This document shows, piece by piece, positions 1 through 64,000 of a stretch of DNA of 64,000 nt. Origin of the DNA: Terriglobales bacterium (lineage in GTDB: Bacteria > Acidobacteriota > Terriglobia > Terriglobales > Acidobacteriaceae); assembly GCA_035651995.1 (NCBI GenBank), contig DASRER010000034.1, positions 124,001 to 188,000 on the forward strand. The letters are read 5' to 3'. The notes below the pieces were generated by a model that was given only the letters and a program-made list of their open reading frames with translations, ran no database searches and was not told where the DNA came from. Each line of letters opens with the position of its first letter. Positions within the stretch are counted from its first letter, which is position 1. The translations under genes and the position numbers were made by a program.

Positions 1-494
1 GCATTCAGCAAGTGCCCGAGCACTACGGCGGCCAGTTCGGGTGCGTAGATGCTTCCGCCATACGCCGCCCACAGCAGAACTGCCGCCGCGGCTGCCAGCG
101 ACGCGATCAGCCAGCCGGCAAGCAGCACCGCGGCCTTCACCGCAACCCGCACCCATGTGGCAGCAGCAAGCTGCGATTCGATCTTGAGGGCGCCGCTCTG
201 CTTGTCGCCGGCAACCAGCCGAATCGCGACGAACGGCAGCAGAAATGCCGCCGCAATCTCACAGCCGCTGAACGTCGGCGCCCAGATGCCCACCAGCGGC
301 GAGAATGCCTCGCCCACGCCGGCGGAGGTGCCGCCACGTCCGCTGGCTTCGCCATACGCGCGGACCGCGCTGATGAATGCCACTCCTACCAGCGGCCCCA
401 TCAAGACGAGGAAAATCCACCAGGCGCGCGACGCCAGCAGTTCGCGCCACTCTTTTCGGATGAGAGGCCAGACGACTCCCCTAGGTGAGGCCAA
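1..494 (-). CDS. ABC-2-type transporter permease, partial (3' end outside window)
   Basis: I translated this frame by hand; it stays open to the window edge. The product begins MASPRGVVWPLIRKEWRELL if the TTG at 494 is used, overlapping the end of the ATPase gene by 14 bases. After the RKEW motif typical of ABC-2 permease N-termini comes a hydrophobic helix (WWIFLVLMGPLVGVAFI), a loop, a second hydrophobic stretch (AAAFLLPFVAIRLVAGDKQSGAL, which resembles the conserved E/D-rich ABC-2 loop) and a third (AVLLAGWLIASLAAAAAVLLW). It would form the membrane channel for the ATPase encoded just upstream. The exact start is uncertain because TTG is the only candidate near the overlap. Substrate unknown. 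Confidence 0.7.
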   Translation of the reverse strand, partial: MASPRGVVWPLIRKEWRELLASRAWWIFLVLMGPLVGVAFISAVRAYGEASGRGGTSAGVGEAFSPLVGIWAPTFSGCEIAAAFLLPFVAIRLVAGDKQSGALKIESQLAAATWVRVAVKAAVLLAGWLIASLAAAAAVLLWAAYGGSIYAPELAAVVLGHLLN

Positions 495-1224
495 GAAACA
501 CCTCTTCCAGGCCGGGACCGGCCGGGGCCGCGCCACGCGCGGCGGCCAGCGCGCAGAGTTCCGCGAGCGTGCCTTCGCCGCAGACGCTGCCGGCGCTGAT
601 CAGGACAAAGCGGTCGCACACCCGGGCCGCGTCGGCAATCTGATGGATGGAGAGCAGCATGGCGCGATCGCCGCCGGCGAATGCGCGCAGCTTGCGCGCA
701 AGGTCGCGCGCCTGGCGCAGGTCGAGCCCTTCGAACGGCTCGTCGGCCACCAGCAGCGGCTGCGGCGTGAGCAGCCCAATGGCCAGCAGCGCGCGCTTCC
801 GCTGGCCCTTCGACAGCCGGCCGAGCGGACGGTCCAGCAGCGGCCCCAGCTCGAGGGCGCGCAGCACGTCTTCACGCAGCGGGCGGCGGCCGCCAAAAAT
901 GTCCATCGTGTAGTCGAGCGCCCAGGCAAGCGGCTGCGAGGGCCACGGCGCGATCGCATCGGGCAGATAGAACAGCAGCGCCGAACGCTCATCCGGCGTC
1001 AACGGCCGGCCGTCGCGAACGATGGCGCCGCTGTCGGCCGCGAGCACGCCGCCCATGCACTCCAGCAGCGTGGTCTTGCCGGAGCCGTTGGGGCCGATCA
1101 GCCCCAGGATCTCGCCGTGGCGGATGGAAAATGACGCGTCCTCGACGGCAACCACCGGTCCAAAGCGCTTCGTGACACCCGCCACCTCCACGAGCGGCGT
1201 TACCGCAGGATTTGGCGCAGACAT
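481..1224 (-). CDS. ABC transporter ATP-binding protein
   Basis: A 247-residue ABC ATPase. Visible motifs are Walker A (GPNGSGKT, residues 44-51), the signature LSKGQ (137-141), Walker B LLVADEP (157-163) and the H-loop histidine at 194. The Q-loop position carries YLPDA, so Asp89 stands where many families have Gln or Glu. It lies directly upstream of, and overlaps, the partial permease gene, so the two probably form a CcmA/NatA-type exporter pair in the cytoplasmic membrane. The C-terminus ends EEVFLGLT, the typical 'LEEVFL' end of drug, lipid or heme exporter ATPases. The cargo cannot be told. Confidence 0.9.
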   Translation of the reverse strand: MSAPNPAVTPLVEVAGVTKRFGPVVAVEDASFSIRHGEILGLIGPNGSGKTTLLECMGGVLAADSGAIVRDGRPLTPDERSALLFYLPDAIAPWPSQPLAWALDYTMDIFGGRRPLREDVLRALELGPLLDRPLGRLSKGQRKRALLAIGLLTPQPLLVADEPFEGLDLRQARDLARKLRAFAGGDRAMLLSIHQIADAARVCDRFVLISAGSVCGEGTLAELCALAAARGAAPAGPGLEEVFLGLT

Positions 1225-1324
1225 GAGGAGAATTCAGCCCGTCATTCTACCGGATGCGCCGCCGCCAGTTTCAAACCGTGAGACGCGGTTGACGGTATTC
1301 GGCGCGTGAGTAAGATGACGCACC

Positions 1325-2722
1325 ATGCGTCGACTGCGTACGTTTTTTCTGACCGCGCTCGCCCTCGCGCTCCTGAACACCGCCTTCGCCGCCGCTCAAA
1401 CCGCTGACGTCAACTCCGCCGCCGCCCGCGAGGCGCGCCTGGCCTGGTTCAAGCAAGCCAAGTACGGCATGTTCATCCACTGGGGCCTGTACGCGATTCC
1501 GGCGGGCGAGTGGAAGGGACGGCGTTCGCTCGGACTCGGCGAGTGGATCATGAACCGCTCGCACATTCCCGTGAAGGAGTACGAGCAGCTCACCAAGCAG
1601 TTCAATCCCGTCAAGTTCAGCGCCGATGCCTGGGTGCAGCTCGCGCAGGACGCCGGCATGAAGTACATCGTGATCACGGCAAAGCATCACGATGGCTTCG
1701 CCCTCTTCGACTCCCGGGTCAGTAAGTACAACGTGGTCGCGGCCACGCCGTTCAAGCGCGACATCCTGAAAGAGCTCGCGGCCGCCTGCCAGAAGCGCGG
1801 CATGCCGCTCGGCTTCTACTACTCCCAGTCCCAGGACTGGCATGAGCCCGGCGGCGCCGGCAACGATTGGGACTTCGGCCCCGACATCGGCCCTGACGGC
1901 AAGGAGCGCAAGGACTATGACGCCTACCTGCGCGGCAAGGCCGAGCGGCAGGTGAAAGAGCTGCTCACCAACTACGGCCCGGTCGCACTCATCTGGTTCG
2001 ATACCCCGCGCATGATGACGCCGGAGCGCGCCCAGCGCTTCACCGACATTCTGCGCAGCACGCAGCCCAGGACGCTGATTGACGGTCGTCTCGGCGCCGC
2101 CGGCGACTACGTCTCCACCGGCGATAACGTCGTCCCTTCCGGCGTGCAAACCGAGTACTGGGAGGTCCCCGCGACCACGAACCACACCTGGGGCTATCGC
2201 ACCGACGATACGGACTGGAAGTCGCCCGGCGAGATCACCTTCAAGCTGATCGACATCGTCAGCAAGGGCGGCAACTATCTGCTCAACGTTGGCCCCATGG
2301 CCAGCGGCCTCATCCCGCAGGCGCCGCAGGACAACCTGCGCACCGTCGGCCGCTGGCTCAAGGTCAACGGCGAAGCGGTGTACGGCGCCGGCCCGTCACC
2401 ATGGGGCGAAGAGATGGGCGAGATGAGTTCGAAGGGAGCCAAGGACCTGCGCGGGCAGCCGCTGGCGCTGCCCCACAACGAGTGGCGCGTGACCACCAAG
2501 CCCGGCAAACTCTACTTCACGTTCTTCCAGGAGCCTCGCGTCCCGTTTGAATTGCCGGCCATGAAGAACGCAATCAAGCGGGCCTACTATCTCGCCGACG
2601 GGAAACCGGTCGAAGTGAAAGAAGAGAACGGGCGGCGGCAACTCGTCATTCCGCGTCCCATCCTCGATCCCATGGCCACCGTCGTGGTGGTCGAGATCGA
2701 AGGCGACAAAGTCGAGCGCTGA
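1325..2722 (+). CDS. Alpha-L-fucosidase, GH29 family, secreted
   Basis: A 465-residue protein with an N-terminal signal peptide (about residues 1-24, ending AFAAAQ). The GH29 TIM barrel follows, recognised by WFKQAKYGMFIHWG near residue 40, AKHHDGFALFDS, GFYYSQSQDW and ALIWFDTPRMM; the Asp in WFDTP is at the place of the family's catalytic nucleophile. Expected to release alpha-L-fucose from glycans in the periplasm or outside the cell. The gene stands alone between the divergent ABC genes and the molybdenum hydroxylase operon. The general acid/base is poorly conserved in GH29 and is not assigned. Start is the ATG giving the intact signal peptide. Confidence 0.9.
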   Translation: MRRLRTFFLTALALALLNTAFAAAQTADVNSAAAREARLAWFKQAKYGMFIHWGLYAIPAGEWKGRRSLGLGEWIMNRSHIPVKEYEQLTKQFNPVKFSADAWVQLAQDAGMKYIVITAKHHDGFALFDSRVSKYNVVAATPFKRDILKELAAACQKRGMPLGFYYSQSQDWHEPGGAGNDWDFGPDIGPDGKERKDYDAYLRGKAERQVKELLTNYGPVALIWFDTPRMMTPERAQRFTDILRSTQPRTLIDGRLGAAGDYVSTGDNVVPSGVQTEYWEVPATTNHTWGYRTDDTDWKSPGEITFKLIDIVSKGGNYLLNVGPMASGLIPQAPQDNLRTVGRWLKVNGEAVYGAGPSPWGEEMGEMSSKGAKDLRGQPLALPHNEWRVTTKPGKLYFTFFQEPRVPFELPAMKNAIKRAYYLADGKPVEVKEENGRRQLVIPRPILDPMATVVVVEIEGDKVER

Positions 2723-2742
2723 CCCGCAAACTGCGCTTCACG

Positions 2743-2771
2743 GCCCCGGGCACTCACGCACGGGGCTGTTC
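2743..2771 (+). terminator. Possible intrinsic terminator after the fucosidase gene
   Basis: An inverted repeat GCCCCG (2743-2748) / CGGGGC (2761-2766) with a 12-base loop is followed by TGTTCT, 20 bases after the fucosidase stop. The stem is GC-rich but the T-run is short, so it is only a weak candidate. Confidence 0.35.
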
Positions 2772-2798
2772 TCTGGCCATGGGAAGCCGCGTGCCGGC

Positions 2799-2830
2799 CG
2801 GTATACAGCTAGTCGCCAATCGGTATACCG
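2799..2830. promoter_or_regulatory. Twin CGGTATAC sites, candidate operator of the molybdenum hydroxylase operon
   Basis: CGGTATACAG at 2799-2808 and the perfect 10-bp palindrome CGGTATACCG at 2821-2830 lie 22 bp apart centre to centre, about two helical turns, in the non-coding region before the operon. Paired GGTATAC-type half sites are known for GntR-family regulators such as NanR and FadR-subfamily members. Binding by any regulator in this window is inference. Confidence 0.45.
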
Positions 2831-2931
2831 CGAGCGGGGTGGCCGGCGCCGGGACCAGTTGCCGCCGAAGGTTCTCATGGCGTATAAGCGTGGATGCCGC
2901 GCCAAGCGGCCCAAACGACGGAGAAAATAGG

Positions 2932-3825
2932 ATGTACCCCCGGACCTTTGCCTATCATCGCGCTGCGTCGTTGAGCGAAGCCGTGCGCATGCTGGGCCAG
3001 CTTGGCCCTGAGGCGCGGCTGCTGGCCGGCGGCCAGAGCCTGATCCCGCTTATGAAGCTGCGGCTGGCCAGCCCCGCGGCGCTGGTCGACATCGGCCACG
3101 TCCCCAACCTGAACTACATCAACAAGACGAATGGCGGCTTTGCCTTCGGGCCGCTGAGCCGCCACGCCGAGGTCGAGCGTTCACCCGCCGCCGCGCAAAT
3201 TCCCATCCTGCACGACTGCGCCGCCGGCATCGCCGACGTGCAGGTCCGCAACTGGGGCACGCTGGTTGGCTCCATCGCCGAGGCTGACCCGACCGGCGAC
3301 TGGGCGCCGGTATTGCTCGCGCTGGGCGCCGATGTCGTGTGCCAGGGCGAGAGCGGCGAACGCACGCTGCCGCTGGCCGAATTCATTACCGACGCCTTCA
3401 CCACCCGTTTGCTGCCCGGTGAAATCGTGCGTGAAGTACGCGCCCATCGTCCGGCAAAGAACAGCGGTGGCGCGTACATCGCGTTCAAGCGCTGCGCGCC
3501 TGTGTATGCCTCGGCCAGCGCCGCGGTCCAGCTCACACTGGAAGATCGCGTCTGCCGCAATCCGCGCATTTTCCTCGGCGCAGTGGGACTCACGCCGGTG
3601 CACGCGCGCGAAGCCGGGCGCGCGCTCGAAGGCCGCGCCATCGACGAGAAAACCATCGCCGCCGCGGCCGACGCCGCGCGCGCCGCCGCCGATCCCCAGT
3701 CGGATCAGCGCGGCTCGGCCGAATACAAGCGCGAGCTGGTTCGCGGACTCGTCACGGAAGCCATTCGCGCCGCCGCGCGCCGCGCCGCCGGCCAGCCCGT
3801 GGAGGTGGCGCACCACTATGCCTGA
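2932..3825 (+). CDS. Molybdenum hydroxylase FAD-binding (CoxM-type) subunit
   Basis: A 297-residue FAD-binding subunit of the xanthine dehydrogenase/CO dehydrogenase family. The FAD motifs are [17 protein letters not shown] (about residues 32-48) and [20 protein letters not shown] (about 105-124); the usual GGS of the second motif is VGS here. It passes electrons from the 2Fe-2S subunit to an external acceptor. The frame extends upstream to 2779, but the ATG at 2932 is preferred: it has GGAG eight bases upstream and begins [11 protein letters not shown], the family N-terminus. First gene of a 12-gene plus-strand operon; its stop overlaps the next start by 8 bases. Confidence 0.92.
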
Positions 3826-4300
3826 GGCGGCCAAGATCGCTCTCTCCTGCCGCGTGAACGGGCGCGACGTGCAGGCCGAAATCGAGCCGCGCACGCTGCT
3901 TGTCGAATTCCTGCGCGACGAACTCGACCTCACCGGCACGCACATCGGTTGCGACACCAGCTTCTGCGGCGCCTGCACCGTGCTGGTGAACGGGCGCTCG
4001 GCCAAGTCCTGCACCTTGTTCGCATTCCAGGCCGGCGGCGCCGAGGTCCTCACTGTCGAAGGCCTGGCGCGCGATGGCCAGCTGCATCCGGTGCAGCAGG
4101 CGTTCGTCGACCATCACGGCTTGCAATGCGGCTACTGCACGCCCGGCATGATGATGTCGGCGGTGCACCTGCTCGCCGAAAACCCCGACCCCAGCGAGCA
4201 CGACATCCGCAAGGGCCTCGCCGGCAATTGCTGCCGCTGCACCGGCTACCAGAACATCTTCAAGTCCGTGGCCGCGGCCGCGAAGATGGGGGGCCGCTGA
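3818..4300 (+). CDS. Molybdenum hydroxylase 2Fe-2S (CoxS-type) subunit
   Basis: A 160-residue iron-sulfur subunit. The plant-type cluster ligands are Cys45, Cys50, Cys53 and Cys65 ([10 protein letters not shown]...SC). The second cluster is held by Cys104, Cys107, Cys139 and Cys141 (QCGYCTPGM...CCRCTGYQ). It relays electrons from the molybdenum centre to FAD. The start is the ATG at 3818, inside the end of the FAD-subunit gene (8-base overlap), and the stop overlaps the next gene as ATGA, so the subunits are probably translationally coupled. All eight ligands are present. Confidence 0.95.
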
Positions 4301-4779
4301 TGGCGTTCAGCTTCGGTGGCGGCTTCCAGGTCCAGCGCTCGCCCGAGAGCGTCTACGAGTTCCTCACCGACCCGCAAAAGTTCTGTCCCCTGATGCCCGA
4401 CTTCCAGTCCATGACGATGCATGACGCTACTCACTTCACGGTCAGGGTCAACGTCGGCGTCTCGCACATCCGCGGCGTCGCCGACGTGAAGATGGAACTG
4501 GCCGCCGCCGAGCGCCCGCGCCGCGCGCAATATAAAGGACAGGGCGCTGTGCCCGGCGGCAACGTCTCGCTCACCGCCGGCTTCGAACTCTCGCCATCCG
4601 ACGGTGGTACGCAGGTCACCTGGAAGGGTGATGCGCAAGTCTTCGGGCGCATCATCTCCATGGCCGGCGGCCTGCTCGAGCCCCTCGCCAGGAAAAACCT
4701 CCAGAAGCTGATTGATTCGTTGCAGGCGGCGCTGAATTCCGGCGCGGCGGCGCCGCCGGCGGAGGCCCGCCATGCCTAA
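4300..4779 (+). CDS. CoxG-like SRPBCC protein of the molybdenum hydroxylase operon
   Basis: A 159-residue member of the SRPBCC/CO-dehydrogenase subunit G family: FQVQRSPESVYEFLTDPQKF at residues 8-27, then the alternating strands of a START-like fold and a C-terminal helix. CoxG proteins accompany molybdenum hydroxylases and are implicated in membrane anchoring or maturation. Start overlaps the preceding stop (ATGA) and the end overlaps the Mo-subunit gene by 8 bases, so it sits inside the hydroxylase gene set. A paralogue with the same role lies at 51838-52281. Confidence 0.85.
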   Translation: MAFSFGGGFQVQRSPESVYEFLTDPQKFCPLMPDFQSMTMHDATHFTVRVNVGVSHIRGVADVKMELAAAERPRRAQYKGQGAVPGGNVSLTAGFELSPSDGGTQVTWKGDAQVFGRIISMAGGLLEPLARKNLQKLIDSLQAALNSGAAAPPAEARHA

Positions 4780-7375
4780 GAAGGCTTCCTTTGCGAAGCG
4801 CGCAGCCAGCGGCAAGCCCCGCCGCAGACCAACAACGCTGCCGCGCCAGCAGCGCGCCGTCGAGCCATCCGCCGACAAGCAGGAACGCTGGGTTGGCAAG
4901 CCGCTGGTGCGCAAGGAAGAGGCGCGCCTGGTTCGCGGCAACGGCAAGTTCATTGACGACTTCAAGCTGCCTGGCATGGCGTATATGCGGCTGGTGCGTT
5001 CGCCGTTTGCGCACGCGCGCATCACCGGGGTGGACGTTTCCGCCGCGCAGAAGCATCCCGGCGTGCTGGCCACGCTGACCGGCGCCGAGGTGGCCGCGCT
5101 CACCACGCCCTACATCGAGATCGGGCCCGATCCCAGCTCACGCATCAAGGACTACTGCCTGGCGGTTGACGTGGCCCGCTACCAGGGCGAACCGGTTGCG
5201 GCCGTGATCGCGCAAACGCGCGGCGCCGCCGAAGACGCGGCCGAACTGGTGCACGTCGAGTATGAAGTGCTCGAGCCGGTGGTGGACGCCGAGTTCGCGC
5301 TGAGCGACAAGGTCGTCCTCCACCAGGCGATGGGCGCCAACAAAGTGTGGAATGGCGTCTTCGAGTACGGTGACGTCGCCCAGGCGTTCAAGGACGCGGC
5401 GTATGTCGTCAGCATCGATCGCATGCACTTCCATCGCTTCTCCTCCACGCCGCTGGAGAACAACGCCGTCATCGGGCAGTGGGACAACAAGGACGACCGC
5501 GTCTGCTTCTGGACCAACAATTCCTTTCCCACGATCGGCATCCAGCTCATCGCACCGGCGCTGGGCACGCGCATCGACAACATCCGCGTGCAGACGTTCG
5601 ACATCGGCGGCAGCTTCGGCATCAAGATCACCAATTACCCGTACATGACCCTGTGCGCGCTCGCCTCGCGCAAAATCGGCGGCAAGCCGGTGAAGTGGAC
5701 CGAGACTCGCACCGAGCACATGCAGGCCAGCGCGCACGGCAACGAACGCACGTTCCTCGATACACGCGTCGCGCTCGACAAAGACGGCGTGATCACCGCC
5801 ATCGAGTCGCGACACATTGACGATTGCGGCGCCTACCCGCGCTACGAGCCGCTGGGCTGCGTCATCTGGTCGCAGGTCTTCCCCGGCGTGTATCGCTTCA
5901 GGAACGCTCGCATCGATTTTTCGCAGGTGGTGACCAATAAATGCCCCGTCGGGCCCAACCGCGGCTACTCGCGCATGCAGCACCTCTGGTTCCTGGAGCG
6001 CGTGGTCGATATCTGCGGTCACGAACTCGGAATCCCCGCCGACGAAATGCGACGGCGGAATTACATCCGCGCCGAAGAGTTCCCCTACACCACGCCCAAC
6101 GGCTGCGTGTACGACTCGGGGAATTACGCCGCCATGCTCGCGCTCGCGCAGAAGCTGATCGGCTGGGACGACTGGAAAAAGAAGCAGGCCGCGGCGCGCG
6201 CCGAAGGCCGCATGATCGGCATCGGCATCGGCACCACGCTCGATTCCGGCACCAACAACTTCGGGCAGTCGCGCATCGTCAATCCGCACGCGCCGTTCAG
6301 CGGCAATTCCCAGGCGGCGAACGTCAAGCTCGATATCTACGGCGAAATCGTGGTCAGCGTCGGCTCGGTGCCGCAGGGCCAGGGACACGAGACCGTCGCC
6401 TCCCAGGTCGTGGCCGACGTGCTCAACGTCACGCCCGACATGATCACCGTCCGCGTCGGCTTCGACACCGAGCGCAACGTCCACACCGGCCACACCGGAA
6501 CTTACGCCAGCCAGTTCGCCGTTTCCGGTCTTTCGGCCGTGCACGGCGCCGCGCAAAAGCTGCGTTCCGAGCTGCTGCGCCTGGCGGCCTACGCGCTGAA
6601 CGCGCCCATCGCCAAGCTCGAGCTTGGCCTGGGAAAAATGGGCGCCGAAGTCCGGGTCAAGGGGTCGGACAAGTCCATCAACTACTGGGCGCTCGCCAAC
6701 ATTATTAATGTGAACAATGCCGGCCTGCCCGACGAACTGCAGGATGTGACCCTGAACTGCCGCTACACCTGGCGCGCGCCCTTCAAGGTTCCCGACATCG
6801 AGAAGAAATACGGCAACCTGACGCTGACCTACTCCTCGCAGCTGCACATCGCCGTGGTGGAGATCGAGCGCGGGACGTTCAACCCCAAGGTGCTCGACTA
6901 CGCCGCCGTCGACGACTGCGGCACGGTGATCAATCCGCGAATCGTCGAGGGCCAGGTGCACGGCGCCACCGCGCACGGCATCGGGGCGGCGCTCATGGAA
7001 AACTGCGCGTACGACCAGGCCGGCAACCTGCTCGCGAGCACCTTCAGCGAATACACGCCCATCATGACGGTGAACATGCCCACGCTGAAGTGCGGATACA
7101 TCGAGACGCCGTCGCCGCACAGCTACAGTGGCGCGAAGGGGATGGGCGAGGGCGGCGCGGCGCCGATTCACACTATTTCCGCCGCGCTCCAGGACGCGCT
7201 GCACTCCGCCGGCATTTACGTGACCGATTCGTTCAACAACGGCGACAGCATCTTCCGCGCCCTCGAGCAGCGCAAAGCCGGAAGGCCGGTGGGCAACGTG
7301 CGCACTGAACAACGCGCAACCCGCAAGGGTCGCGCGACGGCTTCGCCAGGCAAATCAGGCGGTGGGCGCAGGTGA
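4772..7375 (+). CDS. Molybdenum hydroxylase large (Mo-binding, CoxL-type) subunit
   Basis: An 867-residue molybdopterin-binding subunit, somewhat longer than usual because of a basic N-terminal extension (residues 1-38, rich in Lys/Arg/Pro) and a basic C-terminal tail. Conserved features are WVGKPLVRKEEARLVRG, DIGGSFGIK in the Mo region, LGSVPQGQGHET-type glutamine loop and KGMGEGGAAP with the presumed catalytic Glu793. The loop that reads AYRCSFR in form I CODH and AYRGAGR in form II hydroxylases reads GPNRGYSR here (residues 394-401), so it is neither. Presumably hydroxylates a heterocycle or aldehyde with water as oxygen donor; substrate unknown. Overlaps the neighbours on both sides (8 and 4 bases). 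Confidence 0.92.
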   Translation: MPKKASFAKRAASGKPRRRPTTLPRQQRAVEPSADKQERWVGKPLVRKEEARLVRGNGKFIDDFKLPGMAYMRLVRSPFAHARITGVDVSAAQKHPGVLATLTGAEVAALTTPYIEIGPDPSSRIKDYCLAVDVARYQGEPVAAVIAQTRGAAEDAAELVHVEYEVLEPVVDAEFALSDKVVLHQAMGANKVWNGVFEYGDVAQAFKDAAYVVSIDRMHFHRFSSTPLENNAVIGQWDNKDDRVCFWTNNSFPTIGIQLIAPALGTRIDNIRVQTFDIGGSFGIKITNYPYMTLCALASRKIGGKPVKWTETRTEHMQASAHGNERTFLDTRVALDKDGVITAIESRHIDDCGAYPRYEPLGCVIWSQVFPGVYRFRNARIDFSQVVTNKCPVGPNRGYSRMQHLWFLERVVDICGHELGIPADEMRRRNYIRAEEFPYTTPNGCVYDSGNYAAMLALAQKLIGWDDWKKKQAAARAEGRMIGIGIGTTLDSGTNNFGQSRIVNPHAPFSGNSQAANVKLDIYGEIVVSVGSVPQGQGHETVASQVVADVLNVTPDMITVRVGFDTERNVHTGHTGTYASQFAVSGLSAVHGAAQKLRSELLRLAAYALNAPIAKLELGLGKMGAEVRVKGSDKSINYWALANIINVNNAGLPDELQDVTLNCRYTWRAPFKVPDIEKKYGNLTLTYSSQLHIAVVEIERGTFNPKVLDYAAVDDCGTVINPRIVEGQVHGATAHGIGAALMENCAYDQAGNLLASTFSEYTPIMTVNMPTLKCGYIETPSPHSYSGAKGMGEGGAAPIHTISAALQDALHSAGIYVTDSFNNGDSIFRALEQRKAGRPVGNVRTEQRATRKGRATASPGKSGGGRR

Positions 7376-8370
7376 AGCGTATCTGCATCGTCGGCGCCGG
7401 GGCCATCGGCAGTCTCTATGCCGCGCACCTCTCGCGCGTGGCGGAGGTGTGGGCGCTCGTCCGCCGGCCTGAGCACGCCGCCAGCCTGCGCGACCAGGGC
7501 CTGCGCGTGAGCGGCGCGCGCCAGTTTGCGGCAAAGTTTCACGCCACCGCGACCGCGGCCGATGTCCCCGAATGCGACTTCGCCATCGTCGCCACTAAGG
7601 CGATGCAGGCGGAAGAAGCCTTCGCCCCGGTAGGCGCGAAGATTCGCACCGCCGTCCTTTCGGCGCAGAACGGACTCGGCTCGGAAGAAGCGCTGGCGCG
7701 GCACACGCGCGCCTTCGTGGTTCGCGGCGCCACCTTCATGAGTGGCACGCGCCACTCCGACACGCATGTGCAGTTCGAGCTCGAAACGCCTACCTGGATG
7801 GGCCCGTTCGAGCCCACCCGCACTCCGTTCGAAGTCGTGCGCGAGCTCGCCGACCTGGTTCGTGCCGGCGGCCTGCGCGCCGAGGCGCTGGAAGACGCCC
7901 GCCCTGCGCAGTGGGCCAAGCTGGTGTTCAACGCGTCGGTGAACAGCGTCGCCGCGCTCACCGAACTGCCGCACTGTCCCGCGTTCGCTGACGAAAAGGA
8001 GTTCGGCAGCCTCGGACATCTTCTTCATGAGCTGATCGACGAAGGTGTTCGCGTGGCCGCGGCGCTGGGCATTGATCTGCGCGAGGACCCTTGGCGCATG
8101 AACTGCGTCGGCGCGCAGACGAACCATCCGCCGTCCATGCTGGCCGATGTCCGCGCCCACTCGCCGACGGAGATCGACTTCCTGGGCGGCGCGATTGCGC
8201 GCGAAGCCGCGCGCGCCGGCGTCGCCGCGCCGCTGCACACGGCGCTCTATCGCCTGATCAGGGGAAAAGAACTAAGCTGGACGTTTGCCGATGAGAACGT
8301 CGCCCACGGCGAGCGCTCGCCGGAAGCGGCGCAGTGGGAAACCAGCCAGGCGGTGACGATCCGCAAATAG
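7372..8370 (+). CDS. Ketopantoate reductase-like (PanE/ApbA family) dehydrogenase, copy 1
   Basis: A 332-residue NAD(P)-dependent 2-oxoacid reductase-like protein. The Rossmann motif GAGAIGSLYAAHL is at residues 7-19, and the catalytic-domain signature is QWAKLVFNASVNSVAALTE, whose Lys matches the PanE catalytic lysine. Start is the GTG at 7372, overlapping the preceding stop as GTGA. A paralogue lies five genes on at 12075. Placement inside a catabolic operon argues against pantothenate synthesis; it more likely reduces a pathway keto or aldehyde intermediate. Confidence 0.85.
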   Translation: MKRICIVGAGAIGSLYAAHLSRVAEVWALVRRPEHAASLRDQGLRVSGARQFAAKFHATATAADVPECDFAIVATKAMQAEEAFAPVGAKIRTAVLSAQNGLGSEEALARHTRAFVVRGATFMSGTRHSDTHVQFELETPTWMGPFEPTRTPFEVVRELADLVRAGGLRAEALEDARPAQWAKLVFNASVNSVAALTELPHCPAFADEKEFGSLGHLLHELIDEGVRVAAALGIDLREDPWRMNCVGAQTNHPPSMLADVRAHSPTEIDFLGGAIAREAARAGVAAPLHTALYRLIRGKELSWTFADENVAHGERSPEAAQWETSQAVTIRK

Positions 8371-8374
8371 TTCG

Positions 8375-9580
8375 ATGCCATGGCCCGTTGACAACACGAA
8401 GCTCGATCGCGTGCGCGACCTGATGCGCCTGCACGACGTTGAGGCGCTCGTGGTGCGCGCGCCTGACAACGTGCTCTATCTCACCAACTACTGGTGCATG
8501 AAGGGCTACGATGCCGCGATTTTCCCCCGTGAAGGCGGGCCCACGCTGCTGGCTCTCGAGCCGCAGCGGGAAGATGCCGAGCGCATGTCGTGGACGCGCG
8601 ACATCCGCCTGTTCAGCGGCTACGACCCGCGCGATCCGCGTCCCCCGCAGATGCGCTGCCTCGACCGTGCGCTGGAAATACTGAAGCAGCGCGGCCTCAC
8701 CGGAAAAGTCGCCATCGAGCTCAACAACGGTTCGCAGGCCGCCGATCGCATGGTGGGCGAACCGACCGTCTATACGCAGGAATACTTCGACGCGTTCCGC
8801 AAAGCCTGCGGCGCCGTGACCGATGCCACGCCGCTGCTCATCGAGGCCCGCGCCATCAAGACCGCGCAGGAGATCGAGCGCATGCGCCTGGCGAACGAAC
8901 TCGCCGCGCTCGCCATGGAGCACACCCGCGAGCACATACGCCCGGGCATGAAAGAGAGCGAAGCGGGCGCGATGTTGGAAGGCTTTGTGCACGGCGTGGG
9001 CATCGGTTACAAGGGCAAAGTCGAGATGGCGCGCGCCTTCACCCTGGTCTGGTCGGGTCCGGGCATCAAGACATTCACCGCCACGGGCGATCGTCCGATC
9101 CAGCGGAATGAGCCCACGCTCTTCGAGATCTGGGTCTGCGCCGACGGCTACTGGACCGATCTGACGAAAAACCTCTGCCCCGGTGAACTGACGTCCGAGT
9201 ATCACAAGCTGGCCGACCTCCTGCTGGCCACATTCAACGAAGCCGCCGCGTTCGCGCGCGATGGCGCGCCGCTGCCGGAGATGGACCGCCTCATCCGCGC
9301 GCGCATTGCCGAGGGCGGATACCCGGGTCAGCCGTCGCATCCCGTGTGCCACGGCATCGGCGCGCGCGCGCATGAGCCGCCCTACGCGCACCAGGCTGGC
9401 GCCGGCACAATTCGCAAGGGCATGGTGCTCTCCATCGAGCCCGGCGCCTACTGGCCCGGCGGCGGCGGGCTGCGCATCGAAGACTGCTTCCACATCACCG
9501 CCGACGGCAACGAAAAGCTGTGCAGCTATCCCGACGACTTCCGCGTGTTTTCGCCCGCATATAAAGGAGGGCGCGCGTAG
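8375..9580 (+). CDS. M24-family hydrolase (Xaa-Pro peptidase/creatinase fold), copy 1
   Basis: A 401-residue pita-bread-fold protein with an N-terminal creatinase-like domain (residues 1-150) and a C-terminal M24 domain. Four of the five usual metal ligands can be placed: Asp262 (GYWTDLTKN), His326 (CHGIGARAHE), Glu355 (SIEPGAYW) and Glu369 (RIEDCF). The first Asp ligand is replaced by Glu251. M24 members include prolidases, creatinase and ectoine hydrolase, so the substrate may be a small amide or amidine, not a peptide. It follows the first PanE-like gene by 4 bases and precedes an M20 gene, the order seen for ectoine hydrolase and its M20 deacetylase partner, which is only an analogy. Confidence 0.85.
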   Translation: MPWPVDNTKLDRVRDLMRLHDVEALVVRAPDNVLYLTNYWCMKGYDAAIFPREGGPTLLALEPQREDAERMSWTRDIRLFSGYDPRDPRPPQMRCLDRALEILKQRGLTGKVAIELNNGSQAADRMVGEPTVYTQEYFDAFRKACGAVTDATPLLIEARAIKTAQEIERMRLANELAALAMEHTREHIRPGMKESEAGAMLEGFVHGVGIGYKGKVEMARAFTLVWSGPGIKTFTATGDRPIQRNEPTLFEIWVCADGYWTDLTKNLCPGELTSEYHKLADLLLATFNEAAAFARDGAPLPEMDRLIRARIAEGGYPGQPSHPVCHGIGARAHEPPYAHQAGAGTIRKGMVLSIEPGAYWPGGGGLRIEDCFHITADGNEKLCSYPDDFRVFSPAYKGGRA

Positions 9581-9582
9581 CC

Positions 9583-10881
9583 ATGTCGCAAGCCCCTCCG
9601 CCCGCGAAGACCGCCGCAGCCCACGATCTCGACGCCGCCCTCGCGCGCCGCATCGCCGGCGCAGTGCGCGAAGACGAGATCGTCTCTGCCTGTTGCGACG
9701 TCATCAACATTCCCAGCCCGACCGGCCAGGAACTGGAGATGGCGAGGCACATGCGCGCGCAATTCGAAGTGCTCGGACTCAGCGTGACCTGGCAGGAAGT
9801 GGAAGATGGACGCGCCAACGTCATCGGCCGGTGGGAAGGAAGCGGCGACGGCCCGAACCTGATGTTCAACGGCCACATGGACACGTCGAACACCGGCAGC
9901 GAGCCGTTCCTCACCGGCATCGGCTACAAGCCGCATGCGGTCGTGCGCGACGGCCTCATCTTCGGCCTCGGGATCTACAACATGAAGGGCGCGCTGGTTT
10001 GCTACATGCACGCCGTCAAAGCGCTCCAGCGCGCCGGCGTCCGCTTGCGTGGCGACGTGGTCCTGGGCGCGGTCGCCGGCGAGATCGAAAAGGCGCAGTG
10101 GGGCGAGTTCATCGGCAAGCAGTATCGCGGGTACGGCGTGGGCTCGCATTACCTGGTGAACCACGGCGTCCTGCCGGACATGTGCATCCTCGGCGAGCCC
10201 ACGGACATGAAGCTGGTGCTCGATCACTACGGCTCGCTGTGGGTCCGGTTCTCCACGCGCGGCAACTACGTCCATACCGCGTTTGCCGCCGGACGCGAAG
10301 ACGAAAATGCCATTCGCCGCATGAACCACGTGCTCGCCGAAATCGTTCGCTGGTCGGAGAAGTGGAATGCCGGGGCATGCAGCGGCGATCGCCGCGGCAC
10401 GGTCAACATCGGCTGCATCCGGGGCGGCGATCCGTGGCGCGCCAGCCGCACGCCGGAACGCTGCGACGTCTTCCTCGACGTCCGCGTGCCGCCGCACATC
10501 GACATGACTGAGGCGCGCCGCCGCGTGAAGGCGCTTTTCCGCGACTTGAAGAAGCAGTTCCCTGCCTTCGGGCTGGAGTTTGAGACGTACGTCTCCGTGC
10601 CTGGCGCGCAAATCGCGCCCGGGCACGCGATGGTGCAGTCCATCATCGCTTCCCACGCCGACGTGATGGGCTCACCGCCGCAGCGCGACACCGTGCTCTG
10701 GTGCTCCGACGCGTCCGTCCTCAGCCGCTACGGCGTGCCCACGGTGAACTACGGTCCCAGCAGCGGGCCGCGCGACGCCGAAGGCGAAAAAGTGCGCATC
10801 AAGACCCTGGTGGACGTCACCAAGGTCTACGCGCTCACCGCGGCGCGCATCTGTGGAGTTCACGAGGAACACCGCGCATGA
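9583..10881 (+). CDS. M20-family amidohydrolase-like protein with degenerate metal site
   Basis: A 432-residue M20-fold protein (ArgE/DapE/carboxypeptidase G2 group) with catalytic and dimerisation domains. His98-Met-Asp100 (NGHMDTS) and GEPTD (204-208) are in place. The bridging Asp of the usual DMKG motif is Asn133 (IYNMKGAL), the DEE pair is GEIE (166-169, so the ligand Glu becomes Ile), and the C-terminal His is not seen where expected (GPRDAEGEKV). It may bind one metal, act differently or be non-catalytic. Start is the ATG two bases after the previous stop; the end overlaps the next start (ATGA). Confidence 0.82.
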   Translation: MSQAPPPAKTAAAHDLDAALARRIAGAVREDEIVSACCDVINIPSPTGQELEMARHMRAQFEVLGLSVTWQEVEDGRANVIGRWEGSGDGPNLMFNGHMDTSNTGSEPFLTGIGYKPHAVVRDGLIFGLGIYNMKGALVCYMHAVKALQRAGVRLRGDVVLGAVAGEIEKAQWGEFIGKQYRGYGVGSHYLVNHGVLPDMCILGEPTDMKLVLDHYGSLWVRFSTRGNYVHTAFAAGREDENAIRRMNHVLAEIVRWSEKWNAGACSGDRRGTVNIGCIRGGDPWRASRTPERCDVFLDVRVPPHIDMTEARRRVKALFRDLKKQFPAFGLEFETYVSVPGAQIAPGHAMVQSIIASHADVMGSPPQRDTVLWCSDASVLSRYGVPTVNYGPSSGPRDAEGEKVRIKTLVDVTKVYALTAARICGVHEEHRA

Positions 10882-12032
10882 CCAGCGCGAAAGAAATTCA
10901 ACGCCGCTACACCGCCCTGCGCGAAGCCATGCAGCGCGACTCGCTTGACGCGCTCGTCGTGTGCGGCAACCAGTACGCCGGCTTCGAGGGCGCGGTGCGC
11001 TACTGCTCGGGCTTTGAAATCGTGCATCGCTACTGCTACGTCATCCTGCCGCTCAACGGCGAGCCCACACTGGTCTTCCCCAGGGAAGCCCGCTGGATCG
11101 GCGACAAGAAAAAATCGTGGGTCGGCGAGCACGTCTGGCCGGAGATACCGGGGCAGTTCATTCGCCAGCGCGCCGCCGACCGCAAGTGGAAGCGCGTCGG
11201 CGTCTATGGCCTCGACTTCGTGATGGCCGTGCGCGATTACCGCGAGCTCACGCAGGGCGGCTTCGAACTGGTCCCCTGGGACTTGCCGTTCGACATGGTC
11301 CGCGCCGTCAAGAGCGAAGAGGAACTCATCGCGGTGCGCGACAGCATGGACATCATCGTTGACGGCTTCTGGGCGCTGACCAGGGCTTTCGAGCCCGGCA
11401 AGACCGAGGCCGAGATCATGGCGCCCGCCGTCGAAGTTTATTTCGCCCGGGGCGCCGGCCCGCGCATGATGAACATCGTGCTCTCGGGCACGCACGGCGC
11501 CGCCGAGGCGCACTTCAAGGTGCCGGGCGATCGCCGCGTCGGGCGTGACGACTTGATGCTCTACTCGCTGGAAATTACGGGCGTGGACGGCTACTGGGTC
11601 GAATTTTCGCGCCCCCTGATCCGCGGCAAGCTGAGCGACACCACCGCGCGCATGCTCGACGCGTATCCCGCCGCCATCGAGGCGGCGCGAAAGCTGCTGC
11701 GCGAGGGCGAGATCGCCGCCGACGTCCATCGCGTAGTGGCCGGCACATTCGCCAGGCACGGGTTTTCGCTCGGACATCTTTCCGGACACTCCATCGGCGC
11801 CACCATGCTCGAGCTGCCCAACATCGGCGCCGGCTGGGACGTGCCCCTGCGCGAGAACATGATCTTCTCGCTGCATCCGCAGGTCGTGGACCAGGACGGA
11901 CAAGTTTGTCTCTACACGCAGGACACGTATCGCGTGGGCAAGCACGAAGGCGAGTCGCTCTGCGACGTTGAATGGAAGCTCTATCGCGGCGGCGAGACAC
12001 CGGCGCGCGCCACGACGACCGTAGAGACGTAG
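10878..12032 (+). CDS. M24-family protein lacking metal ligands (creatinase-like), copy 2
   Basis: A 384-residue M24-fold protein, divergent paralogue of the gene at 8375. At the five ligand positions I read Leu231/Glu232, Glu242 (GYWVEFSR), His304 (SGHSIGATMLE), His333 (SLHPQ for SIEPG) and Gln348 (TQDTYRV for IEDT). Only the active-site His remains. Creatinase, a metal-independent member of the same fold, shows that such proteins can hydrolyse C-N bonds without metal. Start ATG at 10878 overlaps the M20 stop. The last residues (VET-stop) are supplied by a REP-like palindrome at 12021-12046. Confidence 0.82.
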   Translation: MTSAKEIQRRYTALREAMQRDSLDALVVCGNQYAGFEGAVRYCSGFEIVHRYCYVILPLNGEPTLVFPREARWIGDKKKSWVGEHVWPEIPGQFIRQRAADRKWKRVGVYGLDFVMAVRDYRELTQGGFELVPWDLPFDMVRAVKSEEELIAVRDSMDIIVDGFWALTRAFEPGKTEAEIMAPAVEVYFARGAGPRMMNIVLSGTHGAAEAHFKVPGDRRVGRDDLMLYSLEITGVDGYWVEFSRPLIRGKLSDTTARMLDAYPAAIEAARKLLREGEIAADVHRVVAGTFARHGFSLGHLSGHSIGATMLELPNIGAGWDVPLRENMIFSLHPQVVDQDGQVCLYTQDTYRVGKHEGESLCDVEWKLYRGGETPARATTTVET

Positions 12033-12046
12033 CTTGCTGCGTCTCC
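12021..12046. repeat. REP-like palindrome, copy A, supplying a stop codon
   Basis: The 26-base sequence starting GTAGAGACGTAGC and ending GCTGCGTCTCC forms a 10-bp hairpin (one G-T wobble) with a TT loop. The same 26 bases occur at 59891-59916, and in both places the TAG inside the element is the stop codon of the upstream gene. Confidence 0.8.
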
Positions 12047-12074
12047 AGGGAAGCGCCGCTGCACGAGGATCATA

Positions 12075-13049
12075 TTGAAGATTTGCATTGTCGGTTGCGG
12101 AGCCGTCGGCAGCCTGTTTGCCGCCCACCTGGCGCGCTCGGGCAAGCACGAGGTGTGGGCCTACGACGTTTCACGCGATCACGTGGACGCGATCAACCGT
12201 TCCGGGCTGCGCATCTCCGGCGCCGCCGATTTCACCGCGAAGCTGCGGGCTACGGCAAATGCCGCCGATCTCCCGGTTTGTGACTTCGGCATTGTCGCCA
12301 CCAAGGCCATCCACACGGCCACCGCCATCCGGCAGGCCGCTCGCGCTTTCGGACCCGACAGCGCGGTCTGCTCGGTGCAGAACGGTGTGGGTAACGAGGA
12401 GCTGATTGCCGAACACGTGCGCTACGTGGTTCGCGGCACCACCTTTCCCGCCGGCCACATCGTCGCCGCCGGCCACGTGAGCTTCGACATCCAGGGCGAC
12501 ACGTGGATCGGACCGTTCGAGCCGGCGCACACGCCGATGGATAAAGTCGAAGCGCTGGCCGCCGCGATCACCGAGTCGGGCATGAACACGCTGGCGCTCC
12601 CAGACGCCCGCGGCGCGCAGTGGACCAAGCTGATCTTCAACGCCGCGACCAATCCCGTCGGCGCGCTCACGCGGCTGCACCACGGCGCGGCGGCACGCTT
12701 TCAGCCAACCGGCGACCTGTTTGACGCGCTCATTTCCGAAGGAGAAGCCGTCGCTGCCGCGCTCGGCATCAAGCTGCACGGCGATCCCCGCGCGCTCGTC
12801 AGGAAGGGCGCCAGCGCGCCCGGCCAGCACAAGGCCAGCATGCTGCAAGACGTGCTTGCCGGCCGCCAGACGGAAGTGGATTTCATGTGCGGCGCCATCG
12901 TCAAAGCGGGCGCCCAGCTCGGCGTCCCGACGCCGCTCAACCAGGCGATGTGGGCGCTCATCAAGGGACTGGAAGAATCCTGGAAGGAAGAACGCGAAAC
13001 CGAGCAACCCGCAGCCGCCGCGTCAGCCAGGCAGAGGACCGGAAGTTGA
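12075..13049 (+). CDS. Ketopantoate reductase-like (PanE/ApbA family) dehydrogenase, copy 2
   Basis: A 324-residue paralogue of the protein at 7372, with GCGAVGSLFAAHLA at residues 7-20 and AQWTKLIFNAATNPVGALTR carrying the family's catalytic Lys. The two copies share long stretches (FGIVATKA/FAIVATKA, VRGTTF/VRGATF, WIGPFEP/WMGPFEP), so they come from an operon-internal duplication but have diverged, suggesting different substrates or stereochemistry. The start is a TTG at 12075 with GAGG seven bases upstream; no ATG fits the Rossmann N-terminus. Confidence 0.85.
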   Translation: MKICIVGCGAVGSLFAAHLARSGKHEVWAYDVSRDHVDAINRSGLRISGAADFTAKLRATANAADLPVCDFGIVATKAIHTATAIRQAARAFGPDSAVCSVQNGVGNEELIAEHVRYVVRGTTFPAGHIVAAGHVSFDIQGDTWIGPFEPAHTPMDKVEALAAAITESGMNTLALPDARGAQWTKLIFNAATNPVGALTRLHHGAAARFQPTGDLFDALISEGEAVAAALGIKLHGDPRALVRKGASAPGQHKASMLQDVLAGRQTEVDFMCGAIVKAGAQLGVPTPLNQAMWALIKGLEESWKEERETEQPAAAASARQRTGS

Positions 13050-13072
13050 GACCCGGAAACTGAGTACTCGAA

Positions 13073-14080
13073 ATGCGACTTGTCACCTACTCACACGGCA
13101 CGCACCGCAGGCGCATCGGCGCGCGCCTGGAGAATTCGATTGCCGACCTCAACAGCGCCTATGCGGCGCTGCTTGCTGCCCGCGGATACGGCGCCCCCCA
13201 GCGCGCCGCCAACGCACTCGTGCCGCCCGATATGCGCCAGCTGTTTGAGGGCGGCGACCGCTCGCTCGACGCCGCCCGCGAAGCGCTCGAATTTGCGCGC
13301 ACTGCCGGGAGCGCTGCGGCCGGTCCTTCCGGCTACCCTCTTCTTCATCCGGCTGCCGACGTCAGGATTCACGCTCCCATCGCGCCGCGCAAGTTCTTCC
13401 ACACCGCCGGCAACTTTCGCGAGCATCACGAAGAAGCCTCGAAGGCCGGCTTCTCGCATCCCGTGCTTCCCTGGATCGTTTTCTTCCAGAACATCGACGC
13501 CATCATCGGTCCCGACGAGCCTGTCGTCTTTCCCGAGCACCTCACGCAGGAACTCGATTACGAACTCGAGCTTGCCGTCGTGACCAAGAAAGCCGGCAAG
13601 CACTTCGGCGTGGAGCAGGCCGGCGACTACATCGGCGGCTACGTCATTTTCAACGACATCACCGCGCGCGACATTCAGCGCCGCGAGATGAAGTCCGGCG
13701 TCTTCAGCTTCTGCAAGGCCATCGACACCTTCTGCCCGCTCGGCCCGCACATCGTCACCGCCGACGAAATTGCTGACGCCCACAATCTCGCCATGGAGCT
13801 GCGCGTCAACGGCGAACCCCGGCAGCGCTCGCACTCCTCGAAGATGTCGGTCAAGATTCCGGAAATCCTCGCGCACTACTCGCCCATGGGCTACAGCGCC
13901 GGCGACGTCGTCTCCACCGGCACCGTCTCCGGCGTCGCCGCCTTCAGCGGCGATCCCAAGGCCTGGTATTTGAAGCCGGGCGACGTGATGGAGTGCGAAA
14001 TCGAAAAGATCGGCGTGCTGCGCAATCCGGTCATTTCCTGGCAGCAGGCACACGGAGGCAAGGCGGCGCGCGCGCAGTGA
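13073..14080 (+). CDS. Fumarylacetoacetate hydrolase-family protein
   Basis: A 335-residue FAH-superfamily protein. The metal-binding set is Glu164-x-Glu166 (DYELELAVV) and Asp195 (FNDITARD), followed by the family motifs SFCKAIDTFCPLGP and VVSTGTVSGVAA. FAH-family enzymes hydrolyse, decarboxylate or hydrate beta-diketo or 2-oxo acids at a Mg centre. In this operon it is a candidate for a C-C cleavage or decarboxylation step after ring opening. Starts 23 bases after the second PanE-like gene. Substrate not inferable. Confidence 0.88.
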   Translation: MRLVTYSHGTHRRRIGARLENSIADLNSAYAALLAARGYGAPQRAANALVPPDMRQLFEGGDRSLDAAREALEFARTAGSAAAGPSGYPLLHPAADVRIHAPIAPRKFFHTAGNFREHHEEASKAGFSHPVLPWIVFFQNIDAIIGPDEPVVFPEHLTQELDYELELAVVTKKAGKHFGVEQAGDYIGGYVIFNDITARDIQRREMKSGVFSFCKAIDTFCPLGPHIVTADEIADAHNLAMELRVNGEPRQRSHSSKMSVKIPEILAHYSPMGYSAGDVVSTGTVSGVAAFSGDPKAWYLKPGDVMECEIEKIGVLRNPVISWQQAHGGKAARAQ

Positions 14081-14098
14081 GGGAGCGCCGCAACGTTT

Positions 14099-15319
14099 AT
14101 GCCGGCTCAACCGATTGATCCTTCGCTGGTTTGGGTGTCAGAGCTGAACTCCAGGCCGGAAGTGCGCGCGCCGTTTGCCGCGCTCGGCCCGGTGCGCTTC
14201 TACGACGCCACTTTGCGCGACGGCGAGCAGACCGTGGGCGTCGTCCTCAGCCCGCAACAGAAGCTCGACATCGCCCGCGAGCTCGACGCTCTTGGCGTGG
14301 CGCGCATCGAGGCCGGGTTCCCGCGCGTCTCCGCCGAAGACGCCGAAGCCATTGCGCTCATCCAGAAGGCCGGCCTCAAGGCCGAGGTCTGGGGATTTTC
14401 CCGCGCTGTCCCCGCCGACGTTGACGAACTCGTCCGCCTCCACGTCCGCTTCTCCGTCATCGAAGCGCCCACCAGCGCCATCAAGCTCCGCGCCTACGGC
14501 GTCTCGCCCGAGAAGATCGTGGAGCGCGTCGTCGCAGCCGTGCGCCATGCCGCGAACGCCGGCATCCACGTGGCCTTCTTCGCCGTTGACGGCACCCGCT
14601 CCGACTTGCCGTTCTTGCGTGAAGTGTACTTGCGCGCGCTCGATGCCGGCGCGAAGGAACTCGTCGTGGTCGATACCATCGGCGCCTGCGGCCCGGAGGC
14701 CGCCGCGTTCCTGGTTTCGCAGGTTCGCGAGTGGGCCGGCCCCGGCGTTCCGCTGCACTGGCACGGCCACAACGACTTTGGCCTCGCCACCGCCTCCGCC
14801 ATCGCCGCGGTTCGCGCCGGTGCGCAGTGGGTGCAGGGCACAATCAACGGCATGGGCGAGCGCGCCGGCAACGCCGATATCGGCGAGATCGCCCTGGCGC
14901 TCGCCTGCCTGTACGGCGTGCCGGTCGAGATGGACCTGCCGCGCCTGCGCCGCGTCTCCGAAGTTGTCCGCCGCGCGTCGCGCTATGAGCTGGAGCCGTG
15001 GAAGCCCGCGATTGGCGAGAACCTGTTCGTGCGCGAGAGCGGCGCCGTGGCCAGCCAGTTTCATGTCCCCGAAGCCATCGAGCCGTACGCCGCGCAGATC
15101 GTCGGCGCCAGCCGCGGCATCGTGCTGGGAAAGAAGAGCGGCCTCGATTCCATCGACTTGAAGGCCCGTGAGCTCGGCATCGAGCTCGATCCCGCGCTGC
15201 GCGACGGTCTGCTCGCCGAAGTGAAGCGCCGCGCGATCGCGAAGCCGGGGTTACTCACCGATGACGAATTCAAGCAAATCATCCGCACCATGAGCGCCGC
15301 CAGCTCCGGGGCGCGCTGA
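14099..15319 (+). CDS. HMGL/homocitrate synthase/isopropylmalate synthase-family enzyme
   Basis: A 406-residue TIM-barrel enzyme of the DRE-TIM superfamily. It shows FYDATLRDGEQT (Arg40, Asp41, Glu43, Gln44) and the metal ligands His222 and His224 in HWHGHNDFG, followed by NGMGERAGNADIGEIALAL. The C-terminal LeuA regulatory domain is absent, so it resembles NifV/homocitrate-synthase-size members. Such enzymes condense acetyl-CoA with a 2-oxo acid or cleave the reverse way. No nif or leucine genes are nearby, so a lyase or synthase role in this catabolic operon is more likely. Confidence 0.85.
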   Translation: MPAQPIDPSLVWVSELNSRPEVRAPFAALGPVRFYDATLRDGEQTVGVVLSPQQKLDIARELDALGVARIEAGFPRVSAEDAEAIALIQKAGLKAEVWGFSRAVPADVDELVRLHVRFSVIEAPTSAIKLRAYGVSPEKIVERVVAAVRHAANAGIHVAFFAVDGTRSDLPFLREVYLRALDAGAKELVVVDTIGACGPEAAAFLVSQVREWAGPGVPLHWHGHNDFGLATASAIAAVRAGAQWVQGTINGMGERAGNADIGEIALALACLYGVPVEMDLPRLRRVSEVVRRASRYELEPWKPAIGENLFVRESGAVASQFHVPEAIEPYAAQIVGASRGIVLGKKSGLDSIDLKARELGIELDPALRDGLLAEVKRRAIAKPGLLTDDEFKQIIRTMSAASSGAR

Positions 15320-15340
15320 TCAGGGTCAAAGGAGAAACTC

Positions 15341-16426
15341 TTGGTTCCCTTTCGCGTGGGCGTGTTGCAGTTGAGCATGGAGCCGGTCCGCGAAACCGTC
15401 GCGATGGCGCGGGCCTGTGACGCCGCCGGCTTCGACACCTTCTGGATCGCCGAGGCCTATCCGTGGTGGCGCAAGCACGGCTACGAAGCGCGCTCCTCCA
15501 CCTCCATCAGCGCGCTCATCGCCGCCGAAACGCGCCGCATCAATGTGGGCTGGGGAATCATCTCGCCTTATACGCGGCACCCGGTGCAGATCGCCATGGA
15601 AGCGCGCGTGTTGCAGGACCTTTGCGGCGAACGCTTCCTGCTCGGACTCGGCGCTTCGAAAATCTTCATGAAGGAGATCGGCGAATCCGGCGCGCCCGGC
15701 GCCGGACCCGCCACCGTGATGCGCGAGGGCCTGGAGATCATTCGCGGCGTGCTGGCCGGCGGTGCGTTTCGCTACCAGGGCAAAGTCTTCTCCGCCGACG
15801 TTCCCGCGCTCAAAAACGAAGCCCGCGTCCTCCGCGGAAAGACCCCCATCTACTTCGCCGGCACCGGCCCGGTGTTGCAGAAATTTGCCGGCAGCTACAC
15901 CGACGGGCTGCTCACCGCCAGCATCACCACGCCGGAATTCTGCCGCTACTCGCGCCGCAACATGGAAGAAGGCGCGCGCAAGGCGGGCCGCGATCCCGCC
16001 CAGCTCGACCTCGGCGCCGTCATCGTGGGCAGCATCCATCGCGACTCGCGCCGCGGCAAAGAAGGCGCGCGCGAAATGGCGGCCATGTACCTGGCCAACA
16101 AGGTGCAGAACATTCAGGGATCGGCCGACATCCTGCTGCAATCGGCCGGGCTCACCTTCGACGAGATCCGCCCCATCGCCGAAGCCATGGAGCGCGGCGG
16201 ACGCAAAGCCGCCGCTCGCGCCGTAACCGACGCGGTCTTTGAAAAAGTAAAGGCGATTGCCGGAACTCCCGACGAGTGCCTGGCGCGCCTCGAGGAATAC
16301 CGCCAGGCCGGCTGCACCCACATCATGCTCGAGCTCTGGGGCGACGATAGGCTGGAGCAGGCAAAACTTTTTGGCGAAGCCGTTCTGCCGCAGTTGCGCG
16401 GCCGGCCGTCCACGGCGCCAGCTTGA
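15341..16426 (+). CDS. LLM-class (luciferase-like) F420-dependent-type oxidoreductase
   Basis: A 361-residue luciferase-like monooxygenase-fold protein of the methylenetetrahydromethanopterin reductase-like group: FRVGVLQLSMEP at the N-terminus, ARACDAAGFDTFWIAEAYPWW, and RFLLGLGASKIFMKEIG. Members use F420 or FMN. Start is TTG at 15341 with GGAG six bases upstream. It is the last gene of the operon and faces the ppc gene tail to tail. F420 use is supported indirectly by cofG and cofD at 57.7-59.9 kb; FMN use is not excluded. Confidence 0.82.
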   Translation: MVPFRVGVLQLSMEPVRETVAMARACDAAGFDTFWIAEAYPWWRKHGYEARSSTSISALIAAETRRINVGWGIISPYTRHPVQIAMEARVLQDLCGERFLLGLGASKIFMKEIGESGAPGAGPATVMREGLEIIRGVLAGGAFRYQGKVFSADVPALKNEARVLRGKTPIYFAGTGPVLQKFAGSYTDGLLTASITTPEFCRYSRRNMEEGARKAGRDPAQLDLGAVIVGSIHRDSRRGKEGAREMAAMYLANKVQNIQGSADILLQSAGLTFDEIRPIAEAMERGGRKAAARAVTDAVFEKVKAIAGTPDECLARLEEYRQAGCTHIMLELWGDDRLEQAKLFGEAVLPQLRGRPSTAPA

Positions 16427-16439
16427 CCGCGCACGGCGA

Positions 16440-19193
16440 TCATCCCGTGTTGTGCAGGCCGGCCGCGATGCCGTTGATCGTGGCCGCCAGTGCGTACGTG
16501 AGGTCCTCGCTCGTGTCGCCGCTCCGTTTGCGCCGCAGCAGCTCCACTTGAATCAGGCTCATCGGATCGACATACGGATTGCGCAGGCGGATTGAGCGGT
16601 CGAGGACCGGATTGTTTTCCAGCAGTCTTGATTGGCCGGTCACGCGCAACAGCATCTCCAGGCTCCGCTGGTATTCCTCTGCGATGATCGCGCCGATTCG
16701 CTCGCGCAGCTCCGCCCTTTCCACCAACCCCGCATAGATGCGCGCGATGCCCAGGTCTGCCTTCGCCATACCCAGTTCGACGTTGTGCAGCATGACCGAG
16801 AACAGCGGGAAGCGCTCCCAAAGCGCGCGCAGCCGCTCCGTGCCGCCGGGCCGCGCGGCCAGCTTGGCGAGTGCGTGGCCAACACCAAACCACGCCGGCA
16901 GCCCGTGCCGGCTCTGCATCCATCCGAACACCCATGGAATCGCGCGCAGGTCCTCCAGCCGGCGTCCCTGCCCGCGCCGCGCGGGCCGCGACCCGATGTG
17001 CGCGTGCTCCAGTTCATCCACCGGAGTGGCCTGCTCAAAGTACTCCAGCATCCCCGCGTCTTCGGCCACGTGGTTGCGATAGAAGGCGAACGCCTCCTGC
17101 GACATCTCTTCCATCGTGTCGTCCCACTGCGCATCCTCTCCGGGGCGCGGCCCGCTCGGCCGCGCCAGCGCCTCAAGTGAGGCGGCCAGCGTCAACTCCA
17201 GGTTCCACTCGGCGAGGACCAGGTCAGAGTACTTCCAGTTCATCACCTCGCCCTGCTCGGTAATGCGGATCGCGCCGGTAAATGCGCCGGGAGGCTGCGC
17301 GGCAACGGTTGCGTGCGTCGGGCCGCCGCCTCGTCCCACGGTGCCGCCGCGTCCATGGAACAGTTGCAGCCTCACGTCGCACTCAGCCGCCACGCGATGC
17401 AGCGCGCGGTGCGCTTTGTAGAGCTCCCATGTGCTGGTCAGCATGCCGCCGTCCTTGTTGGAATCCGAGTAGCCGAGCATGACTTCCTGCCGGCGCCCCC
17501 AGCTCGCCAGCAGTGGCGCGTATTCGCGCGACCTCCACAGTCCGCGGCAAACGTCCGGGCAGTTCCGCAGGTCTGCGATGGACTCGAACAGCGGCACCGG
17601 CATCAATCCCGGATCGCCGTTCTGGCCGCGGAGCTCCACGCCAGCGACCCGCGCCAGGCGCGCCAGGTTAAGCACGTCTTCCTGCGATCGCGCGCCACTG
17701 ATCACGTACGCGCGGATTGTCTCCGCCGGATATTGCCGCTTCAACTCGCCCGCCGTGCGCAGCAATTCCAGCAGTTCACGCGTGGACGGCTGCACGCCGC
17801 TCTCGCCGTGTTCGAGCGCCGACGCCAGTTCTGCCACCGCCGCCGCGTGCAGCCGCGCATGCTCGCGGACGTCCAGCGTTTGCAGGTGGAAGCCGAAAAC
17901 GTCCACCAGGATCAGCAACGGATCGAGCAGTTCACGCGCCAGCGGCTCGGCTCCGTAAGCGGCCAGACTGGCGCGCACCAGCCGCAGGTCGCGCGCGAAG
18001 TCGTTCGCGGTGGCGTACCCGTGGACGTGGCCGGCGTCGTCGCGGCTGTACGCGAGCCGTTGGTGCACGTAGCTGAGAAACACGCGGTAGGCCTCGGCCG
18101 CCGGAAAACGCCGCTGCGGCAATGGCGGCAGCGTGCGCGCATATTCCTCAATTCGTTGTCGCAGTTCAGGAAGTACGCCCACCTGGTGCGTAGAGGCGCT
18201 CACGCGCCTCAGGTTGTGCACGCGTGCCAAATAAACGCCGAGAATGAGCGAGCGCGCCATCGCAACCGCTTCGCGCGTGCTCGCCGCGGTCACGTTCGGG
18301 TTCCCGTCGCGATCGCCTCCCACCCACGATCCGAACGACAGCACGCGGGGCAATGTCGCCGGCTCGGCGCCGTACACTTCGCGGAAGCTCTTCGCGATTT
18401 CTTCGTAGACCCGCGGCGCCGCCTCCAGCAGCGACATCGGGTAGTAATCCAGCGCCATGCGAATTTCGTCCGCCACTTCCGGCCGCTGCAGCCGCACCTC
18501 GTCGGTCTGCCACAGCGCCGTGATCTCGGCCAGGATCTCCTGCTCGCGGCGCAGCGCCTCTTCCTTCGACAGCGGCAGCACATCGAGCGCCTCCAAACTG
18601 CGCGCGATCCGCCGCCGCGCGCTCAGTACGGTGCGTCGCGCAACCTCGGTCGGGTGCGCCGTAAATACCGGCGTGATCAGGATTTGTCCCAGGAAATTCA
18701 GCGCGCCTTCGGCGTCAATGCCGGCCGCGCGCATGCGCCCCAGCGTCCCTCGGAACGAGCCCGGCTGCGGAGGATTTAGGCCGTCGAGCTGCGCCGCCCG
18801 GCGGCGGCGTTTGCGGTGGTTGGTTTCCGCCAGGTTGGCCAGCTCGAAATAGATCGTGAATGCTTTCGTGGTGCGGTAGGCGGCCGCCAGCGGCAGCGTC
18901 GCGATCGTCTGTTGCGCGCGCGCCAGCAGCTTCGAACTGCCGCCACTTTCGCGATGCTGAATGAGCGCCTCGCGCAGGGCCTCCACCGTGTCGAACAGCT
19001 CATCACCACCTTGCGCCCTGAGGACTCGCCCCAGCAGCACGCCGAGGCAGCGCACGTCGCGGCGCAGCGGCACAACTTTCAACTCGCCGTCGCTCGCCAC
19101 CAGCTCCGCCAGGCGCGCATTTTGATCGGCAGGCCACCAAAGTGGCTCCACCGCTTTCTCCGACGTTGGATGCTCTGCGCCTCTCCTCGCCAT
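16440..19193 (-). CDS. ppc: Phosphoenolpyruvate carboxylase
   Basis: A 917-residue protein of normal length for bacterial PEPC, forming oxaloacetate from PEP and bicarbonate to refill the TCA cycle. Signatures in order: FTAHPTEVARRT (catalytic His), GSWVGGDRDGNPNVT, GYSDSNKDGGMLTSTW, FHGRGGTVGRGGGPTH and the C-terminal INGIAAGLHNTG, the usual end with allosteric and active-site residues. The gene is monocistronic, convergent with the operon ending at 16426 (13 bases apart), and functionally unrelated to its neighbours. Confidence 0.97.
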   Translation of the reverse strand: MARRGAEHPTSEKAVEPLWWPADQNARLAELVASDGELKVVPLRRDVRCLGVLLGRVLRAQGGDELFDTVEALREALIQHRESGGSSKLLARAQQTIATLPLAAAYRTTKAFTIYFELANLAETNHRKRRRRAAQLDGLNPPQPGSFRGTLGRMRAAGIDAEGALNFLGQILITPVFTAHPTEVARRTVLSARRRIARSLEALDVLPLSKEEALRREQEILAEITALWQTDEVRLQRPEVADEIRMALDYYPMSLLEAAPRVYEEIAKSFREVYGAEPATLPRVLSFGSWVGGDRDGNPNVTAASTREAVAMARSLILGVYLARVHNLRRVSASTHQVGVLPELRQRIEEYARTLPPLPQRRFPAAEAYRVFLSYVHQRLAYSRDDAGHVHGYATANDFARDLRLVRASLAAYGAEPLARELLDPLLILVDVFGFHLQTLDVREHARLHAAAVAELASALEHGESGVQPSTRELLELLRTAGELKRQYPAETIRAYVISGARSQEDVLNLARLARVAGVELRGQNGDPGLMPVPLFESIADLRNCPDVCRGLWRSREYAPLLASWGRRQEVMLGYSDSNKDGGMLTSTWELYKAHRALHRVAAECDVRLQLFHGRGGTVGRGGGPTHATVAAQPPGAFTGAIRITEQGEVMNWKYSDLVLAEWNLELTLAASLEALARPSGPRPGEDAQWDDTMEEMSQEAFAFYRNHVAEDAGMLEYFEQATPVDELEHAHIGSRPARRGQGRRLEDLRAIPWVFGWMQSRHGLPAWFGVGHALAKLAARPGGTERLRALWERFPLFSVMLHNVELGMAKADLGIARIYAGLVERAELRERIGAIIAEEYQRSLEMLLRVTGQSRLLENNPVLDRSIRLRNPYVDPMSLIQVELLRRKRSGDTSEDLTYALAATINGIAAGLHNTG

Positions 19194-19514
19194 GGGTGCC
19201 TGACGATTCTACGTCGCGTTTGACCTTGCCGAGGCCGGCGTCTCACATCGCGCAATTCCCGCTGTGCCGCCCGATCCATCTTCCGCAACTCACATCGTCG
19301 TTCGTCGGACCGGTAGGGTCCGACGGCGCCCGCAATTCGGTTGGAAGCGTGAACCAACAACAGGAACGGCCCACCCGGGCGGAGATAAGAGGCTTCGAGG
19401 TCTTTCCAGGTCGGAATCGGCCTTTCACAAGGCCGCTCGTGCCCTTGGTATCGCCGCGACATATGGGCGAGCGCGTCTCGGTCGCGAGTGCGGCGGCCTG
19501 GTTCGCAACGGAAA
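19194..19514. other. Non-coding gap without recognisable gene
   Basis: About 320 bases between ppc and the M20 gene. Short open frames cross it on both strands, but none has a ribosome site or a recognisable motif, and they overlap each other. It should contain the ppc promoter; no convincing -35/-10 pair was found. Confidence 0.5.
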
Positions 19515-20696
19515 TCAGGCCTTGCCGCTGATCAGCCGCTCACGTAACGCGGGATTCGAGGCCGCGTCGAGCGCTGTCCACGCCATGGCGACCGCGCCGT
19601 CGAGCACGGCCTTGTCCGCTTCCGCGGTGATGCAGTGCGCGGCAAACTCCGGCTGGTGATTGACCGCGGGCAGCGAACCGATGCCGATCATGGGATGGAT
19701 CGACGGCAGCGCGTGCGACACGTTGCCCATGTCGGTCGAGGCGGCCACGCCGTGCACCGGGCTGCTTGCCGGGAAATGTCGGCCGAGCGCCTGCGCGTTG
19801 CGCTGGTAGAGCGCGCCCAGTTCGTGGTCGAAGCGCATGTCGGCGTAAGGCTTGTCGCCGCCGCGAATCTCCAGCTTCGAGCCGGTGGCAACGGCGCCGG
19901 CCTCGAAACAGCGACGGACTTTCCCGCGCAGCTCATCGAGCTGCTCCAGCGTCTCGGAGCGAATGATGTAGCGCGCCGAGGTGTGCGCCGGAATCACATT
20001 CGGCGCGTCGCCGCCGTGCGTCGTGAATCCGTGGATGCGGTCCGTGCCGCGAATGTGCTGCCGGAGCAGCCCGAGCGAGACCTGCGCCACGGTGAGCGCG
20101 TCGGCCGCGTTGATGCCGAGCTCGGGGAACGCCGAGGCGTGCGCTTCCTTGCCGGTGTAGTGCGCCTCGAACATCGACGCGGCAATGATGCGCAGCTCGA
20201 TCATGTCCACCGGATAGGGGTGGACCATCATCGCGGCGTGCAGCCCCTTGAACGCGCCTCGCTCGAGCATCAGGATTTTTCCGCTGGCGTTTCCAACTTC
20301 TTCCGCCGGCGTGCCCAGCACGGTGATGGTGAGGCCGGCCTCGCCAGCCACTTTCGCTGCGCCCAGGGCGGCGCCGACCGCAGACGCCGCGATGATATTG
20401 TGTCCGCAGGCGTGTCCGATGCCGGGCAGGCTGTCGTATTCCGCGCAGATGCCGATGTGCAGCGGGCCATTGCCGGCGGTGGCGACCAATGCCGTAGGCA
20501 GGTCGCAGGCGCCCCGCGTCACGCGGAAGCCGGCGGCGTCAAGCGCTTCGGCCGCCCACGTGCTGGACTTCTCTTCTTCGAATCCGAGTTCTGGATGAGC
20601 GTGAATGCGATGGCTGAGCGCAAGCAGCGAATCCTGCGCTCGCATCACCTCTTCCCGGATCGCGGTCCTGGCATCCATGCGAACCTCGCTCTTCAC
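19515..20696 (-). CDS. M20-family amidohydrolase (AbgB/aminoacylase-like)
   Basis: A 393-residue M20 amidohydrolase of the group that includes AbgB and IAA-amino-acid hydrolases: LSHRIHAHPELGFEE near residue 27, ACGHN with the metal Cys/His, TPAEEVGNASGK, AAMMVHPYP and a C-terminal DMGNVSHALPSIHPMIGIG. It probably cleaves an N-acyl or p-aminobenzoyl amino acid in the cytoplasm. Start is the GTG at 20696, overlapping the stop of the 50-residue membrane protein as GTGA; an internal ATG seven codons on is the alternative. Last gene of the minus-strand run from gntR. Confidence 0.9.
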   Translation of the reverse strand: MKSEVRMDARTAIREEVMRAQDSLLALSHRIHAHPELGFEEEKSSTWAAEALDAAGFRVTRGACDLPTALVATAGNGPLHIGICAEYDSLPGIGHACGHNIIAASAVGAALGAAKVAGEAGLTITVLGTPAEEVGNASGKILMLERGAFKGLHAAMMVHPYPVDMIELRIIAASMFEAHYTGKEAHASAFPELGINAADALTVAQVSLGLLRQHIRGTDRIHGFTTHGGDAPNVIPAHTSARYIIRSETLEQLDELRGKVRRCFEAGAVATGSKLEIRGGDKPYADMRFDHELGALYQRNAQALGRHFPASSPVHGVAASTDMGNVSHALPSIHPMIGIGSLPAVNHQPEFAAHCITAEADKAVLDGAVAMAWTALDAASNPALRERLISGKA

Positions 20697-20845
20697 TGAC
20701 CCTGGCGTGAGGCCCTGCGCCCGCTTGCGGCGGCCTCACGCCGGCGTTCGCGCGCGTTGACGCGCGATGCCCAAACGAAATAGCCACACACCCACAGCGC
20801 GGCGAAAACGAAATAGCCGTAGAAGTTCAACCCGAATCCGGACAT
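20693..20845 (-). CDS. Small membrane protein, 50 aa
   Basis: A short frame found by hand translation. It begins MSGFGLNFYGYFVFAALW, forming one transmembrane helix (about residues 8-28), followed by a strongly basic Arg-rich tail on the presumed cytoplasmic side. GGAGAG lies eight bases before the ATG, and its stop overlaps the GTG start of the M20 gene (GTGA), so it appears translated and coupled. Size and topology resemble small transporter-associated subunits. It is two genes downstream of the symporter, but no named family was recognised. Confidence 0.65.
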   Translation of the reverse strand: MSGFGLNFYGYFVFAALWVCGYFVWASRVNARERRREAAASGRRASRQGQ

Positions 20846-20858
20846 CCTGACTCTCTCC

Positions 20859-21521
20859 TTATCCGGCCCTGCGGCGGTTTCTTGCGATCCAGAAAATCGA
20901 TCCGAGTAACAACAGCGCCAACATCGCGGTCGTGCTGAGCGTTTCGGGCGTCAAAAGCCTGTCGGCCGGGGTCACGGCCTCGCGCGGCGCAACCCGCAGC
21001 ACGATGACCGACGGCACGGCGGCAAGCTGCGCCGAGCCGTGCTCGGCATCACGCCATTGCAACCCCGGAAAGCTGTTCGCCACGGCCACGTGACCGCGCG
21101 GCAGCACCACAGCGATGGATACCGGCCGCTGCTGTGGCAGCGCCGCGACGCTCGGCGCGGGCAGCGGAATACGGTGCAGGGTGCGGCTTGCGGTGACGCG
21201 ATAGCGCACACTGAAAGCTTCCGGCACGATGCCCTCAATGCGGACCACGCCGTCTTCCCAGCGCGCTTCGGCCGCCACCGGACGCCCGCCTTCGTCAGTA
21301 ACGGTGATCCCCTCGATCGTCTGGTCGGCCTGCGGCGCCAACAGCAAACGGCCCGATCCGCCGGCGGCTGAGGTGCGCACTGAGACGCTCACGCTGGCCG
21401 CGGCGGGGCTGCCGAATTCCACCCTTGCCTGGTACTCCGCCAAGTGCCGCTGCTGCGCGTTGCCGCACAGGTATAGCGCCACCCAAACCAGCACCAGCCG
21501 CGCGTATCTATGATCGCGCAT
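20859..21521 (-). CDS. Unknown membrane-anchored protein of the symporter operon
   Basis: A 220-residue protein with an N-terminal hydrophobic segment (ARLVLVWVALYLCG, a signal or anchor), a central beta-rich region of about 150 residues that looks extracytoplasmic, and a C-terminal transmembrane helix (AMLALLLLGSIFWIA) ending in NRRRAG. The ATG at 21521 lies inside the 3' end of the symporter gene (14-base overlap), implying co-translation. I do not recognise a family; it may be a periplasmic accessory of the transporter. Confidence 0.7.
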   Translation of the reverse strand: MRDHRYARLVLVWVALYLCGNAQQRHLAEYQARVEFGSPAAASVSVSVRTSAAGGSGRLLLAPQADQTIEGITVTDEGGRPVAAEARWEDGVVRIEGIVPEAFSVRYRVTASRTLHRIPLPAPSVAALPQQRPVSIAVVLPRGHVAVANSFPGLQWRDAEHGSAQLAAVPSVIVLRVAPREAVTPADRLLTPETLSTTAMLALLLLGSIFWIARNRRRAG

Positions 21522-22938
21522 CTGCCGGCCTGGAGAGCGATGCAGCGTCGCTTCTGGTAAATGCGTTCACGGCAAAGTAGGAGAGCGCGCTGCACGCGAT
21601 GCCAACTTCAACCGCGTCAATGTTCGAGGCGTGACGCGCGGTCCAGATGCTCCACGCCAGGCAGCCGGCGACGCCCCCGGCCATCGAGCTGACCGCGCTG
21701 GCGGAATTGCCGCCGCGCGTGTTCAAGCCGATGATCATCGGCACGAAAAAGAAGCTGGCGATGAAGCGCGTCTGGACGACCACGATGGACTGCACATCCG
21801 TGTAGCGGTTCAGGGCAAACCACACCGGCGCCAGGCTGAGCGCCACGATGCTGGCGCGGTTCACCAGCAGCTTCACGCTTTCGCTGGCTCTGCGGTTGAT
21901 GAACTTGCCATAGATGTCGTGCGCCACGCCGGCCGAGGCGACCAGCAGGATCGCGTTCACGTTCGACATGATGGCCGAGAGCAGCGCCACCATGAACAAT
22001 GACCCCACCAGCGGCGGCAGAACGTTCAGCGCCATGATCGAACTGGCCTGGTCGGGTGACGGCAGCGCGGGAAAGAGCGCGCGCGTCATCAGGCCCATGA
22101 TGAGGACGCAGGAGCCGATCAGGGCCTGGAAGATGAAGCACACGCCGATGGCGTTGCGCACCGTCGCCTTGTCGCGCATGGAGTTGAAGCGGACCATCTC
22201 GTACGGCGCGGCGGCAATGGCCAGTCCGAACGAGAGCGCGAACCCAAACAGCTGGCGCCCGTTGTACCAGGAGCCCGTGATGCGCGTGTCCATCGCCCGC
22301 AGGTAGGCGCCCGCGTGATTCAGCCCGCCAAACATATATACAAGGACCGGCACCGAGAGCACGAGCCCGGAAACGACGATCAGGATCTGCAGAAAATCAA
22401 TGTACGAGCTGGAGCGGACGCCCCCGAGCGTCGTGTAGAGCAGCGTGCTTACCGTCAGGATCGCCATCGCGTACACCGGGCGAATGCCGAAAATGGATTC
22501 AAAGACGACCCCGCAGGCCTGGTACTGCGCGACCAGCAGGATCATGTACGCGAAGATGATGAAGATGGCCGAGAGCAGCCGCGCCGTCTCGCTGCGGAAG
22601 CGCGCCGCCAGGTACGCCGGGATGGTGACCGCGCCGAACTCCCGCAACTTGGGCCCGACGAAAATCGCCGACACCAGCCACCCGCACCAGACGCCCGGCC
22701 AGACCCACACCCAGCTCACACCCGTCGAGTAGTGGCGTCCTACAGTGCCCACCAGCGTTCCGGCGCTGATCTGCGTCGCCGCCAGCACCGCGCCGCCCAC
22801 CCATGGGCCTATGCTGCGTCCGGCGGTAAGAAAGTCTTCTTCCGTTTTTGTTTTCCGCATCCCGAAGACGCCGATGCCCAGCACCACCGCGAAGTACACG
22901 GCGGCCACGACGGCGAAATGGAGGGACAGCGGATTCAT
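21508..22938 (-). CDS. Sodium:solute symporter (SSS family)
   Basis: A 476-residue integral membrane protein starting MNPLSLHFAVVAAVYFAVVLG, followed by the usual SSS features: RSIGPWVGGAVLAATQISAGTLVG in TM2, and repeated hydrophobic helices compatible with 13 TMs. The open frame extends upstream to 23100, but the extra N-terminus is not hydrophobic and overlaps the racemase gene, so the ATG at 22938 is used. Its genetic neighbours (racemase, amidohydrolase, dipeptidase) suggest uptake of amino acids, hydantoins or peptide fragments with Na+. Confidence 0.9.
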   Translation of the reverse strand: MNPLSLHFAVVAAVYFAVVLGIGVFGMRKTKTEEDFLTAGRSIGPWVGGAVLAATQISAGTLVGTVGRHYSTGVSWVWVWPGVWCGWLVSAIFVGPKLREFGAVTIPAYLAARFRSETARLLSAIFIIFAYMILLVAQYQACGVVFESIFGIRPVYAMAILTVSTLLYTTLGGVRSSSYIDFLQILIVVSGLVLSVPVLVYMFGGLNHAGAYLRAMDTRITGSWYNGRQLFGFALSFGLAIAAAPYEMVRFNSMRDKATVRNAIGVCFIFQALIGSCVLIMGLMTRALFPALPSPDQASSIMALNVLPPLVGSLFMVALLSAIMSNVNAILLVASAGVAHDIYGKFINRRASESVKLLVNRASIVALSLAPVWFALNRYTDVQSIVVVQTRFIASFFFVPMIIGLNTRGGNSASAVSSMAGGVAGCLAWSIWTARHASNIDAVEVGIACSALSYFAVNAFTRSDAASLSRPADARS

Positions 22939-22985
22939 AGGTTCAGCGTTGCTGGGGCTGGCGTGGTGCGGCCAGCACGGCTGCG

Positions 22986-23744
22986 TTATCCCGCCGCTGC
23001 GGAGACCGATTGGGCCGGCACAGGAAACGCTTTCTTGCTGTGCGAAAGCCCGCAACGCACCAGCGACTGCGCGAATTCCACGGCGGCCGCCAGTGGACAC
23101 ACCACGGGAACACCGAGGCGGCGCGACAGGTCGGGCGCAACGTTCAGGAAACTGACGCTCATGCAGCCCAGAACCAGAACATCGGCGCCGTCGGTGTCCA
23201 GCGCGAGCCTGCCGGCGCGCTCCAGGCGGTTGAGCATCGCTTTGCGGTCGTCGGCCACGTGGAGCACCGTGGTGCCTACGGTGCGAATGCCGGCCATGCG
23301 CTGCTCCAGGCGCAGGTGGCGGACCACTTTTTCAATCAGCGGCACCACGCCTTCCGACGTGGTGAGAATCGCGTACCGGTTGCCGAGCTGGCAGGCCAGG
23401 TGTAGTGAGACTTCCGCGGGACCGACCACGGGAATGCGCAGCAACGCTCGCGCCGCGTCGCTGCCCGGATCGGCAAAGCAGCCGAGCACGATCGCGCTGA
23501 AGCCGTTGTGCTCCGCCTGCACCGCGGCGCGCAGCGTGCCCGGCACCGAGAGCTGTTCGTCCACGATGGACTCGATGGTGAACGGGCCCTCATCCGTGTC
23601 CCGGACTTCGAACCTGAAGCCCCCCCATGCGCGCTCGTTCAGCAGCCGTTGCCGCCGCGTCAGCTCGCTCGCGCCGAACGGGCCGCGCGACATCGGCGCC
23701 GGCACCAGATAGAGGATCCGCTTGGCCGTGGATTTCTGGCTCAT
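22986..23744 (-). CDS. Asp/Glu/hydantoin racemase-family protein
   Basis: A 252-residue two-domain racemase-fold protein. The paired catalytic cysteines appear as IVLGCFADPG (Cys89) and LVLGCMSVS (Cys194), the pattern of hydantoin racemase and related isomerases or decarboxylases that act without cofactor. Start overlaps the gntR stop by 4 bases (ATGA), so it is likely controlled by that regulator. With M20 and M19 hydrolases nearby, racemisation of a D/L-amino-acid derivative is the simplest reading; the substrate is not defined. Confidence 0.88.
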   Translation of the reverse strand: MSQKSTAKRILYLVPAPMSRGPFGASELTRRQRLLNERAWGGFRFEVRDTDEGPFTIESIVDEQLSVPGTLRAAVQAEHNGFSAIVLGCFADPGSDAARALLRIPVVGPAEVSLHLACQLGNRYAILTTSEGVVPLIEKVVRHLRLEQRMAGIRTVGTTVLHVADDRKAMLNRLERAGRLALDTDGADVLVLGCMSVSFLNVAPDLSRRLGVPVVCPLAAAVEFAQSLVRCGLSHSKKAFPVPAQSVSAAAG

Positions 23745-24718
23745 ACGATCACGCCGGCGCTCAGCCGGGCCCGTTCCAGCGACATGCGATCAACCTCCAG
23801 CCGCGGGTGCGTTACGTTCCGGACCTTGCGCACCGAGGCCGGCAGCCGGTCCCAAATACTGTTGCTGACGATCGTGAGCCCATAGCCGTTGGTCACGGCT
23901 ATCTGCTTCAGGTCGCGGAAGCTGCTGGCGGGACGCACCGCAAATTCCAGGTCGTGCTTGCCAAAGACCTCGGTGTAGGCGTCGGCAAACGGCTGGCGGC
24001 CATGGCGGCGATATTCGTTGTCTTCGGCCACCAGCAGCACCTTCGACGCAGCCGGCAGCCCCGTGACCTGCTTCACCATCTCCTCGCTGAAGCGCACGCT
24101 GACCGGCACCACTTCGGCGTGCTCGCCCTTTTGCAGCCGTTTCACCAGGTCGCTGACCTGGTCATAGCGGTAGTAGGTCACGATGATGCGGTGGATGTGG
24201 TGGTTCTCGGAAGCGAACAGCTCGGGCAGTTCCGAAACGCTGGCGCCGTGGATCGGCACTTCCCACAACCGGCTGATCTGCTGCGCGATGTTTTCTGCCA
24301 GCGCCTTGCTGGTATCGACGAAAAGATACGAGAGCCGGTTGCGGTCCAGCTCCAGCGCCCGCATCAGGAGCAGTTTGGCGAACGACGAGTGGCTGACGTT
24401 GAGCTTGCGGACATCGCGCAGCGTTTTCTCCACCAGCTGCTGCAACTGGCGCGTGGCGCTGGCATCGGCGCGGAGCTGCACGTCTTCGCTGATGCACACC
24501 CGCCGACCGTGCCGGATTTCCAGAATCCCGCAATCCTGCAACTCCAGATACGCGCGCCGCACGATGGCGCGGCCCACGCCCAGTTCCTGCTCCACGTCGC
24601 GGATCGAGGGCAGCGTGTCGCCGGGGCGCAACTCGCCGAAAAGCAGCGCCGTCTTGATGCGCTCCTTGATCTGCGCGTGAACTGGAATGGATGAGTCCTG
24701 CTGGATGACGAACTTCAT
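23741..24718 (-). CDS. GntR-family transcriptional regulator with periplasmic-binding-like effector domain
   Basis: A 325-residue regulator. The N-terminal winged helix (about residues 10-75) shows IPVHAQIKERIKTALLFGEL and DTLPSIRDVEQELGVGRAIVRRAYLEL, the GntR signature. The remaining 240 residues are neither FCD nor clear UTRA; they alternate helix and strand like a two-lobed ligand-binding domain. The ATG at 24718 has AGGG upstream; the longer frame to 24886 overlaps the dipeptidase gene and is rejected. It heads the racemase-symporter operon, with a CGGGTA-TTC-TACCCG inverted repeat just upstream. Confidence 0.88.
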   Translation of the reverse strand: MKFVIQQDSSIPVHAQIKERIKTALLFGELRPGDTLPSIRDVEQELGVGRAIVRRAYLELQDCGILEIRHGRRVCISEDVQLRADASATRQLQQLVEKTLRDVRKLNVSHSSFAKLLLMRALELDRNRLSYLFVDTSKALAENIAQQISRLWEVPIHGASVSELPELFASENHHIHRIIVTYYRYDQVSDLVKRLQKGEHAEVVPVSVRFSEEMVKQVTGLPAASKVLLVAEDNEYRRHGRQPFADAYTEVFGKHDLEFAVRPASSFRDLKQIAVTNGYGLTIVSNSIWDRLPASVRKVRNVTHPRLEVDRMSLERARLSAGVIV

Positions 24719-24756
24719 CACGCCCTGTCCCCTGCTTGCCCGCGGCCGCTGATCGA

Positions 24757-24771
24757 CGGGTATTCTACCCG
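24757..24771. promoter_or_regulatory. Inverted repeat upstream of gntR, candidate autoregulatory operator
   Basis: CGGGTA-TTC-TACCCG is a perfect 6-bp inverted repeat with a 3-base spacer, 39 bases before the gntR start. Its GGTA/TACC arms resemble the CGGTATACCG palindrome at 2821. Confidence 0.4.
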
Positions 24772-24776
24772 CGCGT

Positions 24777-26021
24777 TCACGCCTTGGCAGCCTTGCCGCG
24801 CGGCCTTGCCCACACCTGTTCCAAAACGCGAAGAATGTTGCCGGAAACGCTCTTGCGAATCTCCTCGTCCGAGTAGCCGTGCGCAACCATCCAGCGCACG
24901 ATATTGGGGAAGGCCTCGGCCGGGTTCTCGATGCCCTTCACGTACTCAACTTCGTCGAACGGCTGCTTGCCGTGCGCCGACTTGATGGAGAGTGCGTTGG
25001 CGAACACGTGGTGCAGGCCCACGTGGTCGCCGAACAGCGTGTCTGGCCCGAAGGCCACATGATCGATCCCCACCAGGTTGGCTATGTACTCGAAGTGCTC
25101 CATGTAGGACTCGATGGAGTGCTGAATGTGCTTCTTCGTGAGCGTTGTGTGCGGCGCGGCTTCAATGCCGATCACCCCGCCCTTTTCCGCGCAAGCCTTG
25201 ATGACGTGGTCCGGCTTCATGCGCGGACTGTCCCACAGGGTGCGCGTGCCTACGTGCGTAATGAAGATGGGCTTCTCGCTGAACTCGATCGTGTCGAGCG
25301 AAGTCTGATCGCCGGAATGCGAAACATCAATCGCCATTCCGATCCTGTTCATGCGTCTCACGGCCCTGCGCCCCAGATCTGTCAGGCCGCCGTCGCGCCG
25401 CTCTTTCAGCCCGCAGCCGAGCGAGTTCGCTTCGCTGTAAGCGATGCCCATCATGCGCACGCCGAAGCCGTAGAGGATGTCGATCCGGTCCACCTCGTTT
25501 TCGATCATGGTGGAGGCTTCCAGCGCGGCCACCAGCGCCACCCGCCCGGTCTTCTTCGCTTCGTAGAAATCGTCCACCGTGGTGGCCAGAAAGACCAGGT
25601 CCTGGTGCGCAATGTCGCTGTAGCGCATGCCAAGGTCGTGGATGACGTCATCCCACTTCCAGCCCGCCTTGCTGGTGACCATCGCCGTGCCGTCCATGAA
25701 GTTGTCGAAGACAACGTCCAGGCGCGACGCCGCCAGGCCCTCGTACCCGGTCCAGTCGCGGCCGGCGCGGCGGTATTCCCAGATCTCGTTCACGTCCTCG
25801 GGCACCACGAAGGCGTGGTCGTGCAGCGAAATGATGAGTTCATTGTCGAGCAGGCGGTCAACCCGTGCTTCCTGTTCCTCGGTGACCTGGACCGAGTAGC
25901 TCGGAACTCTGCCGATCTCCTTCGCCAGCCGGAAAGGCTTGTAGTCCACACCCTCTTCCAGATACTGAAATGAGCGATAGCCGTCGTACTGTTTCGTCTT
26001 CAAGCCCTTTCTCCCCGGCAC
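24777..26021 (-). CDS. Membrane dipeptidase-like protein (peptidase M19)
   Basis: A 414-residue TIM-barrel metallo-dipeptidase of the renal dipeptidase family. Visible pieces are SLHDHAF (residues 66-71), AALEASTMIEN (bridging Glu), AIDVSHSGDQT and FITHVGTRTLWDSPRM, and HVAFGPDT. The usual HxD pair appears as His67-Asp-His69, so the Asp ligand may be His. No signal peptide is seen, so it is probably cytoplasmic. Start is GTG at 26021, 18 bases after the upstream S9 peptidase gene, consistent with one peptide-degradation transcript. Confidence 0.88.
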   Translation of the reverse strand: MPGRKGLKTKQYDGYRSFQYLEEGVDYKPFRLAKEIGRVPSYSVQVTEEQEARVDRLLDNELIISLHDHAFVVPEDVNEIWEYRRAGRDWTGYEGLAASRLDVVFDNFMDGTAMVTSKAGWKWDDVIHDLGMRYSDIAHQDLVFLATTVDDFYEAKKTGRVALVAALEASTMIENEVDRIDILYGFGVRMMGIAYSEANSLGCGLKERRDGGLTDLGRRAVRRMNRIGMAIDVSHSGDQTSLDTIEFSEKPIFITHVGTRTLWDSPRMKPDHVIKACAEKGGVIGIEAAPHTTLTKKHIQHSIESYMEHFEYIANLVGIDHVAFGPDTLFGDHVGLHHVFANALSIKSAHGKQPFDEVEYVKGIENPAEAFPNIVRWMVAHGYSDEEIRKSVSGNILRVLEQVWARPRGKAAKA

Positions 26022-26039
26022 GATAGTTTGACCCTACTA

Positions 26040-27947
26040 CTACTGCAAATACTTGGCAAACCAGGCTTCCATTCGAGTATAGGCGTCCACGAAGTTCTCC
26101 GGGCGCCGGATTCCGTGCTGCTCGTTAGGATAGTGGAAGAACTCAAACGTCTTTCCTTCCTTCTTCAATGCTTCCGTCAAGCGGATCGCCTGACTATACG
26201 GCGCGCGGCGATCCAGCTCGCCATGCTCGATGAGCAACGGAACGTTGACATCCTTGATGAAGTTAATGGTGGAGTTGCGATAGTACATGTCGGGGTTGTC
26301 TTCGGGACGGAAGCCGTCGAACCCCGTGACCAGAAATATCTTACCCAGCCGATCGGCGTCGTCATACGCCGCGACCCAGTCGTAGATTCCGTAAAACGGC
26401 GCCGCTGCCTGAAACTTCGACGGATCGCGCGTGACCGCGGCCATACTCATGATGCCGCCGTAGCTGCCTCCATAAACTCCAATCTTGCCGCTGCAACTGG
26501 GCAGAGAGCGCAAAAAGTCGGACGCTGCCACCGCGTCCCAGCCCTGGCCGCGCGTCCAGTCGCCGACGCTCAGCCGCTGGAACGGCCGCCCATAACCGGA
26601 GCTGCCGCGATACTCAATGGCGAGCACGATGTAGCCCTTCTGCGCCAGGTACTGTTCCATGGCATGGAAAGTATTCGCATAGGAATTGGTGCCGCCGCCG
26701 TGTACGGAAACCAGTCCGGGATACTTCTTGTTCCCGTCCATCACCGGCGGTTTGTACAGGTAGCCGTGGATGTAGAGACCGTCGTTGCTGCGGAATGAAA
26801 CCTGGATGGGCGCGCGCACGTCCTTGAACTGCGTTGCCCACTTGGTGAGCTGCGCCGCCTCGCCGCCCCTGGTCGACATCGCCCACACATCCCCGGAGCT
26901 GACCGGCGTGGTGCGCGTGAAGGCGATGATGCTGCCGTTGGCGGCCACGTCCATGGACTGCATGCCGCCCTCGAAGTTGGTGATCTGCGTGGCGCATCCC
27001 TCGCCATTCGCCGGCACGGCCCAGATGTTGGTGTTGCCGCGACTGATATTGCGGAAGTAGATCAGGCTGCTGTCGGGCGACCAAAAGACGTGGGCGTTCA
27101 TTTCGAAGTCGCTCACGTCCACGTCCATGTGCACGTGGCGCACTTTCCCCGTGGCCACGTCGTAGATGTAGAGATACGACATGTCTTCGAACCAGTAGTC
27201 GGACTGGCTGTTGCCGTTGAACGCGATCGACTTGCCGTCGGGCGACCACTCGGGATTTCCCATCACCCACACGCCGGTGGTGATCTTGCGCATGCCCGAG
27301 CCGTCCGCGTTCACCATCCATAGGTCGTCGGAGTAGTAGTCGCTGCGCCCGGAGACAAACACGATCTGCTTGCCGTCGGGCGACCACTCCGGCGCCCAGC
27401 GGAACTCGTCCCACTCGTTCGTCTTCTGCGTGAGCTGTTTCGGCTCGCCACCCTTCGCGCTGACCACCCAGATGTCCTGGTCCTTCGCGCGATTGGAGAT
27501 GTAGGCGATCTGCGTACCGTCGGGCGACCAGCGCAGCCCGTGCTTCGCGCTGTTGTCATTGGTCACGCGCGTCGGCTCCCCGCCCGCAACAGGAATCGTG
27601 AAGATGTCCACCTGCCCGCCGCCGCCCGCGCCTCGGCCCCCGCCGGAGAGATAGGCGATCGTCTTTCCGTCGGGCGACCACTGGATGGAGCCTCCCTCGG
27701 TGAGCGCGCGCGGTTCGCCGCCGCCGGCGGGAATGAGCCAGATCCTCTGTCTGCCGCCATAGTTCGAACCGAACGCGATCGTGCGGCCGTCGGGCGACAC
27801 CGCTACGTCGCCAGTGCGCGTGATTTGTGTCATGGCGCGGAGCGTGAGTTCAGCCGGACCGGCCGCAGGTGCCGCGGGCTGCTGGGCCGCGGCTGCGATG
27901 GCGGCGGTCAGCGACAGAATCAGGATGCTGAGGTTTGGCCGTGTCAT
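26040..27947 (-). CDS. S9-family peptidase (prolyl oligopeptidase type), secreted, copy 1
   Basis: A 635-residue serine peptidase: signal peptide (residues 1-21, ending AAAAQQ), a beta-propeller of repeated 'SPDG' blades (about 45-390) and an alpha/beta-hydrolase domain. The triad can be placed as Ser495 (GGSYGG), Asp579 (HGELDRRAP) and His611 (EQHGIRRP). It would trim oligopeptides in the periplasm. Its ATG overlaps the stop of the second S9 gene by 4 bases. The two proteins share most of their blade and catalytic motifs. Confidence 0.93.
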   Translation of the reverse strand: MTRPNLSILILSLTAAIAAAAQQPAAPAAGPAELTLRAMTQITRTGDVAVSPDGRTIAFGSNYGGRQRIWLIPAGGGEPRALTEGGSIQWSPDGKTIAYLSGGGRGAGGGGQVDIFTIPVAGGEPTRVTNDNSAKHGLRWSPDGTQIAYISNRAKDQDIWVVSAKGGEPKQLTQKTNEWDEFRWAPEWSPDGKQIVFVSGRSDYYSDDLWMVNADGSGMRKITTGVWVMGNPEWSPDGKSIAFNGNSQSDYWFEDMSYLYIYDVATGKVRHVHMDVDVSDFEMNAHVFWSPDSSLIYFRNISRGNTNIWAVPANGEGCATQITNFEGGMQSMDVAANGSIIAFTRTTPVSSGDVWAMSTRGGEAAQLTKWATQFKDVRAPIQVSFRSNDGLYIHGYLYKPPVMDGNKKYPGLVSVHGGGTNSYANTFHAMEQYLAQKGYIVLAIEYRGSSGYGRPFQRLSVGDWTRGQGWDAVAASDFLRSLPSCSGKIGVYGGSYGGIMSMAAVTRDPSKFQAAAPFYGIYDWVAAYDDADRLGKIFLVTGFDGFRPEDNPDMYYRNSTINFIKDVNVPLLIEHGELDRRAPYSQAIRLTEALKKEGKTFEFFHYPNEQHGIRRPENFVDAYTRMEAWFAKYLQ

Positions 27948-29950
27948 TGCGAGCCTCCTGACGCGCGCTGCGCCGGCGCCTGGCTCTCTTCGCCTTTCAG
28001 GTACTTGTCGAACCAGGCCTCCATTCGCGTGTACGCGTTGACGAAGTTGTCGGGTCGCCGGATGCCGTGCTGCTCATCGGGAAACGAGAAAAACTCGAAC
28101 GTCTTGTTGTGTTTCTTCAGCGCCTCCACCAACAGTTGCGACTGGGTGAACGGCGCGCGCCGGTCCAGTTCGCCGTGCTCGATCAGCATCGGCGTGGTGA
28201 TCTTGTCCACGAAGTTGATCGTCGAGTCGGCGTAATACACGGCGGGATTTTCATCCGGCTTGTAGCCCTTCATCCCCATCACCACCCAGAATTTCATGAG
28301 ACGGTCGCCATCGCGGTAGGCGGCAGACCAGTCGTAGATCCCGTAGAAGGGCGCGGCCGCATCGAACTTGGAGGAATCGCGCGTGAGCGCCGCCAGCGTC
28401 ATGATGCCGCCGTAGCTGCCTCCGTAGATTCCGACTTTCCCGTTGCAGTACGGCAGGCTGCGCAGGTAGTCGGCCCCGGCCACCGCGTCCCAGCCCTGGT
28501 CGGCCGCCCAGCTTCCCCACGACGCCAGTTGGAAGCGGCGTCCGTAGCCGGAGCTGCCGCGGTACTCCACCGACAGCACCACATACCCTTTGTGCGCCAG
28601 GTACTGCTCCATCCCGTGAAAGCCGTTGGCAAACGCGTTGTTGCCGCCCCCGTGCACGGAAATCAGTCCGGGATACTTCTTCGCCGGATCGAGTCCCGCC
28701 GGCTTGTACAGATAGCCGTTGATATACATGCCGTCTTTGCTGAGGAATGAAATCTTGGCCGGCGCCGCAACGCCGTCAAACCGCGTCGCCCAGTGCGTGA
28801 GCTGCCGTTCTTCCCCGCCGTTCATCGGCATCCAGGTCAGCTCGCCGGGCCCGGTCTGCGTCGCGCGGACGAACGCAATACCATCGCCCTTCGGCGACAC
28901 CGACATGCTTTGAATCACACCCTGGCCATTGGTGACTTGCGTCGCCACCAGGTTGCCTTCCACGTTCACGGACCAGATGTTGGTGTCCCCTCGCGTGTTG
29001 TAGCGATAAAACAGCGACTTGCTGTCGGGCGACCAATACATGTGGATGTTGCCGTTCAGGTCGGTCGCATAACCATCGGTCGCCAGCTTGCTTACCTTGC
29101 GCTCGGGCATCTTCACCAGGTAGAAGTCCGACATGTCGTCGAACCAGAATTCCCAGTTGCGCACCGCGTTGAAGGCGATGTACCGGCCATCCGGCGACCA
29201 CAGCGGGTCGGTCATCACGCGCACGTTGGTGGTGAGCCTGGTCAGGTGCGAGCCGTCCACGTCCACCATCCACAGGTCGTCGGCAAAGTAGTCGCTGCGG
29301 TTGGAGACAAAAGCGATGTGCTTGCCGTCGGGCGACCATGTCGGCGCCCAGCGGTTCTCATCCCACTCGTTGGTCTTGCTCGTCAGCTTGCGCGGTTCCC
29401 CGCCCGCCGCGCTGACGATGTAGATGTCCTGCGTCTTGTCGCGATTGCTGATGTAGGCGATCCACTGGCCGTCGGGCGACCATCGCACCCCGTGCTTGGC
29501 TGACTTCTCATTCGTCACACGCTGCGGCTCGCCCCCCTCCGGACTGATCGTCCAGATGTCGCTCTGGCCGTCGCGCATCGCAAGGAAGGAAATCTTCTTG
29601 CCGTCGGGGGACCACTGCGGTCCGCTTTCCCCGGGCGACGACGGGAGCAGCGCCTTCGGCTCGCCGCCGGCGACGCTGACCAGATAGATCTTCGACCCTG
29701 CCCCCCGGCCACCGAACGTGAACGCGATCCACTTGCCGTCGGGCGAAATTTCCGGATCGCTGATGCGGCTTACTTGCGTGAGATTGCGCAGTGTCAATTC
29801 GGTGCCGCCGCCCGCCGCCGCGCCCGCCCTGGCCGGTTGGGCTTTCGCCGCCGCCTTCGCCGGCCCGGTGGTTTTCTTCTGCGCCGCCGCGGAAAGCGCT
29901 GCCGCCAGCAGCGTACACGCACAAACGAACCTCACCGTGGCTCGAGACAT
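27944..29950 (-). CDS. S9-family peptidase (prolyl oligopeptidase type), secreted, copy 2
   Basis: A 668-residue paralogue of the adjacent peptidase. Signal peptide (CACTLLAAALSAAAQ), Ala/Lys-rich linker, TolB-like propeller with recurring SPDGK motifs, then the hydrolase domain with Ser512, Asp596 and His628. The frame continues upstream to 30178, but the ATG at 29950 gives the signal peptide and has a GGAGAAGG ribosome site. It lies 64 bases after the TonB receptor gene on the same strand, with a strong hairpin between them. Confidence 0.93.
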   Translation of the reverse strand: MSRATVRFVCACTLLAAALSAAAQKKTTGPAKAAAKAQPARAGAAAGGGTELTLRNLTQVSRISDPEISPDGKWIAFTFGGRGAGSKIYLVSVAGGEPKALLPSSPGESGPQWSPDGKKISFLAMRDGQSDIWTISPEGGEPQRVTNEKSAKHGVRWSPDGQWIAYISNRDKTQDIYIVSAAGGEPRKLTSKTNEWDENRWAPTWSPDGKHIAFVSNRSDYFADDLWMVDVDGSHLTRLTTNVRVMTDPLWSPDGRYIAFNAVRNWEFWFDDMSDFYLVKMPERKVSKLATDGYATDLNGNIHMYWSPDSKSLFYRYNTRGDTNIWSVNVEGNLVATQVTNGQGVIQSMSVSPKGDGIAFVRATQTGPGELTWMPMNGGEERQLTHWATRFDGVAAPAKISFLSKDGMYINGYLYKPAGLDPAKKYPGLISVHGGGNNAFANGFHGMEQYLAHKGYVVLSVEYRGSSGYGRRFQLASWGSWAADQGWDAVAGADYLRSLPYCNGKVGIYGGSYGGIMTLAALTRDSSKFDAAAPFYGIYDWSAAYRDGDRLMKFWVVMGMKGYKPDENPAVYYADSTINFVDKITTPMLIEHGELDRRAPFTQSQLLVEALKKHNKTFEFFSFPDEQHGIRRPDNFVNAYTRMEAWFDKYLKGEESQAPAQRASGGSQ

Positions 29951-29975
29951 GGGACCTTCTCCTCGCAATGCGGAC

Positions 29976-30006
29976 GGCCGGGGGCGGCTTGCGCCGCCAC
30001 CCGGCC
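29976..30006. terminator. GC-rich hairpin between the TonB receptor and S9 peptidase genes
   Basis: GGCCGGGGGCGGC and GCCGCC-A-CCCGGCC form a 13-bp stem with one bulge and a TTGC loop, directly after the TonB gene stop. No U-tract follows on the minus strand, so it may be a partial terminator or an mRNA stabiliser. Confidence 0.45.
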
Positions 30007-30014
30007 CCCAATCG

Positions 30015-33000
30015 TCAGAAGTAGAACTTGAAGCCAAGCTGTATCTGGCGCGAGTTCGTTGCCGTCCCCAGGATCTTGCCGAACAGCGGCGACGACAGCG
30101 TGCTGTTGGGATTGCTGAAGTTTGTGTGATTGAACAGGTTGAAAAACTCCGAGCGGAACTCGAAGCGCCGCTGTTCACCCATGGGCACGTTCTTCTGCAC
30201 GGCGAAGTCTACGTTGAACAGCGCCGGGCCTTCGAACGCGTCGCGCCCGGTCAGCACGCCGCCGGTACGCGCCAGGATCACATTGTTCACCGCGCTCTGC
30301 ACCTTGAGGAACTGCGTCTTGTCCGTTGCGCCGCTCGCATACACTTCCCTGATCGAGTGCCCCGGGAGCACCTGCGCGCGGTCGGTGGCGTTGCCGTCGC
30401 CGTTCACATCGGCCCCTGCCGTAATCGAGAACGGCTGGCCGCTGTGCGCGCTGAACACCCCGGAAAGCGCCCAGTTGCCCAGGATGTGCGAGGCGATGCC
30501 CGACGTGAGCCACGGCTTGCCGTGCCCAAACGGCAGCGAGTAAACGCTGTTGGCCACAATCATCTGCCGGAAGTCGGCTTCCATGCGGCCCTTGTCGAGG
30601 TTGTAGTTGAAGTGGTCGGTCGGCACCGCGCCCGCCTCCACCAGTCCGATGTTCTTGCTGTACGTGTAGGAAACCTGCGCGCTGAACCCGTGGCTGTAGC
30701 GGTGGTTGTACTCCACCTGCAGGCCGTTGTAGTGCGAGTTGCCCAGGTTTTCCGTGATGCTGATGGTGTTGAAGACCGAGTTCGGACGCACGCCGGTGAA
30801 CGCCGCGCCAAAATTGGCCGCCGTCCCGATGTTGTAGTGCAGCGTGTGCGAACCGGCGTAGCCAACCTGCAAAAAGCCGTTCCGGTCCGTCTTGAACTGC
30901 AGGTTGAAGGTGTAGTTCTGAACATAAATCGCCTGGTTGCCCGGATCGTAGCCGGAGATGTTCTTCTTCGTCGTCGCAAACTGCGCCGGATCGGCCACCG
31001 TGCCGAAGACCTGGTTGGTGATGCTGGTCGGGAACGAGAACGGCGGGTTCCCCGTGCCGGTGTTGAAGCCGAACAGGTCGGGCCGCTGGTAGTAGATGCC
31101 GTAGCCTCCGCGGACCACCATCCAGCCCATCGGCGACCAGGAGAAACCCACCCGCGGCTGGAATTCGTTCTTGTGGATCGGCGCGTAGCCGAAGCCCTTG
31201 GGCAGGAACAGGCCGACGTTCGCGATGTTGGTAATCGGCGCGTCCGGAATCGGATTGCCGTTCGAATCCAGCTGATAGATGTTGTTCTGGGTGCCGTTTT
31301 TCTCCCGCGGAATCGTGTTGATCTCGTAGCGCAGCCCCAGGTTGATCGTGAGGTTGCGGCGCGCCTGCATCGCGCCGTTCACGAAGCCCGCAAACAGCGA
31401 GTAGCGCGGGTATCGCTTCGACGAGTTCAGCGGCACTAGGTTGAAAGTTTGCGTCTGCGTCTGGAACTTGGCGGTCGTCACCCCGTTCACCGCCGTGTCA
31501 AACGGCGGGCCGAAACCCACAAACGTAATGTTGCGGCGCGGCGTATCGGCGCCGAACGAGTTGATCTGGTACCGGAAGGCGTTGAAGCCGGTCTTGATGT
31601 TGTAGCGGCCCCTGGTCATGCTGAGCGTGTCGGTCCACTGGAAGACGTTGTCATGCCGTCCCTGGGGAATATTCGTGCCCACCCCGGCATTCGTCAGCCC
31701 CGTGCCGGAGAAGGTGATGCTCGGCAGCCCGTTGGCATCGGCCGCGCTCTTGGAAAATCCCAGCGCCGCAACCGCGTCCGGCGGCTCGTCCCAGGAAACG
31801 CTCAGGGCCGACCGGTTGTAGTTGAATCGCGCTTCGTTGACCATCGTGTTCGAGATCAGCCGCGTCCACGCGATCTCGGGCACGAACGTGTTCCACCCGA
31901 AGCCGTTGTTGCCGCCCTGCAGCCCCGTGCTCAGGATCACGCCCGGCGTGCCGGTGGCGTGGTTGTAAACCACGCGCGCGAAAAAGCGGTCTTTCGACGA
32001 AATCTGCGCATCGTCGCGCACAATGAAGGCGTTGCGGTCGTTGCCCTGGTTTTGCACCACGTGCAGCGGCGCCACCAGCGCCGTGGGCGAGAACCCGGGA
32101 TCGGGCGCCGGATAGAACGCCTGCAACAGTTCCTTGAAGTTGCCGTTGGCCGGCCCGCCCTTCACGGAAGCCAGCAGCAGCGGCGTCGGAACCACCGGAA
32201 CGGCCGTGACCTTCAGCGTCTGCCGGTAGGCTTCGTACGATCCAAAAAAGAAATTCTTGTCACGGACCACCGGCCCGCCCAGCACGCCGCCAAATTGATT
32301 GAGCGTGAACGGAAGCTTGGCGGTGTTGGGCGGATCGAAGTAGTTGCGCGCGTTCAGCGCGTCGCTGCGGAAGAACTCCCACCCCGTCCCGTGGTACTGG
32401 TTGGTGCCGCTCTTGGTCACGACGTTCACGTGCGCGCCGGCCACCGTGCCGAACTCCGCATCGGCGCCGCCTGTCAGCACCTTGAACTCCGCGATCGCAT
32501 CCGGAGGAATGCCGGTCCCGATGAGCGCCTTGTTGATCAGCGATCCCGGAACGGAGATGTCGTTGAAGTCGCCGCCGTCGATCGTGAAATCGTTGTAGAA
32601 ATCGTCGGTGCCGTTGATGAAGCCGCCGTCGTTCCGCGTGGCGCTGGTGCGTCCCCCCGCCGTGCTGATGATGGGCGTGGCTCCGGCCTGCAGGCTGACC
32701 AGGTCAACGAACGAGCGCCCGTTGAGCGGCAACTCCGTCACTTTCTCGTTGCTCACCACCCCGCCGAGCGACGCGTCCACCGTGTTCAGCACCTCGGCCG
32801 ACGCCGTCACCGTCACCGTCTCGGCGGCGCTGCTCACCTGCATGGTGAAATTGACCACCGACGTGCTCTGCACCGTGACCTCCAGCCGCGACTTCGCCGC
32901 CGCAAAGCCGGTGTGCGTCACTGTGATTTCGTATTGCCCGATGGGCACGTTGAGAAATTCGTACGTCCCCGACCCTCCGGTCGTGGCCGTCCGTTGTTCA

Positions 33001-33194
33001 TTGGTCTGCACATTGCGCAGCATCACCGTCGCGCCCGGAACGACTGCCTGGCTGCTGTCGACAATGGTTCCATTCACTCTGCCGGTGACCGAACCCTGCG
33101 CAAACGCGCGTTCCGTACTGCTTGCCACGAACAACAGCGACCACAGCAACGCCGTGGACGCGAGGATCGAGCGGGTGTGACGAGCCATTGCCAT
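30015..33194 (-). CDS. TonB-dependent receptor, large, with carboxypeptidase-regulatory-like N-terminus (copy 1)
   Basis: A 1059-residue outer-membrane receptor. It has a signal peptide (to about AFAQ, residue 33), a carboxypeptidase-D-regulatory-like domain (GTIVDSSQAVVPGATVMLRN..., about 35-120), a plug (ELPLNGRSFVDLVSLQAG) and a long beta-barrel ending in the aromatic FKFYF typical of OMP termini. This Oar-like architecture is abundant in Acidobacteriota. Ligand unknown; it precedes two secreted peptidases on the same strand, so peptides or peptide-bearing ligands are plausible. A promoter with perfect -35 lies about 100 bases upstream. Confidence 0.93.
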   Translation of the reverse strand: MAMARHTRSILASTALLWSLLFVASSTERAFAQGSVTGRVNGTIVDSSQAVVPGATVMLRNVQTNEQRTATTGGSGTYEFLNVPIGQYEITVTHTGFAAAKSRLEVTVQSTSVVNFTMQVSSAAETVTVTASAEVLNTVDASLGGVVSNEKVTELPLNGRSFVDLVSLQAGATPIISTAGGRTSATRNDGGFINGTDDFYNDFTIDGGDFNDISVPGSLINKALIGTGIPPDAIAEFKVLTGGADAEFGTVAGAHVNVVTKSGTNQYHGTGWEFFRSDALNARNYFDPPNTAKLPFTLNQFGGVLGGPVVRDKNFFFGSYEAYRQTLKVTAVPVVPTPLLLASVKGGPANGNFKELLQAFYPAPDPGFSPTALVAPLHVVQNQGNDRNAFIVRDDAQISSKDRFFARVVYNHATGTPGVILSTGLQGGNNGFGWNTFVPEIAWTRLISNTMVNEARFNYNRSALSVSWDEPPDAVAALGFSKSAADANGLPSITFSGTGLTNAGVGTNIPQGRHDNVFQWTDTLSMTRGRYNIKTGFNAFRYQINSFGADTPRRNITFVGFGPPFDTAVNGVTTAKFQTQTQTFNLVPLNSSKRYPRYSLFAGFVNGAMQARRNLTINLGLRYEINTIPREKNGTQNNIYQLDSNGNPIPDAPITNIANVGLFLPKGFGYAPIHKNEFQPRVGFSWSPMGWMVVRGGYGIYYQRPDLFGFNTGTGNPPFSFPTSITNQVFGTVADPAQFATTKKNISGYDPGNQAIYVQNYTFNLQFKTDRNGFLQVGYAGSHTLHYNIGTAANFGAAFTGVRPNSVFNTISITENLGNSHYNGLQVEYNHRYSHGFSAQVSYTYSKNIGLVEAGAVPTDHFNYNLDKGRMEADFRQMIVANSVYSLPFGHGKPWLTSGIASHILGNWALSGVFSAHSGQPFSITAGADVNGDGNATDRAQVLPGHSIREVYASGATDKTQFLKVQSAVNNVILARTGGVLTGRDAFEGPALFNVDFAVQKNVPMGEQRRFEFRSEFFNLFNHTNFSNPNSTLSSPLFGKILGTATNSRQIQLGFKFYF

Positions 33195-33260
33195 CCTCCT
33201 CGCAGCCGCAGGTGGGGTCCGTGTTCCATCGCCGGCTTGGCCGTCCGGCGCCTCTGCGAC

Positions 33261-33278
33261 TGTTATCGTACAAAAACA
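33261..33278. promoter_or_regulatory. Imperfect palindrome in the TonB-1 leader, candidate operator
   Basis: TGTT-ATC-GTAC-AAA-AACA is symmetric around GTAC and lies just downstream of the predicted -10 of the TonB gene, where a repressor would block. The neighbouring TetR protein is one candidate. Confidence 0.3.
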
Positions 33279-33286
33279 GATGGCAG

Positions 33287-33315
33287 ACTATGAAGACACT
33301 TTGAGGCGTTGTCAA
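33287..33315 (-). promoter_or_regulatory. Predicted sigma-70 promoter of TonB receptor 1
   Basis: On the minus strand a perfect -35 TTGACA (33315-33310) is followed after 17 bases by CATAGT (33292-33287, 4 of 6 matches to TATAAT). It lies about 100 bases before the TonB start. Confidence 0.55.
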
Positions 33316-33388
33316 GCGGTTTTTTGTTGGCTTCTGATGGCTCCGCCGAACCGGCGGCCCGCATTCGGGCGCCCCGCGGGGGAACACC

Positions 33389-34024
33389 TTACCGGCCAAA
33401 CCTTGCCATCGAGTCAACCGCGCTCTCAGGCACGGGTTTCCGGCCGGCGTTCGGCAGCAGAAGATCTAGAAATGCATCCGCAAGTTCGTCAATCGTGAGG
33501 CGGCCGTCTTGTCGGTACCACAAGATCGTCCAGTTGAGCGCGCCGAGCAGGAAGAGGCGCAGAAGGGGCGTGTTTTGGTGGACGACCCCGTCTCTTGCCA
33601 GGTCCTCCAGCACCTGCCCGATGTGCCTTTCATACTCGTCGCGAAACTTCACCGTTCGCAGCCGGGACCTCGGAGGAAGAGCACGCCAGTCCAGCATCAG
33701 CACCACGAAGGTATCGCGCTCATCGCCCAGCGTCTGGCGCAAATGAGTGTGGAGGATGGCTGACATTTTCTCCCTTGGCGAATGTGCCTGCGCTACTGCT
33801 GCGTCGAGGGCAGCGACCGCACGCCGCATGCCTTCCTCGATCACCGCCTCGAGGATCTGCTCCTTGCTGTCGAAATGAAAGAAGATGCTTCCCGACTGGA
33901 TTCGCACTGCCTTGGCCAGATCGCGAACGGTTGTGCGCTCGTATCCTTTGTGCCGGAACAGTCGCGCCGCCGCTTTGATGATGGCCCTGCGTTTGTTGCC
34001 CCGGCTGCCCTTGCTTGATGTCAC
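33389..34024 (-). CDS. TetR/AcrR-family transcriptional regulator
   Basis: A 211-residue regulator if started at the GTG at 34024, which has GGAG seven bases upstream; the frame also allows a start at 34072. The N-terminal HTH reads IIKAAARLFRHKGYERTTVRDLAKAVRIQSGSIFFHFDSKEQILEAV, a clear TetR signature, followed by a helical ligand-binding domain. It sits between the two TonB receptor genes and is divergent from the second, so it likely controls one or both. A CAAGCGCTTG palindrome in the divergent region is the probable site. Confidence 0.9.
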   Translation of the reverse strand: MTSSKGSRGNKRRAIIKAAARLFRHKGYERTTVRDLAKAVRIQSGSIFFHFDSKEQILEAVIEEGMRRAVAALDAAVAQAHSPREKMSAILHTHLRQTLGDERDTFVVLMLDWRALPPRSRLRTVKFRDEYERHIGQVLEDLARDGVVHQNTPLLRLFLLGALNWTILWYRQDGRLTIDELADAFLDLLLPNAGRKPVPESAVDSMARFGR

Positions 34025-34098
34025 GGTCAATCTCCACCCGCACTGAACGCTTGTAACAGGTCTGGGCGACACCAGAAAAGGGCGCCCGCGATTTGCGC

Positions 34099-34125
34099 TT
34101 GACAGCCGGTCAAAACTGATATTAG
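34099..34125 (+). promoter_or_regulatory. Predicted promoter of TonB receptor 2
   Basis: A perfect -35 TTGACA at 34099-34104. The best -10 is TATTAG at 34120-34125 with a short 15-base spacer, so the -10 is less certain. Confidence 0.4.
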
Positions 34126-34138
34126 CTTTCCGCCCTCA

Positions 34139-34160
34139 AACCAAGCAAGCGCTTGGTTGC
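34139..34160. promoter_or_regulatory. Candidate TetR operator
   Basis: A palindrome centred on CAAGCGCTTG, with arms CCAAGCAAGC / GCTTGGTTGC matching at 8 of 10 positions. It lies immediately downstream of the predicted promoter of TonB receptor 2 and between that gene and the divergent tetR gene. CAAGC/GCTTG arms are common in TetR-family operators. Confidence 0.55.
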
Positions 34161-34219
34161 CTGGCCGCTGCGGAGCGGGGGCCCGCAGCGACGACTTTCT
34201 TCAACACGGAGGCAGGCGT

Positions 34220-37200
34220 ATGACACACGCGAGCGGTTTGAAACGTTTTTTGCTCGTGTTTGCGGCCACTCTGGCGTGTCTCGCGACAGCGCGGGCGCAG
34301 GACACAGGGCGAATCAGCGGCGTCATCAGCGACCCTTCCGGCGCCGTCGTCAGCGGCGCGGCCGTCCGTATCACCAACGCGCAAACCGGCCTTGAACGCA
34401 CCCTGCAGTCCGACGTCAACGGTCGTTACGAAGTCCCCAGACTTCCCGTCGGTCAGTATGGCGTCTCGGTTTCAATGCGCGGTTTCCAAACCGCCAACGT
34501 GCCCAACTTGGAGCTCCACATCGATCAGGACCTGCGTGTCGACGTGCAGATGCGCGTGGGCAGCGCCACCGAGACGGTCGAGGTCACTGCCGCGCCTCCG
34601 TTGACCGAAACCAGTTCGAGTGAGATCGGCAACGTGATCCAGGAAAACCGCGTCCGCGAACTCCCGCTCAACGGCAGGAACATCCTTCAGCTTGCCTTGC
34701 TCGCCCCGGGTGCGACCGAGGCCGAGCCGCAAAGTGGTATCGAGCGCTTCACGTTCAACAGCGGCGGCTTCACCGTCAGCATCAACGGCGGGCGCACCGA
34801 CCAGAATCAGTACGTGCTCGACGGCGTCTGGAATGGCGTCGTTTACTTCAACCAGCAAAACATCAATCCCACGGTAGACATGATTTCTGAGTTCAAGGTC
34901 AAGGGCACGAACGCCGACGCCAGCAGCGGTTTTGGCCACGGTGGCATTGTGACGTACGCGACGCGCTCCGGCGGAAACGAGTTCCACGGAAAACTGTGGG
35001 AGTTCGTGCGTAACGATATTTTCGACGCAAAAAATTTCTTCGATACACGGAAGCCGGCTTATCGCCAGAACCAGTTCGGCGGCGTCTTGAGCGGTCCATT
35101 TCTCCGCGGCAAATACAAGACGTTTTTCGCCATCAGCTACGAGCAACTGCAAATCCGCAAGGAGCTGACCGCCGTCCAGACTCTGCCCACGGCAAAGCAG
35201 GTAAGCGGAGACTTCTCTGCCGACAAGCCCATCTTTGACCCGCTAACCACTCGTCCCGACCCGGCGCGCCCGGGCCAGTTCATCCGCGATCGCTTTCCGA
35301 ACAACATCATCCCGAGCAACCGGATTGCCGCTCCCTCCGCTTACTTGGCCAGCTTCTTCCCGAAGCTTACGACTGGCGGTGTGGGCAACTACGTCAATAA
35401 CTCAAAGCGCGTCAATCGGCGCGATCAGGCCAACATTCGGCTCGACCACAGCTTTTCTCAAAAAGACCAGACATTCGCCCGCTTCACCTTGGCGAACTTC
35501 CTCGGAATCGAACCCCTGGGCGTGGGAACCGGCGCCAATCCGCCGTTCAACGCAATTCCGGTCACCGAGAACGCTTTCAGCCGCAACCTGGCGCTCGGCT
35601 GGACACACTCGTTCAGCAGCACCCTTCTGAACGATTTCCGATTTGGCTTCAACCGGGCTCGCTTGCCGCGCGAACAGCGCGGCCCTGATTTCTTCAGCAT
35701 GTTCAACATTCCCGGCTCCAACCGCAGCCCCGCCGACTTCGGTCTCCCCGCGGTTTCGGTCACCGGCTTCACGGCTTTCGGCGGGAATGACACGATCACA
35801 CCCTTCAACCTCGCCGAAAACGATTTTCAATGGGCTGACGACCTGAGTTGGGTCAAGGGCAGCCATACCTTCAAGTTTGGCGGCGATTTCATTCGTACCC
35901 AGCTCATTCACCAGTTCGACTTCTTCGCAAAGGGTTCGCTCAGCTTCCAGGCTGCTTTCACCACGGACCCGCAGAACAAAAACAACACCGGGAACGCATT
36001 TGCCGATTTCCTGCTCGGATTTCCCACGCAGAATCGAATCGGCTTGGGGTCAACGTATACCCACAGCTTCGAATATCGCATCGAGAGCTACATCAACGAC
36101 ACTTGGAAGATTGCGCCCCGGCTCACCCTCAATCTCGGCCTTCGCTACGAGATGATGCGCCCGCCGTTGTTTGCCGAACCGCTTTCGACGCTCGCGTCTG
36201 ACGGCCGGATCGTGATCAGCGTACCCGATAACGGACCGTTGCCCCCGCAGGTCAAACTGTACGACGGAAAAGGAATTACCTTCGTTACGGCAAAGGACGC
36301 GGGATATCCCGCGACCCTGATCGACACCGACAAGAACAACTTTGCGCCGCGAGTGGGTCTTGCTTGGGACGTTTCGGGCGACGGCAAGACGGTGGTCCGC
36401 AGCGCCTACGGATACTTCTACACCCAGCGGCAACAAATCAATTCGTCGGCCCAGTTCATCAACGACATCCCCTTCTACAACATGTCAACCGTGCTGAATC
36501 AGGGCGTTGGTTTCGCTGCCAATCCAACTTCCCTTACGCCCACGTTGACGTGGAGCAACATGATTGTGAACAACGTGTCGTTGCCCGGCGGCACAGCGTT
36601 TCCCAGGTCGCTCCCCTTCGGCGAAGTCCAGCAATGGAGTGTCGGTATACAGCGCTCACTCTGGCGCGAGGCGGCCCTGGAAACCGACTACGTCGGTACC
36701 ACCGGGCGCAAGCTGCTCTCCAGCTACAACCCCAACCAGATTGACTTCCTCGGCGAAGGCTGCGTCGGGTTAGGGGCTGGCTACGCGCTTCCGGCCAATT
36801 GCACCCGTAACGCTCCGCGCACGCGCCCCTTTCCGCAGTTCGGAAACTTCACCAGTTGGCAACCGAAGTCGACCTCCGACTACAACGCCCTGATTGTCAA
36901 TCTCAATCAGCGAAGCAGAAAAGGGCTCACCTTCCAGGTGGGCTACACGTGGGCCCACTCGATTGACACATCTTCCGGTGAGAACGTCGGCGGGACCTCA
37001 GGCAACGGCACTCGCGATTCCTACGCATCAGTCGACATCGAGCGCGGCAACTCCAATTTTGACACGCGTCACCGCCTGACCATCAGCTACATCTACCAGC
37101 TTCCAATCGGCCCGAAGCAGAGGTTCATGGGCCGCGGCGGCGCCGTCGGGAAGGTGCTCGAGGGTTGGCAGGTTGGCGGCATCACAACCTACTCGAAGGG

Positions 37201-37591
37201 CGTGTCGTTCACGGTCACGCAGGCCAATGATCCGACCGGACTTGGACTGGGCCTGATGCCGAACCTGGTGTGCGATCCCAACCAAGGCGCCCCGCACACG
37301 ATCCAGCAGTGGTTCAACACGTCCTGTTTCGTCGCCCAGGGCTCCAGTTACGGCAACGCGGGACGGAACATCGTTGCCGGACCGCCGATCAAGAATTTTG
37401 ACATCTTCCTCACCAAGAACACGTCGCTCAGTGAGCGCCTGAACCTGGCGTTCCGGACCGAGTTCTTCAACGCATTCAACTCCCCGCAGTTCTTGATCCC
37501 GCAACGTTCGCTCGGCGGGGCGGGGTTCGGGCAGATCTTGGGGGCCCGTGACCCGCGCGAAGTTCAGTTTTCGCTCGCATTGTCGTTCTAG
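34220..37591 (+). CDS. TonB-dependent receptor, large, with carboxypeptidase-regulatory-like N-terminus (copy 2)
   Basis: A 1123-residue outer-membrane receptor. The start is the ATG at 34220, with GGAGG seven bases upstream and a good signal peptide (FLLVFAATLACLATARAQ). A regulatory-like domain (GVISDPSGAVVSGAAVRITN), plug (ELPLNGRNILQLALLAPGA) and long barrel follow, ending SLALSF. It is only distantly like copy 1. Two secreted or periplasmic amidohydrolases follow within 52 bases, suggesting an import-and-hydrolysis unit under the TetR regulator. Confidence 0.93.
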   Translation: MTHASGLKRFLLVFAATLACLATARAQDTGRISGVISDPSGAVVSGAAVRITNAQTGLERTLQSDVNGRYEVPRLPVGQYGVSVSMRGFQTANVPNLELHIDQDLRVDVQMRVGSATETVEVTAAPPLTETSSSEIGNVIQENRVRELPLNGRNILQLALLAPGATEAEPQSGIERFTFNSGGFTVSINGGRTDQNQYVLDGVWNGVVYFNQQNINPTVDMISEFKVKGTNADASSGFGHGGIVTYATRSGGNEFHGKLWEFVRNDIFDAKNFFDTRKPAYRQNQFGGVLSGPFLRGKYKTFFAISYEQLQIRKELTAVQTLPTAKQVSGDFSADKPIFDPLTTRPDPARPGQFIRDRFPNNIIPSNRIAAPSAYLASFFPKLTTGGVGNYVNNSKRVNRRDQANIRLDHSFSQKDQTFARFTLANFLGIEPLGVGTGANPPFNAIPVTENAFSRNLALGWTHSFSSTLLNDFRFGFNRARLPREQRGPDFFSMFNIPGSNRSPADFGLPAVSVTGFTAFGGNDTITPFNLAENDFQWADDLSWVKGSHTFKFGGDFIRTQLIHQFDFFAKGSLSFQAAFTTDPQNKNNTGNAFADFLLGFPTQNRIGLGSTYTHSFEYRIESYINDTWKIAPRLTLNLGLRYEMMRPPLFAEPLSTLASDGRIVISVPDNGPLPPQVKLYDGKGITFVTAKDAGYPATLIDTDKNNFAPRVGLAWDVSGDGKTVVRSAYGYFYTQRQQINSSAQFINDIPFYNMSTVLNQGVGFAANPTSLTPTLTWSNMIVNNVSLPGGTAFPRSLPFGEVQQWSVGIQRSLWREAALETDYVGTTGRKLLSSYNPNQIDFLGEGCVGLGAGYALPANCTRNAPRTRPFPQFGNFTSWQPKSTSDYNALIVNLNQRSRKGLTFQVGYTWAHSIDTSSGENVGGTSGNGTRDSYASVDIERGNSNFDTRHRLTISYIYQLPIGPKQRFMGRGGAVGKVLEGWQVGGITTYSKGVSFTVTQANDPTGLGLGLMPNLVCDPNQGAPHTIQQWFNTSCFVAQGSSYGNAGRNIVAGPPIKNFDIFLTKNTSLSERLNLAFRTEFFNAFNSPQFLIPQRSLGGAGFGQILGARDPREVQFSLALSF

Positions 37592-37643
37592 CAGTTCGCT
37601 GTAGTGTCGGTCGTGCGTTAGGCAAGTAGGCGGAGGCGATTGC

Positions 37644-39032
37644 ATGTCTCGAAGAAACCTTTGTTGGACATTTGTGGTGGTTGCCATGGCGCTTGCGGGA
37701 TTGGCGGCACAGGAATCGCCCCAGGGTCCGCAACGGATCGCCATCAGGGCGGGACGACTGTTGGACGGCACCGCCAACCCGGCGATTGACAACGCTGTGA
37801 TCATCGTGGCGGGCGAACGAATCGAAGCAGTTGGCCCCGCCGCCAGCGTTGCGATTCCGGACGGCGCCAAGGTCATCGACCTCAGCGCCGACACCGTCAT
37901 GCCGGGACTGATCAACGGTCACGAGCATCCCACGGTGCGGGCCTACGTCGGCAATGAAGATCCCAGGCACGAGGGCCGAAATTCTCTCATCCAGCAACTG
38001 AACATGATGGACGAGCCGCCGGCGATGCAGGCAGCGCGAGGCGTGCGCGATCTGCGCGTGGAACTGATGTGCGGGGTCACCACCGCCTACGTAGTCGGCG
38101 AGCTGCAATACAACGACGTCTACCTCAAGAAGGCCGCCGACGCGGGGGTCTTCCCTTCGCCTCGTCTGTACCTGTCCGGTCCATGGATCACCACGACCGG
38201 TGGCTACTACCCCTTCCCGCAGACCGACGGTCCTTGGGACCTGCGTCGTATGGTGCGCCGGAACATCGAGGCCGGCGCCCACCATATCAAGATCGTCGTG
38301 AACCATGGCGGCATGGCAAGCGGACCCGCCAACGGGCGCCCCTTCGCCGGCACAAACTGGACCGACGAAGAAATGCGCGCTGTCGTCGATGAGGCTCACC
38401 GGCTCGGGGTCAAGGTTACCGCCCATGCCGGCGACGCGATTGCTGAGAAGCAGGCCCTGGAAGCAGGTGTCGATTCCATCCAGCACGCGTCCGTCCTGAC
38501 ACCGGAAATCATCAATCTGTTTGTGCAGCGCAAGGCCTCCATCGTCAGCACTGCCGGCGCCGGGCAGGGCTTTTTCCAGCAATCGGACTTTCGATACATG
38601 GATACCGAAGCAAACAGCGCTGCTGACTGGATTGGCTATGCCCGCAAACTCGTTCAGGGCGGGAGGTCCCTGCAGGGCGGTCGTGCAGCGCCCGATCCCC
38701 AGCGGCAACAGGCGCGTTACGCCGAGCTGAGAGCTGCCCGTGACCGCGGTGTCCCCATCGCGGTTGGCAACGACAACATGGTCGGCTTGCTGCACCTGGA
38801 CATCTACCACCTTGTCGACGCTGGATTTACGCCAAGCCAGGCCATCTACGCCGCGACCGGTGGCGGCGCGAAGGCGTTGGGGATTGATCGTGACGTGGGA
38901 ACGCTGGAGAAAGGCAAGTTTGCCGACATCATTTCCATAAAAGGCAAGCCTGATCAGAACATCTTGGATCTTGAAAAAGTGAATTTCATCATGGTCGGCG
39001 GCCGCGACTATACCGGTCTCACGTTCCGGTAA
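37644..39032 (+). CDS. Secreted amidohydrolase (imidazolonepropionase/prolidase-like), tandem copy 1
   Basis: A 462-residue amidohydrolase-superfamily enzyme with a signal peptide (WTFVVVAMALAGLAAQ). Metal ligands can be followed as His93-x-His95 (NGHEHP), the Lys of HHIKIVVNHGG, His in VTAHAGDAIAEKQ and in DSIQHAS, and Asp in VGNDNM. It belongs to the group with Xaa-Pro dipeptidases and imidazolonepropionase-related enzymes, and would hydrolyse a C-N bond in the periplasm. It follows TonB receptor 2 and is about two-thirds identical by eye to the next gene. Confidence 0.88.
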   Translation: MSRRNLCWTFVVVAMALAGLAAQESPQGPQRIAIRAGRLLDGTANPAIDNAVIIVAGERIEAVGPAASVAIPDGAKVIDLSADTVMPGLINGHEHPTVRAYVGNEDPRHEGRNSLIQQLNMMDEPPAMQAARGVRDLRVELMCGVTTAYVVGELQYNDVYLKKAADAGVFPSPRLYLSGPWITTTGGYYPFPQTDGPWDLRRMVRRNIEAGAHHIKIVVNHGGMASGPANGRPFAGTNWTDEEMRAVVDEAHRLGVKVTAHAGDAIAEKQALEAGVDSIQHASVLTPEIINLFVQRKASIVSTAGAGQGFFQQSDFRYMDTEANSAADWIGYARKLVQGGRSLQGGRAAPDPQRQQARYAELRAARDRGVPIAVGNDNMVGLLHLDIYHLVDAGFTPSQAIYAATGGGAKALGIDRDVGTLEKGKFADIISIKGKPDQNILDLEKVNFIMVGGRDYTGLTFR

Positions 39033-39055
39033 TCACGCGCATGCGGAGGATAGAT

Positions 39056-40453
39056 ATGAATTCACGACGGCGGTTGGGCCTGCTGGCTGTTGCGGTTGCT
39101 TTGAACGTATGCGTCGCCCTTGCCCAGGAGTCAGCAGCGCCCGCACGCATTGCTATTAAGGCCGGCCGGCTGCTGGACGGCAGCACAAACCCCGCGATCG
39201 AGAACGCCGTGATCATCGTGGCGGGAGACAGGATTGAAGCCGTCGGGCCTGCTGCGAGCGTCCGCATTCCCGCCGGCATCAGGGTGATCGATCTCAGCAG
39301 CGATACCGTGCTGCCCGGCCTGATCAATGGCCACGATCACCCGACAATCCGAGCGTTCACCGGCATCGAGAATGCACGGCGCGAGGGGCGCAACTCACTT
39401 CTGCAGCAGCTCGATGAAATGGCCGAGCCAACCCAAATTCAGGCCGCCCGCGGAGTGCGCGATCTGCGGGTTGACCTGCTCTGCGGTGTCACGACTGAAT
39501 ACGTCGTCGGCGAAGTGAAGTTTAACGATGTCTACCTGAAAAAGCTTGCCGACGCGGGCGTCTTTCCGTCCCCCCGCCTGTATCTCTCCGGCCCGTGGCT
39601 CATGCCCACCGGCGGGTACGACCCGATCACGCCAACCGACGGGCCGTGGGAAATGCGGCGCTTCATTCGAAAAAACGTCGAGGCCGGCGCTCACCACATC
39701 AAGATGGTCGTCAACAACGGCGGAATGGCATCCGGCCCGAGCGCGGGCCGCCCGTTTGCGAATACCAGCTGGTCCAAGGAGGAAATGGAAGCCGCCGTCG
39801 ACGAGGCCCATCGGCTCGGCGTCAAGGTCACCGTCCACGCCGGCGACGTCGCCTCCGAAAAACTCGCCCTCGAAGCTGGCGCCGATTCCATCCAACACGC
39901 GTCCAGCCTGACTCCGGAGATCATGGACCTGTTCGTGCAAAAAAAGGCCTCTATCGTCAGCACCTATGCCGCCGGACTTCAGGGTTATTTCACTCCCAAA
40001 GATTTCGCTTACCTTGATACGGAGGCCAACAGCGCCGCCGACTGGATCGGCCGTGCTCGCGCCCTCATCGAGCGTGTCCGGCGAGAGAACCCCCGCGGAT
40101 TTGGCAATCGCACCATGCAAGACCGCCTCCAGGAGCGCTATGCCCAACTCCGCACTGCTCGCGATCGCGGAATCCCGATTGCCGTCGGAACCGACAACAT
40201 GCAAGGGCTGCTTCATATCGACATCTACCACCTGGTGGATGCGGGCTTTACCCCCATTCAGGCAATCAGCGCTGCCACGGGGACCGGCGCCAAGGCCTTG
40301 GGCATTGATCAAGAAGTCGGAACTCTCGAGAAGGGAAAATTTGCGGACATCATATCGGTGAGGGGAAGGCCCGATCAGAACATCTACGACCTCGAGAAGG
40401 TCAATTTTGTGATGGTGGGAGGCAGGAATTTCACCGGCCTGAGCTTTCGCTGA
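39056..40453 (+). CDS. Secreted amidohydrolase (imidazolonepropionase/prolidase-like), tandem copy 2
   Basis: A 465-residue tandem duplicate of the preceding enzyme, with signal peptide (GLLAVAVALNVCVALAQ), NGHDHP metal pair, HHIKMVVNNGGMASG, VTVHAGDVASEKLALEAG, DSIQHAS and VGTDNM. The start is the ATG at 39056, six bases after GGAGG; an earlier in-frame ATG at 39041 lacks a site. Differences cluster outside the metal site (for example YDPITPTDGPWEM against YYPFPQTDGPWDL), so the two may differ in specificity. Confidence 0.88.
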   Translation: MNSRRRLGLLAVAVALNVCVALAQESAAPARIAIKAGRLLDGSTNPAIENAVIIVAGDRIEAVGPAASVRIPAGIRVIDLSSDTVLPGLINGHDHPTIRAFTGIENARREGRNSLLQQLDEMAEPTQIQAARGVRDLRVDLLCGVTTEYVVGEVKFNDVYLKKLADAGVFPSPRLYLSGPWLMPTGGYDPITPTDGPWEMRRFIRKNVEAGAHHIKMVVNNGGMASGPSAGRPFANTSWSKEEMEAAVDEAHRLGVKVTVHAGDVASEKLALEAGADSIQHASSLTPEIMDLFVQKKASIVSTYAAGLQGYFTPKDFAYLDTEANSAADWIGRARALIERVRRENPRGFGNRTMQDRLQERYAQLRTARDRGIPIAVGTDNMQGLLHIDIYHLVDAGFTPIQAISAATGTGAKALGIDQEVGTLEKGKFADIISVRGRPDQNIYDLEKVNFVMVGGRNFTGLSFR

Positions 40454-40904
40454 TTTCCAGGCGGACGGCGCCAGACCGGAACGAATCGCGCTTCACAATT
40501 AGCTGCGTCATCTCGAAAGTGTTGAGCGCCTTTTGCATTCGTCGGCGCCACATCCGTGACGCTCGGGCGCGGAATCACAAAGACCATCCAAATGACGTGC
40601 CGATATGCCCATCTGGGCCGGGCGTAGAACTGCACGCAGTTGATCAGATGGCCTCAAATTGCCGGCCGTAGAACTGCAAGCAGTTGATCAGATGGCTTCA
40701 AATTGGGCGAGAGAAGGTACCGAAGCTGCGGATGAGAAGCAAAAAGACAGCCAATTTGCCATCGAACGCCAGGTTCGCGCCCGTTTTCGCTTGCTGACCA
40801 CAATCCTGCTCACGCCAAAACTGACACCAGGCCGTTTCCGGCCAATCGGCGTTTCGCAAGCAATAAGATTTAAGTGCTTACATTTCTGCTAGATTGAAGC
40901 AAAC
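40454..40904. other. Intergenic region with a 44-bp tandem duplication
   Basis: About 450 bases between the amidohydrolase gene and the tRNA. No credible gene. It contains the tandem repeat at 40617-40704 and an AT-rich stretch before the tRNA (TAAGATTTAAGTGC, about 40864), probably its promoter. Confidence 0.5.
40617..40704. repeat. Tandem duplication, 2 x 44 bp, each with a hairpin
   Basis: Units at 40617-40660 and 40661-40704 differ at only 3 of 44 positions. Each contains the inverted repeat AACTGC-(AC or AA)-GCAGTT and a TGATCA palindrome. No open frame is conserved between them. Confidence 0.85.
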
Positions 40905-40981
<77 letters not shown>

Positions 40982-40984
40982 GCG

Positions 40985-41260
40985 TTAGCTCGCCTTACGG
41001 CCGGATTTGCGAGCGTTCGGGACGGCAGCAATGATCGAACGGAGGGCGCGATTCACGGACTCGGATGAGTGGAAGATTTCGGACACGTCGGGCTCCAAAA
41101 TCACTGCAACTACATTGCCCCGCAGCCGTGAAGCGAAGCGGTTCCGGCGCAAGTCTTGCTTGATGCGCCCGTGATGCTTGCCTCGAACCCCACCCTTCAT
41201 CGAGGCGAAGTCATGCTCAGGGCGCATGTCGTCGATGCGTTTCGATTGAGGCTTCTTCAT
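40985..41260 (-). CDS. Small conserved-type protein, 91 aa, antitoxin-like C-terminus
   Basis: Begins MKKPQSKRIDDMRPEHDF, then GGVRGKHHGRIKQ, a hydrophobic strand (NVVAVILEPDVSEIF) and a helix (SESVNRALRSIIAAV). This '...DF..RGK...LDPDVAxxFPDSxxVNxALR' layout resembles small orphan or antitoxin-like proteins common in cyanobacteria and Acidobacteriota; that match is from memory. No toxin gene is next to it. It is convergent with the tRNA (3 bases apart), and the ATG has only a weak ribosome site. Confidence 0.6.
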   Translation of the reverse strand: MKKPQSKRIDDMRPEHDFASMKGGVRGKHHGRIKQDLRRNRFASRLRGNVVAVILEPDVSEIFHSSESVNRALRSIIAAVPNARKSGRKAS

Positions 41261-41429
41261 AGGAGTCCCGCTCGCGCCGTGTCACGCGCCGCGCGCTGAT
41301 GATCCTGAGTGTATCGCGTTCTGCCGCACTCTCAATCGTTCAGCCATTTTCGGGTTCGGGCGATGCACGAAATGCCTCTCAATTTTTGGACATTTGTGCA
41401 TCTATGCGTCCGAGGCTTAGAATCGGTTC

Positions 41430-41873
41430 GTGTTCGTACGCCAGGCAGCAGCCATAGCGATCGCGTTGACCCTGCTCACGGGAACATCGGGTGCGGCTCG
41501 GATTTGCGAAAGCCGCTGCTTGAGCCAAACGGCGACAACCCCGCATCACCTCCAACCCTCTGCTTCGAATACCGCGTCCCGCTCGATGCATCACCACGTC
41601 CCGGCCAGTCAGCGAGGGCCGGCCCCGGCAAGGTTTGCCCAGCCAAAGGGCGAATCTGTATCGGTTGACACCTCAGCTTGCCCGTCCTATGCCCAAATGG
41701 CAGCTCTCATCGGGAAGGTTGGGTTGAACACCGTCGAGAGTGCTTCGTCGGTGGCGCCGCCGCCCGTGGCGCCGTCGATCGCAGCAGCAGCAGGCGATCA
41801 CCAAACCGGGCGACACCGGCCGCCGCCTCGCATCCACCGCTCCCATCCTGCTGATCTGGCCCTGCGAATCTAG
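41430..41873 (+). CDS. Probable secreted protein of the copper module
   Basis: A 147-residue frame starting at GTG, with a plausible signal peptide (AAAIAIALTLLTGTSGAA) followed by Cys- and His-containing sequence (ICESRC, SMHHHV) and a conserved-looking segment (CPSYAQMAALIGKVGLNTV). The C-terminal 25 residues look less natural, so a late frameshift is possible. It is oriented with the multicopper oxidase gene 111 bases on. No ribosome site is obvious and no family is recognised. Confidence 0.45.
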   Translation: MFVRQAAAIAIALTLLTGTSGAARICESRCLSQTATTPHHLQPSASNTASRSMHHHVPASQRGPAPARFAQPKGESVSVDTSACPSYAQMAALIGKVGLNTVESASSVAPPPVAPSIAAAAGDHQTGRHRPPPRIHRSHPADLALRI

Positions 41874-41984
41874 AAGTCACGCTTCTCCCGCCGTCTGGTC
41901 GCTGGTCGGAGACGACGTTTCACACAGGCGCTGTTCCTCCGCCCCGGCGACGCCGATCCATCTCCTGCGCTCCACGAGGGACCT

Positions 41985-43487
41985 ATGAAGAACAGGCGCG
42001 ACTTTTTGAAGAACTTTTTCGGCGCCGGCGCGGCCGTTGCCGGCGTGCCAGCGCTGCTCAACGCACAACATGAACACACGATGCCAGCCCGGCCCCAGGC
42101 TGGCGGTGCAAAACAACCGCCCATGCAGCCGCACACCGCGCGCGCTGCCGGCGCGCCAGTGATGGTCGAGACCCCGGATGTGCCACAACTCCCGTGGCGC
42201 GCGGTGAATGGCGCCAAGGAATTCCATCTCGTCGCCGAACCAGTCAGGCGCGAGATCGCGCCGGGCAAGGTCCTGGACGTGTGGGGCTACAACGGCAGCG
42301 TTCCGGGCCCTACCATCCAGATCACCGAAGGCGACCGCGTCCGCATCATCGTGGACAACCACCTGCCCGAACCCACCTCCATGCACTGGCACGGGTTTGA
42401 AATCCCGCACAACATGGACGGCGCTCCGGGAACGAGCCAGGGCCTGATCCCGCCTGGCGGCCGGTTTGTCTACGAATTCACCCTCCATCAGAACGGGACT
42501 TTCTTTTACCACTCCCACATGGCCATGCAGGAAATGCTCGGGATGATCGGCGCGTTCATCATGCATCCGAAGCAGGCCTACCAGCCGCGCGTCGACAAGG
42601 ACTTCGCCATCATCCTCCAGGAGTTCGCGGTCCTGCCGAACAACTCCGTCCCCAACACGATGAACATGGAATTCAACTGGCTGACCTTCAACGGCAAGGC
42701 CGGGCCGGCGGCCACGCCCCTCATCGTGCGTCTCGGCGATCGCGTGCGAATCCGCTGGATGAACCTCGGGATGGACCATCATCCGATTCACCTGCACGGC
42801 CACACCTTCTACGTGACCGGGAGCGAGGGAGGGCGCCAGCCGGAGGCGGGATGGGGGCCGAAGAACACGGCGCTGGTCGGCGTCGCCGAAGCCCTGGATT
42901 TCGAGTTCGTCGCCAACAATCCTGGCGACTGGATGCTGCACTGCCATCTGCCCCACCACATGATGAACCAGATGTCGTCCAACGTCGGCCCGCTGACGCG
43001 CCGCCCGGGAATGCCCATGGGCGTGTCCATGGAAAACGGCATGGGGATGCTCGACGGCGCGCCGGGCGCGCCCCTCGGCGACGACTACGGCCCCAGCCTC
43101 GGGCGCGGCATGGGGGTTGGTTCCACCAACGACCAGCCGGTCGGCAACACCGCCCTGTCACCAGCGAAAGCGGCCCGGGCCATGCCGGGCATGCAGCACG
43201 GCCAGATGCGGCCTGGCGAATCGCCATCGCCGCAACTGCCCGGGAACGCCAACCAGGTCCCTGGGTTTCCGCAGGACGCCTTCATGGAGGGCCACATGAT
43301 GGCGATGGACCCATTGGTCGCCAAACCTGAGACCTACGGGCTCAATCCCGGGTGGAGCGGCTTTATGCAGGGGATGATGACCTTCGTCCGCGTGCTGGAG
43401 CCCGATAGGTACGAAAAAATCATGGCCCTGCGCCGGCAGCAGAAGCCGGCGGAGCACTCCGGCACAGAGCACAACCACCATGGCTAA
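41985..43487 (+). CDS. Two-domain multicopper oxidase with Met-rich C-terminal tail
   Basis: A 500-residue protein with a Tat-type signal (NRRDFLKNFFGAGAAVAG). Copper ligands: His134/136 (HWHGF), His176/178 (YHSHM), HHPIHLHGH (265-273) and HCHLPHHMMNQM (319-330) with Cys320 as type-1 ligand. The four motifs fit in about 240 residues, so this is a two-cupredoxin-domain oxidase, not the three-domain CopA/CueO form. Residues 335-500 form a Met/Gly/Pro-rich tail that may bind Cu(I). Likely role: periplasmic Cu(I) oxidation or copper tolerance. A TolC-like channel gene follows. Confidence 0.9.
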   Translation: MKNRRDFLKNFFGAGAAVAGVPALLNAQHEHTMPARPQAGGAKQPPMQPHTARAAGAPVMVETPDVPQLPWRAVNGAKEFHLVAEPVRREIAPGKVLDVWGYNGSVPGPTIQITEGDRVRIIVDNHLPEPTSMHWHGFEIPHNMDGAPGTSQGLIPPGGRFVYEFTLHQNGTFFYHSHMAMQEMLGMIGAFIMHPKQAYQPRVDKDFAIILQEFAVLPNNSVPNTMNMEFNWLTFNGKAGPAATPLIVRLGDRVRIRWMNLGMDHHPIHLHGHTFYVTGSEGGRQPEAGWGPKNTALVGVAEALDFEFVANNPGDWMLHCHLPHHMMNQMSSNVGPLTRRPGMPMGVSMENGMGMLDGAPGAPLGDDYGPSLGRGMGVGSTNDQPVGNTALSPAKAARAMPGMQHGQMRPGESPSPQLPGNANQVPGFPQDAFMEGHMMAMDPLVAKPETYGLNPGWSGFMQGMMTFVRVLEPDRYEKIMALRRQQKPAEHSGTEHNHHG

Positions 43488-43503
43488 GCGAAAGGAGCAC
43501 AGC

Positions 43504-44973
43504 ATGGCGAACGATCGGAAAGCGCTTCCACTTCTTGCTGCGTGGGTGTTATGCGCGCCCCTGGTCAGTGCCCAGATGGCGGGTCATCCGGCGCAGCAGT
43601 CTCAGGCGGCGCAACCGCCTGCTCACCAACATCCGGGCGCGCCGCCGCCGCAGCCGCTTCCCTCGCCCCAACAGCCGGCGACGATGTCCGTGCCCGGGCC
43701 TCCGCAAGGCCCTGCGCTCAGCCTGGCCGCGTTGGAAGAAATGGCCGCCGCGAATAATCCGACGCTGAAACAGGCCGCCGCCGAGGTTCGGGCTGCTGAG
43801 GGCCGCAAGCAGCAAGCCGGTCTCTACCCGAACCCGACGGTTGGCTACACCGGCGAAGAAATCGCTGGCGGACCCTCGCGCGCCGGTCAACAGGGTTTCT
43901 TCGTCCAGCAGGAGATTGTCCTCGGAGGGAAGCTGGGCCTGAGTCGCAGCGTCTTCGAAAAAGAACGCCAGCAGGCCCTGGCCGAGGCCCAGGAACAGCA
44001 GATACGTGTGCTGAACAATGTTCGCCTGCTTTTCTATCAGGCGTTGGCGGCGCAGCAACTGGTGGAACTGCGGCGCAACCTCAGCAAGCTCGCTGCCGAT
44101 GCGGTTGAAACGTCGCACCAGTTGTTCAACATAGGCCAGGCCGACCAGCCCGATGTTCTGCAGGCCGAAGTAGAAGGCGAACAGGCGCAGCTCGCCGTCA
44201 CCTTCGCCGAACAGGACCAGGTGCGTGTCTGGAAATCGCTTGCCGCGACCATAGGCCGGCCCGATCTCCCGCTGGCGCGTCTGGAAGGCGATCTGGAGCA
44301 GGTGCCCGCGATCACCGACGAGTGGCTGGACGCCATCCTGCGCGACAGTCCCGCGGTCAGAATTGCGGAACTCGGCGTCGCCAGAGCGGAAACCGCCCTG
44401 ACGCGCGCCCGGCGCGAACCGGTTCCCAACCTGCTTCTCCGTGGTGGCTTGCAGCAGAACCGCGAACTGCGCGAATCCACCGGACGGCCAGTTGGTCTCC
44501 AGGGCTTCGCCGAGATTGGCGTGCAGGTTCCCCTCTTCAACCGGAACCAGGGGAACGTCGCGGCCGCGCAGGCCGACCTGGAGCGCTCGCGCCTGGAAGT
44601 GCAGCGGACCCGGCTCCTGCTGCGCGAGCGCGCCGCGCCGTTCTTCCAGAACTATCTGACGGCGCGCGCCGCCGTCGAGCGCTACCGCGGCCAGATGCTT
44701 CCCCGCGCCCAGAAGGCATATGAACTCTATCTCAAGAAGCACCAGCAGATGGCGGCCGCATATCCGCAGGTGCTGATCGCACAGCGAACGCTGTTCCAGC
44801 TCCAGACCGATTACATCGCAGCACTGGAAAATCTGTGGACGAACTCCCTCGCCCTGAAAGGCTTCCTGCTTACGGATGGTCTGGAAGCGCCGGCGCGGCC
44901 GGGCGAGATGGATCGTCCGGTTCGCGAAATCAATCTGCCGACGTCGGCGGTCACACCGCCGCAGGCGAGGTGA
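43504..44973 (+). CDS. Outer-membrane efflux protein (TolC/CusC family)
   Basis: A 489-residue TolC-family protein: signal peptide (LLAAWVLCAPLVSAQ), a Pro/Gln/His-rich linker (about residues 20-65), then two outer-membrane-efflux repeats (LAALEEMAAANNPTLKQAAAEV... and ILRDSPAVRIAELGVARAE...) with long coiled-coil helices. Start is the ATG at 43504 with AAAGGAG seven bases upstream; the earlier ATG at 43480 overlaps the oxidase stop and lacks a site. No CusA/CusB-type partners are in the window, so its pump is encoded elsewhere or was lost. Confidence 0.88.
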   Translation: MANDRKALPLLAAWVLCAPLVSAQMAGHPAQQSQAAQPPAHQHPGAPPPQPLPSPQQPATMSVPGPPQGPALSLAALEEMAAANNPTLKQAAAEVRAAEGRKQQAGLYPNPTVGYTGEEIAGGPSRAGQQGFFVQQEIVLGGKLGLSRSVFEKERQQALAEAQEQQIRVLNNVRLLFYQALAAQQLVELRRNLSKLAADAVETSHQLFNIGQADQPDVLQAEVEGEQAQLAVTFAEQDQVRVWKSLAATIGRPDLPLARLEGDLEQVPAITDEWLDAILRDSPAVRIAELGVARAETALTRARREPVPNLLLRGGLQQNRELRESTGRPVGLQGFAEIGVQVPLFNRNQGNVAAAQADLERSRLEVQRTRLLLRERAAPFFQNYLTARAAVERYRGQMLPRAQKAYELYLKKHQQMAAAYPQVLIAQRTLFQLQTDYIAALENLWTNSLALKGFLLTDGLEAPARPGEMDRPVREINLPTSAVTPPQAR

Positions 44974-45239
44974 GAAACGCGGAAATCGAGGAAGCGGGAG
45001 GTCGCTTCCCCTTTGCTGCTGGGGCGGTGATCGTTGCCGTGAGCGGCGGGGCGGTCATGGTCCGTCGCGGCTTCAGCGCGCGTGAGCAGCCCTCACGGCT
45101 GGAAACGCTGATGGCTCGCGCCGCCCGCAGCATGTCGGTCCCGGCAGGCTCGATTCACCGTTCTCTCAGCTCTGGTCGGCCAGCAGGACGGTGTGCAGCA
45201 GCACGTTGGCGCCGTTGGCGCAGTCTTCCCAGCGCGTGA
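44970..45239 (+). pseudogene. Truncated cytochrome c-type gene, N-terminal fragment
   Basis: A GTG overlapping the TolC-gene stop (GTGA) opens a frame reading MRNAEIEEAGGRFPF, one membrane helix (AAGAVIVAVSGGAVMV) and RRGFSAREQPSRLETLMARAARSMSVPAG. The last part resembles the stretch that links the anchor to the heme domain in membrane-anchored cytochromes c of copper or respiratory clusters. No CxxCH follows: around 45160 the sequence passes into the 3' end of the convergent amidohydrolase gene and the frame ends at 45239. I infer a deletion junction; the family match is from memory. Confidence 0.55.
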
Positions 45240-46488
45240 GTTCTTTCGGCGAGTGGCTCACGCCGCCCACGCTGGGCACGAAGATCATGCCCATCGGCCC
45301 GAGCCGCGCCATCATCTGCGCGTCATGCCCGGCGCCGCTGGGCAGGCGCATGGTGCGCAGGCCGAGCGTGGCGGCGCTGCGCTCGACCAGTTGCTGAATC
45401 TGCGGGCTGGCGACCGCCGGCGGATCGTGCTCCACCTGCTTGATGCTGATCTCCGTGCCGGTCTCGCGCGCAATCCCCTGCGCGCGCTGTTGAATGTCGC
45501 CTCCCAGCCGCGCGATCTTCTCCGCTGAAAGATCGCGCAGTTCGATCGAGTGCCGCACCAGCCCGGGGACCACATTGCGCGCATTCGGCGAAACTTCCAG
45601 GCGCCCGACGGTGCCGACCTGCGCGCCCGGTTCCGAGGTCACCACCGCCTGCACTGCTTCGATCAGCTTGGCGGCGGCCAGCAGCGCGTTGCGCCGCTCC
45701 GGCATGGGTGTGGTTCCGGCGTGGTTGGCGAAGCCGCGAATCTCCGCCTCGTATTCGTCAATGCTCACAATTCCTTCCACCACCCCCACGGGAATGCCTG
45801 CTTTTTCCAGCTTGCCGCCTTGCTCGATGTGCAGCTCGATGTAGCAGTGGAACGAATGTTGAGGTATCCGCGCTTCCGCGAGTCGATCCGGCGCGCCGCC
45901 GATTTTCGCGATGCCCTCGCGCCGCCGAACGCCGTTTACCACGCGGTCGAGTTCTTCCGGCGGAAGCTCGCCGGCCGCGCTTCGGCTGCCCACCAGCCCG
46001 CCTTCCTCGTTCGCCCAGATCGCCACCCGCAGCGGATGCCGGGTGGTCGTGTTGCTTTCGTTCAGCGTGCGGATGACCTCGATCGCCGACAACGAACCCA
46101 GATCGCCGTCGAAATTGCCGCCGCTCGGCACCGAATCGATGTGTGAACCAAACAGGATGGGCTTCAGCGAGGCATCGGAGCCGGCGCGGTCCCCAAAGAT
46201 GTTGCCCGCCGCGTCAACCCGCGGCTCGAGACGCGCCGAGCGCATCAGGTCCATCGCGAACTTGCGTCCGGCAACATCGGCGTCCGAGTACGCAACCCGG
46301 CTCACGCCGTCGGCAAACGTGCCGCCCGCCCGGCGCCCGAAAACGCTGAGCCCTTCGATGCTCTCCCGCAAACGCTGCGCGTTGATGCGCAACGGCTCCG
46401 GCGCGGCCCCGAACGAAGAGGAGGAAATGGCCGCGCCGGCCGACGCCAGCGCAGCGGCTTTGAGCAAGGTGCGACGGTCAATCGCCAT
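45166..46488 (-). CDS. M20 Zn-dependent hydrolase (allantoate amidohydrolase/N-carbamoyl-amino-acid hydrolase type), Tat-exported
   Basis: A 440-residue protein starting with a Tat-like signal (DRRTLLKAAALASAGAAI). Intact metal motifs: GSHIDSVPSGGNFDGDLG, WANEEGGLVGSRS, YIELHIEQGG, GAGHDAQMMARLGPMGMIFVP and GGVSHSPKE. These define the AllC/HyuC group, which removes carbamoyl or amidino groups from ureido acids. A Tat signal is uncommon for this group and suggests a periplasmic enzyme. Its 3' end abuts the truncated cytochrome gene. Monocistronic or first gene before YceI. Confidence 0.9.
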   Translation of the reverse strand: MAIDRRTLLKAAALASAGAAISSSSFGAAPEPLRINAQRLRESIEGLSVFGRRAGGTFADGVSRVAYSDADVAGRKFAMDLMRSARLEPRVDAAGNIFGDRAGSDASLKPILFGSHIDSVPSGGNFDGDLGSLSAIEVIRTLNESNTTTRHPLRVAIWANEEGGLVGSRSAAGELPPEELDRVVNGVRRREGIAKIGGAPDRLAEARIPQHSFHCYIELHIEQGGKLEKAGIPVGVVEGIVSIDEYEAEIRGFANHAGTTPMPERRNALLAAAKLIEAVQAVVTSEPGAQVGTVGRLEVSPNARNVVPGLVRHSIELRDLSAEKIARLGGDIQQRAQGIARETGTEISIKQVEHDPPAVASPQIQQLVERSAATLGLRTMRLPSGAGHDAQMMARLGPMGMIFVPSVGGVSHSPKELTRWEDCANGANVLLHTVLLADQS

Positions 46489-46551
46489 GGCGGAGCGGAT
46501 TATATGCTCCGCGGAGCGCGGAACTGCCTGACTAACGCGCCGAGGGCGGCT

Positions 46552-47145
46552 TCACTTCGAAAGCTTCACTTCGAACTCCACCATCACTTCGTTCTTCACC
46601 TTCACCGTGCCGCCGCCTGCCGTGACCGGCGTGATGCCGAAGTCGCGCTGCTTCACGATGGCGCTTCCTGTGAACGCGCCGCCGCTTTCTTTCACCGTGA
46701 ACGTAATGGGACGCCTGGCGCCGTGCAGTTCCAGCTCGCCCGTGACCTGCCACGAGTTGCCGTCGCGCTTTTCCACGCGCGTGGATTGGAAGCGGATCTC
46801 AGGATACCGCTGCACGTCGAGCACCTCAGGCCCGAGCATGGTCTTCTGGACTTCGGCCCGCGTCGACTCCGATTCGCCGGGGTCAGCCACCACCAGGCTT
46901 GCGCTCTTCACGGCCAGCGCAACTTGCGCCTTGCCCCGATCTACTTCTCCGCTCGCAATCGGGGCGCGCACCGTGTGGTCGTGTCCAAAGGGGGAAAACA
47001 GCCCTGCCTTGCCCACGTGGATGGTGAAACTGGAGTGCTCCACGTCAATCGGCTGCGCCTGCGGCCACATGAAAGCGCTGCCGATCCCCGGCATGCCGCC
47101 GAGCAGCAGCGCCATGACGACGAATTTTCCCTGCGCGCGCGCCAC
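46552..47145 (-). CDS. YceI-family periplasmic protein
   Basis: A 197-residue protein with an N-terminal signal (FVVMALLLGGMPGIGSAF) and a lipocalin-like YceI domain: IDVEHSSFTIHVGKAGLFSPFGHDHTVRA, DVQRYPEIRFQSTRVE, VTGELELHGARRPITF and a final KVKNEVMVEFEVKLS strand. YceI proteins bind long isoprenoids or fatty amides in the periplasm. Start taken as GTG at 47145. It follows the beta-barrel gene by 12 bases, so these two form an envelope pair. Confidence 0.88.
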   Translation of the reverse strand: MARAQGKFVVMALLLGGMPGIGSAFMWPQAQPIDVEHSSFTIHVGKAGLFSPFGHDHTVRAPIASGEVDRGKAQVALAVKSASLVVADPGESESTRAEVQKTMLGPEVLDVQRYPEIRFQSTRVEKRDGNSWQVTGELELHGARRPITFTVKESGGAFTGSAIVKQRDFGITPVTAGGGTVKVKNEVMVEFEVKLSK

Positions 47146-47157
47146 GATGCAGTCAGT

Positions 47158-47790
47158 TCAGAACTTCAATACGATGCCGCCAGAAAAAACGACGTTGTGC
47201 TGGCGATCGTCAGTTGGCGCGCCGAAATTGGGCTGGTTGGAATAGAAGTCGCGGACCTCCGCCCGCAGTCCAATCGGAAACAGGATCTTCACCGGCGTTT
47301 TGAAGTCCACGCCGCCGCCAAACTGCGCCGCGCCCGAGTTGGCGCCGCGTGGCGACGCGTTCGGCGCGCCATCGATGCGCGTGGAGCTTTCGTCGAAGCG
47401 CGCGTAGCCGCCGCCCACGGCCAGCCACGGCGAGATGCCGCTGTTCGGCGCAAATGCAACCCGCACCCCCGGCGTGATGAACAGGCTGGCGTAGTTGCGC
47501 GGCGCCGCCGTAAAGGGCGAGCTTACGTCGGTGCTCGGCGTCGCCACGAACGGAACTTCCAGGTAGACGGCCGCCCGCGGACTCGAGGTCAACTTCCGCG
47601 CGTACGTCGCTTGCAGCGAGAGCCCGGTCCCGATGCGGACCGGCGCCGTGGCCGGCGCTGTCAGCCGCGCCGTCGTATCAGGCGTCTTGATCGCGCCCAG
47701 CAGCAGCCCAACCTCGTTGTTCCTCTCTTGGGACAAGGCCGGCGTCACCGGCAACAGCGAGGCACACAGCAGCACAGCGCTCGCACGCAT
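47158..47790 (-). CDS. Outer-membrane beta-barrel protein
   Basis: A 210-residue protein with a signal peptide (ASAVLLCASLLPVTPALSQ) and alternating amphipathic strands typical of a small eight-stranded barrel (LSLQATYARKL, AAVYLEVPFVA, ISPWLAVGGGYARF, IGLRAEVRDFY), ending NVVFSGGIVLKF with the terminal Phe used for BAM-dependent assembly. Resembles OmpW/OmpA-like barrels of Acidobacteriota. No ligand predicted. Immediately upstream of the YceI gene. Confidence 0.82.
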   Translation of the reverse strand: MRASAVLLCASLLPVTPALSQERNNEVGLLLGAIKTPDTTARLTAPATAPVRIGTGLSLQATYARKLTSSPRAAVYLEVPFVATPSTDVSSPFTAAPRNYASLFITPGVRVAFAPNSGISPWLAVGGGYARFDESSTRIDGAPNASPRGANSGAAQFGGGVDFKTPVKILFPIGLRAEVRDFYSNQPNFGAPTDDRQHNVVFSGGIVLKF

Positions 47791-47884
47791 GAATCTCTCC
47801 TGCCCATGGGACTCCGCACGACGGGAAAGGTTTCACCCGTGGAACGCAAAACGTGATGGCGCTCGGGCCGCCGCGTGGTGAACG

Positions 47885-50356
47885 TTATGCGGTCGTGAAC
47901 GCCAGCGTGAGCAGCGTCTTCTGCTCCATCTCGTGCGCCTTGGCCGATCCGGTGGCAGGGCTCGCGCTCGCCGAGCGCTTCACCGAACGCACCGGTGTCG
48001 GCTTCGCCAGGCGCCGCAGCCGCGGCCCCACGTAGAACAGCGCGCCCATGTTTGCCGGCTCCTCCTGCACCCACACCACTTCGCGCGCCTTGGGATGCCG
48101 CCCCAGTTCCGCCGCCAACTGCGCTTCAGGAAACGGATACATCTGGTCGAGGAAAACAATCGCCGTGGCCGTGTCTTTCCGCTTCTGCCGCTCCTGCCTC
48201 AGTTCGTGCCCGATCTTGCCGGTGCAGATCAGCACGCGCTCGGCGTTGGTGACCTCGGCGTCGGGCACTACCGGCAGGAACGGTCCGCGCTCCAGGTCTT
48301 CAATCTTCGACGACGCCAGCGGATGCCGCAGCATGCTCTTCGGCGTGAACACCACCAGCGGCTTGCGCCATTTGCGCAGCGCCTGCCGCCGCAGCAGGTG
48401 GAAGTACTGCGCCGCCGTCGAGGGCTGTGTGATCTGCATGTTGTCTTCGGCCGCGAGCTGCAGAAAGCGCTCAATGCGCGCGCTGGAGTGCTCCGGCCCC
48501 TGTCCCTCGTAGCCGTGCGGCAGCAGCAGCACCACGCCGGAGAGCAGCCCCCACTTGTCCTCGCCCGCGCTGATGAACTGGTCAATGATGATCTGTGCGC
48601 CGTTGGCGAAGTCCCCGAACTGCGCCTCCCACCCCACCAGCGCCTCCGGATAATCGCGGCTGTAGCCGTACTCAAAGCCGAGCACGCCCTGCTCGGAAAG
48701 CGTCGAGTTGTAGATCTCGCAGCTCGCCTGGTCCGGCGCCAAATGTTGCAGCGGCACGTATTGCTCTTCCGTCTCGATATCGATCAGCGCCGCGTGACGC
48801 TGGTTGAAGGTGCCGCGCCGCGTGTCCTGCCCCGAAAGCCGGATCGGCGTCCCCTGCGTCACCAGCGACGCGAACGCCAGCGCTTCGGCCATGCCGTAGT
48901 CCACCGCGCGCTTCCCCGCCGCCATCTCGGCGCGCTGCTCGAGCAGCTTTTTGATCTTCGGATGCACGTGAAAGCCCTCCGGCGCGCGCGCCAGTCCCTC
49001 GCCCAGGCGCTGCAACTCCGCCCGCTGCACGCCGGTCTCTACCTCGTACTCCGGCTTCCACGCTCCGCCGCGATACGCCGACCAGTACCCCGGCAGCGTT
49101 GCCATCTTCGGCTTCTTCTTGTAGCCGCTCGCCTGGCGCTGCGCTTCCATCAGTTGCTCGCGAATGCGCGCCGCCGTTGCGCTCGCATCCACCCCTATGC
49201 GCTCGGCGTAGATTTCCCACGTCCGCCGGCGCGCCTCGATCCGCTTGTACAGCAGCGGCTGCGTCACCGTCGGGTCGTCCACTTCGCTGTGCCCGTGCCG
49301 GCGATAGCCGATCAGGTCAATCACAACGTCGCTGCCGAACTCGTAGCGATACTCCGCCGCCCACCGCGCCACGCGAATCACCGCTTCCGGATCGTCGGCG
49401 TTCACGTGGAAGACGGGGATCGGCAGGCGCTTGGCAATGTCGGCGGCAAAACGCGAGGTGTGCAGCTCCTCCGGCGACGTGGTGAAGCCGATCAGGTTGT
49501 TCACCACCACGTGCAGCGTTCCGCCCACGTCGTATCCGGCCACGCCGCTCAGGTTCAGCGTCTCGGCCAGGATTCCCTGCCCGGCAAACGCGCCGTCGCC
49601 GTGCAGCACGATCGGCAACACCGCCTGTTTACCGTCGGCGCCGCGCCGCACCTGCTTCGCCCGCGCGCGCCCGATCACCACCGGATCAACCGCTTCCAGA
49701 TGGCTGGGATTTGACACCAGGTGCAGGTTGAGCTTCTTGCCGCCCGCGGTCGTGTATTCCCCCGTCGCGCCCACGTGATACTTCACGTCGCCCGAGCCCA
49801 GCACGCTGCGCGGGTCCACATCCTCGAATTTGGCGAAGATGTCAGCCGCCGGCCGCCCCACGATGTTGCCCATCACGTTCAGCCGCCCGCGATGGCTCAT
49901 GGCCAGCATGATCAGTTCGGCGCCGCGCTCACCCGCCGCGTTCATCGCTTCGTCCAGCAGCGGGATCAGCGACGCGTTGCCCTCCAGCGAAAACCGCTTC
50001 GTGCCCAAATAGCGCGACTGCAAGACCTGCTCGAACAGTTCCGCCGTGATCAGCCGCTCCAGCACGCGCTCCCGGTCCACCGGCGCCGGCTCGCTCTCCA
50101 TGCGCTCGGCCACCCAGCGCCGCCGCTCCCGATCGTTGATGTGCATGAACTCGGCGCCAATCGTGCCCGAGTAGATGGCCCGCGCCTCCTCCGCCGCCTC
50201 GCCCCGCAGTTGTTCCAGCTCGGGATGCGGCTCCGGACGCAGATGTCCCAGCGGATCGAGGTCCGCCTGCAGGTATCCATACCGGCGAAACGCCTCAAAC
50301 ACCTGCTCGCGTTCGCCAGTCGCGGTATTGCTCACGGACTTGAGCGTGGTCGCCAT
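47885..50356 (-). CDS. sucA: 2-oxoglutarate dehydrogenase E1 component
   Basis: An 823-residue thiamine-diphosphate E1 enzyme that decarboxylates 2-oxoglutarate and succinylates the E2 lipoyl group in the TCA cycle. Motifs: YGYLQADLDPLGHLRP at the N-terminus, LIMLAMSHRGRLNVM, HGDGAFAGQGI...NNLIGFTTS (ThDP motif), GYRRHGHSEVDDP and a C-terminal transketolase-like half with HGYEGQGPEHSSAR. It is about 100 residues shorter than E. coli SucA, mostly at the N-terminus. No sucB lies next to it. Confidence 0.95.
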   Translation of the reverse strand: MATTLKSVSNTATGEREQVFEAFRRYGYLQADLDPLGHLRPEPHPELEQLRGEAAEEARAIYSGTIGAEFMHINDRERRRWVAERMESEPAPVDRERVLERLITAELFEQVLQSRYLGTKRFSLEGNASLIPLLDEAMNAAGERGAELIMLAMSHRGRLNVMGNIVGRPAADIFAKFEDVDPRSVLGSGDVKYHVGATGEYTTAGGKKLNLHLVSNPSHLEAVDPVVIGRARAKQVRRGADGKQAVLPIVLHGDGAFAGQGILAETLNLSGVAGYDVGGTLHVVVNNLIGFTTSPEELHTSRFAADIAKRLPIPVFHVNADDPEAVIRVARWAAEYRYEFGSDVVIDLIGYRRHGHSEVDDPTVTQPLLYKRIEARRRTWEIYAERIGVDASATAARIREQLMEAQRQASGYKKKPKMATLPGYWSAYRGGAWKPEYEVETGVQRAELQRLGEGLARAPEGFHVHPKIKKLLEQRAEMAAGKRAVDYGMAEALAFASLVTQGTPIRLSGQDTRRGTFNQRHAALIDIETEEQYVPLQHLAPDQASCEIYNSTLSEQGVLGFEYGYSRDYPEALVGWEAQFGDFANGAQIIIDQFISAGEDKWGLLSGVVLLLPHGYEGQGPEHSSARIERFLQLAAEDNMQITQPSTAAQYFHLLRRQALRKWRKPLVVFTPKSMLRHPLASSKIEDLERGPFLPVVPDAEVTNAERVLICTGKIGHELRQERQKRKDTATAIVFLDQMYPFPEAQLAAELGRHPKAREVVWVQEEPANMGALFYVGPRLRRLAKPTPVRSVKRSASASPATGSAKAHEMEQKTLLTLAFTTA

Positions 50357-51259
50357 GCCAATTCATTAGATTATCAGCGCCGGGATGCGTCGCGCGAGGG
50401 CCGGCTGGCGAATCGTCCTCGAGGGTGCCCCATGTCGGCGCGTTTTGTGCGCGGATTTGAGGACTTCCCTTGGCGGACATGACCGAGAAGTCCGAACTCC
50501 ACGCTGTAGCGACGGGCGCCCTCGCCCGTCGGCGCCACCCCACGAGGTGGAAGCACCGGGCCTTGGCCCGGTGAAATCAGGCTCCGGTGGAAGCACCTGG
50601 CTTTAGCCCGGTGAAATCGGGCTCCGGTGGAAGCACCGGGCTTTAGCCCGGTGAAATTCCAATCACAAAGAGAAGCCGCCGCGCAGGAGCCGGTACGGCG
50701 ACTAAGCGGCCGTTTTCCCCCGCCCGGCGATACGACTGCACCACAACAAAATCGTCGCCCCGGAGCCCTCCGCGGGCGAACTGACTTCCGGTGGAAGCAC
50801 CGGGCTTTAGCCCGGTGAAATTCCAATCACAAAGAGAAGCCGCCGCGCAGGAGCCGGTACGGCGACTAAGCGGCCGTTTTCCCCCGCCCGGCGATACGGC
50901 TGCACCACAACGAAAATCGTCCCTCCGCACGGAAACTGACTCCCCGGTGGAAGCACCGGGCTTCAGCCCGGTGACATCGGGCTGCAAGAGAAGCCGCCGC
51001 GCAGGAGCCGGTACGGCGACGAAGCGGCGGTTTTCCCCCGCCCAGCGATACGGCTGCACCACAACGAAAATCGTCGCGCTGCACGCGAACTAACTCCCGG
51101 TGGAAGCACCGGGCTTTAGCCCGGTGAAATCCAATCACAAAGAGAAACCGCCGCGCAGGAGCCGGTACGGCGACTAAGCGGCGAGCTTATCAGCGGAAAG
51201 GGCGCGAGCGCATTCGCGCCCGGTCGCGGCTCTTGCTCTAAAGGGGCACGGCCAACAGC
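50357..51259. other. Non-coding region filled by long repeats
   Basis: About 900 bases between sucA and the small Cys/His protein. Open frames here are produced by the repeats and repeat each other's sequence. The sequence before 50545 is unique and may contain the sucA promoter. Confidence 0.7.
50546..51185. repeat. Array of six 32-bp hairpin repeats within about 150-160-bp long repeats
   Basis: The 32-bp core GGTGGAAGCACCGGGCTTTA-GCCCGGTGAAAT occurs at 50546, 50586, 50626, 50790, 50946 and 51099 with 0-3 changes each. Each forms a perfect or near-perfect 8-bp CACCGGGC/GCCCGGTG hairpin. From the third copy on, each is followed by a conserved tract (CACAAAGAGAAGCCGCCGCG..., GGAGCCGGTACGGCGACTAAG, CCCCCGCCC.GCGATACG), giving periods of 164, 156 and 153 bp and a partial last unit to about 51185. 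Spacing is unequal and the intervening sequence is itself repeated, so this is not CRISPR. Confidence 0.9.
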
Positions 51260-51823
51260 ATGCCGTCAGACGGGTTCGGCCGCCTGACGCCTCATGGCGC
51301 TTGCCTTTCCACAGCCCCGCGCACTACGCTCGATCTTCCCTTGAACAACTTCCAGAACTGCTCTTACGCCGCCCTCACGCCGGCGCCGCAAGTCCTTTCT
51401 CCGGCTGATTTTGCCTCCAACCCCTGTACTTTGCCTGATCTGGCGCGAATTTTCGCGCAAGCCGATGATTCTGTTAGACCGGGTGGGGAGGGAATACCCC
51501 CACGCCACGCCGCCCCGCGCTGCAACTTCTACAAGCCCGACGGCCGCCGTTGCGGCTCCCCTGCCGTCCGCGGACGCCGCCGCTGCTACTTCCATCAGCG
51601 CCTGTTCACGCCCGCGCGCCGCGACTACAGCCTTCCTCCCATCGAGGACGCGCACTCCCTCCACGCCGCCGTGCTCCAGGTGCTCCGCGCCATCGCCGAC
51701 GGCGCCGTTTCACCGCACGACGCCCGGCTCATGCTCTACGGCGCGCAAATCGCCGCTTCGAATCTCAAGAACCTGCTCAGGGAAGACGATCACCACTTCC
51801 GGGGAGAGGACAACCAGGGCTGA
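51260..51823 (+). CDS. Small Cys/His protein (C-x-FYKPDG-x2-C type), 187 aa
   Basis: The frame starts at an ATG at 51260, but the first ~85 residues look unconserved, so the true start may be later. The core RCNFYKPDGRRCGSPAVRGRRRCYFHQR has three Cys and a His spaced C-x8-C-x9-C-x2-H and could bind zinc. A helical C-terminal half (LHAAVLQVLRAIADGAVSPHDARLMLYGAQIA) follows. I recall similar multi-copy proteins in Acidobacteriota genomes but no function. It directly follows the long repeat array. Confidence 0.6.
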   Translation: MPSDGFGRLTPHGACLSTAPRTTLDLPLNNFQNCSYAALTPAPQVLSPADFASNPCTLPDLARIFAQADDSVRPGGEGIPPRHAAPRCNFYKPDGRRCGSPAVRGRRRCYFHQRLFTPARRDYSLPPIEDAHSLHAAVLQVLRAIADGAVSPHDARLMLYGAQIAASNLKNLLREDDHHFRGEDNQG

Positions 51824-51837
51824 CCCGGACGATGCGG

Positions 51838-52281
51838 TCACTTCGCAACCAGCTTCGCCAGGTTCTTGAACATGTCGCCGATGTTCTTCTGCGCCGCCGC
51901 CTCGAACAGCCGCCCGGCCACCGACGCCAGCATGCCGCCCATCTTCGCGTCGCCGGCAAAGCGCACCGTGGTCGCCGCGCCCCCGTCGGCCTCTTCCAGG
52001 CTCACCTGCCCGGCGCCTTCCACGAACCCGACCGGCGCCTTGGCCTTCGACGTAAGCGTGTAGCTCGCCGGCGGCCTCAGCTCCGTCAGCGCGATCTCGC
52101 TGTTGAACGTCCCCTTGATGTTGCCCACGCCCGCCTTCAGGATCGCCGTGTAGCGGTTGTCGCCCAGCGGCGTCAGCTTTTCGCAGCCGGGAATTGCCCG
52201 CTCCAGAATCGCCGGATCCATCAGCGCGTTCCACACTTCGTTGCGCGGAGCGGGAACGGTGTAGGTGCCTTGGATTTTCAT
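51838..52281 (-). CDS. CoxG-like SRPBCC protein of the second molybdenum hydroxylase
   Basis: A 147-residue CoxG-family protein: MKIQGTYTVPAPRNEVWNALMDPAIL at the N-terminus, ERAIPGCEKL (the family's IPGCE motif), then the START-like strands and a C-terminal helix (MFKNLAKLVAK). It lies 133 bases downstream of the FAD-subunit gene in the same orientation, as the last gene of the second hydroxylase set. It is closer to canonical CoxG than the copy at 4300, which lacks the IPGCE motif. Confidence 0.88.
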   Translation of the reverse strand: MKIQGTYTVPAPRNEVWNALMDPAILERAIPGCEKLTPLGDNRYTAILKAGVGNIKGTFNSEIALTELRPPASYTLTSKAKAPVGFVEGAGQVSLEEADGGAATTVRFAGDAKMGGMLASVAGRLFEAAAQKNIGDMFKNLAKLVAK

Positions 52282-52414
52282 TGTGCTTGCAACAGTGCCG
52301 TTGTACGGCAGTTAGCCTTTGGCGGTTCGCACTTGGCCCCTCAACAGCGCGGCGCCACCAAAGAATGCGCCGTGAGTCGCCCGGGCATGGACCTGCACCG
52401 CCAAATGCCAGGTG

Positions 52415-53260
52415 CTAAGTGCCAAGTGCTTCTTCTATCGCCCGCCGCGTGAACACCTTCGCCAGGTGCCGCCGATACTCCGCCGAAGCGAAGTTGTCGC
52501 TCAGCGGCTCCACGCCGTCGGCCGCCTTCTGCGCCGCTTCCGCAATCGCGCTCGCCGGCTTGCCGCGCAGCGCGGCCTCCACCTTGCGCGCGCGATACGC
52601 GTTCGGCCCAACGCCGGTAATGCCCACGGCAGCGTTTTCGAGTTTCGCGGAAGTCCCGCGGACCACGACCGCCACGCCGGCCACCGCGAATCCCGAGGCG
52701 GGATGATGGAATTTCTTGTATGCCGTACCGCTTCCGTTCGTCCGCGGCACGCGCACTTCGGTGATGATCTCGCCCGGGCCCAGCGCCGTCGAAAACAACC
52801 CGGTGAAGAAGTCCTTCGCCGCGATCACTCGCTCGCCCGTTGTGCTGTGCGCCACCAGCTCCGCGTCCAGCGCCAGGATCGCCGCCGGATAGTCTGCCGC
52901 CGGATCGGCGTGCGCCAGGCTCCCGCCCAGCGTTCCGCGGTTGCGCACCTGCACGTCGCCAATGTGCTCGGCGGTTTGCGGCAGCAGCGGGCAGTCGGCC
53001 TTCAGCAACGCCGACGCCGCCACCTCCGCGTGCGTCGTCATCGCGCCGATCACGATGCCGTCCTGCGTGCCGCGTATGTAGCGCAGCCCGCCGATCCGCC
53101 CCAGGTCCACCAGCAGCGCCGGCGCGGCCAGCCGCAGCTTCATCGCCGGCAGCAGCGAGTGCCCGCCCGCCAGCAATTTGGCGTCTTCATTCGACGCGAG
53201 CAGGTTCAGCGCCTCGCTCAGCGTGCGCGGAGCTTCGTAGTTGAAGGTTGCCGGAATCAT
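52415..53260 (-). CDS. Molybdenum hydroxylase FAD-binding (CoxM-type) subunit, second set
   Basis: A 281-residue FAD subunit: FNYEAPRTLSEALNLLASN, LAGGHSLLPAMKLRLAAP (FAD motif 1, about residues 30-47) and VRNRGTLGGSLAHADPAADY (FAD motif 2 with the canonical GGS). It transfers electrons from the iron-sulfur centres. Start overlaps the stop of the large-subunit gene by 4 bases. Both FAD motifs are closer to the family consensus than in the copy at 2932. Confidence 0.93.
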   Translation of the reverse strand: MIPATFNYEAPRTLSEALNLLASNEDAKLLAGGHSLLPAMKLRLAAPALLVDLGRIGGLRYIRGTQDGIVIGAMTTHAEVAASALLKADCPLLPQTAEHIGDVQVRNRGTLGGSLAHADPAADYPAAILALDAELVAHSTTGERVIAAKDFFTGLFSTALGPGEIITEVRVPRTNGSGTAYKKFHHPASGFAVAGVAVVVRGTSAKLENAAVGITGVGPNAYRARKVEAALRGKPASAIAEAAQKAADGVEPLSDNFASAEYRRHLAKVFTRRAIEEALGT

Positions 53261-55890
53261 CGCGCGCCCCTTCCCGCCTTCGCGGCTTTCGACTTCGTCT
53301 TCGTACCCGTGCTCCGCGCGCCCTTCGCTCCTGCGCCGCCCTTCGCTCTTGCGCCGCCCTTCGCTCTGGCTGCCTGCGCTTTTGCGCCGCTGGCGCCGGC
53401 ACGCCGCGGCTGCCCCGGCCTTTCACCGTTCTTTGGCGGAGGCTGGGCCTTCCCTGCCGCCGGCGCAACCGCCGTCCGCGCCTTCGCCTCCTCAATGGCC
53501 CGCCACACTTTCTCCGGCTTCAGCGGCATATCAATGTGCGTGATCCCGAACGGCCTCAGCGCATCCACCACCGCGTTCACCACCGCCGGCGTCGATCCGA
53601 TCGTGCCCGCCTCGCCCACGCCCTTTACGCCCATGGGATTCACCGGCGACGGCGTCGTCGTCCGCGCCAGCGTGAACGACGGCAGCTGGTTCGCCTTCGG
53701 AGGTGCGTAATCCATCAGCGAGCCGGTCACCAGTTGCCCGTCTTCGTTGTAGACCAGCTCTTCGTAGAGCGCCTGCGCCATGCCCTGCGCGATGCCGCCC
53801 TGGATTTGCCCTTCGACCAGCATCGGATTGATCACGTTCCCGCAATCGTCCACCGCGATGTACTTCTCCACTTGGACCGCGCCGGTCTCAACGTCCACCT
53901 CCACCGAGATCACGTGCGCGCCAAACGGGAAGGTAAAGTTCGACGGCTCGAAGAAGTGCGTCGCCTCCAGCCCGGGATCCACGCCCGGCGGCAGGTTCTT
54001 GGCGACATAGGCCGCGCCCACCACCTCGCCGAGCGGGAGCGACTTGCCGCCCTTGGCGACGGCGCGTCCGTTGGCGAACCTGATCGTCTCGGGCTTCACC
54101 CCGAGCAGGTGCCCGGCGATGCGGGCCATCTTCGCCTTCACTTTTTCCGTGGCGAGGAACATCGCCGTGCCGCCCACCGCCGTGGCCCGGCTGCCGAATG
54201 TGCCGATGCCGTAGGGCACCGCGGCCGTGTCGCCGTGCACCACGTTCACGTCCTCCGGCGTGATCCCGAGCTCATCGGCCACGATCTGCGCGAACGTCGT
54301 CTCCTGCCCCTGCCCGTGCGGCGAGGCGCCGGTCAGCACCGTGACCTTGCCTGTCGGCTCCACGCGCACCGTCCCGCTCTCCCAGCCGCCCGCCGGCATG
54401 GCCGACGACGGTCCCATTGCGCAAATTTCCACGTACGTCGAGAGCCCGATGCCGTAATACTTGCCCTGCTTCCAGCCACTCTTTTGCCGGGCGCGCAGCT
54501 TGTTGTAGTCGGAGAGTTCGAGCGCCTTCTTCAGCGTCGCCTGGTAATTGCCCGAGTCGTAGATGATCCCGGTCGAAGTGTTGAACGGAAACTCCTTCGC
54601 GCCGGGAAAGTTCCTGCGCCGCATCTCCACCGGATCGAGGCCCAATTCGTGCGCCGCGATGTCCACGATGCGCTCGATGATGTACGTCGCTTCCGGCCGC
54701 CCGGCGCCGCGATACGCGTCGGTCGACATCTTGTTCGTGAACACGCCCTCGATCACCACCTCCACCGCCGGCACTTTGTAGCAGCCGGTGATGAGCAGCG
54801 CCGTCAGCGTGGGAATGATCGGCGTCAGCAGCTGGTGATACGCGCCGAGGTCGGAAAGGATCTTCGCGCGCAGCCCCAGGATCGTGCCGTCATTCTTGAC
54901 GGCGAGTTCCAGCAGGTTGATCTGGTCGCGCCCGTGGATGGTCGCCGCAATGTTCTCGCGCCTCCACTCCGTCCACTTCACCGGACGCCCCAGCCTCATC
55001 GCCGCCAGCGGCACCACCGCTTCCTCGCCGTAGACGTTCAGCTTGGATCCGAATCCGCCGCCCACTTCCGGCGTCACCACGCGCACGCTCGTTTCCGGCA
55101 GCCCGACCATGAGCGAGATCTGCGTCTTCAGCAGGTGCGGTATCTGCGTGCTCGACCACACCGTGAGCGTCTTCTCGCCCGGCAAGTATTGCGCCACGAC
55201 CCCGCGCGTCTCCATCGGGATCGGCGCCAGCCGCTGGTTCACCAGCCGCGCCTTCACCACGCGATCGGCCGTCTTGAACGCGCCGGCCACGTCGCCGTTC
55301 TTCAGCTCGTGCCTGAACGCCAGGTTGGTCTTGAACTCGTCGTGGACAAAGTTCGTTTCCTTGCCCAGCGCCTTCTCCATGTCCACCACGGCCGGACGCG
55401 CTTCGTAGTCCACCTCGACCTTGTCGGCTGCATCGCGCGCCGCGTACAGGTCTTCGGCAATCACCGCCGCCACCGGCTCGCCTACGTAGCGCGCGAATCC
55501 GCGCGCCAGCGCCGGATGCTTCGGCACCTTCAGGCCCGGTAGCGCGCCCGCGCACGGTACATTGCCGAGTTCGCCCAAATCGTCCGCCGTCAGCACGGCA
55601 ACGACCCCGGGATGCGCCAGCGCCGCGTCGGCGTTGATCGCGCCGATCTTCGCGTAAGCATGCGGCGACCGCACGAAGACGCAGTGCAGCAACCCCGGCA
55701 GCAGCAAATCGTCGGTGTAGTGGCTCCGCCCCTGGATAAGACGCGGATCTTCCTTGCGCCTGAGGCTCTGTCCGACCCAGCGCGCGCCGTCGGTTCTCGG
55801 CGCCGGCGCCTTCTCCTTCGCTTTCTGCAGCACAACCTGCGGCGCCTGCCGCACCTTCGTCTTCGGCTTCGGGGAGGGTTTCGTCGCCAT
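53257..55890 (-). CDS. Molybdenum hydroxylase large (CoxL-type, form II) subunit
   Basis: An 877-residue Mo-binding subunit started at the ATG at 55890 (GGAGGGA upstream); the frame extends into the coxS gene but that part is not homologous. It contains WVGQSLRRKEDPRLIQG, VGGGFGSKLNVYGEE, the form II loop AYRGAGR (residues 392-398), SPHGQGQETTFAQ and KGVGEAGTIGS with the catalytic Glu. About 65 C-terminal residues are almost entirely Lys, Arg, Ala, Gly and Pro, an unusual basic tail. Form II enzymes hydroxylate varied substrates; CO oxidation is not indicated. Confidence 0.94.
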   Translation of the reverse strand: MATKPSPKPKTKVRQAPQVVLQKAKEKAPAPRTDGARWVGQSLRRKEDPRLIQGRSHYTDDLLLPGLLHCVFVRSPHAYAKIGAINADAALAHPGVVAVLTADDLGELGNVPCAGALPGLKVPKHPALARGFARYVGEPVAAVIAEDLYAARDAADKVEVDYEARPAVVDMEKALGKETNFVHDEFKTNLAFRHELKNGDVAGAFKTADRVVKARLVNQRLAPIPMETRGVVAQYLPGEKTLTVWSSTQIPHLLKTQISLMVGLPETSVRVVTPEVGGGFGSKLNVYGEEAVVPLAAMRLGRPVKWTEWRRENIAATIHGRDQINLLELAVKNDGTILGLRAKILSDLGAYHQLLTPIIPTLTALLITGCYKVPAVEVVIEGVFTNKMSTDAYRGAGRPEATYIIERIVDIAAHELGLDPVEMRRRNFPGAKEFPFNTSTGIIYDSGNYQATLKKALELSDYNKLRARQKSGWKQGKYYGIGLSTYVEICAMGPSSAMPAGGWESGTVRVEPTGKVTVLTGASPHGQGQETTFAQIVADELGITPEDVNVVHGDTAAVPYGIGTFGSRATAVGGTAMFLATEKVKAKMARIAGHLLGVKPETIRFANGRAVAKGGKSLPLGEVVGAAYVAKNLPPGVDPGLEATHFFEPSNFTFPFGAHVISVEVDVETGAVQVEKYIAVDDCGNVINPMLVEGQIQGGIAQGMAQALYEELVYNEDGQLVTGSLMDYAPPKANQLPSFTLARTTTPSPVNPMGVKGVGEAGTIGSTPAVVNAVVDALRPFGITHIDMPLKPEKVWRAIEEAKARTAVAPAAGKAQPPPKNGERPGQPRRAGASGAKAQAARAKGGARAKGGAGAKGARSTGTKTKSKAAKAGRGAR

Positions 55891-55892
55891 GG

Positions 55893-56393
<501 letters not shown>

Positions 56394-56557
56394 CAGCGCC
56401 TCCCGAACAGGAGTAAAAAGGTGGGAAACTGCTGCGCCAAGGCCCGCAACATTAACATTGGGCTTTCAAACGTGGCAAGCGCCCGAGAGCGCAGTTTGCG
56501 CCGAACCTCTTGCGCAATGCCGCTTTTCACCCGGCGCGGCCCGATCGGAGAAGACAC

Positions 56558-57046
56558 ATGGCAAGTTCATCCACCGCCGCCACGCCGGCCGTTGCTTCAC
56601 CCGCGCTCGTGATCTTCGCCGCCGGACTCACCTGCGGCGTCCTCGACCTCACGGCGGCGTTCGTCACCGCTTACCTGCGCGCCGGTGTCGGGCCGGTCCG
56701 CATCCTGAAGGGCATTGCCAGCGGCGCGCTCGGCCAGGCAGCCTTCTCCGGCGGATGGGAAATCGCCGCGCTCGGCGCCGGCTTCCACTTCCTCATCGCC
56801 TTCACCGCCGCCGCCGTCTTCTATTTCGCGAGCCGCCGCCTGCACTTCCTCACCGGGCGCGCGGTGATTTGGGGCATCGTCTACGGGGTGGCGGTCTACC
56901 TGGTCATGTACTGGATCGTGCAGCCGCTCTCGCTGCTGCGCCGTCCCGCGTTCAACCCCACCAGCCACGCCATCGCAATCGTGACGCACATGCTCTGCGT
57001 CGGCCTGCCCATCGCGCTGGTTGTTCGCAGCTGCTCACGCCGCTGA
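56558..57046 (+). CDS. Conserved-type integral membrane protein, 162 aa (YagU/DUF1440-like)
   Basis: Starts at the ATG at 56558 with GGAG seven bases upstream. Four hydrophobic helices are visible: ALVIFAAGLTCGVLDLTAAFV, FHFLIAFTAAAVFYFA, AVIWGIVYGVAVYLVMYWIV and a last one near THMLCVGLPIALVV. The motif RILKGIASGALG recalls YagU-like proteins, from memory only. Divergent from the second hydroxylase set; no link to it is evident. Confidence 0.75.
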   Translation: MASSSTAATPAVASPALVIFAAGLTCGVLDLTAAFVTAYLRAGVGPVRILKGIASGALGQAAFSGGWEIAALGAGFHFLIAFTAAAVFYFASRRLHFLTGRAVIWGIVYGVAVYLVMYWIVQPLSLLRRPAFNPTSHAIAIVTHMLCVGLPIALVVRSCSRR

Positions 57047-57123
57047 ACGCGCCCAGATCGGACACTGGCTCTGAATGAGCCGGTTTCTCTCTGCGATCTG
57101 TGCGATCTCTGCGGCGAAAGCCT

Positions 57124-57522
57124 TTAACCCATCGAGCTGAATCTCTCCGGCTCGATCTTGTACAGCACCCGCACTTCGCCCGGCGACCGCCCCGGATACT
57201 TGTCTTTCCCCAGGTACTTCTTCGCCATCTTGTCGATGTGCGCGTCGGCGCCGTTTTCGGTAATGTCCACGACCTTGCCGCGGATTTCCAGGTAGCGGTA
57301 CGGATTGTCCGGGTCCTGGATCGAGAGCGACACCCGCGGGTCGCGGCGCACGTTCTTGTCTTTCTGCCGCCCCCGAGCGCTGTTCACGATCAAATTGCGG
57401 CCGTCGTAATCGAACCACACCGGCGTCACCTGCGGCTGGCCGCTGGGCATGAGCGTGGCCAGGTTGGCGAATGCGACTTTCTTGAGCAGATCGGCGAACT
57501 TCTCGGGGATCGATGCAGCCAT
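57124..57522 (-). CDS. PPOX-class, F420-dependent-type oxidoreductase
   Basis: A 132-residue split-barrel flavin/F420-binding protein: FADLLKKVAFANLATLMPSGQPQVTPVWFDYDG at the N-terminus, IVNSARGRQKDKNVRRDPRVSLSI, and YRYLEIRGKVVDI. This matches the small F420-dependent PPOX group (biliverdin reductase or deazaflavin reductase type) better than PdxH. It lies beside cofG and cofD, which supports F420 use. Substrate unknown. Confidence 0.85.
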   Translation of the reverse strand: MAASIPEKFADLLKKVAFANLATLMPSGQPQVTPVWFDYDGRNLIVNSARGRQKDKNVRRDPRVSLSIQDPDNPYRYLEIRGKVVDITENGADAHIDKMAKKYLGKDKYPGRSPGEVRVLYKIEPERFSSMG

Positions 57523-57732
57523 GGAAAGCTCCTTACATTAAGGATGCGCCTCACGCGGAGACGGCAACCAGGAATTGTAACCCCCCGCGCCGAATCGCGG
57601 CCGGTCCCCGCCCCGGCCCCGGAGCGACGCCACGGCCGTGGCCCGGAGTGCGAGCGCTGATTGGCGCCAACGACGCGAGTCCCCCGAGGGACGACACACT
57701 CGCACGGAGTGCTATCCTCGATCATTGCACGC

Positions 57733-58935
57733 ATGGCGACCGCCGCCACCATCTCCGCCACTCTGGCCCGCGCCGAATCCGGACACGAACTCACGCCCGC
57801 CGACGCCCGCGCCCTTGTCCGCATCTCCGACGACCAGCTCCCATCGCTTCTCGCCGCTGCGCGCAATTTAAAGGAAGCCTTCAAGCCGCGCGTCGTCACC
57901 TACTCGCGAAAAGCCTTCATTCCTCTCACCAATCTCTGTCGCGACTACTGCGGATACTGCACCTTCCGCCGCTCACCCGGCGATCTCGGCGCGCACACCA
58001 TGCCGCCCGACGAAGTCCTGGGCGTCGCCCGCGCCGCCGAAAAACTTGGTTGCACCGAAGCGCTCTTTTCCCTCGGCGACAAGCCGGAACTCGACTTCCC
58101 GGAAATGCGCGCCGAACTGCGCCGCCTCGGCTATCGCTCCACGCTGCACTACCTGGAAGCGATGTGCGAGCTCGTGCTGCGTGAAACCAGGCTCATCCCG
58201 CACGCCAATCCCGGCCTGATGAGCGAGGAGTGGCTCGCGCGCCTGGCACAGTTTTCTCCCAGCCTCGGCCTCATGCTGGAAACCACCAGCACCGATCTGC
58301 TCGCGCCCGGCGCCGCCCACGACCGCGCGCCCGACAAAGTTCCCGCCCGCCGCCTGCGCGTGCTGCGCGATGCCGGGCGCCTCGGCATTCCCTTCACCAC
58401 CGGCCTGCTCATCGGCATCGGCGAAACGCCTGACGACCGTGTCGCCACGCTGTTCGCCATCCGCGATCTCCACGCCCGCTGCGGACACGTGCAGGAAGTC
58501 ATCGTGCAGAATTTCCGCGTCAAGGCCGCCATTCCCATGGCGCACTGGCCCGAGCCGGGACGCGGCGAGATGCTGCGCACCATCGCCGTCGCGAGACTCA
58601 TCCTGCGCAACGTCAACATCCAGGCGCCGCCCAACCTCTCGCGCCCCGGCTACGAGCACCTGCTCTCGGCCGGCATCAACGACTGGGGCGGCGTCTCGCC
58701 GCTCACGCCTGATTTCATCAATCCCGAGGCGCCCTGGCCGCACCTGGACGAACTGGAGCGCCGCACCAGCGCCGCCGGATTCGAATTGCGCCAGCGCTTG
58801 CCGGTGTATCCCGAATTCATCGCGATGAGCGAGCGACGTGCTTCGCCGCTGCTGAGCAAACGCCTGCGCGAGCTCTCCGGCAGCGAAGGCTACGCCCGGG
58901 CTGGGGCCCCCGGCGCGCGCCGGAGTTGCGCATGA
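57733..58935 (+). CDS. cofG: 7,8-didemethyl-8-hydroxy-5-deazariboflavin synthase, CofG subunit
   Basis: A 400-residue radical SAM enzyme with the Fe-S motif CRDYCGYC (Cys69, Cys73, Cys76), and family motifs YSRKAFIPLTNLCRDYCGYCTF, EALFSLGDKPE, NPGLMSEEWLARL and NDWGGVSPLTPDFINPE. With CofH it makes the F420 chromophore Fo from tyrosine and a flavin precursor. Here CofG is stand-alone, not the fused FbiC form; CofH is not in the window. Start taken at the ATG at 57733; the frame is open further upstream but no homologous residues are seen there. Confidence 0.93.
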   Translation: MATAATISATLARAESGHELTPADARALVRISDDQLPSLLAAARNLKEAFKPRVVTYSRKAFIPLTNLCRDYCGYCTFRRSPGDLGAHTMPPDEVLGVARAAEKLGCTEALFSLGDKPELDFPEMRAELRRLGYRSTLHYLEAMCELVLRETRLIPHANPGLMSEEWLARLAQFSPSLGLMLETTSTDLLAPGAAHDRAPDKVPARRLRVLRDAGRLGIPFTTGLLIGIGETPDDRVATLFAIRDLHARCGHVQEVIVQNFRVKAAIPMAHWPEPGRGEMLRTIAVARLILRNVNIQAPPNLSRPGYEHLLSAGINDWGGVSPLTPDFINPEAPWPHLDELERRTSAAGFELRQRLPVYPEFIAMSERRASPLLSKRLRELSGSEGYARAGAPGARRSCA

Positions 58936-58954
58936 TGGGGTGGTGGAGCGCCGC

Positions 58955-59902
58955 ATGATCACCGTGCTCGCCGGCGGCACCGGAGCGGCCAAATTCCTTC
59001 AGGGCCTCCAGGCTGTTCTCGGCGCCGAAACTTCACGGCTCACGGTGATCGTCAACACCGGCGACGACCTGCTCTGGTGGGGCCTGCACGTCTCGCCCGA
59101 CGTGGACTCGGTGATGTACGGCCTGGCCGGCGTGCTCAGTCGCGAGCGCGGCTGGGGCATTGACGGCGATACGTTCCACTGCCTCGACGCCATGCGCCGC
59201 CTCGGCGGGCCTGCCTGGTTCTCGCTCGGCGACCGGGACCTGGCCACGCACATGACGCGCACCGCCCTGCTCGCCTCAGGCAGCACGCTGGCCGAGGCCA
59301 CCGCCGAACTCGCGCGCCGCTTCCGGGTCACCGCGCGCATTCTGCCCATGAGCAACGACCGCGTGGAAACGCGCGTCACCACGCCCGCCGGCGAACTCGC
59401 CTTCCAGGAATACTTCGTGCGTGAGCGCCACCAGGTTCCGGCCCGCGGCGTGCGCTTCGCCGGGGCCGAGTCCGCTCACCCCGCGCCCGGGGTGCTCCAG
59501 GCAATCGCGCACGCGTCGGCAGTCATCATCGCGCCAAGCAATCCCGTCACCAGCATCGGCCCGATCCTCGCGGTGCCCGGAATTCGCGAGGCCCTGCGCC
59601 AAACTCCGGCCACCGTCGCCGCCATCAGTCCCATCATCGGCGGCGCCGCCGTCTCGGGACCGGCTGTTGACCTGATGCGCTCGCAAGCCTTGCCCGCATC
59701 GGCTGTCGGCATCGCTCAGGCCTACGCCGATTTCCTCGACCGGCTCGTCGCCGACACGCGCGACACCTCGCTCATGCCTGATATCGAGCGTCTCGGCCTT
59801 CGCCCTCACTTCTGCGAAACGCTCATGACCTCGCTCGAAGCGAAGGCGCTCCTCGCCGCTGAAACCCTCCGCGCCGCCGGCGTCGAACTCGTAGAGACGT
59901 AG
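58955..59902 (+). CDS. cofD: 2-phospho-L-lactate transferase (F420 biosynthesis)
   Basis: A 315-residue CofD-family enzyme: VLAGGTGAAKFLQGLQAVLG, VNTGDDLLWWGLHVSPDVDSVMYGLAG, WFSLGDRDLATHM and APSNPVTSIGPILAVPGIREAL. It joins the lactyl or enolpyruvyl phosphate moiety to Fo. The ATG at 58955 (GGAG six bases upstream) is preferred over the GTG at 58940. It is 19 bases after cofG. Its last codons and stop (VET-stop) come from a REP-like palindrome, as for the M24 gene at 10878. Confidence 0.93.
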   Translation: MITVLAGGTGAAKFLQGLQAVLGAETSRLTVIVNTGDDLLWWGLHVSPDVDSVMYGLAGVLSRERGWGIDGDTFHCLDAMRRLGGPAWFSLGDRDLATHMTRTALLASGSTLAEATAELARRFRVTARILPMSNDRVETRVTTPAGELAFQEYFVRERHQVPARGVRFAGAESAHPAPGVLQAIAHASAVIIAPSNPVTSIGPILAVPGIREALRQTPATVAAISPIIGGAAVSGPAVDLMRSQALPASAVGIAQAYADFLDRLVADTRDTSLMPDIERLGLRPHFCETLMTSLEAKALLAAETLRAAGVELVET

Positions 59903-59916
59903 CTTGCTGCGTCTCC
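59891..59916. repeat. REP-like palindrome, copy B, supplying the cofD stop codon
   Basis: Identical over 26 bases to the element at 12021-12046: GAGACGTAGC/GCTGCGTCTC stem and TT loop. The TAG at 59900-59902 ends cofD. Confidence 0.8.
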
Positions 59917-60053
59917 CTTTGCCGGAAGTCATCCTGAGCGAGGCCGCGGTTCCGGCGCAGCCGGGACGAGGCGAGGCGAAGGAACCCGATTGCCGCCGCA
60001 ATGCCCCGCGCGAGCCACCCACTTCCGCGCCTCATTTACACTGGACTCTTCCC

Positions 60054-61496
60054 ATGTCCACCTACGCCCATGCCGTCGAGCAGCTCTACGCGCTGGGACA
60101 CGAGCTGGCCCGCGCGCCATCGCACAAATTCGACCTGGCGCACATGCGCGCCCTCACCGGCGCGCTCGGACACCCCGAGCGCCGCTTCAAATCTGTCCTG
60201 ATCGCCGGCACCAACGGCAAGGGCTCCACCGCCGCAACGCTCGCCTCCATTCTCCACGCCGCCGGACATCGCACCGCGCTCTACACTTCGCCGCACCTGC
60301 TGCGCGTCAACGAGCGCATACAAATCAACGGCGTCCTTATCAGCGACGCCGATTTCTCCGCCATCTACGACCGCGTGGAAGCCGCCGCCCAGCGCCTGGT
60401 TTCGGCCGGCGAGCTGCCCTGGCGCCCCAGTTTTTTTGAAATGCTCACCGCCATGGCGTTCGAGTACTTTGCCGCCGCCGGCGTCGAGATTGCTGTGCTC
60501 GAAGTCGGCATGGGTGGACGCCTCGACGCCACCAACATCGTCGAGCCCCTCGTCGCCGTCATCACCGACATTGCGCTCGATCACCAGAAATTTCTGGGCA
60601 ACACCATCGCCGAAATCGCCGGTGAGAAAGCCGGCATCATTCACCCCGGCGGCGCCGTCGTTTTGCTGCCGCAGCATCCGCATGCCAACGACGTGCTCGC
60701 CCGCGCCGTCGTCGAGCGCAGCGCCCGCGCCATCAGCGCCGTCCCCTACATGCCGCCGGTCTCGCCCAACGCGCCGTCGCACGTCGTCGAAAATCACAGC
60801 TCGGCGGGCGTGGGCGCCCCACCCAGACCAACGCGTGGCCCACTCAAACCCTCTTTTGGCTTGAGTGGGGAAGTCGTCGGTGCTGCGCGCGCCACCGCCC
60901 TGGCCGATCCCACGCTCCGCCAGCGCTACCCCCTCGCCGTCCTCGGCGAAGAAATCGAAGTTGACTCACCGCTCGTCGGTCGCCACCAGCTTCGCAACCT
61001 GGCGCTGGCCATCGCCGCCGCCGTCGAACTGGACCAGCAGGGAATTGCGGTGACCGCGCGCGACATCGAGCGCGGCATCCGCAAAACCAGTTGGCCCGGC
61101 CGCTTCCAGGTGATCGCCGGCGGGCCCACCATCGTCCTCGACGTGGCCCACAATCCCGCCGGCGCCTGGGCGCTGCGCGCCGCCCTCAGCGAAAATTTTG
61201 CCGGGCGTCCGCTGCTGTTCGTTTTCGGCGCCATGCGCGACAAGGCCGTCGCCGAGATGGCCGAAATCCTGTTCCCTCTCGCCGACCGCGTCATTGCCAC
61301 CCACGCCGCGAACCCGCGCTCGGCCACGCCGCAAGAAATCGCTGAATCCGCCGCCCGCGCCGGCGCCGACATCGCCCTGGAGCCGGCGGTCGCGGCCGCC
61401 GTCGAGCGCGCCCGCCGTCAAGCCGGACCGAACGGCGTGGTCGTCATCACCGGTTCGATCTTTGTCGTGGGCGAAGCCCTGGCCGCACTCGCATGA
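60054..61496 (+). CDS. folC: Folylpolyglutamate/dihydrofolate synthase with in-frame insertion
   Basis: A 480-residue Mur-ligase-fold enzyme: VLIAGTNGKGSTAATLASILHAAG (P-loop), TSPHLLRVNERIQING, EVGMGGRLDATNI and FVFGAMRDKAVAEM. It adds glutamates to folates; near cofG/cofD, a role with F420 tails cannot be excluded but CofE is a different family. Between about residues 245 and 280 a Pro/Gly-rich segment lies where FolC proteins have a short loop; its DNA contains two perfect inverted repeats. The ATG at 60054 is used; the longer frame from 59904 has no homology. Confidence 0.9.
   Translation: MSTYAHAVEQLYALGHELARAPSHKFDLAHMRALTGALGHPERRFKSVLIAGTNGKGSTAATLASILHAAGHRTALYTSPHLLRVNERIQINGVLISDADFSAIYDRVEAAAQRLVSAGELPWRPSFFEMLTAMAFEYFAAAGVEIAVLEVGMGGRLDATNIVEPLVAVITDIALDHQKFLGNTIAEIAGEKAGIIHPGGAVVLLPQHPHANDVLARAVVERSARAISAVPYMPPVSPNAPSHVVENHSSAGVGAPPRPTRGPLKPSFGLSGEVVGAARATALADPTLRQRYPLAVLGEEIEVDSPLVGRHQLRNLALAIAAAVELDQQGIAVTARDIERGIRKTSWPGRFQVIAGGPTIVLDVAHNPAGAWALRAALSENFAGRPLLFVFGAMRDKAVAEMAEILFPLADRVIATHAANPRSATPQEIAESAARAGADIALEPAVAAAVERARRQAGPNGVVVITGSIFVVGEALAALA
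60810..60869. repeat. Palindromic REP-like insertion inside folC
   Basis: Two inverted repeats in coding sequence: GTGGG-CGC-CCCAC at 60810-60822 and CCCACTCAA/TTGAGTGGG at 60839-60847 and 60861-60869. They lie in the extra in-frame segment of the protein. Confidence 0.55.
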
Positions 61497-61551
61497 CAGT
61501 GCCCCGGGTTCGCGCCGCGCCCTTTGCCGCGCCTACGTGCGGTAACGACGG

Positions 61552-62886
61552 ATGGACCGACCAATGCAGCTCACCATCGAAAAACTGATCTACGGCGGCG
61601 ACGGTCTCGCGCGTCTTCCCGCCGATGCGGACCCCGGACAGGAACGCGGCAAGGCCGTGTTTGTTCCTTTCGTTCTTGAAGGTGAATCCGTCGAAGCGAC
61701 GATTACTGAAGAAAAGCCCGGCTTCGCCCGCGCCCGCCTCAGCCGCGACCGCGTGCTCACGCCTTCGCCGCACCGCACCGAGCCGCCCTGCCCGTACTAC
61801 GGCCAATGCGGCGGCTGCCACTACCAGCACACCACTTACGAACACCAGCTCCGGATCAAGCAGGACATCGCGCGCGAAAACTTTCGCCGCCTCGCGCGCC
61901 TGGACTGGCGCGGCCCGATCAGCGTGCTCACCTCGCCGCCGTGGAACTACCGCAATCGCACGCGCCTGCGCGTCCGTGCCACTCCTGAATTTGCGCTCTG
62001 CTACGCGCGGCACCGCGCACGCGAACTGCTCCCCGTCGAGAGCTGTCCCATCAGCTCGCCGCTCATCAACCGCGCGATCAGCGTGGTCACCGAACTCGGT
62101 CGCGGCGGCAAGTTTCCGGCGGGCATCGCCGAAGTCGAATTCTTCGCCCGCGCCGCCGGCGAGCGCCTTCTCGTCGAGCTGCATGCCGCTCGCCACCTCC
62201 ACGCGCGCGCCGGCGAGAAACTCTGCTCTGCCTTCCTGGAGCAACTCACCCCCGCCCTGCCCGAAGCCGTTGGGGTCGCGCTGCTCAGCGCGGTCAACGA
62301 GCGCCACCAGGCCGAGCCGCGTTTGCTCGCGAGCGCTGGCGCGCGCGAACTCGAATACAAGGTGGATCAGCGCACCTACCGCGTCTCCGCCGGATCGTTT
62401 TTTCAGGCCAATCGCCACCTCCTTCCCAATCTCCCCGCGCTCGTCACCGGCGCCGCAGCCGGCGACCTTGCCTGGGACCTCTACGCCGGCGTCGGCTTGT
62501 TCTCGCTCCCCCTGGCCGAAAAATTCGCGCGCGTCGTCGCTGTCGAGGCCGGCGACGCATCATTTCAGGACCTCCGCCGCAACGCGCCAGCAAACGTCAA
62601 GGCCGTGCGCAGCTCCACCGATGCCTTCCTTGAGCGCTCTCCGAAACGCCCGCAACCTCAACTGATCGTTGTAGATCCGCCGCGCGGCGGGCTCGGCCCG
62701 CGCGTCACCCGCTCCCTCGCCGCTATCGTCGCGCCCCGCCTTCACTACCTCTCCTGCGATCCGGCCACTCTCTCGCGCGACCTGAAAGCGTTGCTAGAAT
62801 CCGGCTACCGCGTCGAGCGCGTCCACCTGATCGACCTGTTCCCACAAACGTTCCACGTGGAACTTCTTGTGGAACTGGCGCGCTGA
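61552..62886 (+). CDS. rlmD: 23S rRNA (uracil-5-)-methyltransferase, RlmD/TrmA family
   Basis: A 444-residue SAM-dependent RNA methyltransferase. A TRAM domain (about 1-65) precedes the Fe-S ligands Cys80, Cys86, Cys89 and Cys165 (CPYYGQCGGC...ESCP). The methylase domain has the SAM loop DLYAGVGLFSLPLA, VVDPPRGGLGP and the catalytic Cys402 in LSCDPATLSRD. It methylates a uridine to 5-methyluridine in rRNA; RlmD and RlmC/TrmA cannot be told apart with certainty, though the Fe-S cluster favours RlmC/RlmD. Confidence 0.88.
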   Translation: MDRPMQLTIEKLIYGGDGLARLPADADPGQERGKAVFVPFVLEGESVEATITEEKPGFARARLSRDRVLTPSPHRTEPPCPYYGQCGGCHYQHTTYEHQLRIKQDIARENFRRLARLDWRGPISVLTSPPWNYRNRTRLRVRATPEFALCYARHRARELLPVESCPISSPLINRAISVVTELGRGGKFPAGIAEVEFFARAAGERLLVELHAARHLHARAGEKLCSAFLEQLTPALPEAVGVALLSAVNERHQAEPRLLASAGARELEYKVDQRTYRVSAGSFFQANRHLLPNLPALVTGAAAGDLAWDLYAGVGLFSLPLAEKFARVVAVEAGDASFQDLRRNAPANVKAVRSSTDAFLERSPKRPQPQLIVVDPPRGGLGPRVTRSLAAIVAPRLHYLSCDPATLSRDLKALLESGYRVERVHLIDLFPQTFHVELLVELAR

Positions 62887-62892
62887 CTGCGC

Positions 62893-62965
62893 AGTTTCCC
62901 GCTTCTCGTTTCTCGTTCCTGGTTCTTGGCCGCCGCGCGGTTCTGGAAACTGGAAGCGGGAAACT
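62893..62965. repeat. 13-bp inverted repeat between the methyltransferase and comEC
   Basis: AGTTTCCCGCTTC (62893-62905) and GAAGCGGGAAACT (62953-62965) are perfect complements separated by 47 bases, in a tract rich in TTTC/GAAA steps. It may serve as a terminator or be a remnant repeat. Confidence 0.6.
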
Positions 62966-62982
62966 GGAAACTCATTTCCCAT

Positions 62983-64000
62983 ATGCCAGCAGCCGCACCC
63001 GCCGCTGTCCGCGAGAACGCGCAGGCGCCGTTGCTCTGGCTCGCCCTCGGCTTCGCTGCCGGAATTCTGCTCGCCCGTTACGCCTGGCGGCCGCCGCTGT
63101 GGTGGTTCGTTGCGGCGATCGCGCTGCTCATCGGCGCCGTCATTTTTCTCCGCCGAAACCTGGCGCTCGCCTCCGCGCTCGCGATCGCCGCCATGCTGCC
63201 GCTCGGCGCGCTCGCACTCGCCGGCCAGGTCGCCGCTGGCCGCGCACCCGATCTCGCACCTTTCACCCGCGGCGACATCATCACCGTCACGGCGCATGTC
63301 TCTCGCGAACTCGGCGCGCGCGGCGACCGCCAACTGGTTGACCTCGAAACCGAAGAGTTGAAGATCAATTACGACGACGATCGCCCGGCCATCGTCGTAC
63401 CCATGCGCGTCGGCATGCGGCTGGACCTCTCTCCGGAGCGCTACACCGAAGACGAAGACGACGATGCCGGCACGCGCGCCTTCACCTACGGCCAGCGCCT
63501 GCGCTTCGACGCCACACCGCGCCTTCCGCGCAACTTCGGCAATCCCGGCTCGTTCGACTACAAGGGCTACCTCGCCGATCGCGGCATCCTCGCGCTGGTC
63601 TCCGCGCGCGCAGATCGCGTGGAATCGCTTCCCGGATTTGCCGGCACCCACCCCGGCCTATGGCGCACCCGGGCCCGCCGCGCCGTCCTCGACGCGCTCG
63701 CGCGCCTGTTCTCGCCGCATGACGCCGCGCTGCTCTCCGCCATGCTCATCAGCGAGCGCTCGTTGCTCGACCGCGACACGCGTACCGCCTTCCAGCGCAG
63801 CGGCGTCTATCACCTGCTCGTCGTCGCCGGCCTTCACCTCGGCGTGATCGCTCTCTTTATTTATTGGCTGCTGCGCCGCCTGCGGCTGCCGGTCGTGCTC
63901 GCCACGGCGGGCGCCGTGGCCGCCGCCATCGCGTTCGCCTGGTTGAATGACGACGGCGCTCCCGTCTGGCGCGCCACGCTCATGCTCAGCGTGTACCTGG
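62983..64000 (+). CDS. comEC: ComEC/Rec2-family DNA uptake channel, N-terminal part
   Basis: Translated by hand from the ATG at 62983; the frame is open to the window end (339 residues seen). Two or three N-terminal helices (PLLWLALGFAAGILLARYAW, LWWFVAAIALLIGAVIF) precede an extracytoplasmic OB-like domain with the family motif NFGNPGSFDYKGYLADRGI. The Competence domain then begins: LLSAMLISERSLLDRDTRTAF and GVYHLLVVAGLHLGVIA. ComEC forms the inner-membrane channel for single-stranded DNA in transformation. The rest and the beta-lactamase-like domain lie outside. Confidence 0.9.
   Translation, partial: MPAAAPAAVRENAQAPLLWLALGFAAGILLARYAWRPPLWWFVAAIALLIGAVIFLRRNLALASALAIAAMLPLGALALAGQVAAGRAPDLAPFTRGDIITVTAHVSRELGARGDRQLVDLETEELKINYDDDRPAIVVPMRVGMRLDLSPERYTEDEDDDAGTRAFTYGQRLRFDATPRLPRNFGNPGSFDYKGYLADRGILALVSARADRVESLPGFAGTHPGLWRTRARRAVLDALARLFSPHDAALLSAMLISERSLLDRDTRTAFQRSGVYHLLVVAGLHLGVIALFIYWLLRRLRLPVVLATAGAVAAAIAFAWLNDDGAPVWRATLMLSVYL

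Follow-up and report, generated by a model that had tools for sequence, protein, structure and literature searches.

The repeat array at 50545-51129 of the window is a real composite REP cluster, biologically ordinary in kind, and consists of six head-to-tail copies of a hairpin termed REP1 (GGTGGAAGC-ACCGGGCTTTAGCCCGGTG-AA), all on the plus strand. The window is the whole stretch of 64,000 nucleotides that was analysed, corresponding to positions 124001-188000 of contig DASRER010000034.1 (C34) in assembly GCA_035651995.1 from a Terriglobales bacterium, whose genome (G000, 3.66 Mb) is represented by 48 contigs. In the designations used below, C stands for contig, G for genome (those other than G000 being relatives), L for extracted locus and R1 for the hairpin model. 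REP1 was probably moved by a particular group of RAYTs, after which the RAYT would have been lost and the hairpins amplified together with local DNA. What is new here is a RAYT group matching the hairpin format, the apparent orphan state of REP1 in its own genome, and a bias in its orientation; the array is a minor side effect of a kind to be expected. An acidobacterial hairpin family tied to a specific RAYT group allows genomes with and without that RAYT to be compared, and opens to test whether transposition or cellular use maintains REPs and how REP clusters acquire flanking DNA.

Structure of the array and its surroundings

Two periods were detected by Tandem Repeats Finder, one of 40 bp (50546-50657, 2.8 copies) and one of 154 bp (50624-51182, 3.6 copies, score 837); the array opens with two 40-bp units, which are followed by 3.6 units of 153-164 bp. 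A repeat finder returned six hairpin copies of 51 nt at spacings of 40, 40, 164, 156 and 153 nt, and all six were recovered by a covariance model which had been built in part from four of them. Copies 1 (50545-50576) and 2 (50585-50616) belong to the first and second 40-bp units (50544-50583 and 50584-50623, respectively). Copy 3 (50625-50656, also identified by its fold) opens long unit u1 (50624-50787, 164 nt), in which the hairpin is joined to a locus-specific partner sequence. Copy 4 (50789-50820) opens u2 (50788-50943, 156 nt), copy 5 (50945-50976) opens u3 (50944-51096, 153 nt) and copy 6 (51098-51129) opens the truncated unit u4 (51097-51182, 86 nt). Units u1, u2 and u4 were delimited by Tandem Repeats Finder and unit alignment and u3 by unit alignment, all on the plus strand. 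The original reading of a composite repeat, a hairpin nested in a longer tandem unit, is correct. Its count of six hairpins was also correct; the partner had been assigned to three of them and is begun by four, since three complete long units and the truncated u4 carry it.

Based on aligned columns with gaps excluded, u1 and u2 are 96% identical, u1/u3 and u2/u3 89%, and u3/u4 88%; over 86 columns (gaps excluded), u4 is 99% identical to u1 or u2. The variation among units and the partial last unit were therefore as first described. The hairpin is followed by ATCGGGCT in u3 and in the second 40-bp unit, and by a CCAATCAC stretch in u1, u2 and u4; because u3 shares ATCGGGCT with the second 40-bp unit, unlike u1, u2 and u4, the units look mosaic. 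All four long units have CC one base ahead of the GTGG tag, and the end point of u4 is the 3' arm of an imperfect palindrome in the partner.

A DNA search of the same genome with the long unit gave full-length matches only in the array. The other matches were to the hairpin or to short stretches (E 0.13 or worse), and nothing beyond short chance stretches corresponded to the partner of approximately 120 bp. Only the hairpin is dispersed in the genome searched, and the partner is local; of the two elements proposed for a genome-wide search, the 32-mer proved to be widespread and the longer unit to be restricted to its own locus. A folded function for the partner was rejected because its fold equals that of shuffled DNA in three units (z -0.4, 0.0 and 0.0), and the short palindromes once ascribed to it did not hold up in that comparison.

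The array was correctly placed between sucA, encoding the 2-oxoglutarate dehydrogenase E1 component (47885-50356, minus strand; E1_dh/Transket_pyr/OxoGdeHyase_C), and an open reading frame for a small Cys/His protein (51260-51823, plus strand). As both are read outward, the array lies between divergent genes. The Cys/His reading frame had no Pfam match at E<=1. Homologs were identified at two other loci of the same genome (L252:1970-2275 and L028:587-1015) and beside the RAYT of G069 (L097:246-602), with the motif C-x9-C-x10-C-Y-[FY]-H in common, which indicates that the reading frame belongs to a genuine family, represented more than once in the genome. Located 14 nt to the left of the array is a GTAG-tagged palindrome of a second family, REP2 (GTAGCGACGGGCGCCCTCGCCCGTCG, 50506-50531, plus strand), which was identified from its exact copies in the genome and from its fold (z = -3.7 for 50506-50539).

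A dedicated function for the array is improbable. At Rfam gathering thresholds a tRNA was the sole match in the whole window, and no small RNA was supported. A scan of 50340-51600 revealed no promoter-like sites and two terminator-like sites, against 1.5 in shuffles, and 50500-51200 had no match at E<=1e-3 in plasmid and phage collections.

The REP1 hairpin family

REP1 comprises a GTGGAAG tag, an 8-bp GC stem and a TTYA-type loop in 31-32 nt. Folded as single-stranded DNA, it reaches -10.1 kcal/mol (z = -3.7), and none of 200 shuffles was as good. Variation in the lower stem takes the form of paired changes (CACC/GGTG, CGCC/GGCG, CGCG/CGCG). In an alignment fitted to the model, 95.7% of stem cells were paired and cells with a double change numbered 28 versus 9.2 in shuffles; pairs changed on both sides (3 versus 2.8) and pair types (7 versus 7.0) were not in excess. 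The stem is conserved through compensatory change, a statement which refers to a model-fitted alignment in which only the cell count exceeds shuffles.

With the covariance model, at least 41 REP1 matches at E<=1e-3, and 84 listed at E<=1, were found in the genome, 150 of 4398 first-look candidates having been scored. Using a crude gene caller, 35 of 42 sites were intergenic, 4 were inside an open reading frame and 3 overlapped one. Exact hairpin matches in a named genome collection carried Acidobacteriota titles for all six stretches. Among 200 genomes sampled across the class, REP1 matches at E<=0.01, often weak, were obtained in 116, and in 13 of the 200, the present genome included, the best match reached E<=1e-6.

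REP1 frequently forms a module with a second hairpin, which lacks the tag, has a TTNA-type loop and, at many of the dispersed sites, starts approximately 16 nt downstream. Scored strictly, on a minimum stem of 5 inside 70 nt, this second hairpin was present at 15 of 42 sites in this genome, at 13 of 22 sites in G223 and at 3 of 19 sites in G054, compared with 51 of 5000 random 70-nt windows. One array copy owes its place among the 15 solely to the REP1 hairpin that comes next in the array, and none of the four long units contains the second hairpin. A single inverted REP1 pair was seen in this genome (C28:13732/13833). In G223, which has kept a RAYT of the group described below, inverted REPIN-like pairs occur at C11:62802/62856, C11:308363/308484 and C14:132651/132755.

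The family resembles the REPs and BIMEs of the GTAG superfamily, as described by Di Nocera et al. 2013 (PMC3733652) and Nunvar et al. 2010 (PMC2817692), in carrying GTRG on one side of a short GC-rich palindrome, in being dispersed and mostly intergenic, in forming tandem clusters with flanking DNA, and in bracketing RAYTs in relatives. It differs in its GTGGAAG tag, in the 3-nt gap between tag and stem, in the second TTYA-loop hairpin downstream, and in array copies which are all head-to-tail. The six window copies carry GTGG and those around the G069 RAYT carry GTAG, both within the GTAG/GTRG definition of the tag; the 8-bp stem and 31-32 nt length likewise fall within 20-40 bp with a stable stem of 6-13 bp. 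The gap (AAG; 3-4 nt in most copies beside RAYTs of the group) exceeds the 0-2 nt of an RNAMotif descriptor for REPs from a single paper (PMC6006769), which is narrower than the general definition. REP families are usually present in more than 100 copies, dispersed and mainly extragenic, according to PMC2817692; for REP1, the 41 matches at E<=1e-3 amount to fewer than 100 copies, with 35 of 42 sites intergenic by the crude caller. REP orientation alternates in a BIME, which sets it apart from the six plus-strand copies of the array. The TIRtrons of Acidobacteria, with their TIRYT genes, are alike in combining HUH tyrosine transposases and repeats on either side, and one set of these repeats makes up a family; many of the described TIRs share GGGGWSAS, and they are called unrelated to REPs in PMC3733652. 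An acidobacterial genome paper mentions many short repeats in general (PMC3174227). No description of the REP1 hairpin was found in the passages searched from literature on acidobacterial REPs, on REPs with RAYTs and on REPs near stop codons.

RAYTs in relatives and in the genome itself

The hairpin model was run on 88 RAYT loci: 3 from the genome itself, 29 from a family-wide sample, 27 from four relatives picked for exact hairpin matches and 29 from six relatives picked for several hairpin copies. An R1 match at E<=0.01 was obtained at 15 of them, two of which (L188 and L200) cover overlapping stretches of a single contig, with matches in common. In a tree of 85 RAYTs, which omits two fragments (L121 and L123) and one sequence of fewer than 80 residues, L193, L189, L194, L202, L097, L200 and L204 form one group with moderate support (86/89). 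A label test on this tree set 11 marked rows against only the 3 from the genome itself and is uninformative on clustering.

Six of these seven RAYTs have the hairpin close on both sides, in inverted orientation in five cases and direct in one; for the seventh, which is close to the beginning of a contig, a single copy was found at a distance of 1.2 kb. RAYTs of the group lying between inverted hairpins, with tags GTGGAAG, GTGGGAG or GTAGAAG, were found in G223, G258, G284, G074 and G069. The hairpin is not exclusive to the group, since matches also occur near RAYTs outside it (L105, L199 and L201; partial or weak at L195, L191, L084 and L070).

A profile of the seven RAYTs was run on the 200 genomes, and loci were ranked by score, with those used to build the profile excluded. 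Six of the nine next-best loci (L215-L223) have a same-format hairpin within 300 nt, tagged GTGGAAG at L216, L219, L220 and L223, and GGAGGGAG at L215 (575-606) and L218 (1308-1339, 1414-1445 and 2004-2035). No such hairpin was found within 300 nt at L217, L221 and L222, nor at any of the other 16 returned loci (L224-L239), judged by R1 at E<=0.01 or by tag and stem; L226, L232 and L235 gave full-length R1 matches at E 0.12-0.76 only. The hairpin format is paired with one RAYT group in these relatives, and same-format hairpins in related Acidobacteria are probably moved by that group. Class-wide, the best REP1 match reached E<=1e-6 in 5 of 6 genomes in which the profile of the group scored 200 bits or more and in 8 of 194 others (p 2.9e-6), an association which is circular in part, the profile having been derived from genomes chosen for REP1 copies, and which was left out of the main evidence.

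Three PF01797 (Y1_Tnp) matches in the present genome, on C19, C20 and C25, correspond to RAYTs, and none has a REP1 match at E<=0.01 in flanks of up to 1.5 kb. The C20 RAYT (C20:12864-13205) lies between inverted GTAG-CCCACAGC palindromes (L001:1423-1442 and 1986-2005), which are probably a third REP family of this genome. The C19 RAYT has one copy of REP2 (GTAG-CGACGGGCG...) upstream and three downstream, the latter in composite units of 97 and 90 nt; in all, 28 exact REP2 copies were found in the genome, that beside the array included. No clear REP was seen in the flanks of the C25 RAYT.

The seven-RAYT profile found no member of the group in this genome. Its best scores there were 63 bits for the C19 gene and 62 bits for the C25 gene, versus 195-265 bits for the group and its nearest relatives; the remaining scores were 26, 20.4 and 18.1 bits. 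The 20.4-bit match (E 9e-4, C42:46141-46233) lies inside a 58-residue reading from ATG (MRPTRESATSNRQTYFVSSQTAGRRRLFQ..., L243:1480-1656), which resembles the N terminus of the RAYT group and sits just downstream of a palindrome that is REP-like by eye; this relic beside REP-like palindromes suggests a lost transposase. As the three RAYTs are outside the group and only a fragment resembles it, REP1 looks orphaned here. The likeliest case is that this genome holds REP1 as an orphan family; alternatively, the matching RAYT gene could fall in a gap of the assembly (48 contigs, completeness 99.35%). Compared with the REPtron as set out in PMC3733652, a RAYT gene with its own REPs on either side, RAYTs of the group in relatives are similarly bracketed by same-format hairpins; the present genome differs in having the hairpins with no RAYT of the group found, two of its RAYTs carrying other REPs and the third none that could be seen. 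An associated RAYT-type protein was the right lead: a RAYT is present for the neighbouring REP2 and one of the group stands beside REP1 in relatives, and none of that group was found here.

Orientation at gene ends and origin of the array

The position of REP1 relative to genes was counted with a simple codon-bias gene caller, which is crude, after the 42 sites had been collapsed to 29 clusters; the distance cut of 150 nt was chosen after the sites had been viewed. The tag side lies within 150 nt after a co-oriented stop codon in 17 of the 29 clusters and the tail side in 1 (sign test p 1.4e-4). When gene threshold and distance were varied in nine combinations, the direction never changed, with ratios that ran from 10:1 and 12:1 to 18:6 at the weakest. 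In G054, in which no RAYT of the group was found, the ratio was 10:3 (19 sites, p 0.09), and in G223, which has one, 10:7 (22 sites, p 0.63). These sites are samples, 22 of 33 listed matches in G223 and 19 of 27 in G054; 41 of 43 matches were used, one G223 site and one G054 match having been dropped as each was beside or on another site. REP2 in the present genome gave 10:5 over 22 clusters (copies at the C19 RAYT excluded), and the difference from REP1 was not significant (p 0.07).

This bias could mean that REP1 was recruited, after loss of the RAYT, to act directionally in RNA at the 3' ends of genes, where it would delay the release of ribosomes or protect or shape mRNA ends, and that the array is a local expansion which may act in the leader of the Cys/His gene. 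We regard this explanation as unlikely. The constancy of the bias and the higher ratio in G054 than in G223 speak for it, as does a report that, in E. coli, REPs located no more than 15 nt from a stop codon stall ribosomes (PMC12306157). The array itself falls outside the pattern, because it sits between divergent genes and not behind a stop codon; the uncertain difference between REP1 and REP2, the crude gene calls, the post hoc cut and the sampling of G223 and G054 weaken the case, and strand-selective insertion could give such a bias without any function. Tentatively, loss of the RAYT may leave hairpins to be kept mainly as one-way post-stop RNA signals, with copies in roomy intergenic regions decaying to composite arrays. 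If so, G000 and G054 would represent an 'orphan' state and G223 an 'active' one, with inverted pairs and no orientation bias.

The origin we prefer for the array, past transposition of REP1 followed by amplification with local DNA, draws on the same pattern at other loci. Direct repeats were sought in seven regions. Units of a hairpin plus local DNA were identified at the REP1 loci on C20 (111 and 122 nt), C21 (109 nt) and C46 (107 and 112 nt), in addition to the 97- and 90-nt REP2 units on C19, and each of these arrays has its own partner. C27 contained only a 25-nt pair, C21 near 81 kb a hairpin pair at 33-nt spacing, and C38 no direct-repeat units; hairpins spaced 165 and 163 nt apart were found at the G069 RAYT. 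REP clusters in which the hairpin is reiterated in tandem with flanking DNA are described by Di Nocera et al. (PMC3733652). Together with the parallel arrays, they make the window array a further case of a described structure.

REP1 hairpins would have been spread by a RAYT of the group, a TnpA-REP (HUH single-strand transposase), which was then lost from this genome and left orphan hairpins behind. Several REP1 hairpins may have inserted close together in one orientation at the array locus. Replication slippage or unequal exchange between hairpins could then have copied a hairpin plus the DNA up to the next one (approximately 120 bp); we infer this to be the likeliest origin of the array, and the end of u4 at the 3' arm of the palindrome suits a hairpin-linked breakpoint. 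Slippage, which had been proposed beforehand, is plausible; rolling amplification, offered as its alternative, found no evidence. Several observations count against this history: no REP1-bracketed RAYT was found in the 48-contig assembly, R1 matches also lie near some RAYTs outside the seven-member group, the support for that group in the tree is moderate, all six copies point the same way, in contrast to the clusters of Di Nocera et al. (PMC3733652), and the tag-to-stem gap is outside the one published descriptor.

A different source of amplification would be the C19 RAYT, the owner of REP2, if it cross-mobilised or nicked REP1. The REP2 copy beside the array invites this idea, as do the four REP2 copies flanking that RAYT, three of them in a composite array. 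A TnpA-REP is also reported to have cleaved a GTGG-tagged substrate at a CC site (PMC8266576), and CC precedes GTGG by one base in the long units. REP1 and REP2 are, however, unlike in tag spacing, stem and loop, and the C19 RAYT is outside the seven-member group in the tree, which makes such a role improbable. That the copy number is an artefact of a draft assembly in 48 contigs is very improbable, as the units differ by scattered substitutions and indels, the array is interior to a 221-kb contig and the same pattern occurs at other loci.

Elsewhere in the window, at 40617-40705, a 44-bp unit is present in two tandem copies, which end approximately 200 bp before a tRNA gene (40905-40978).
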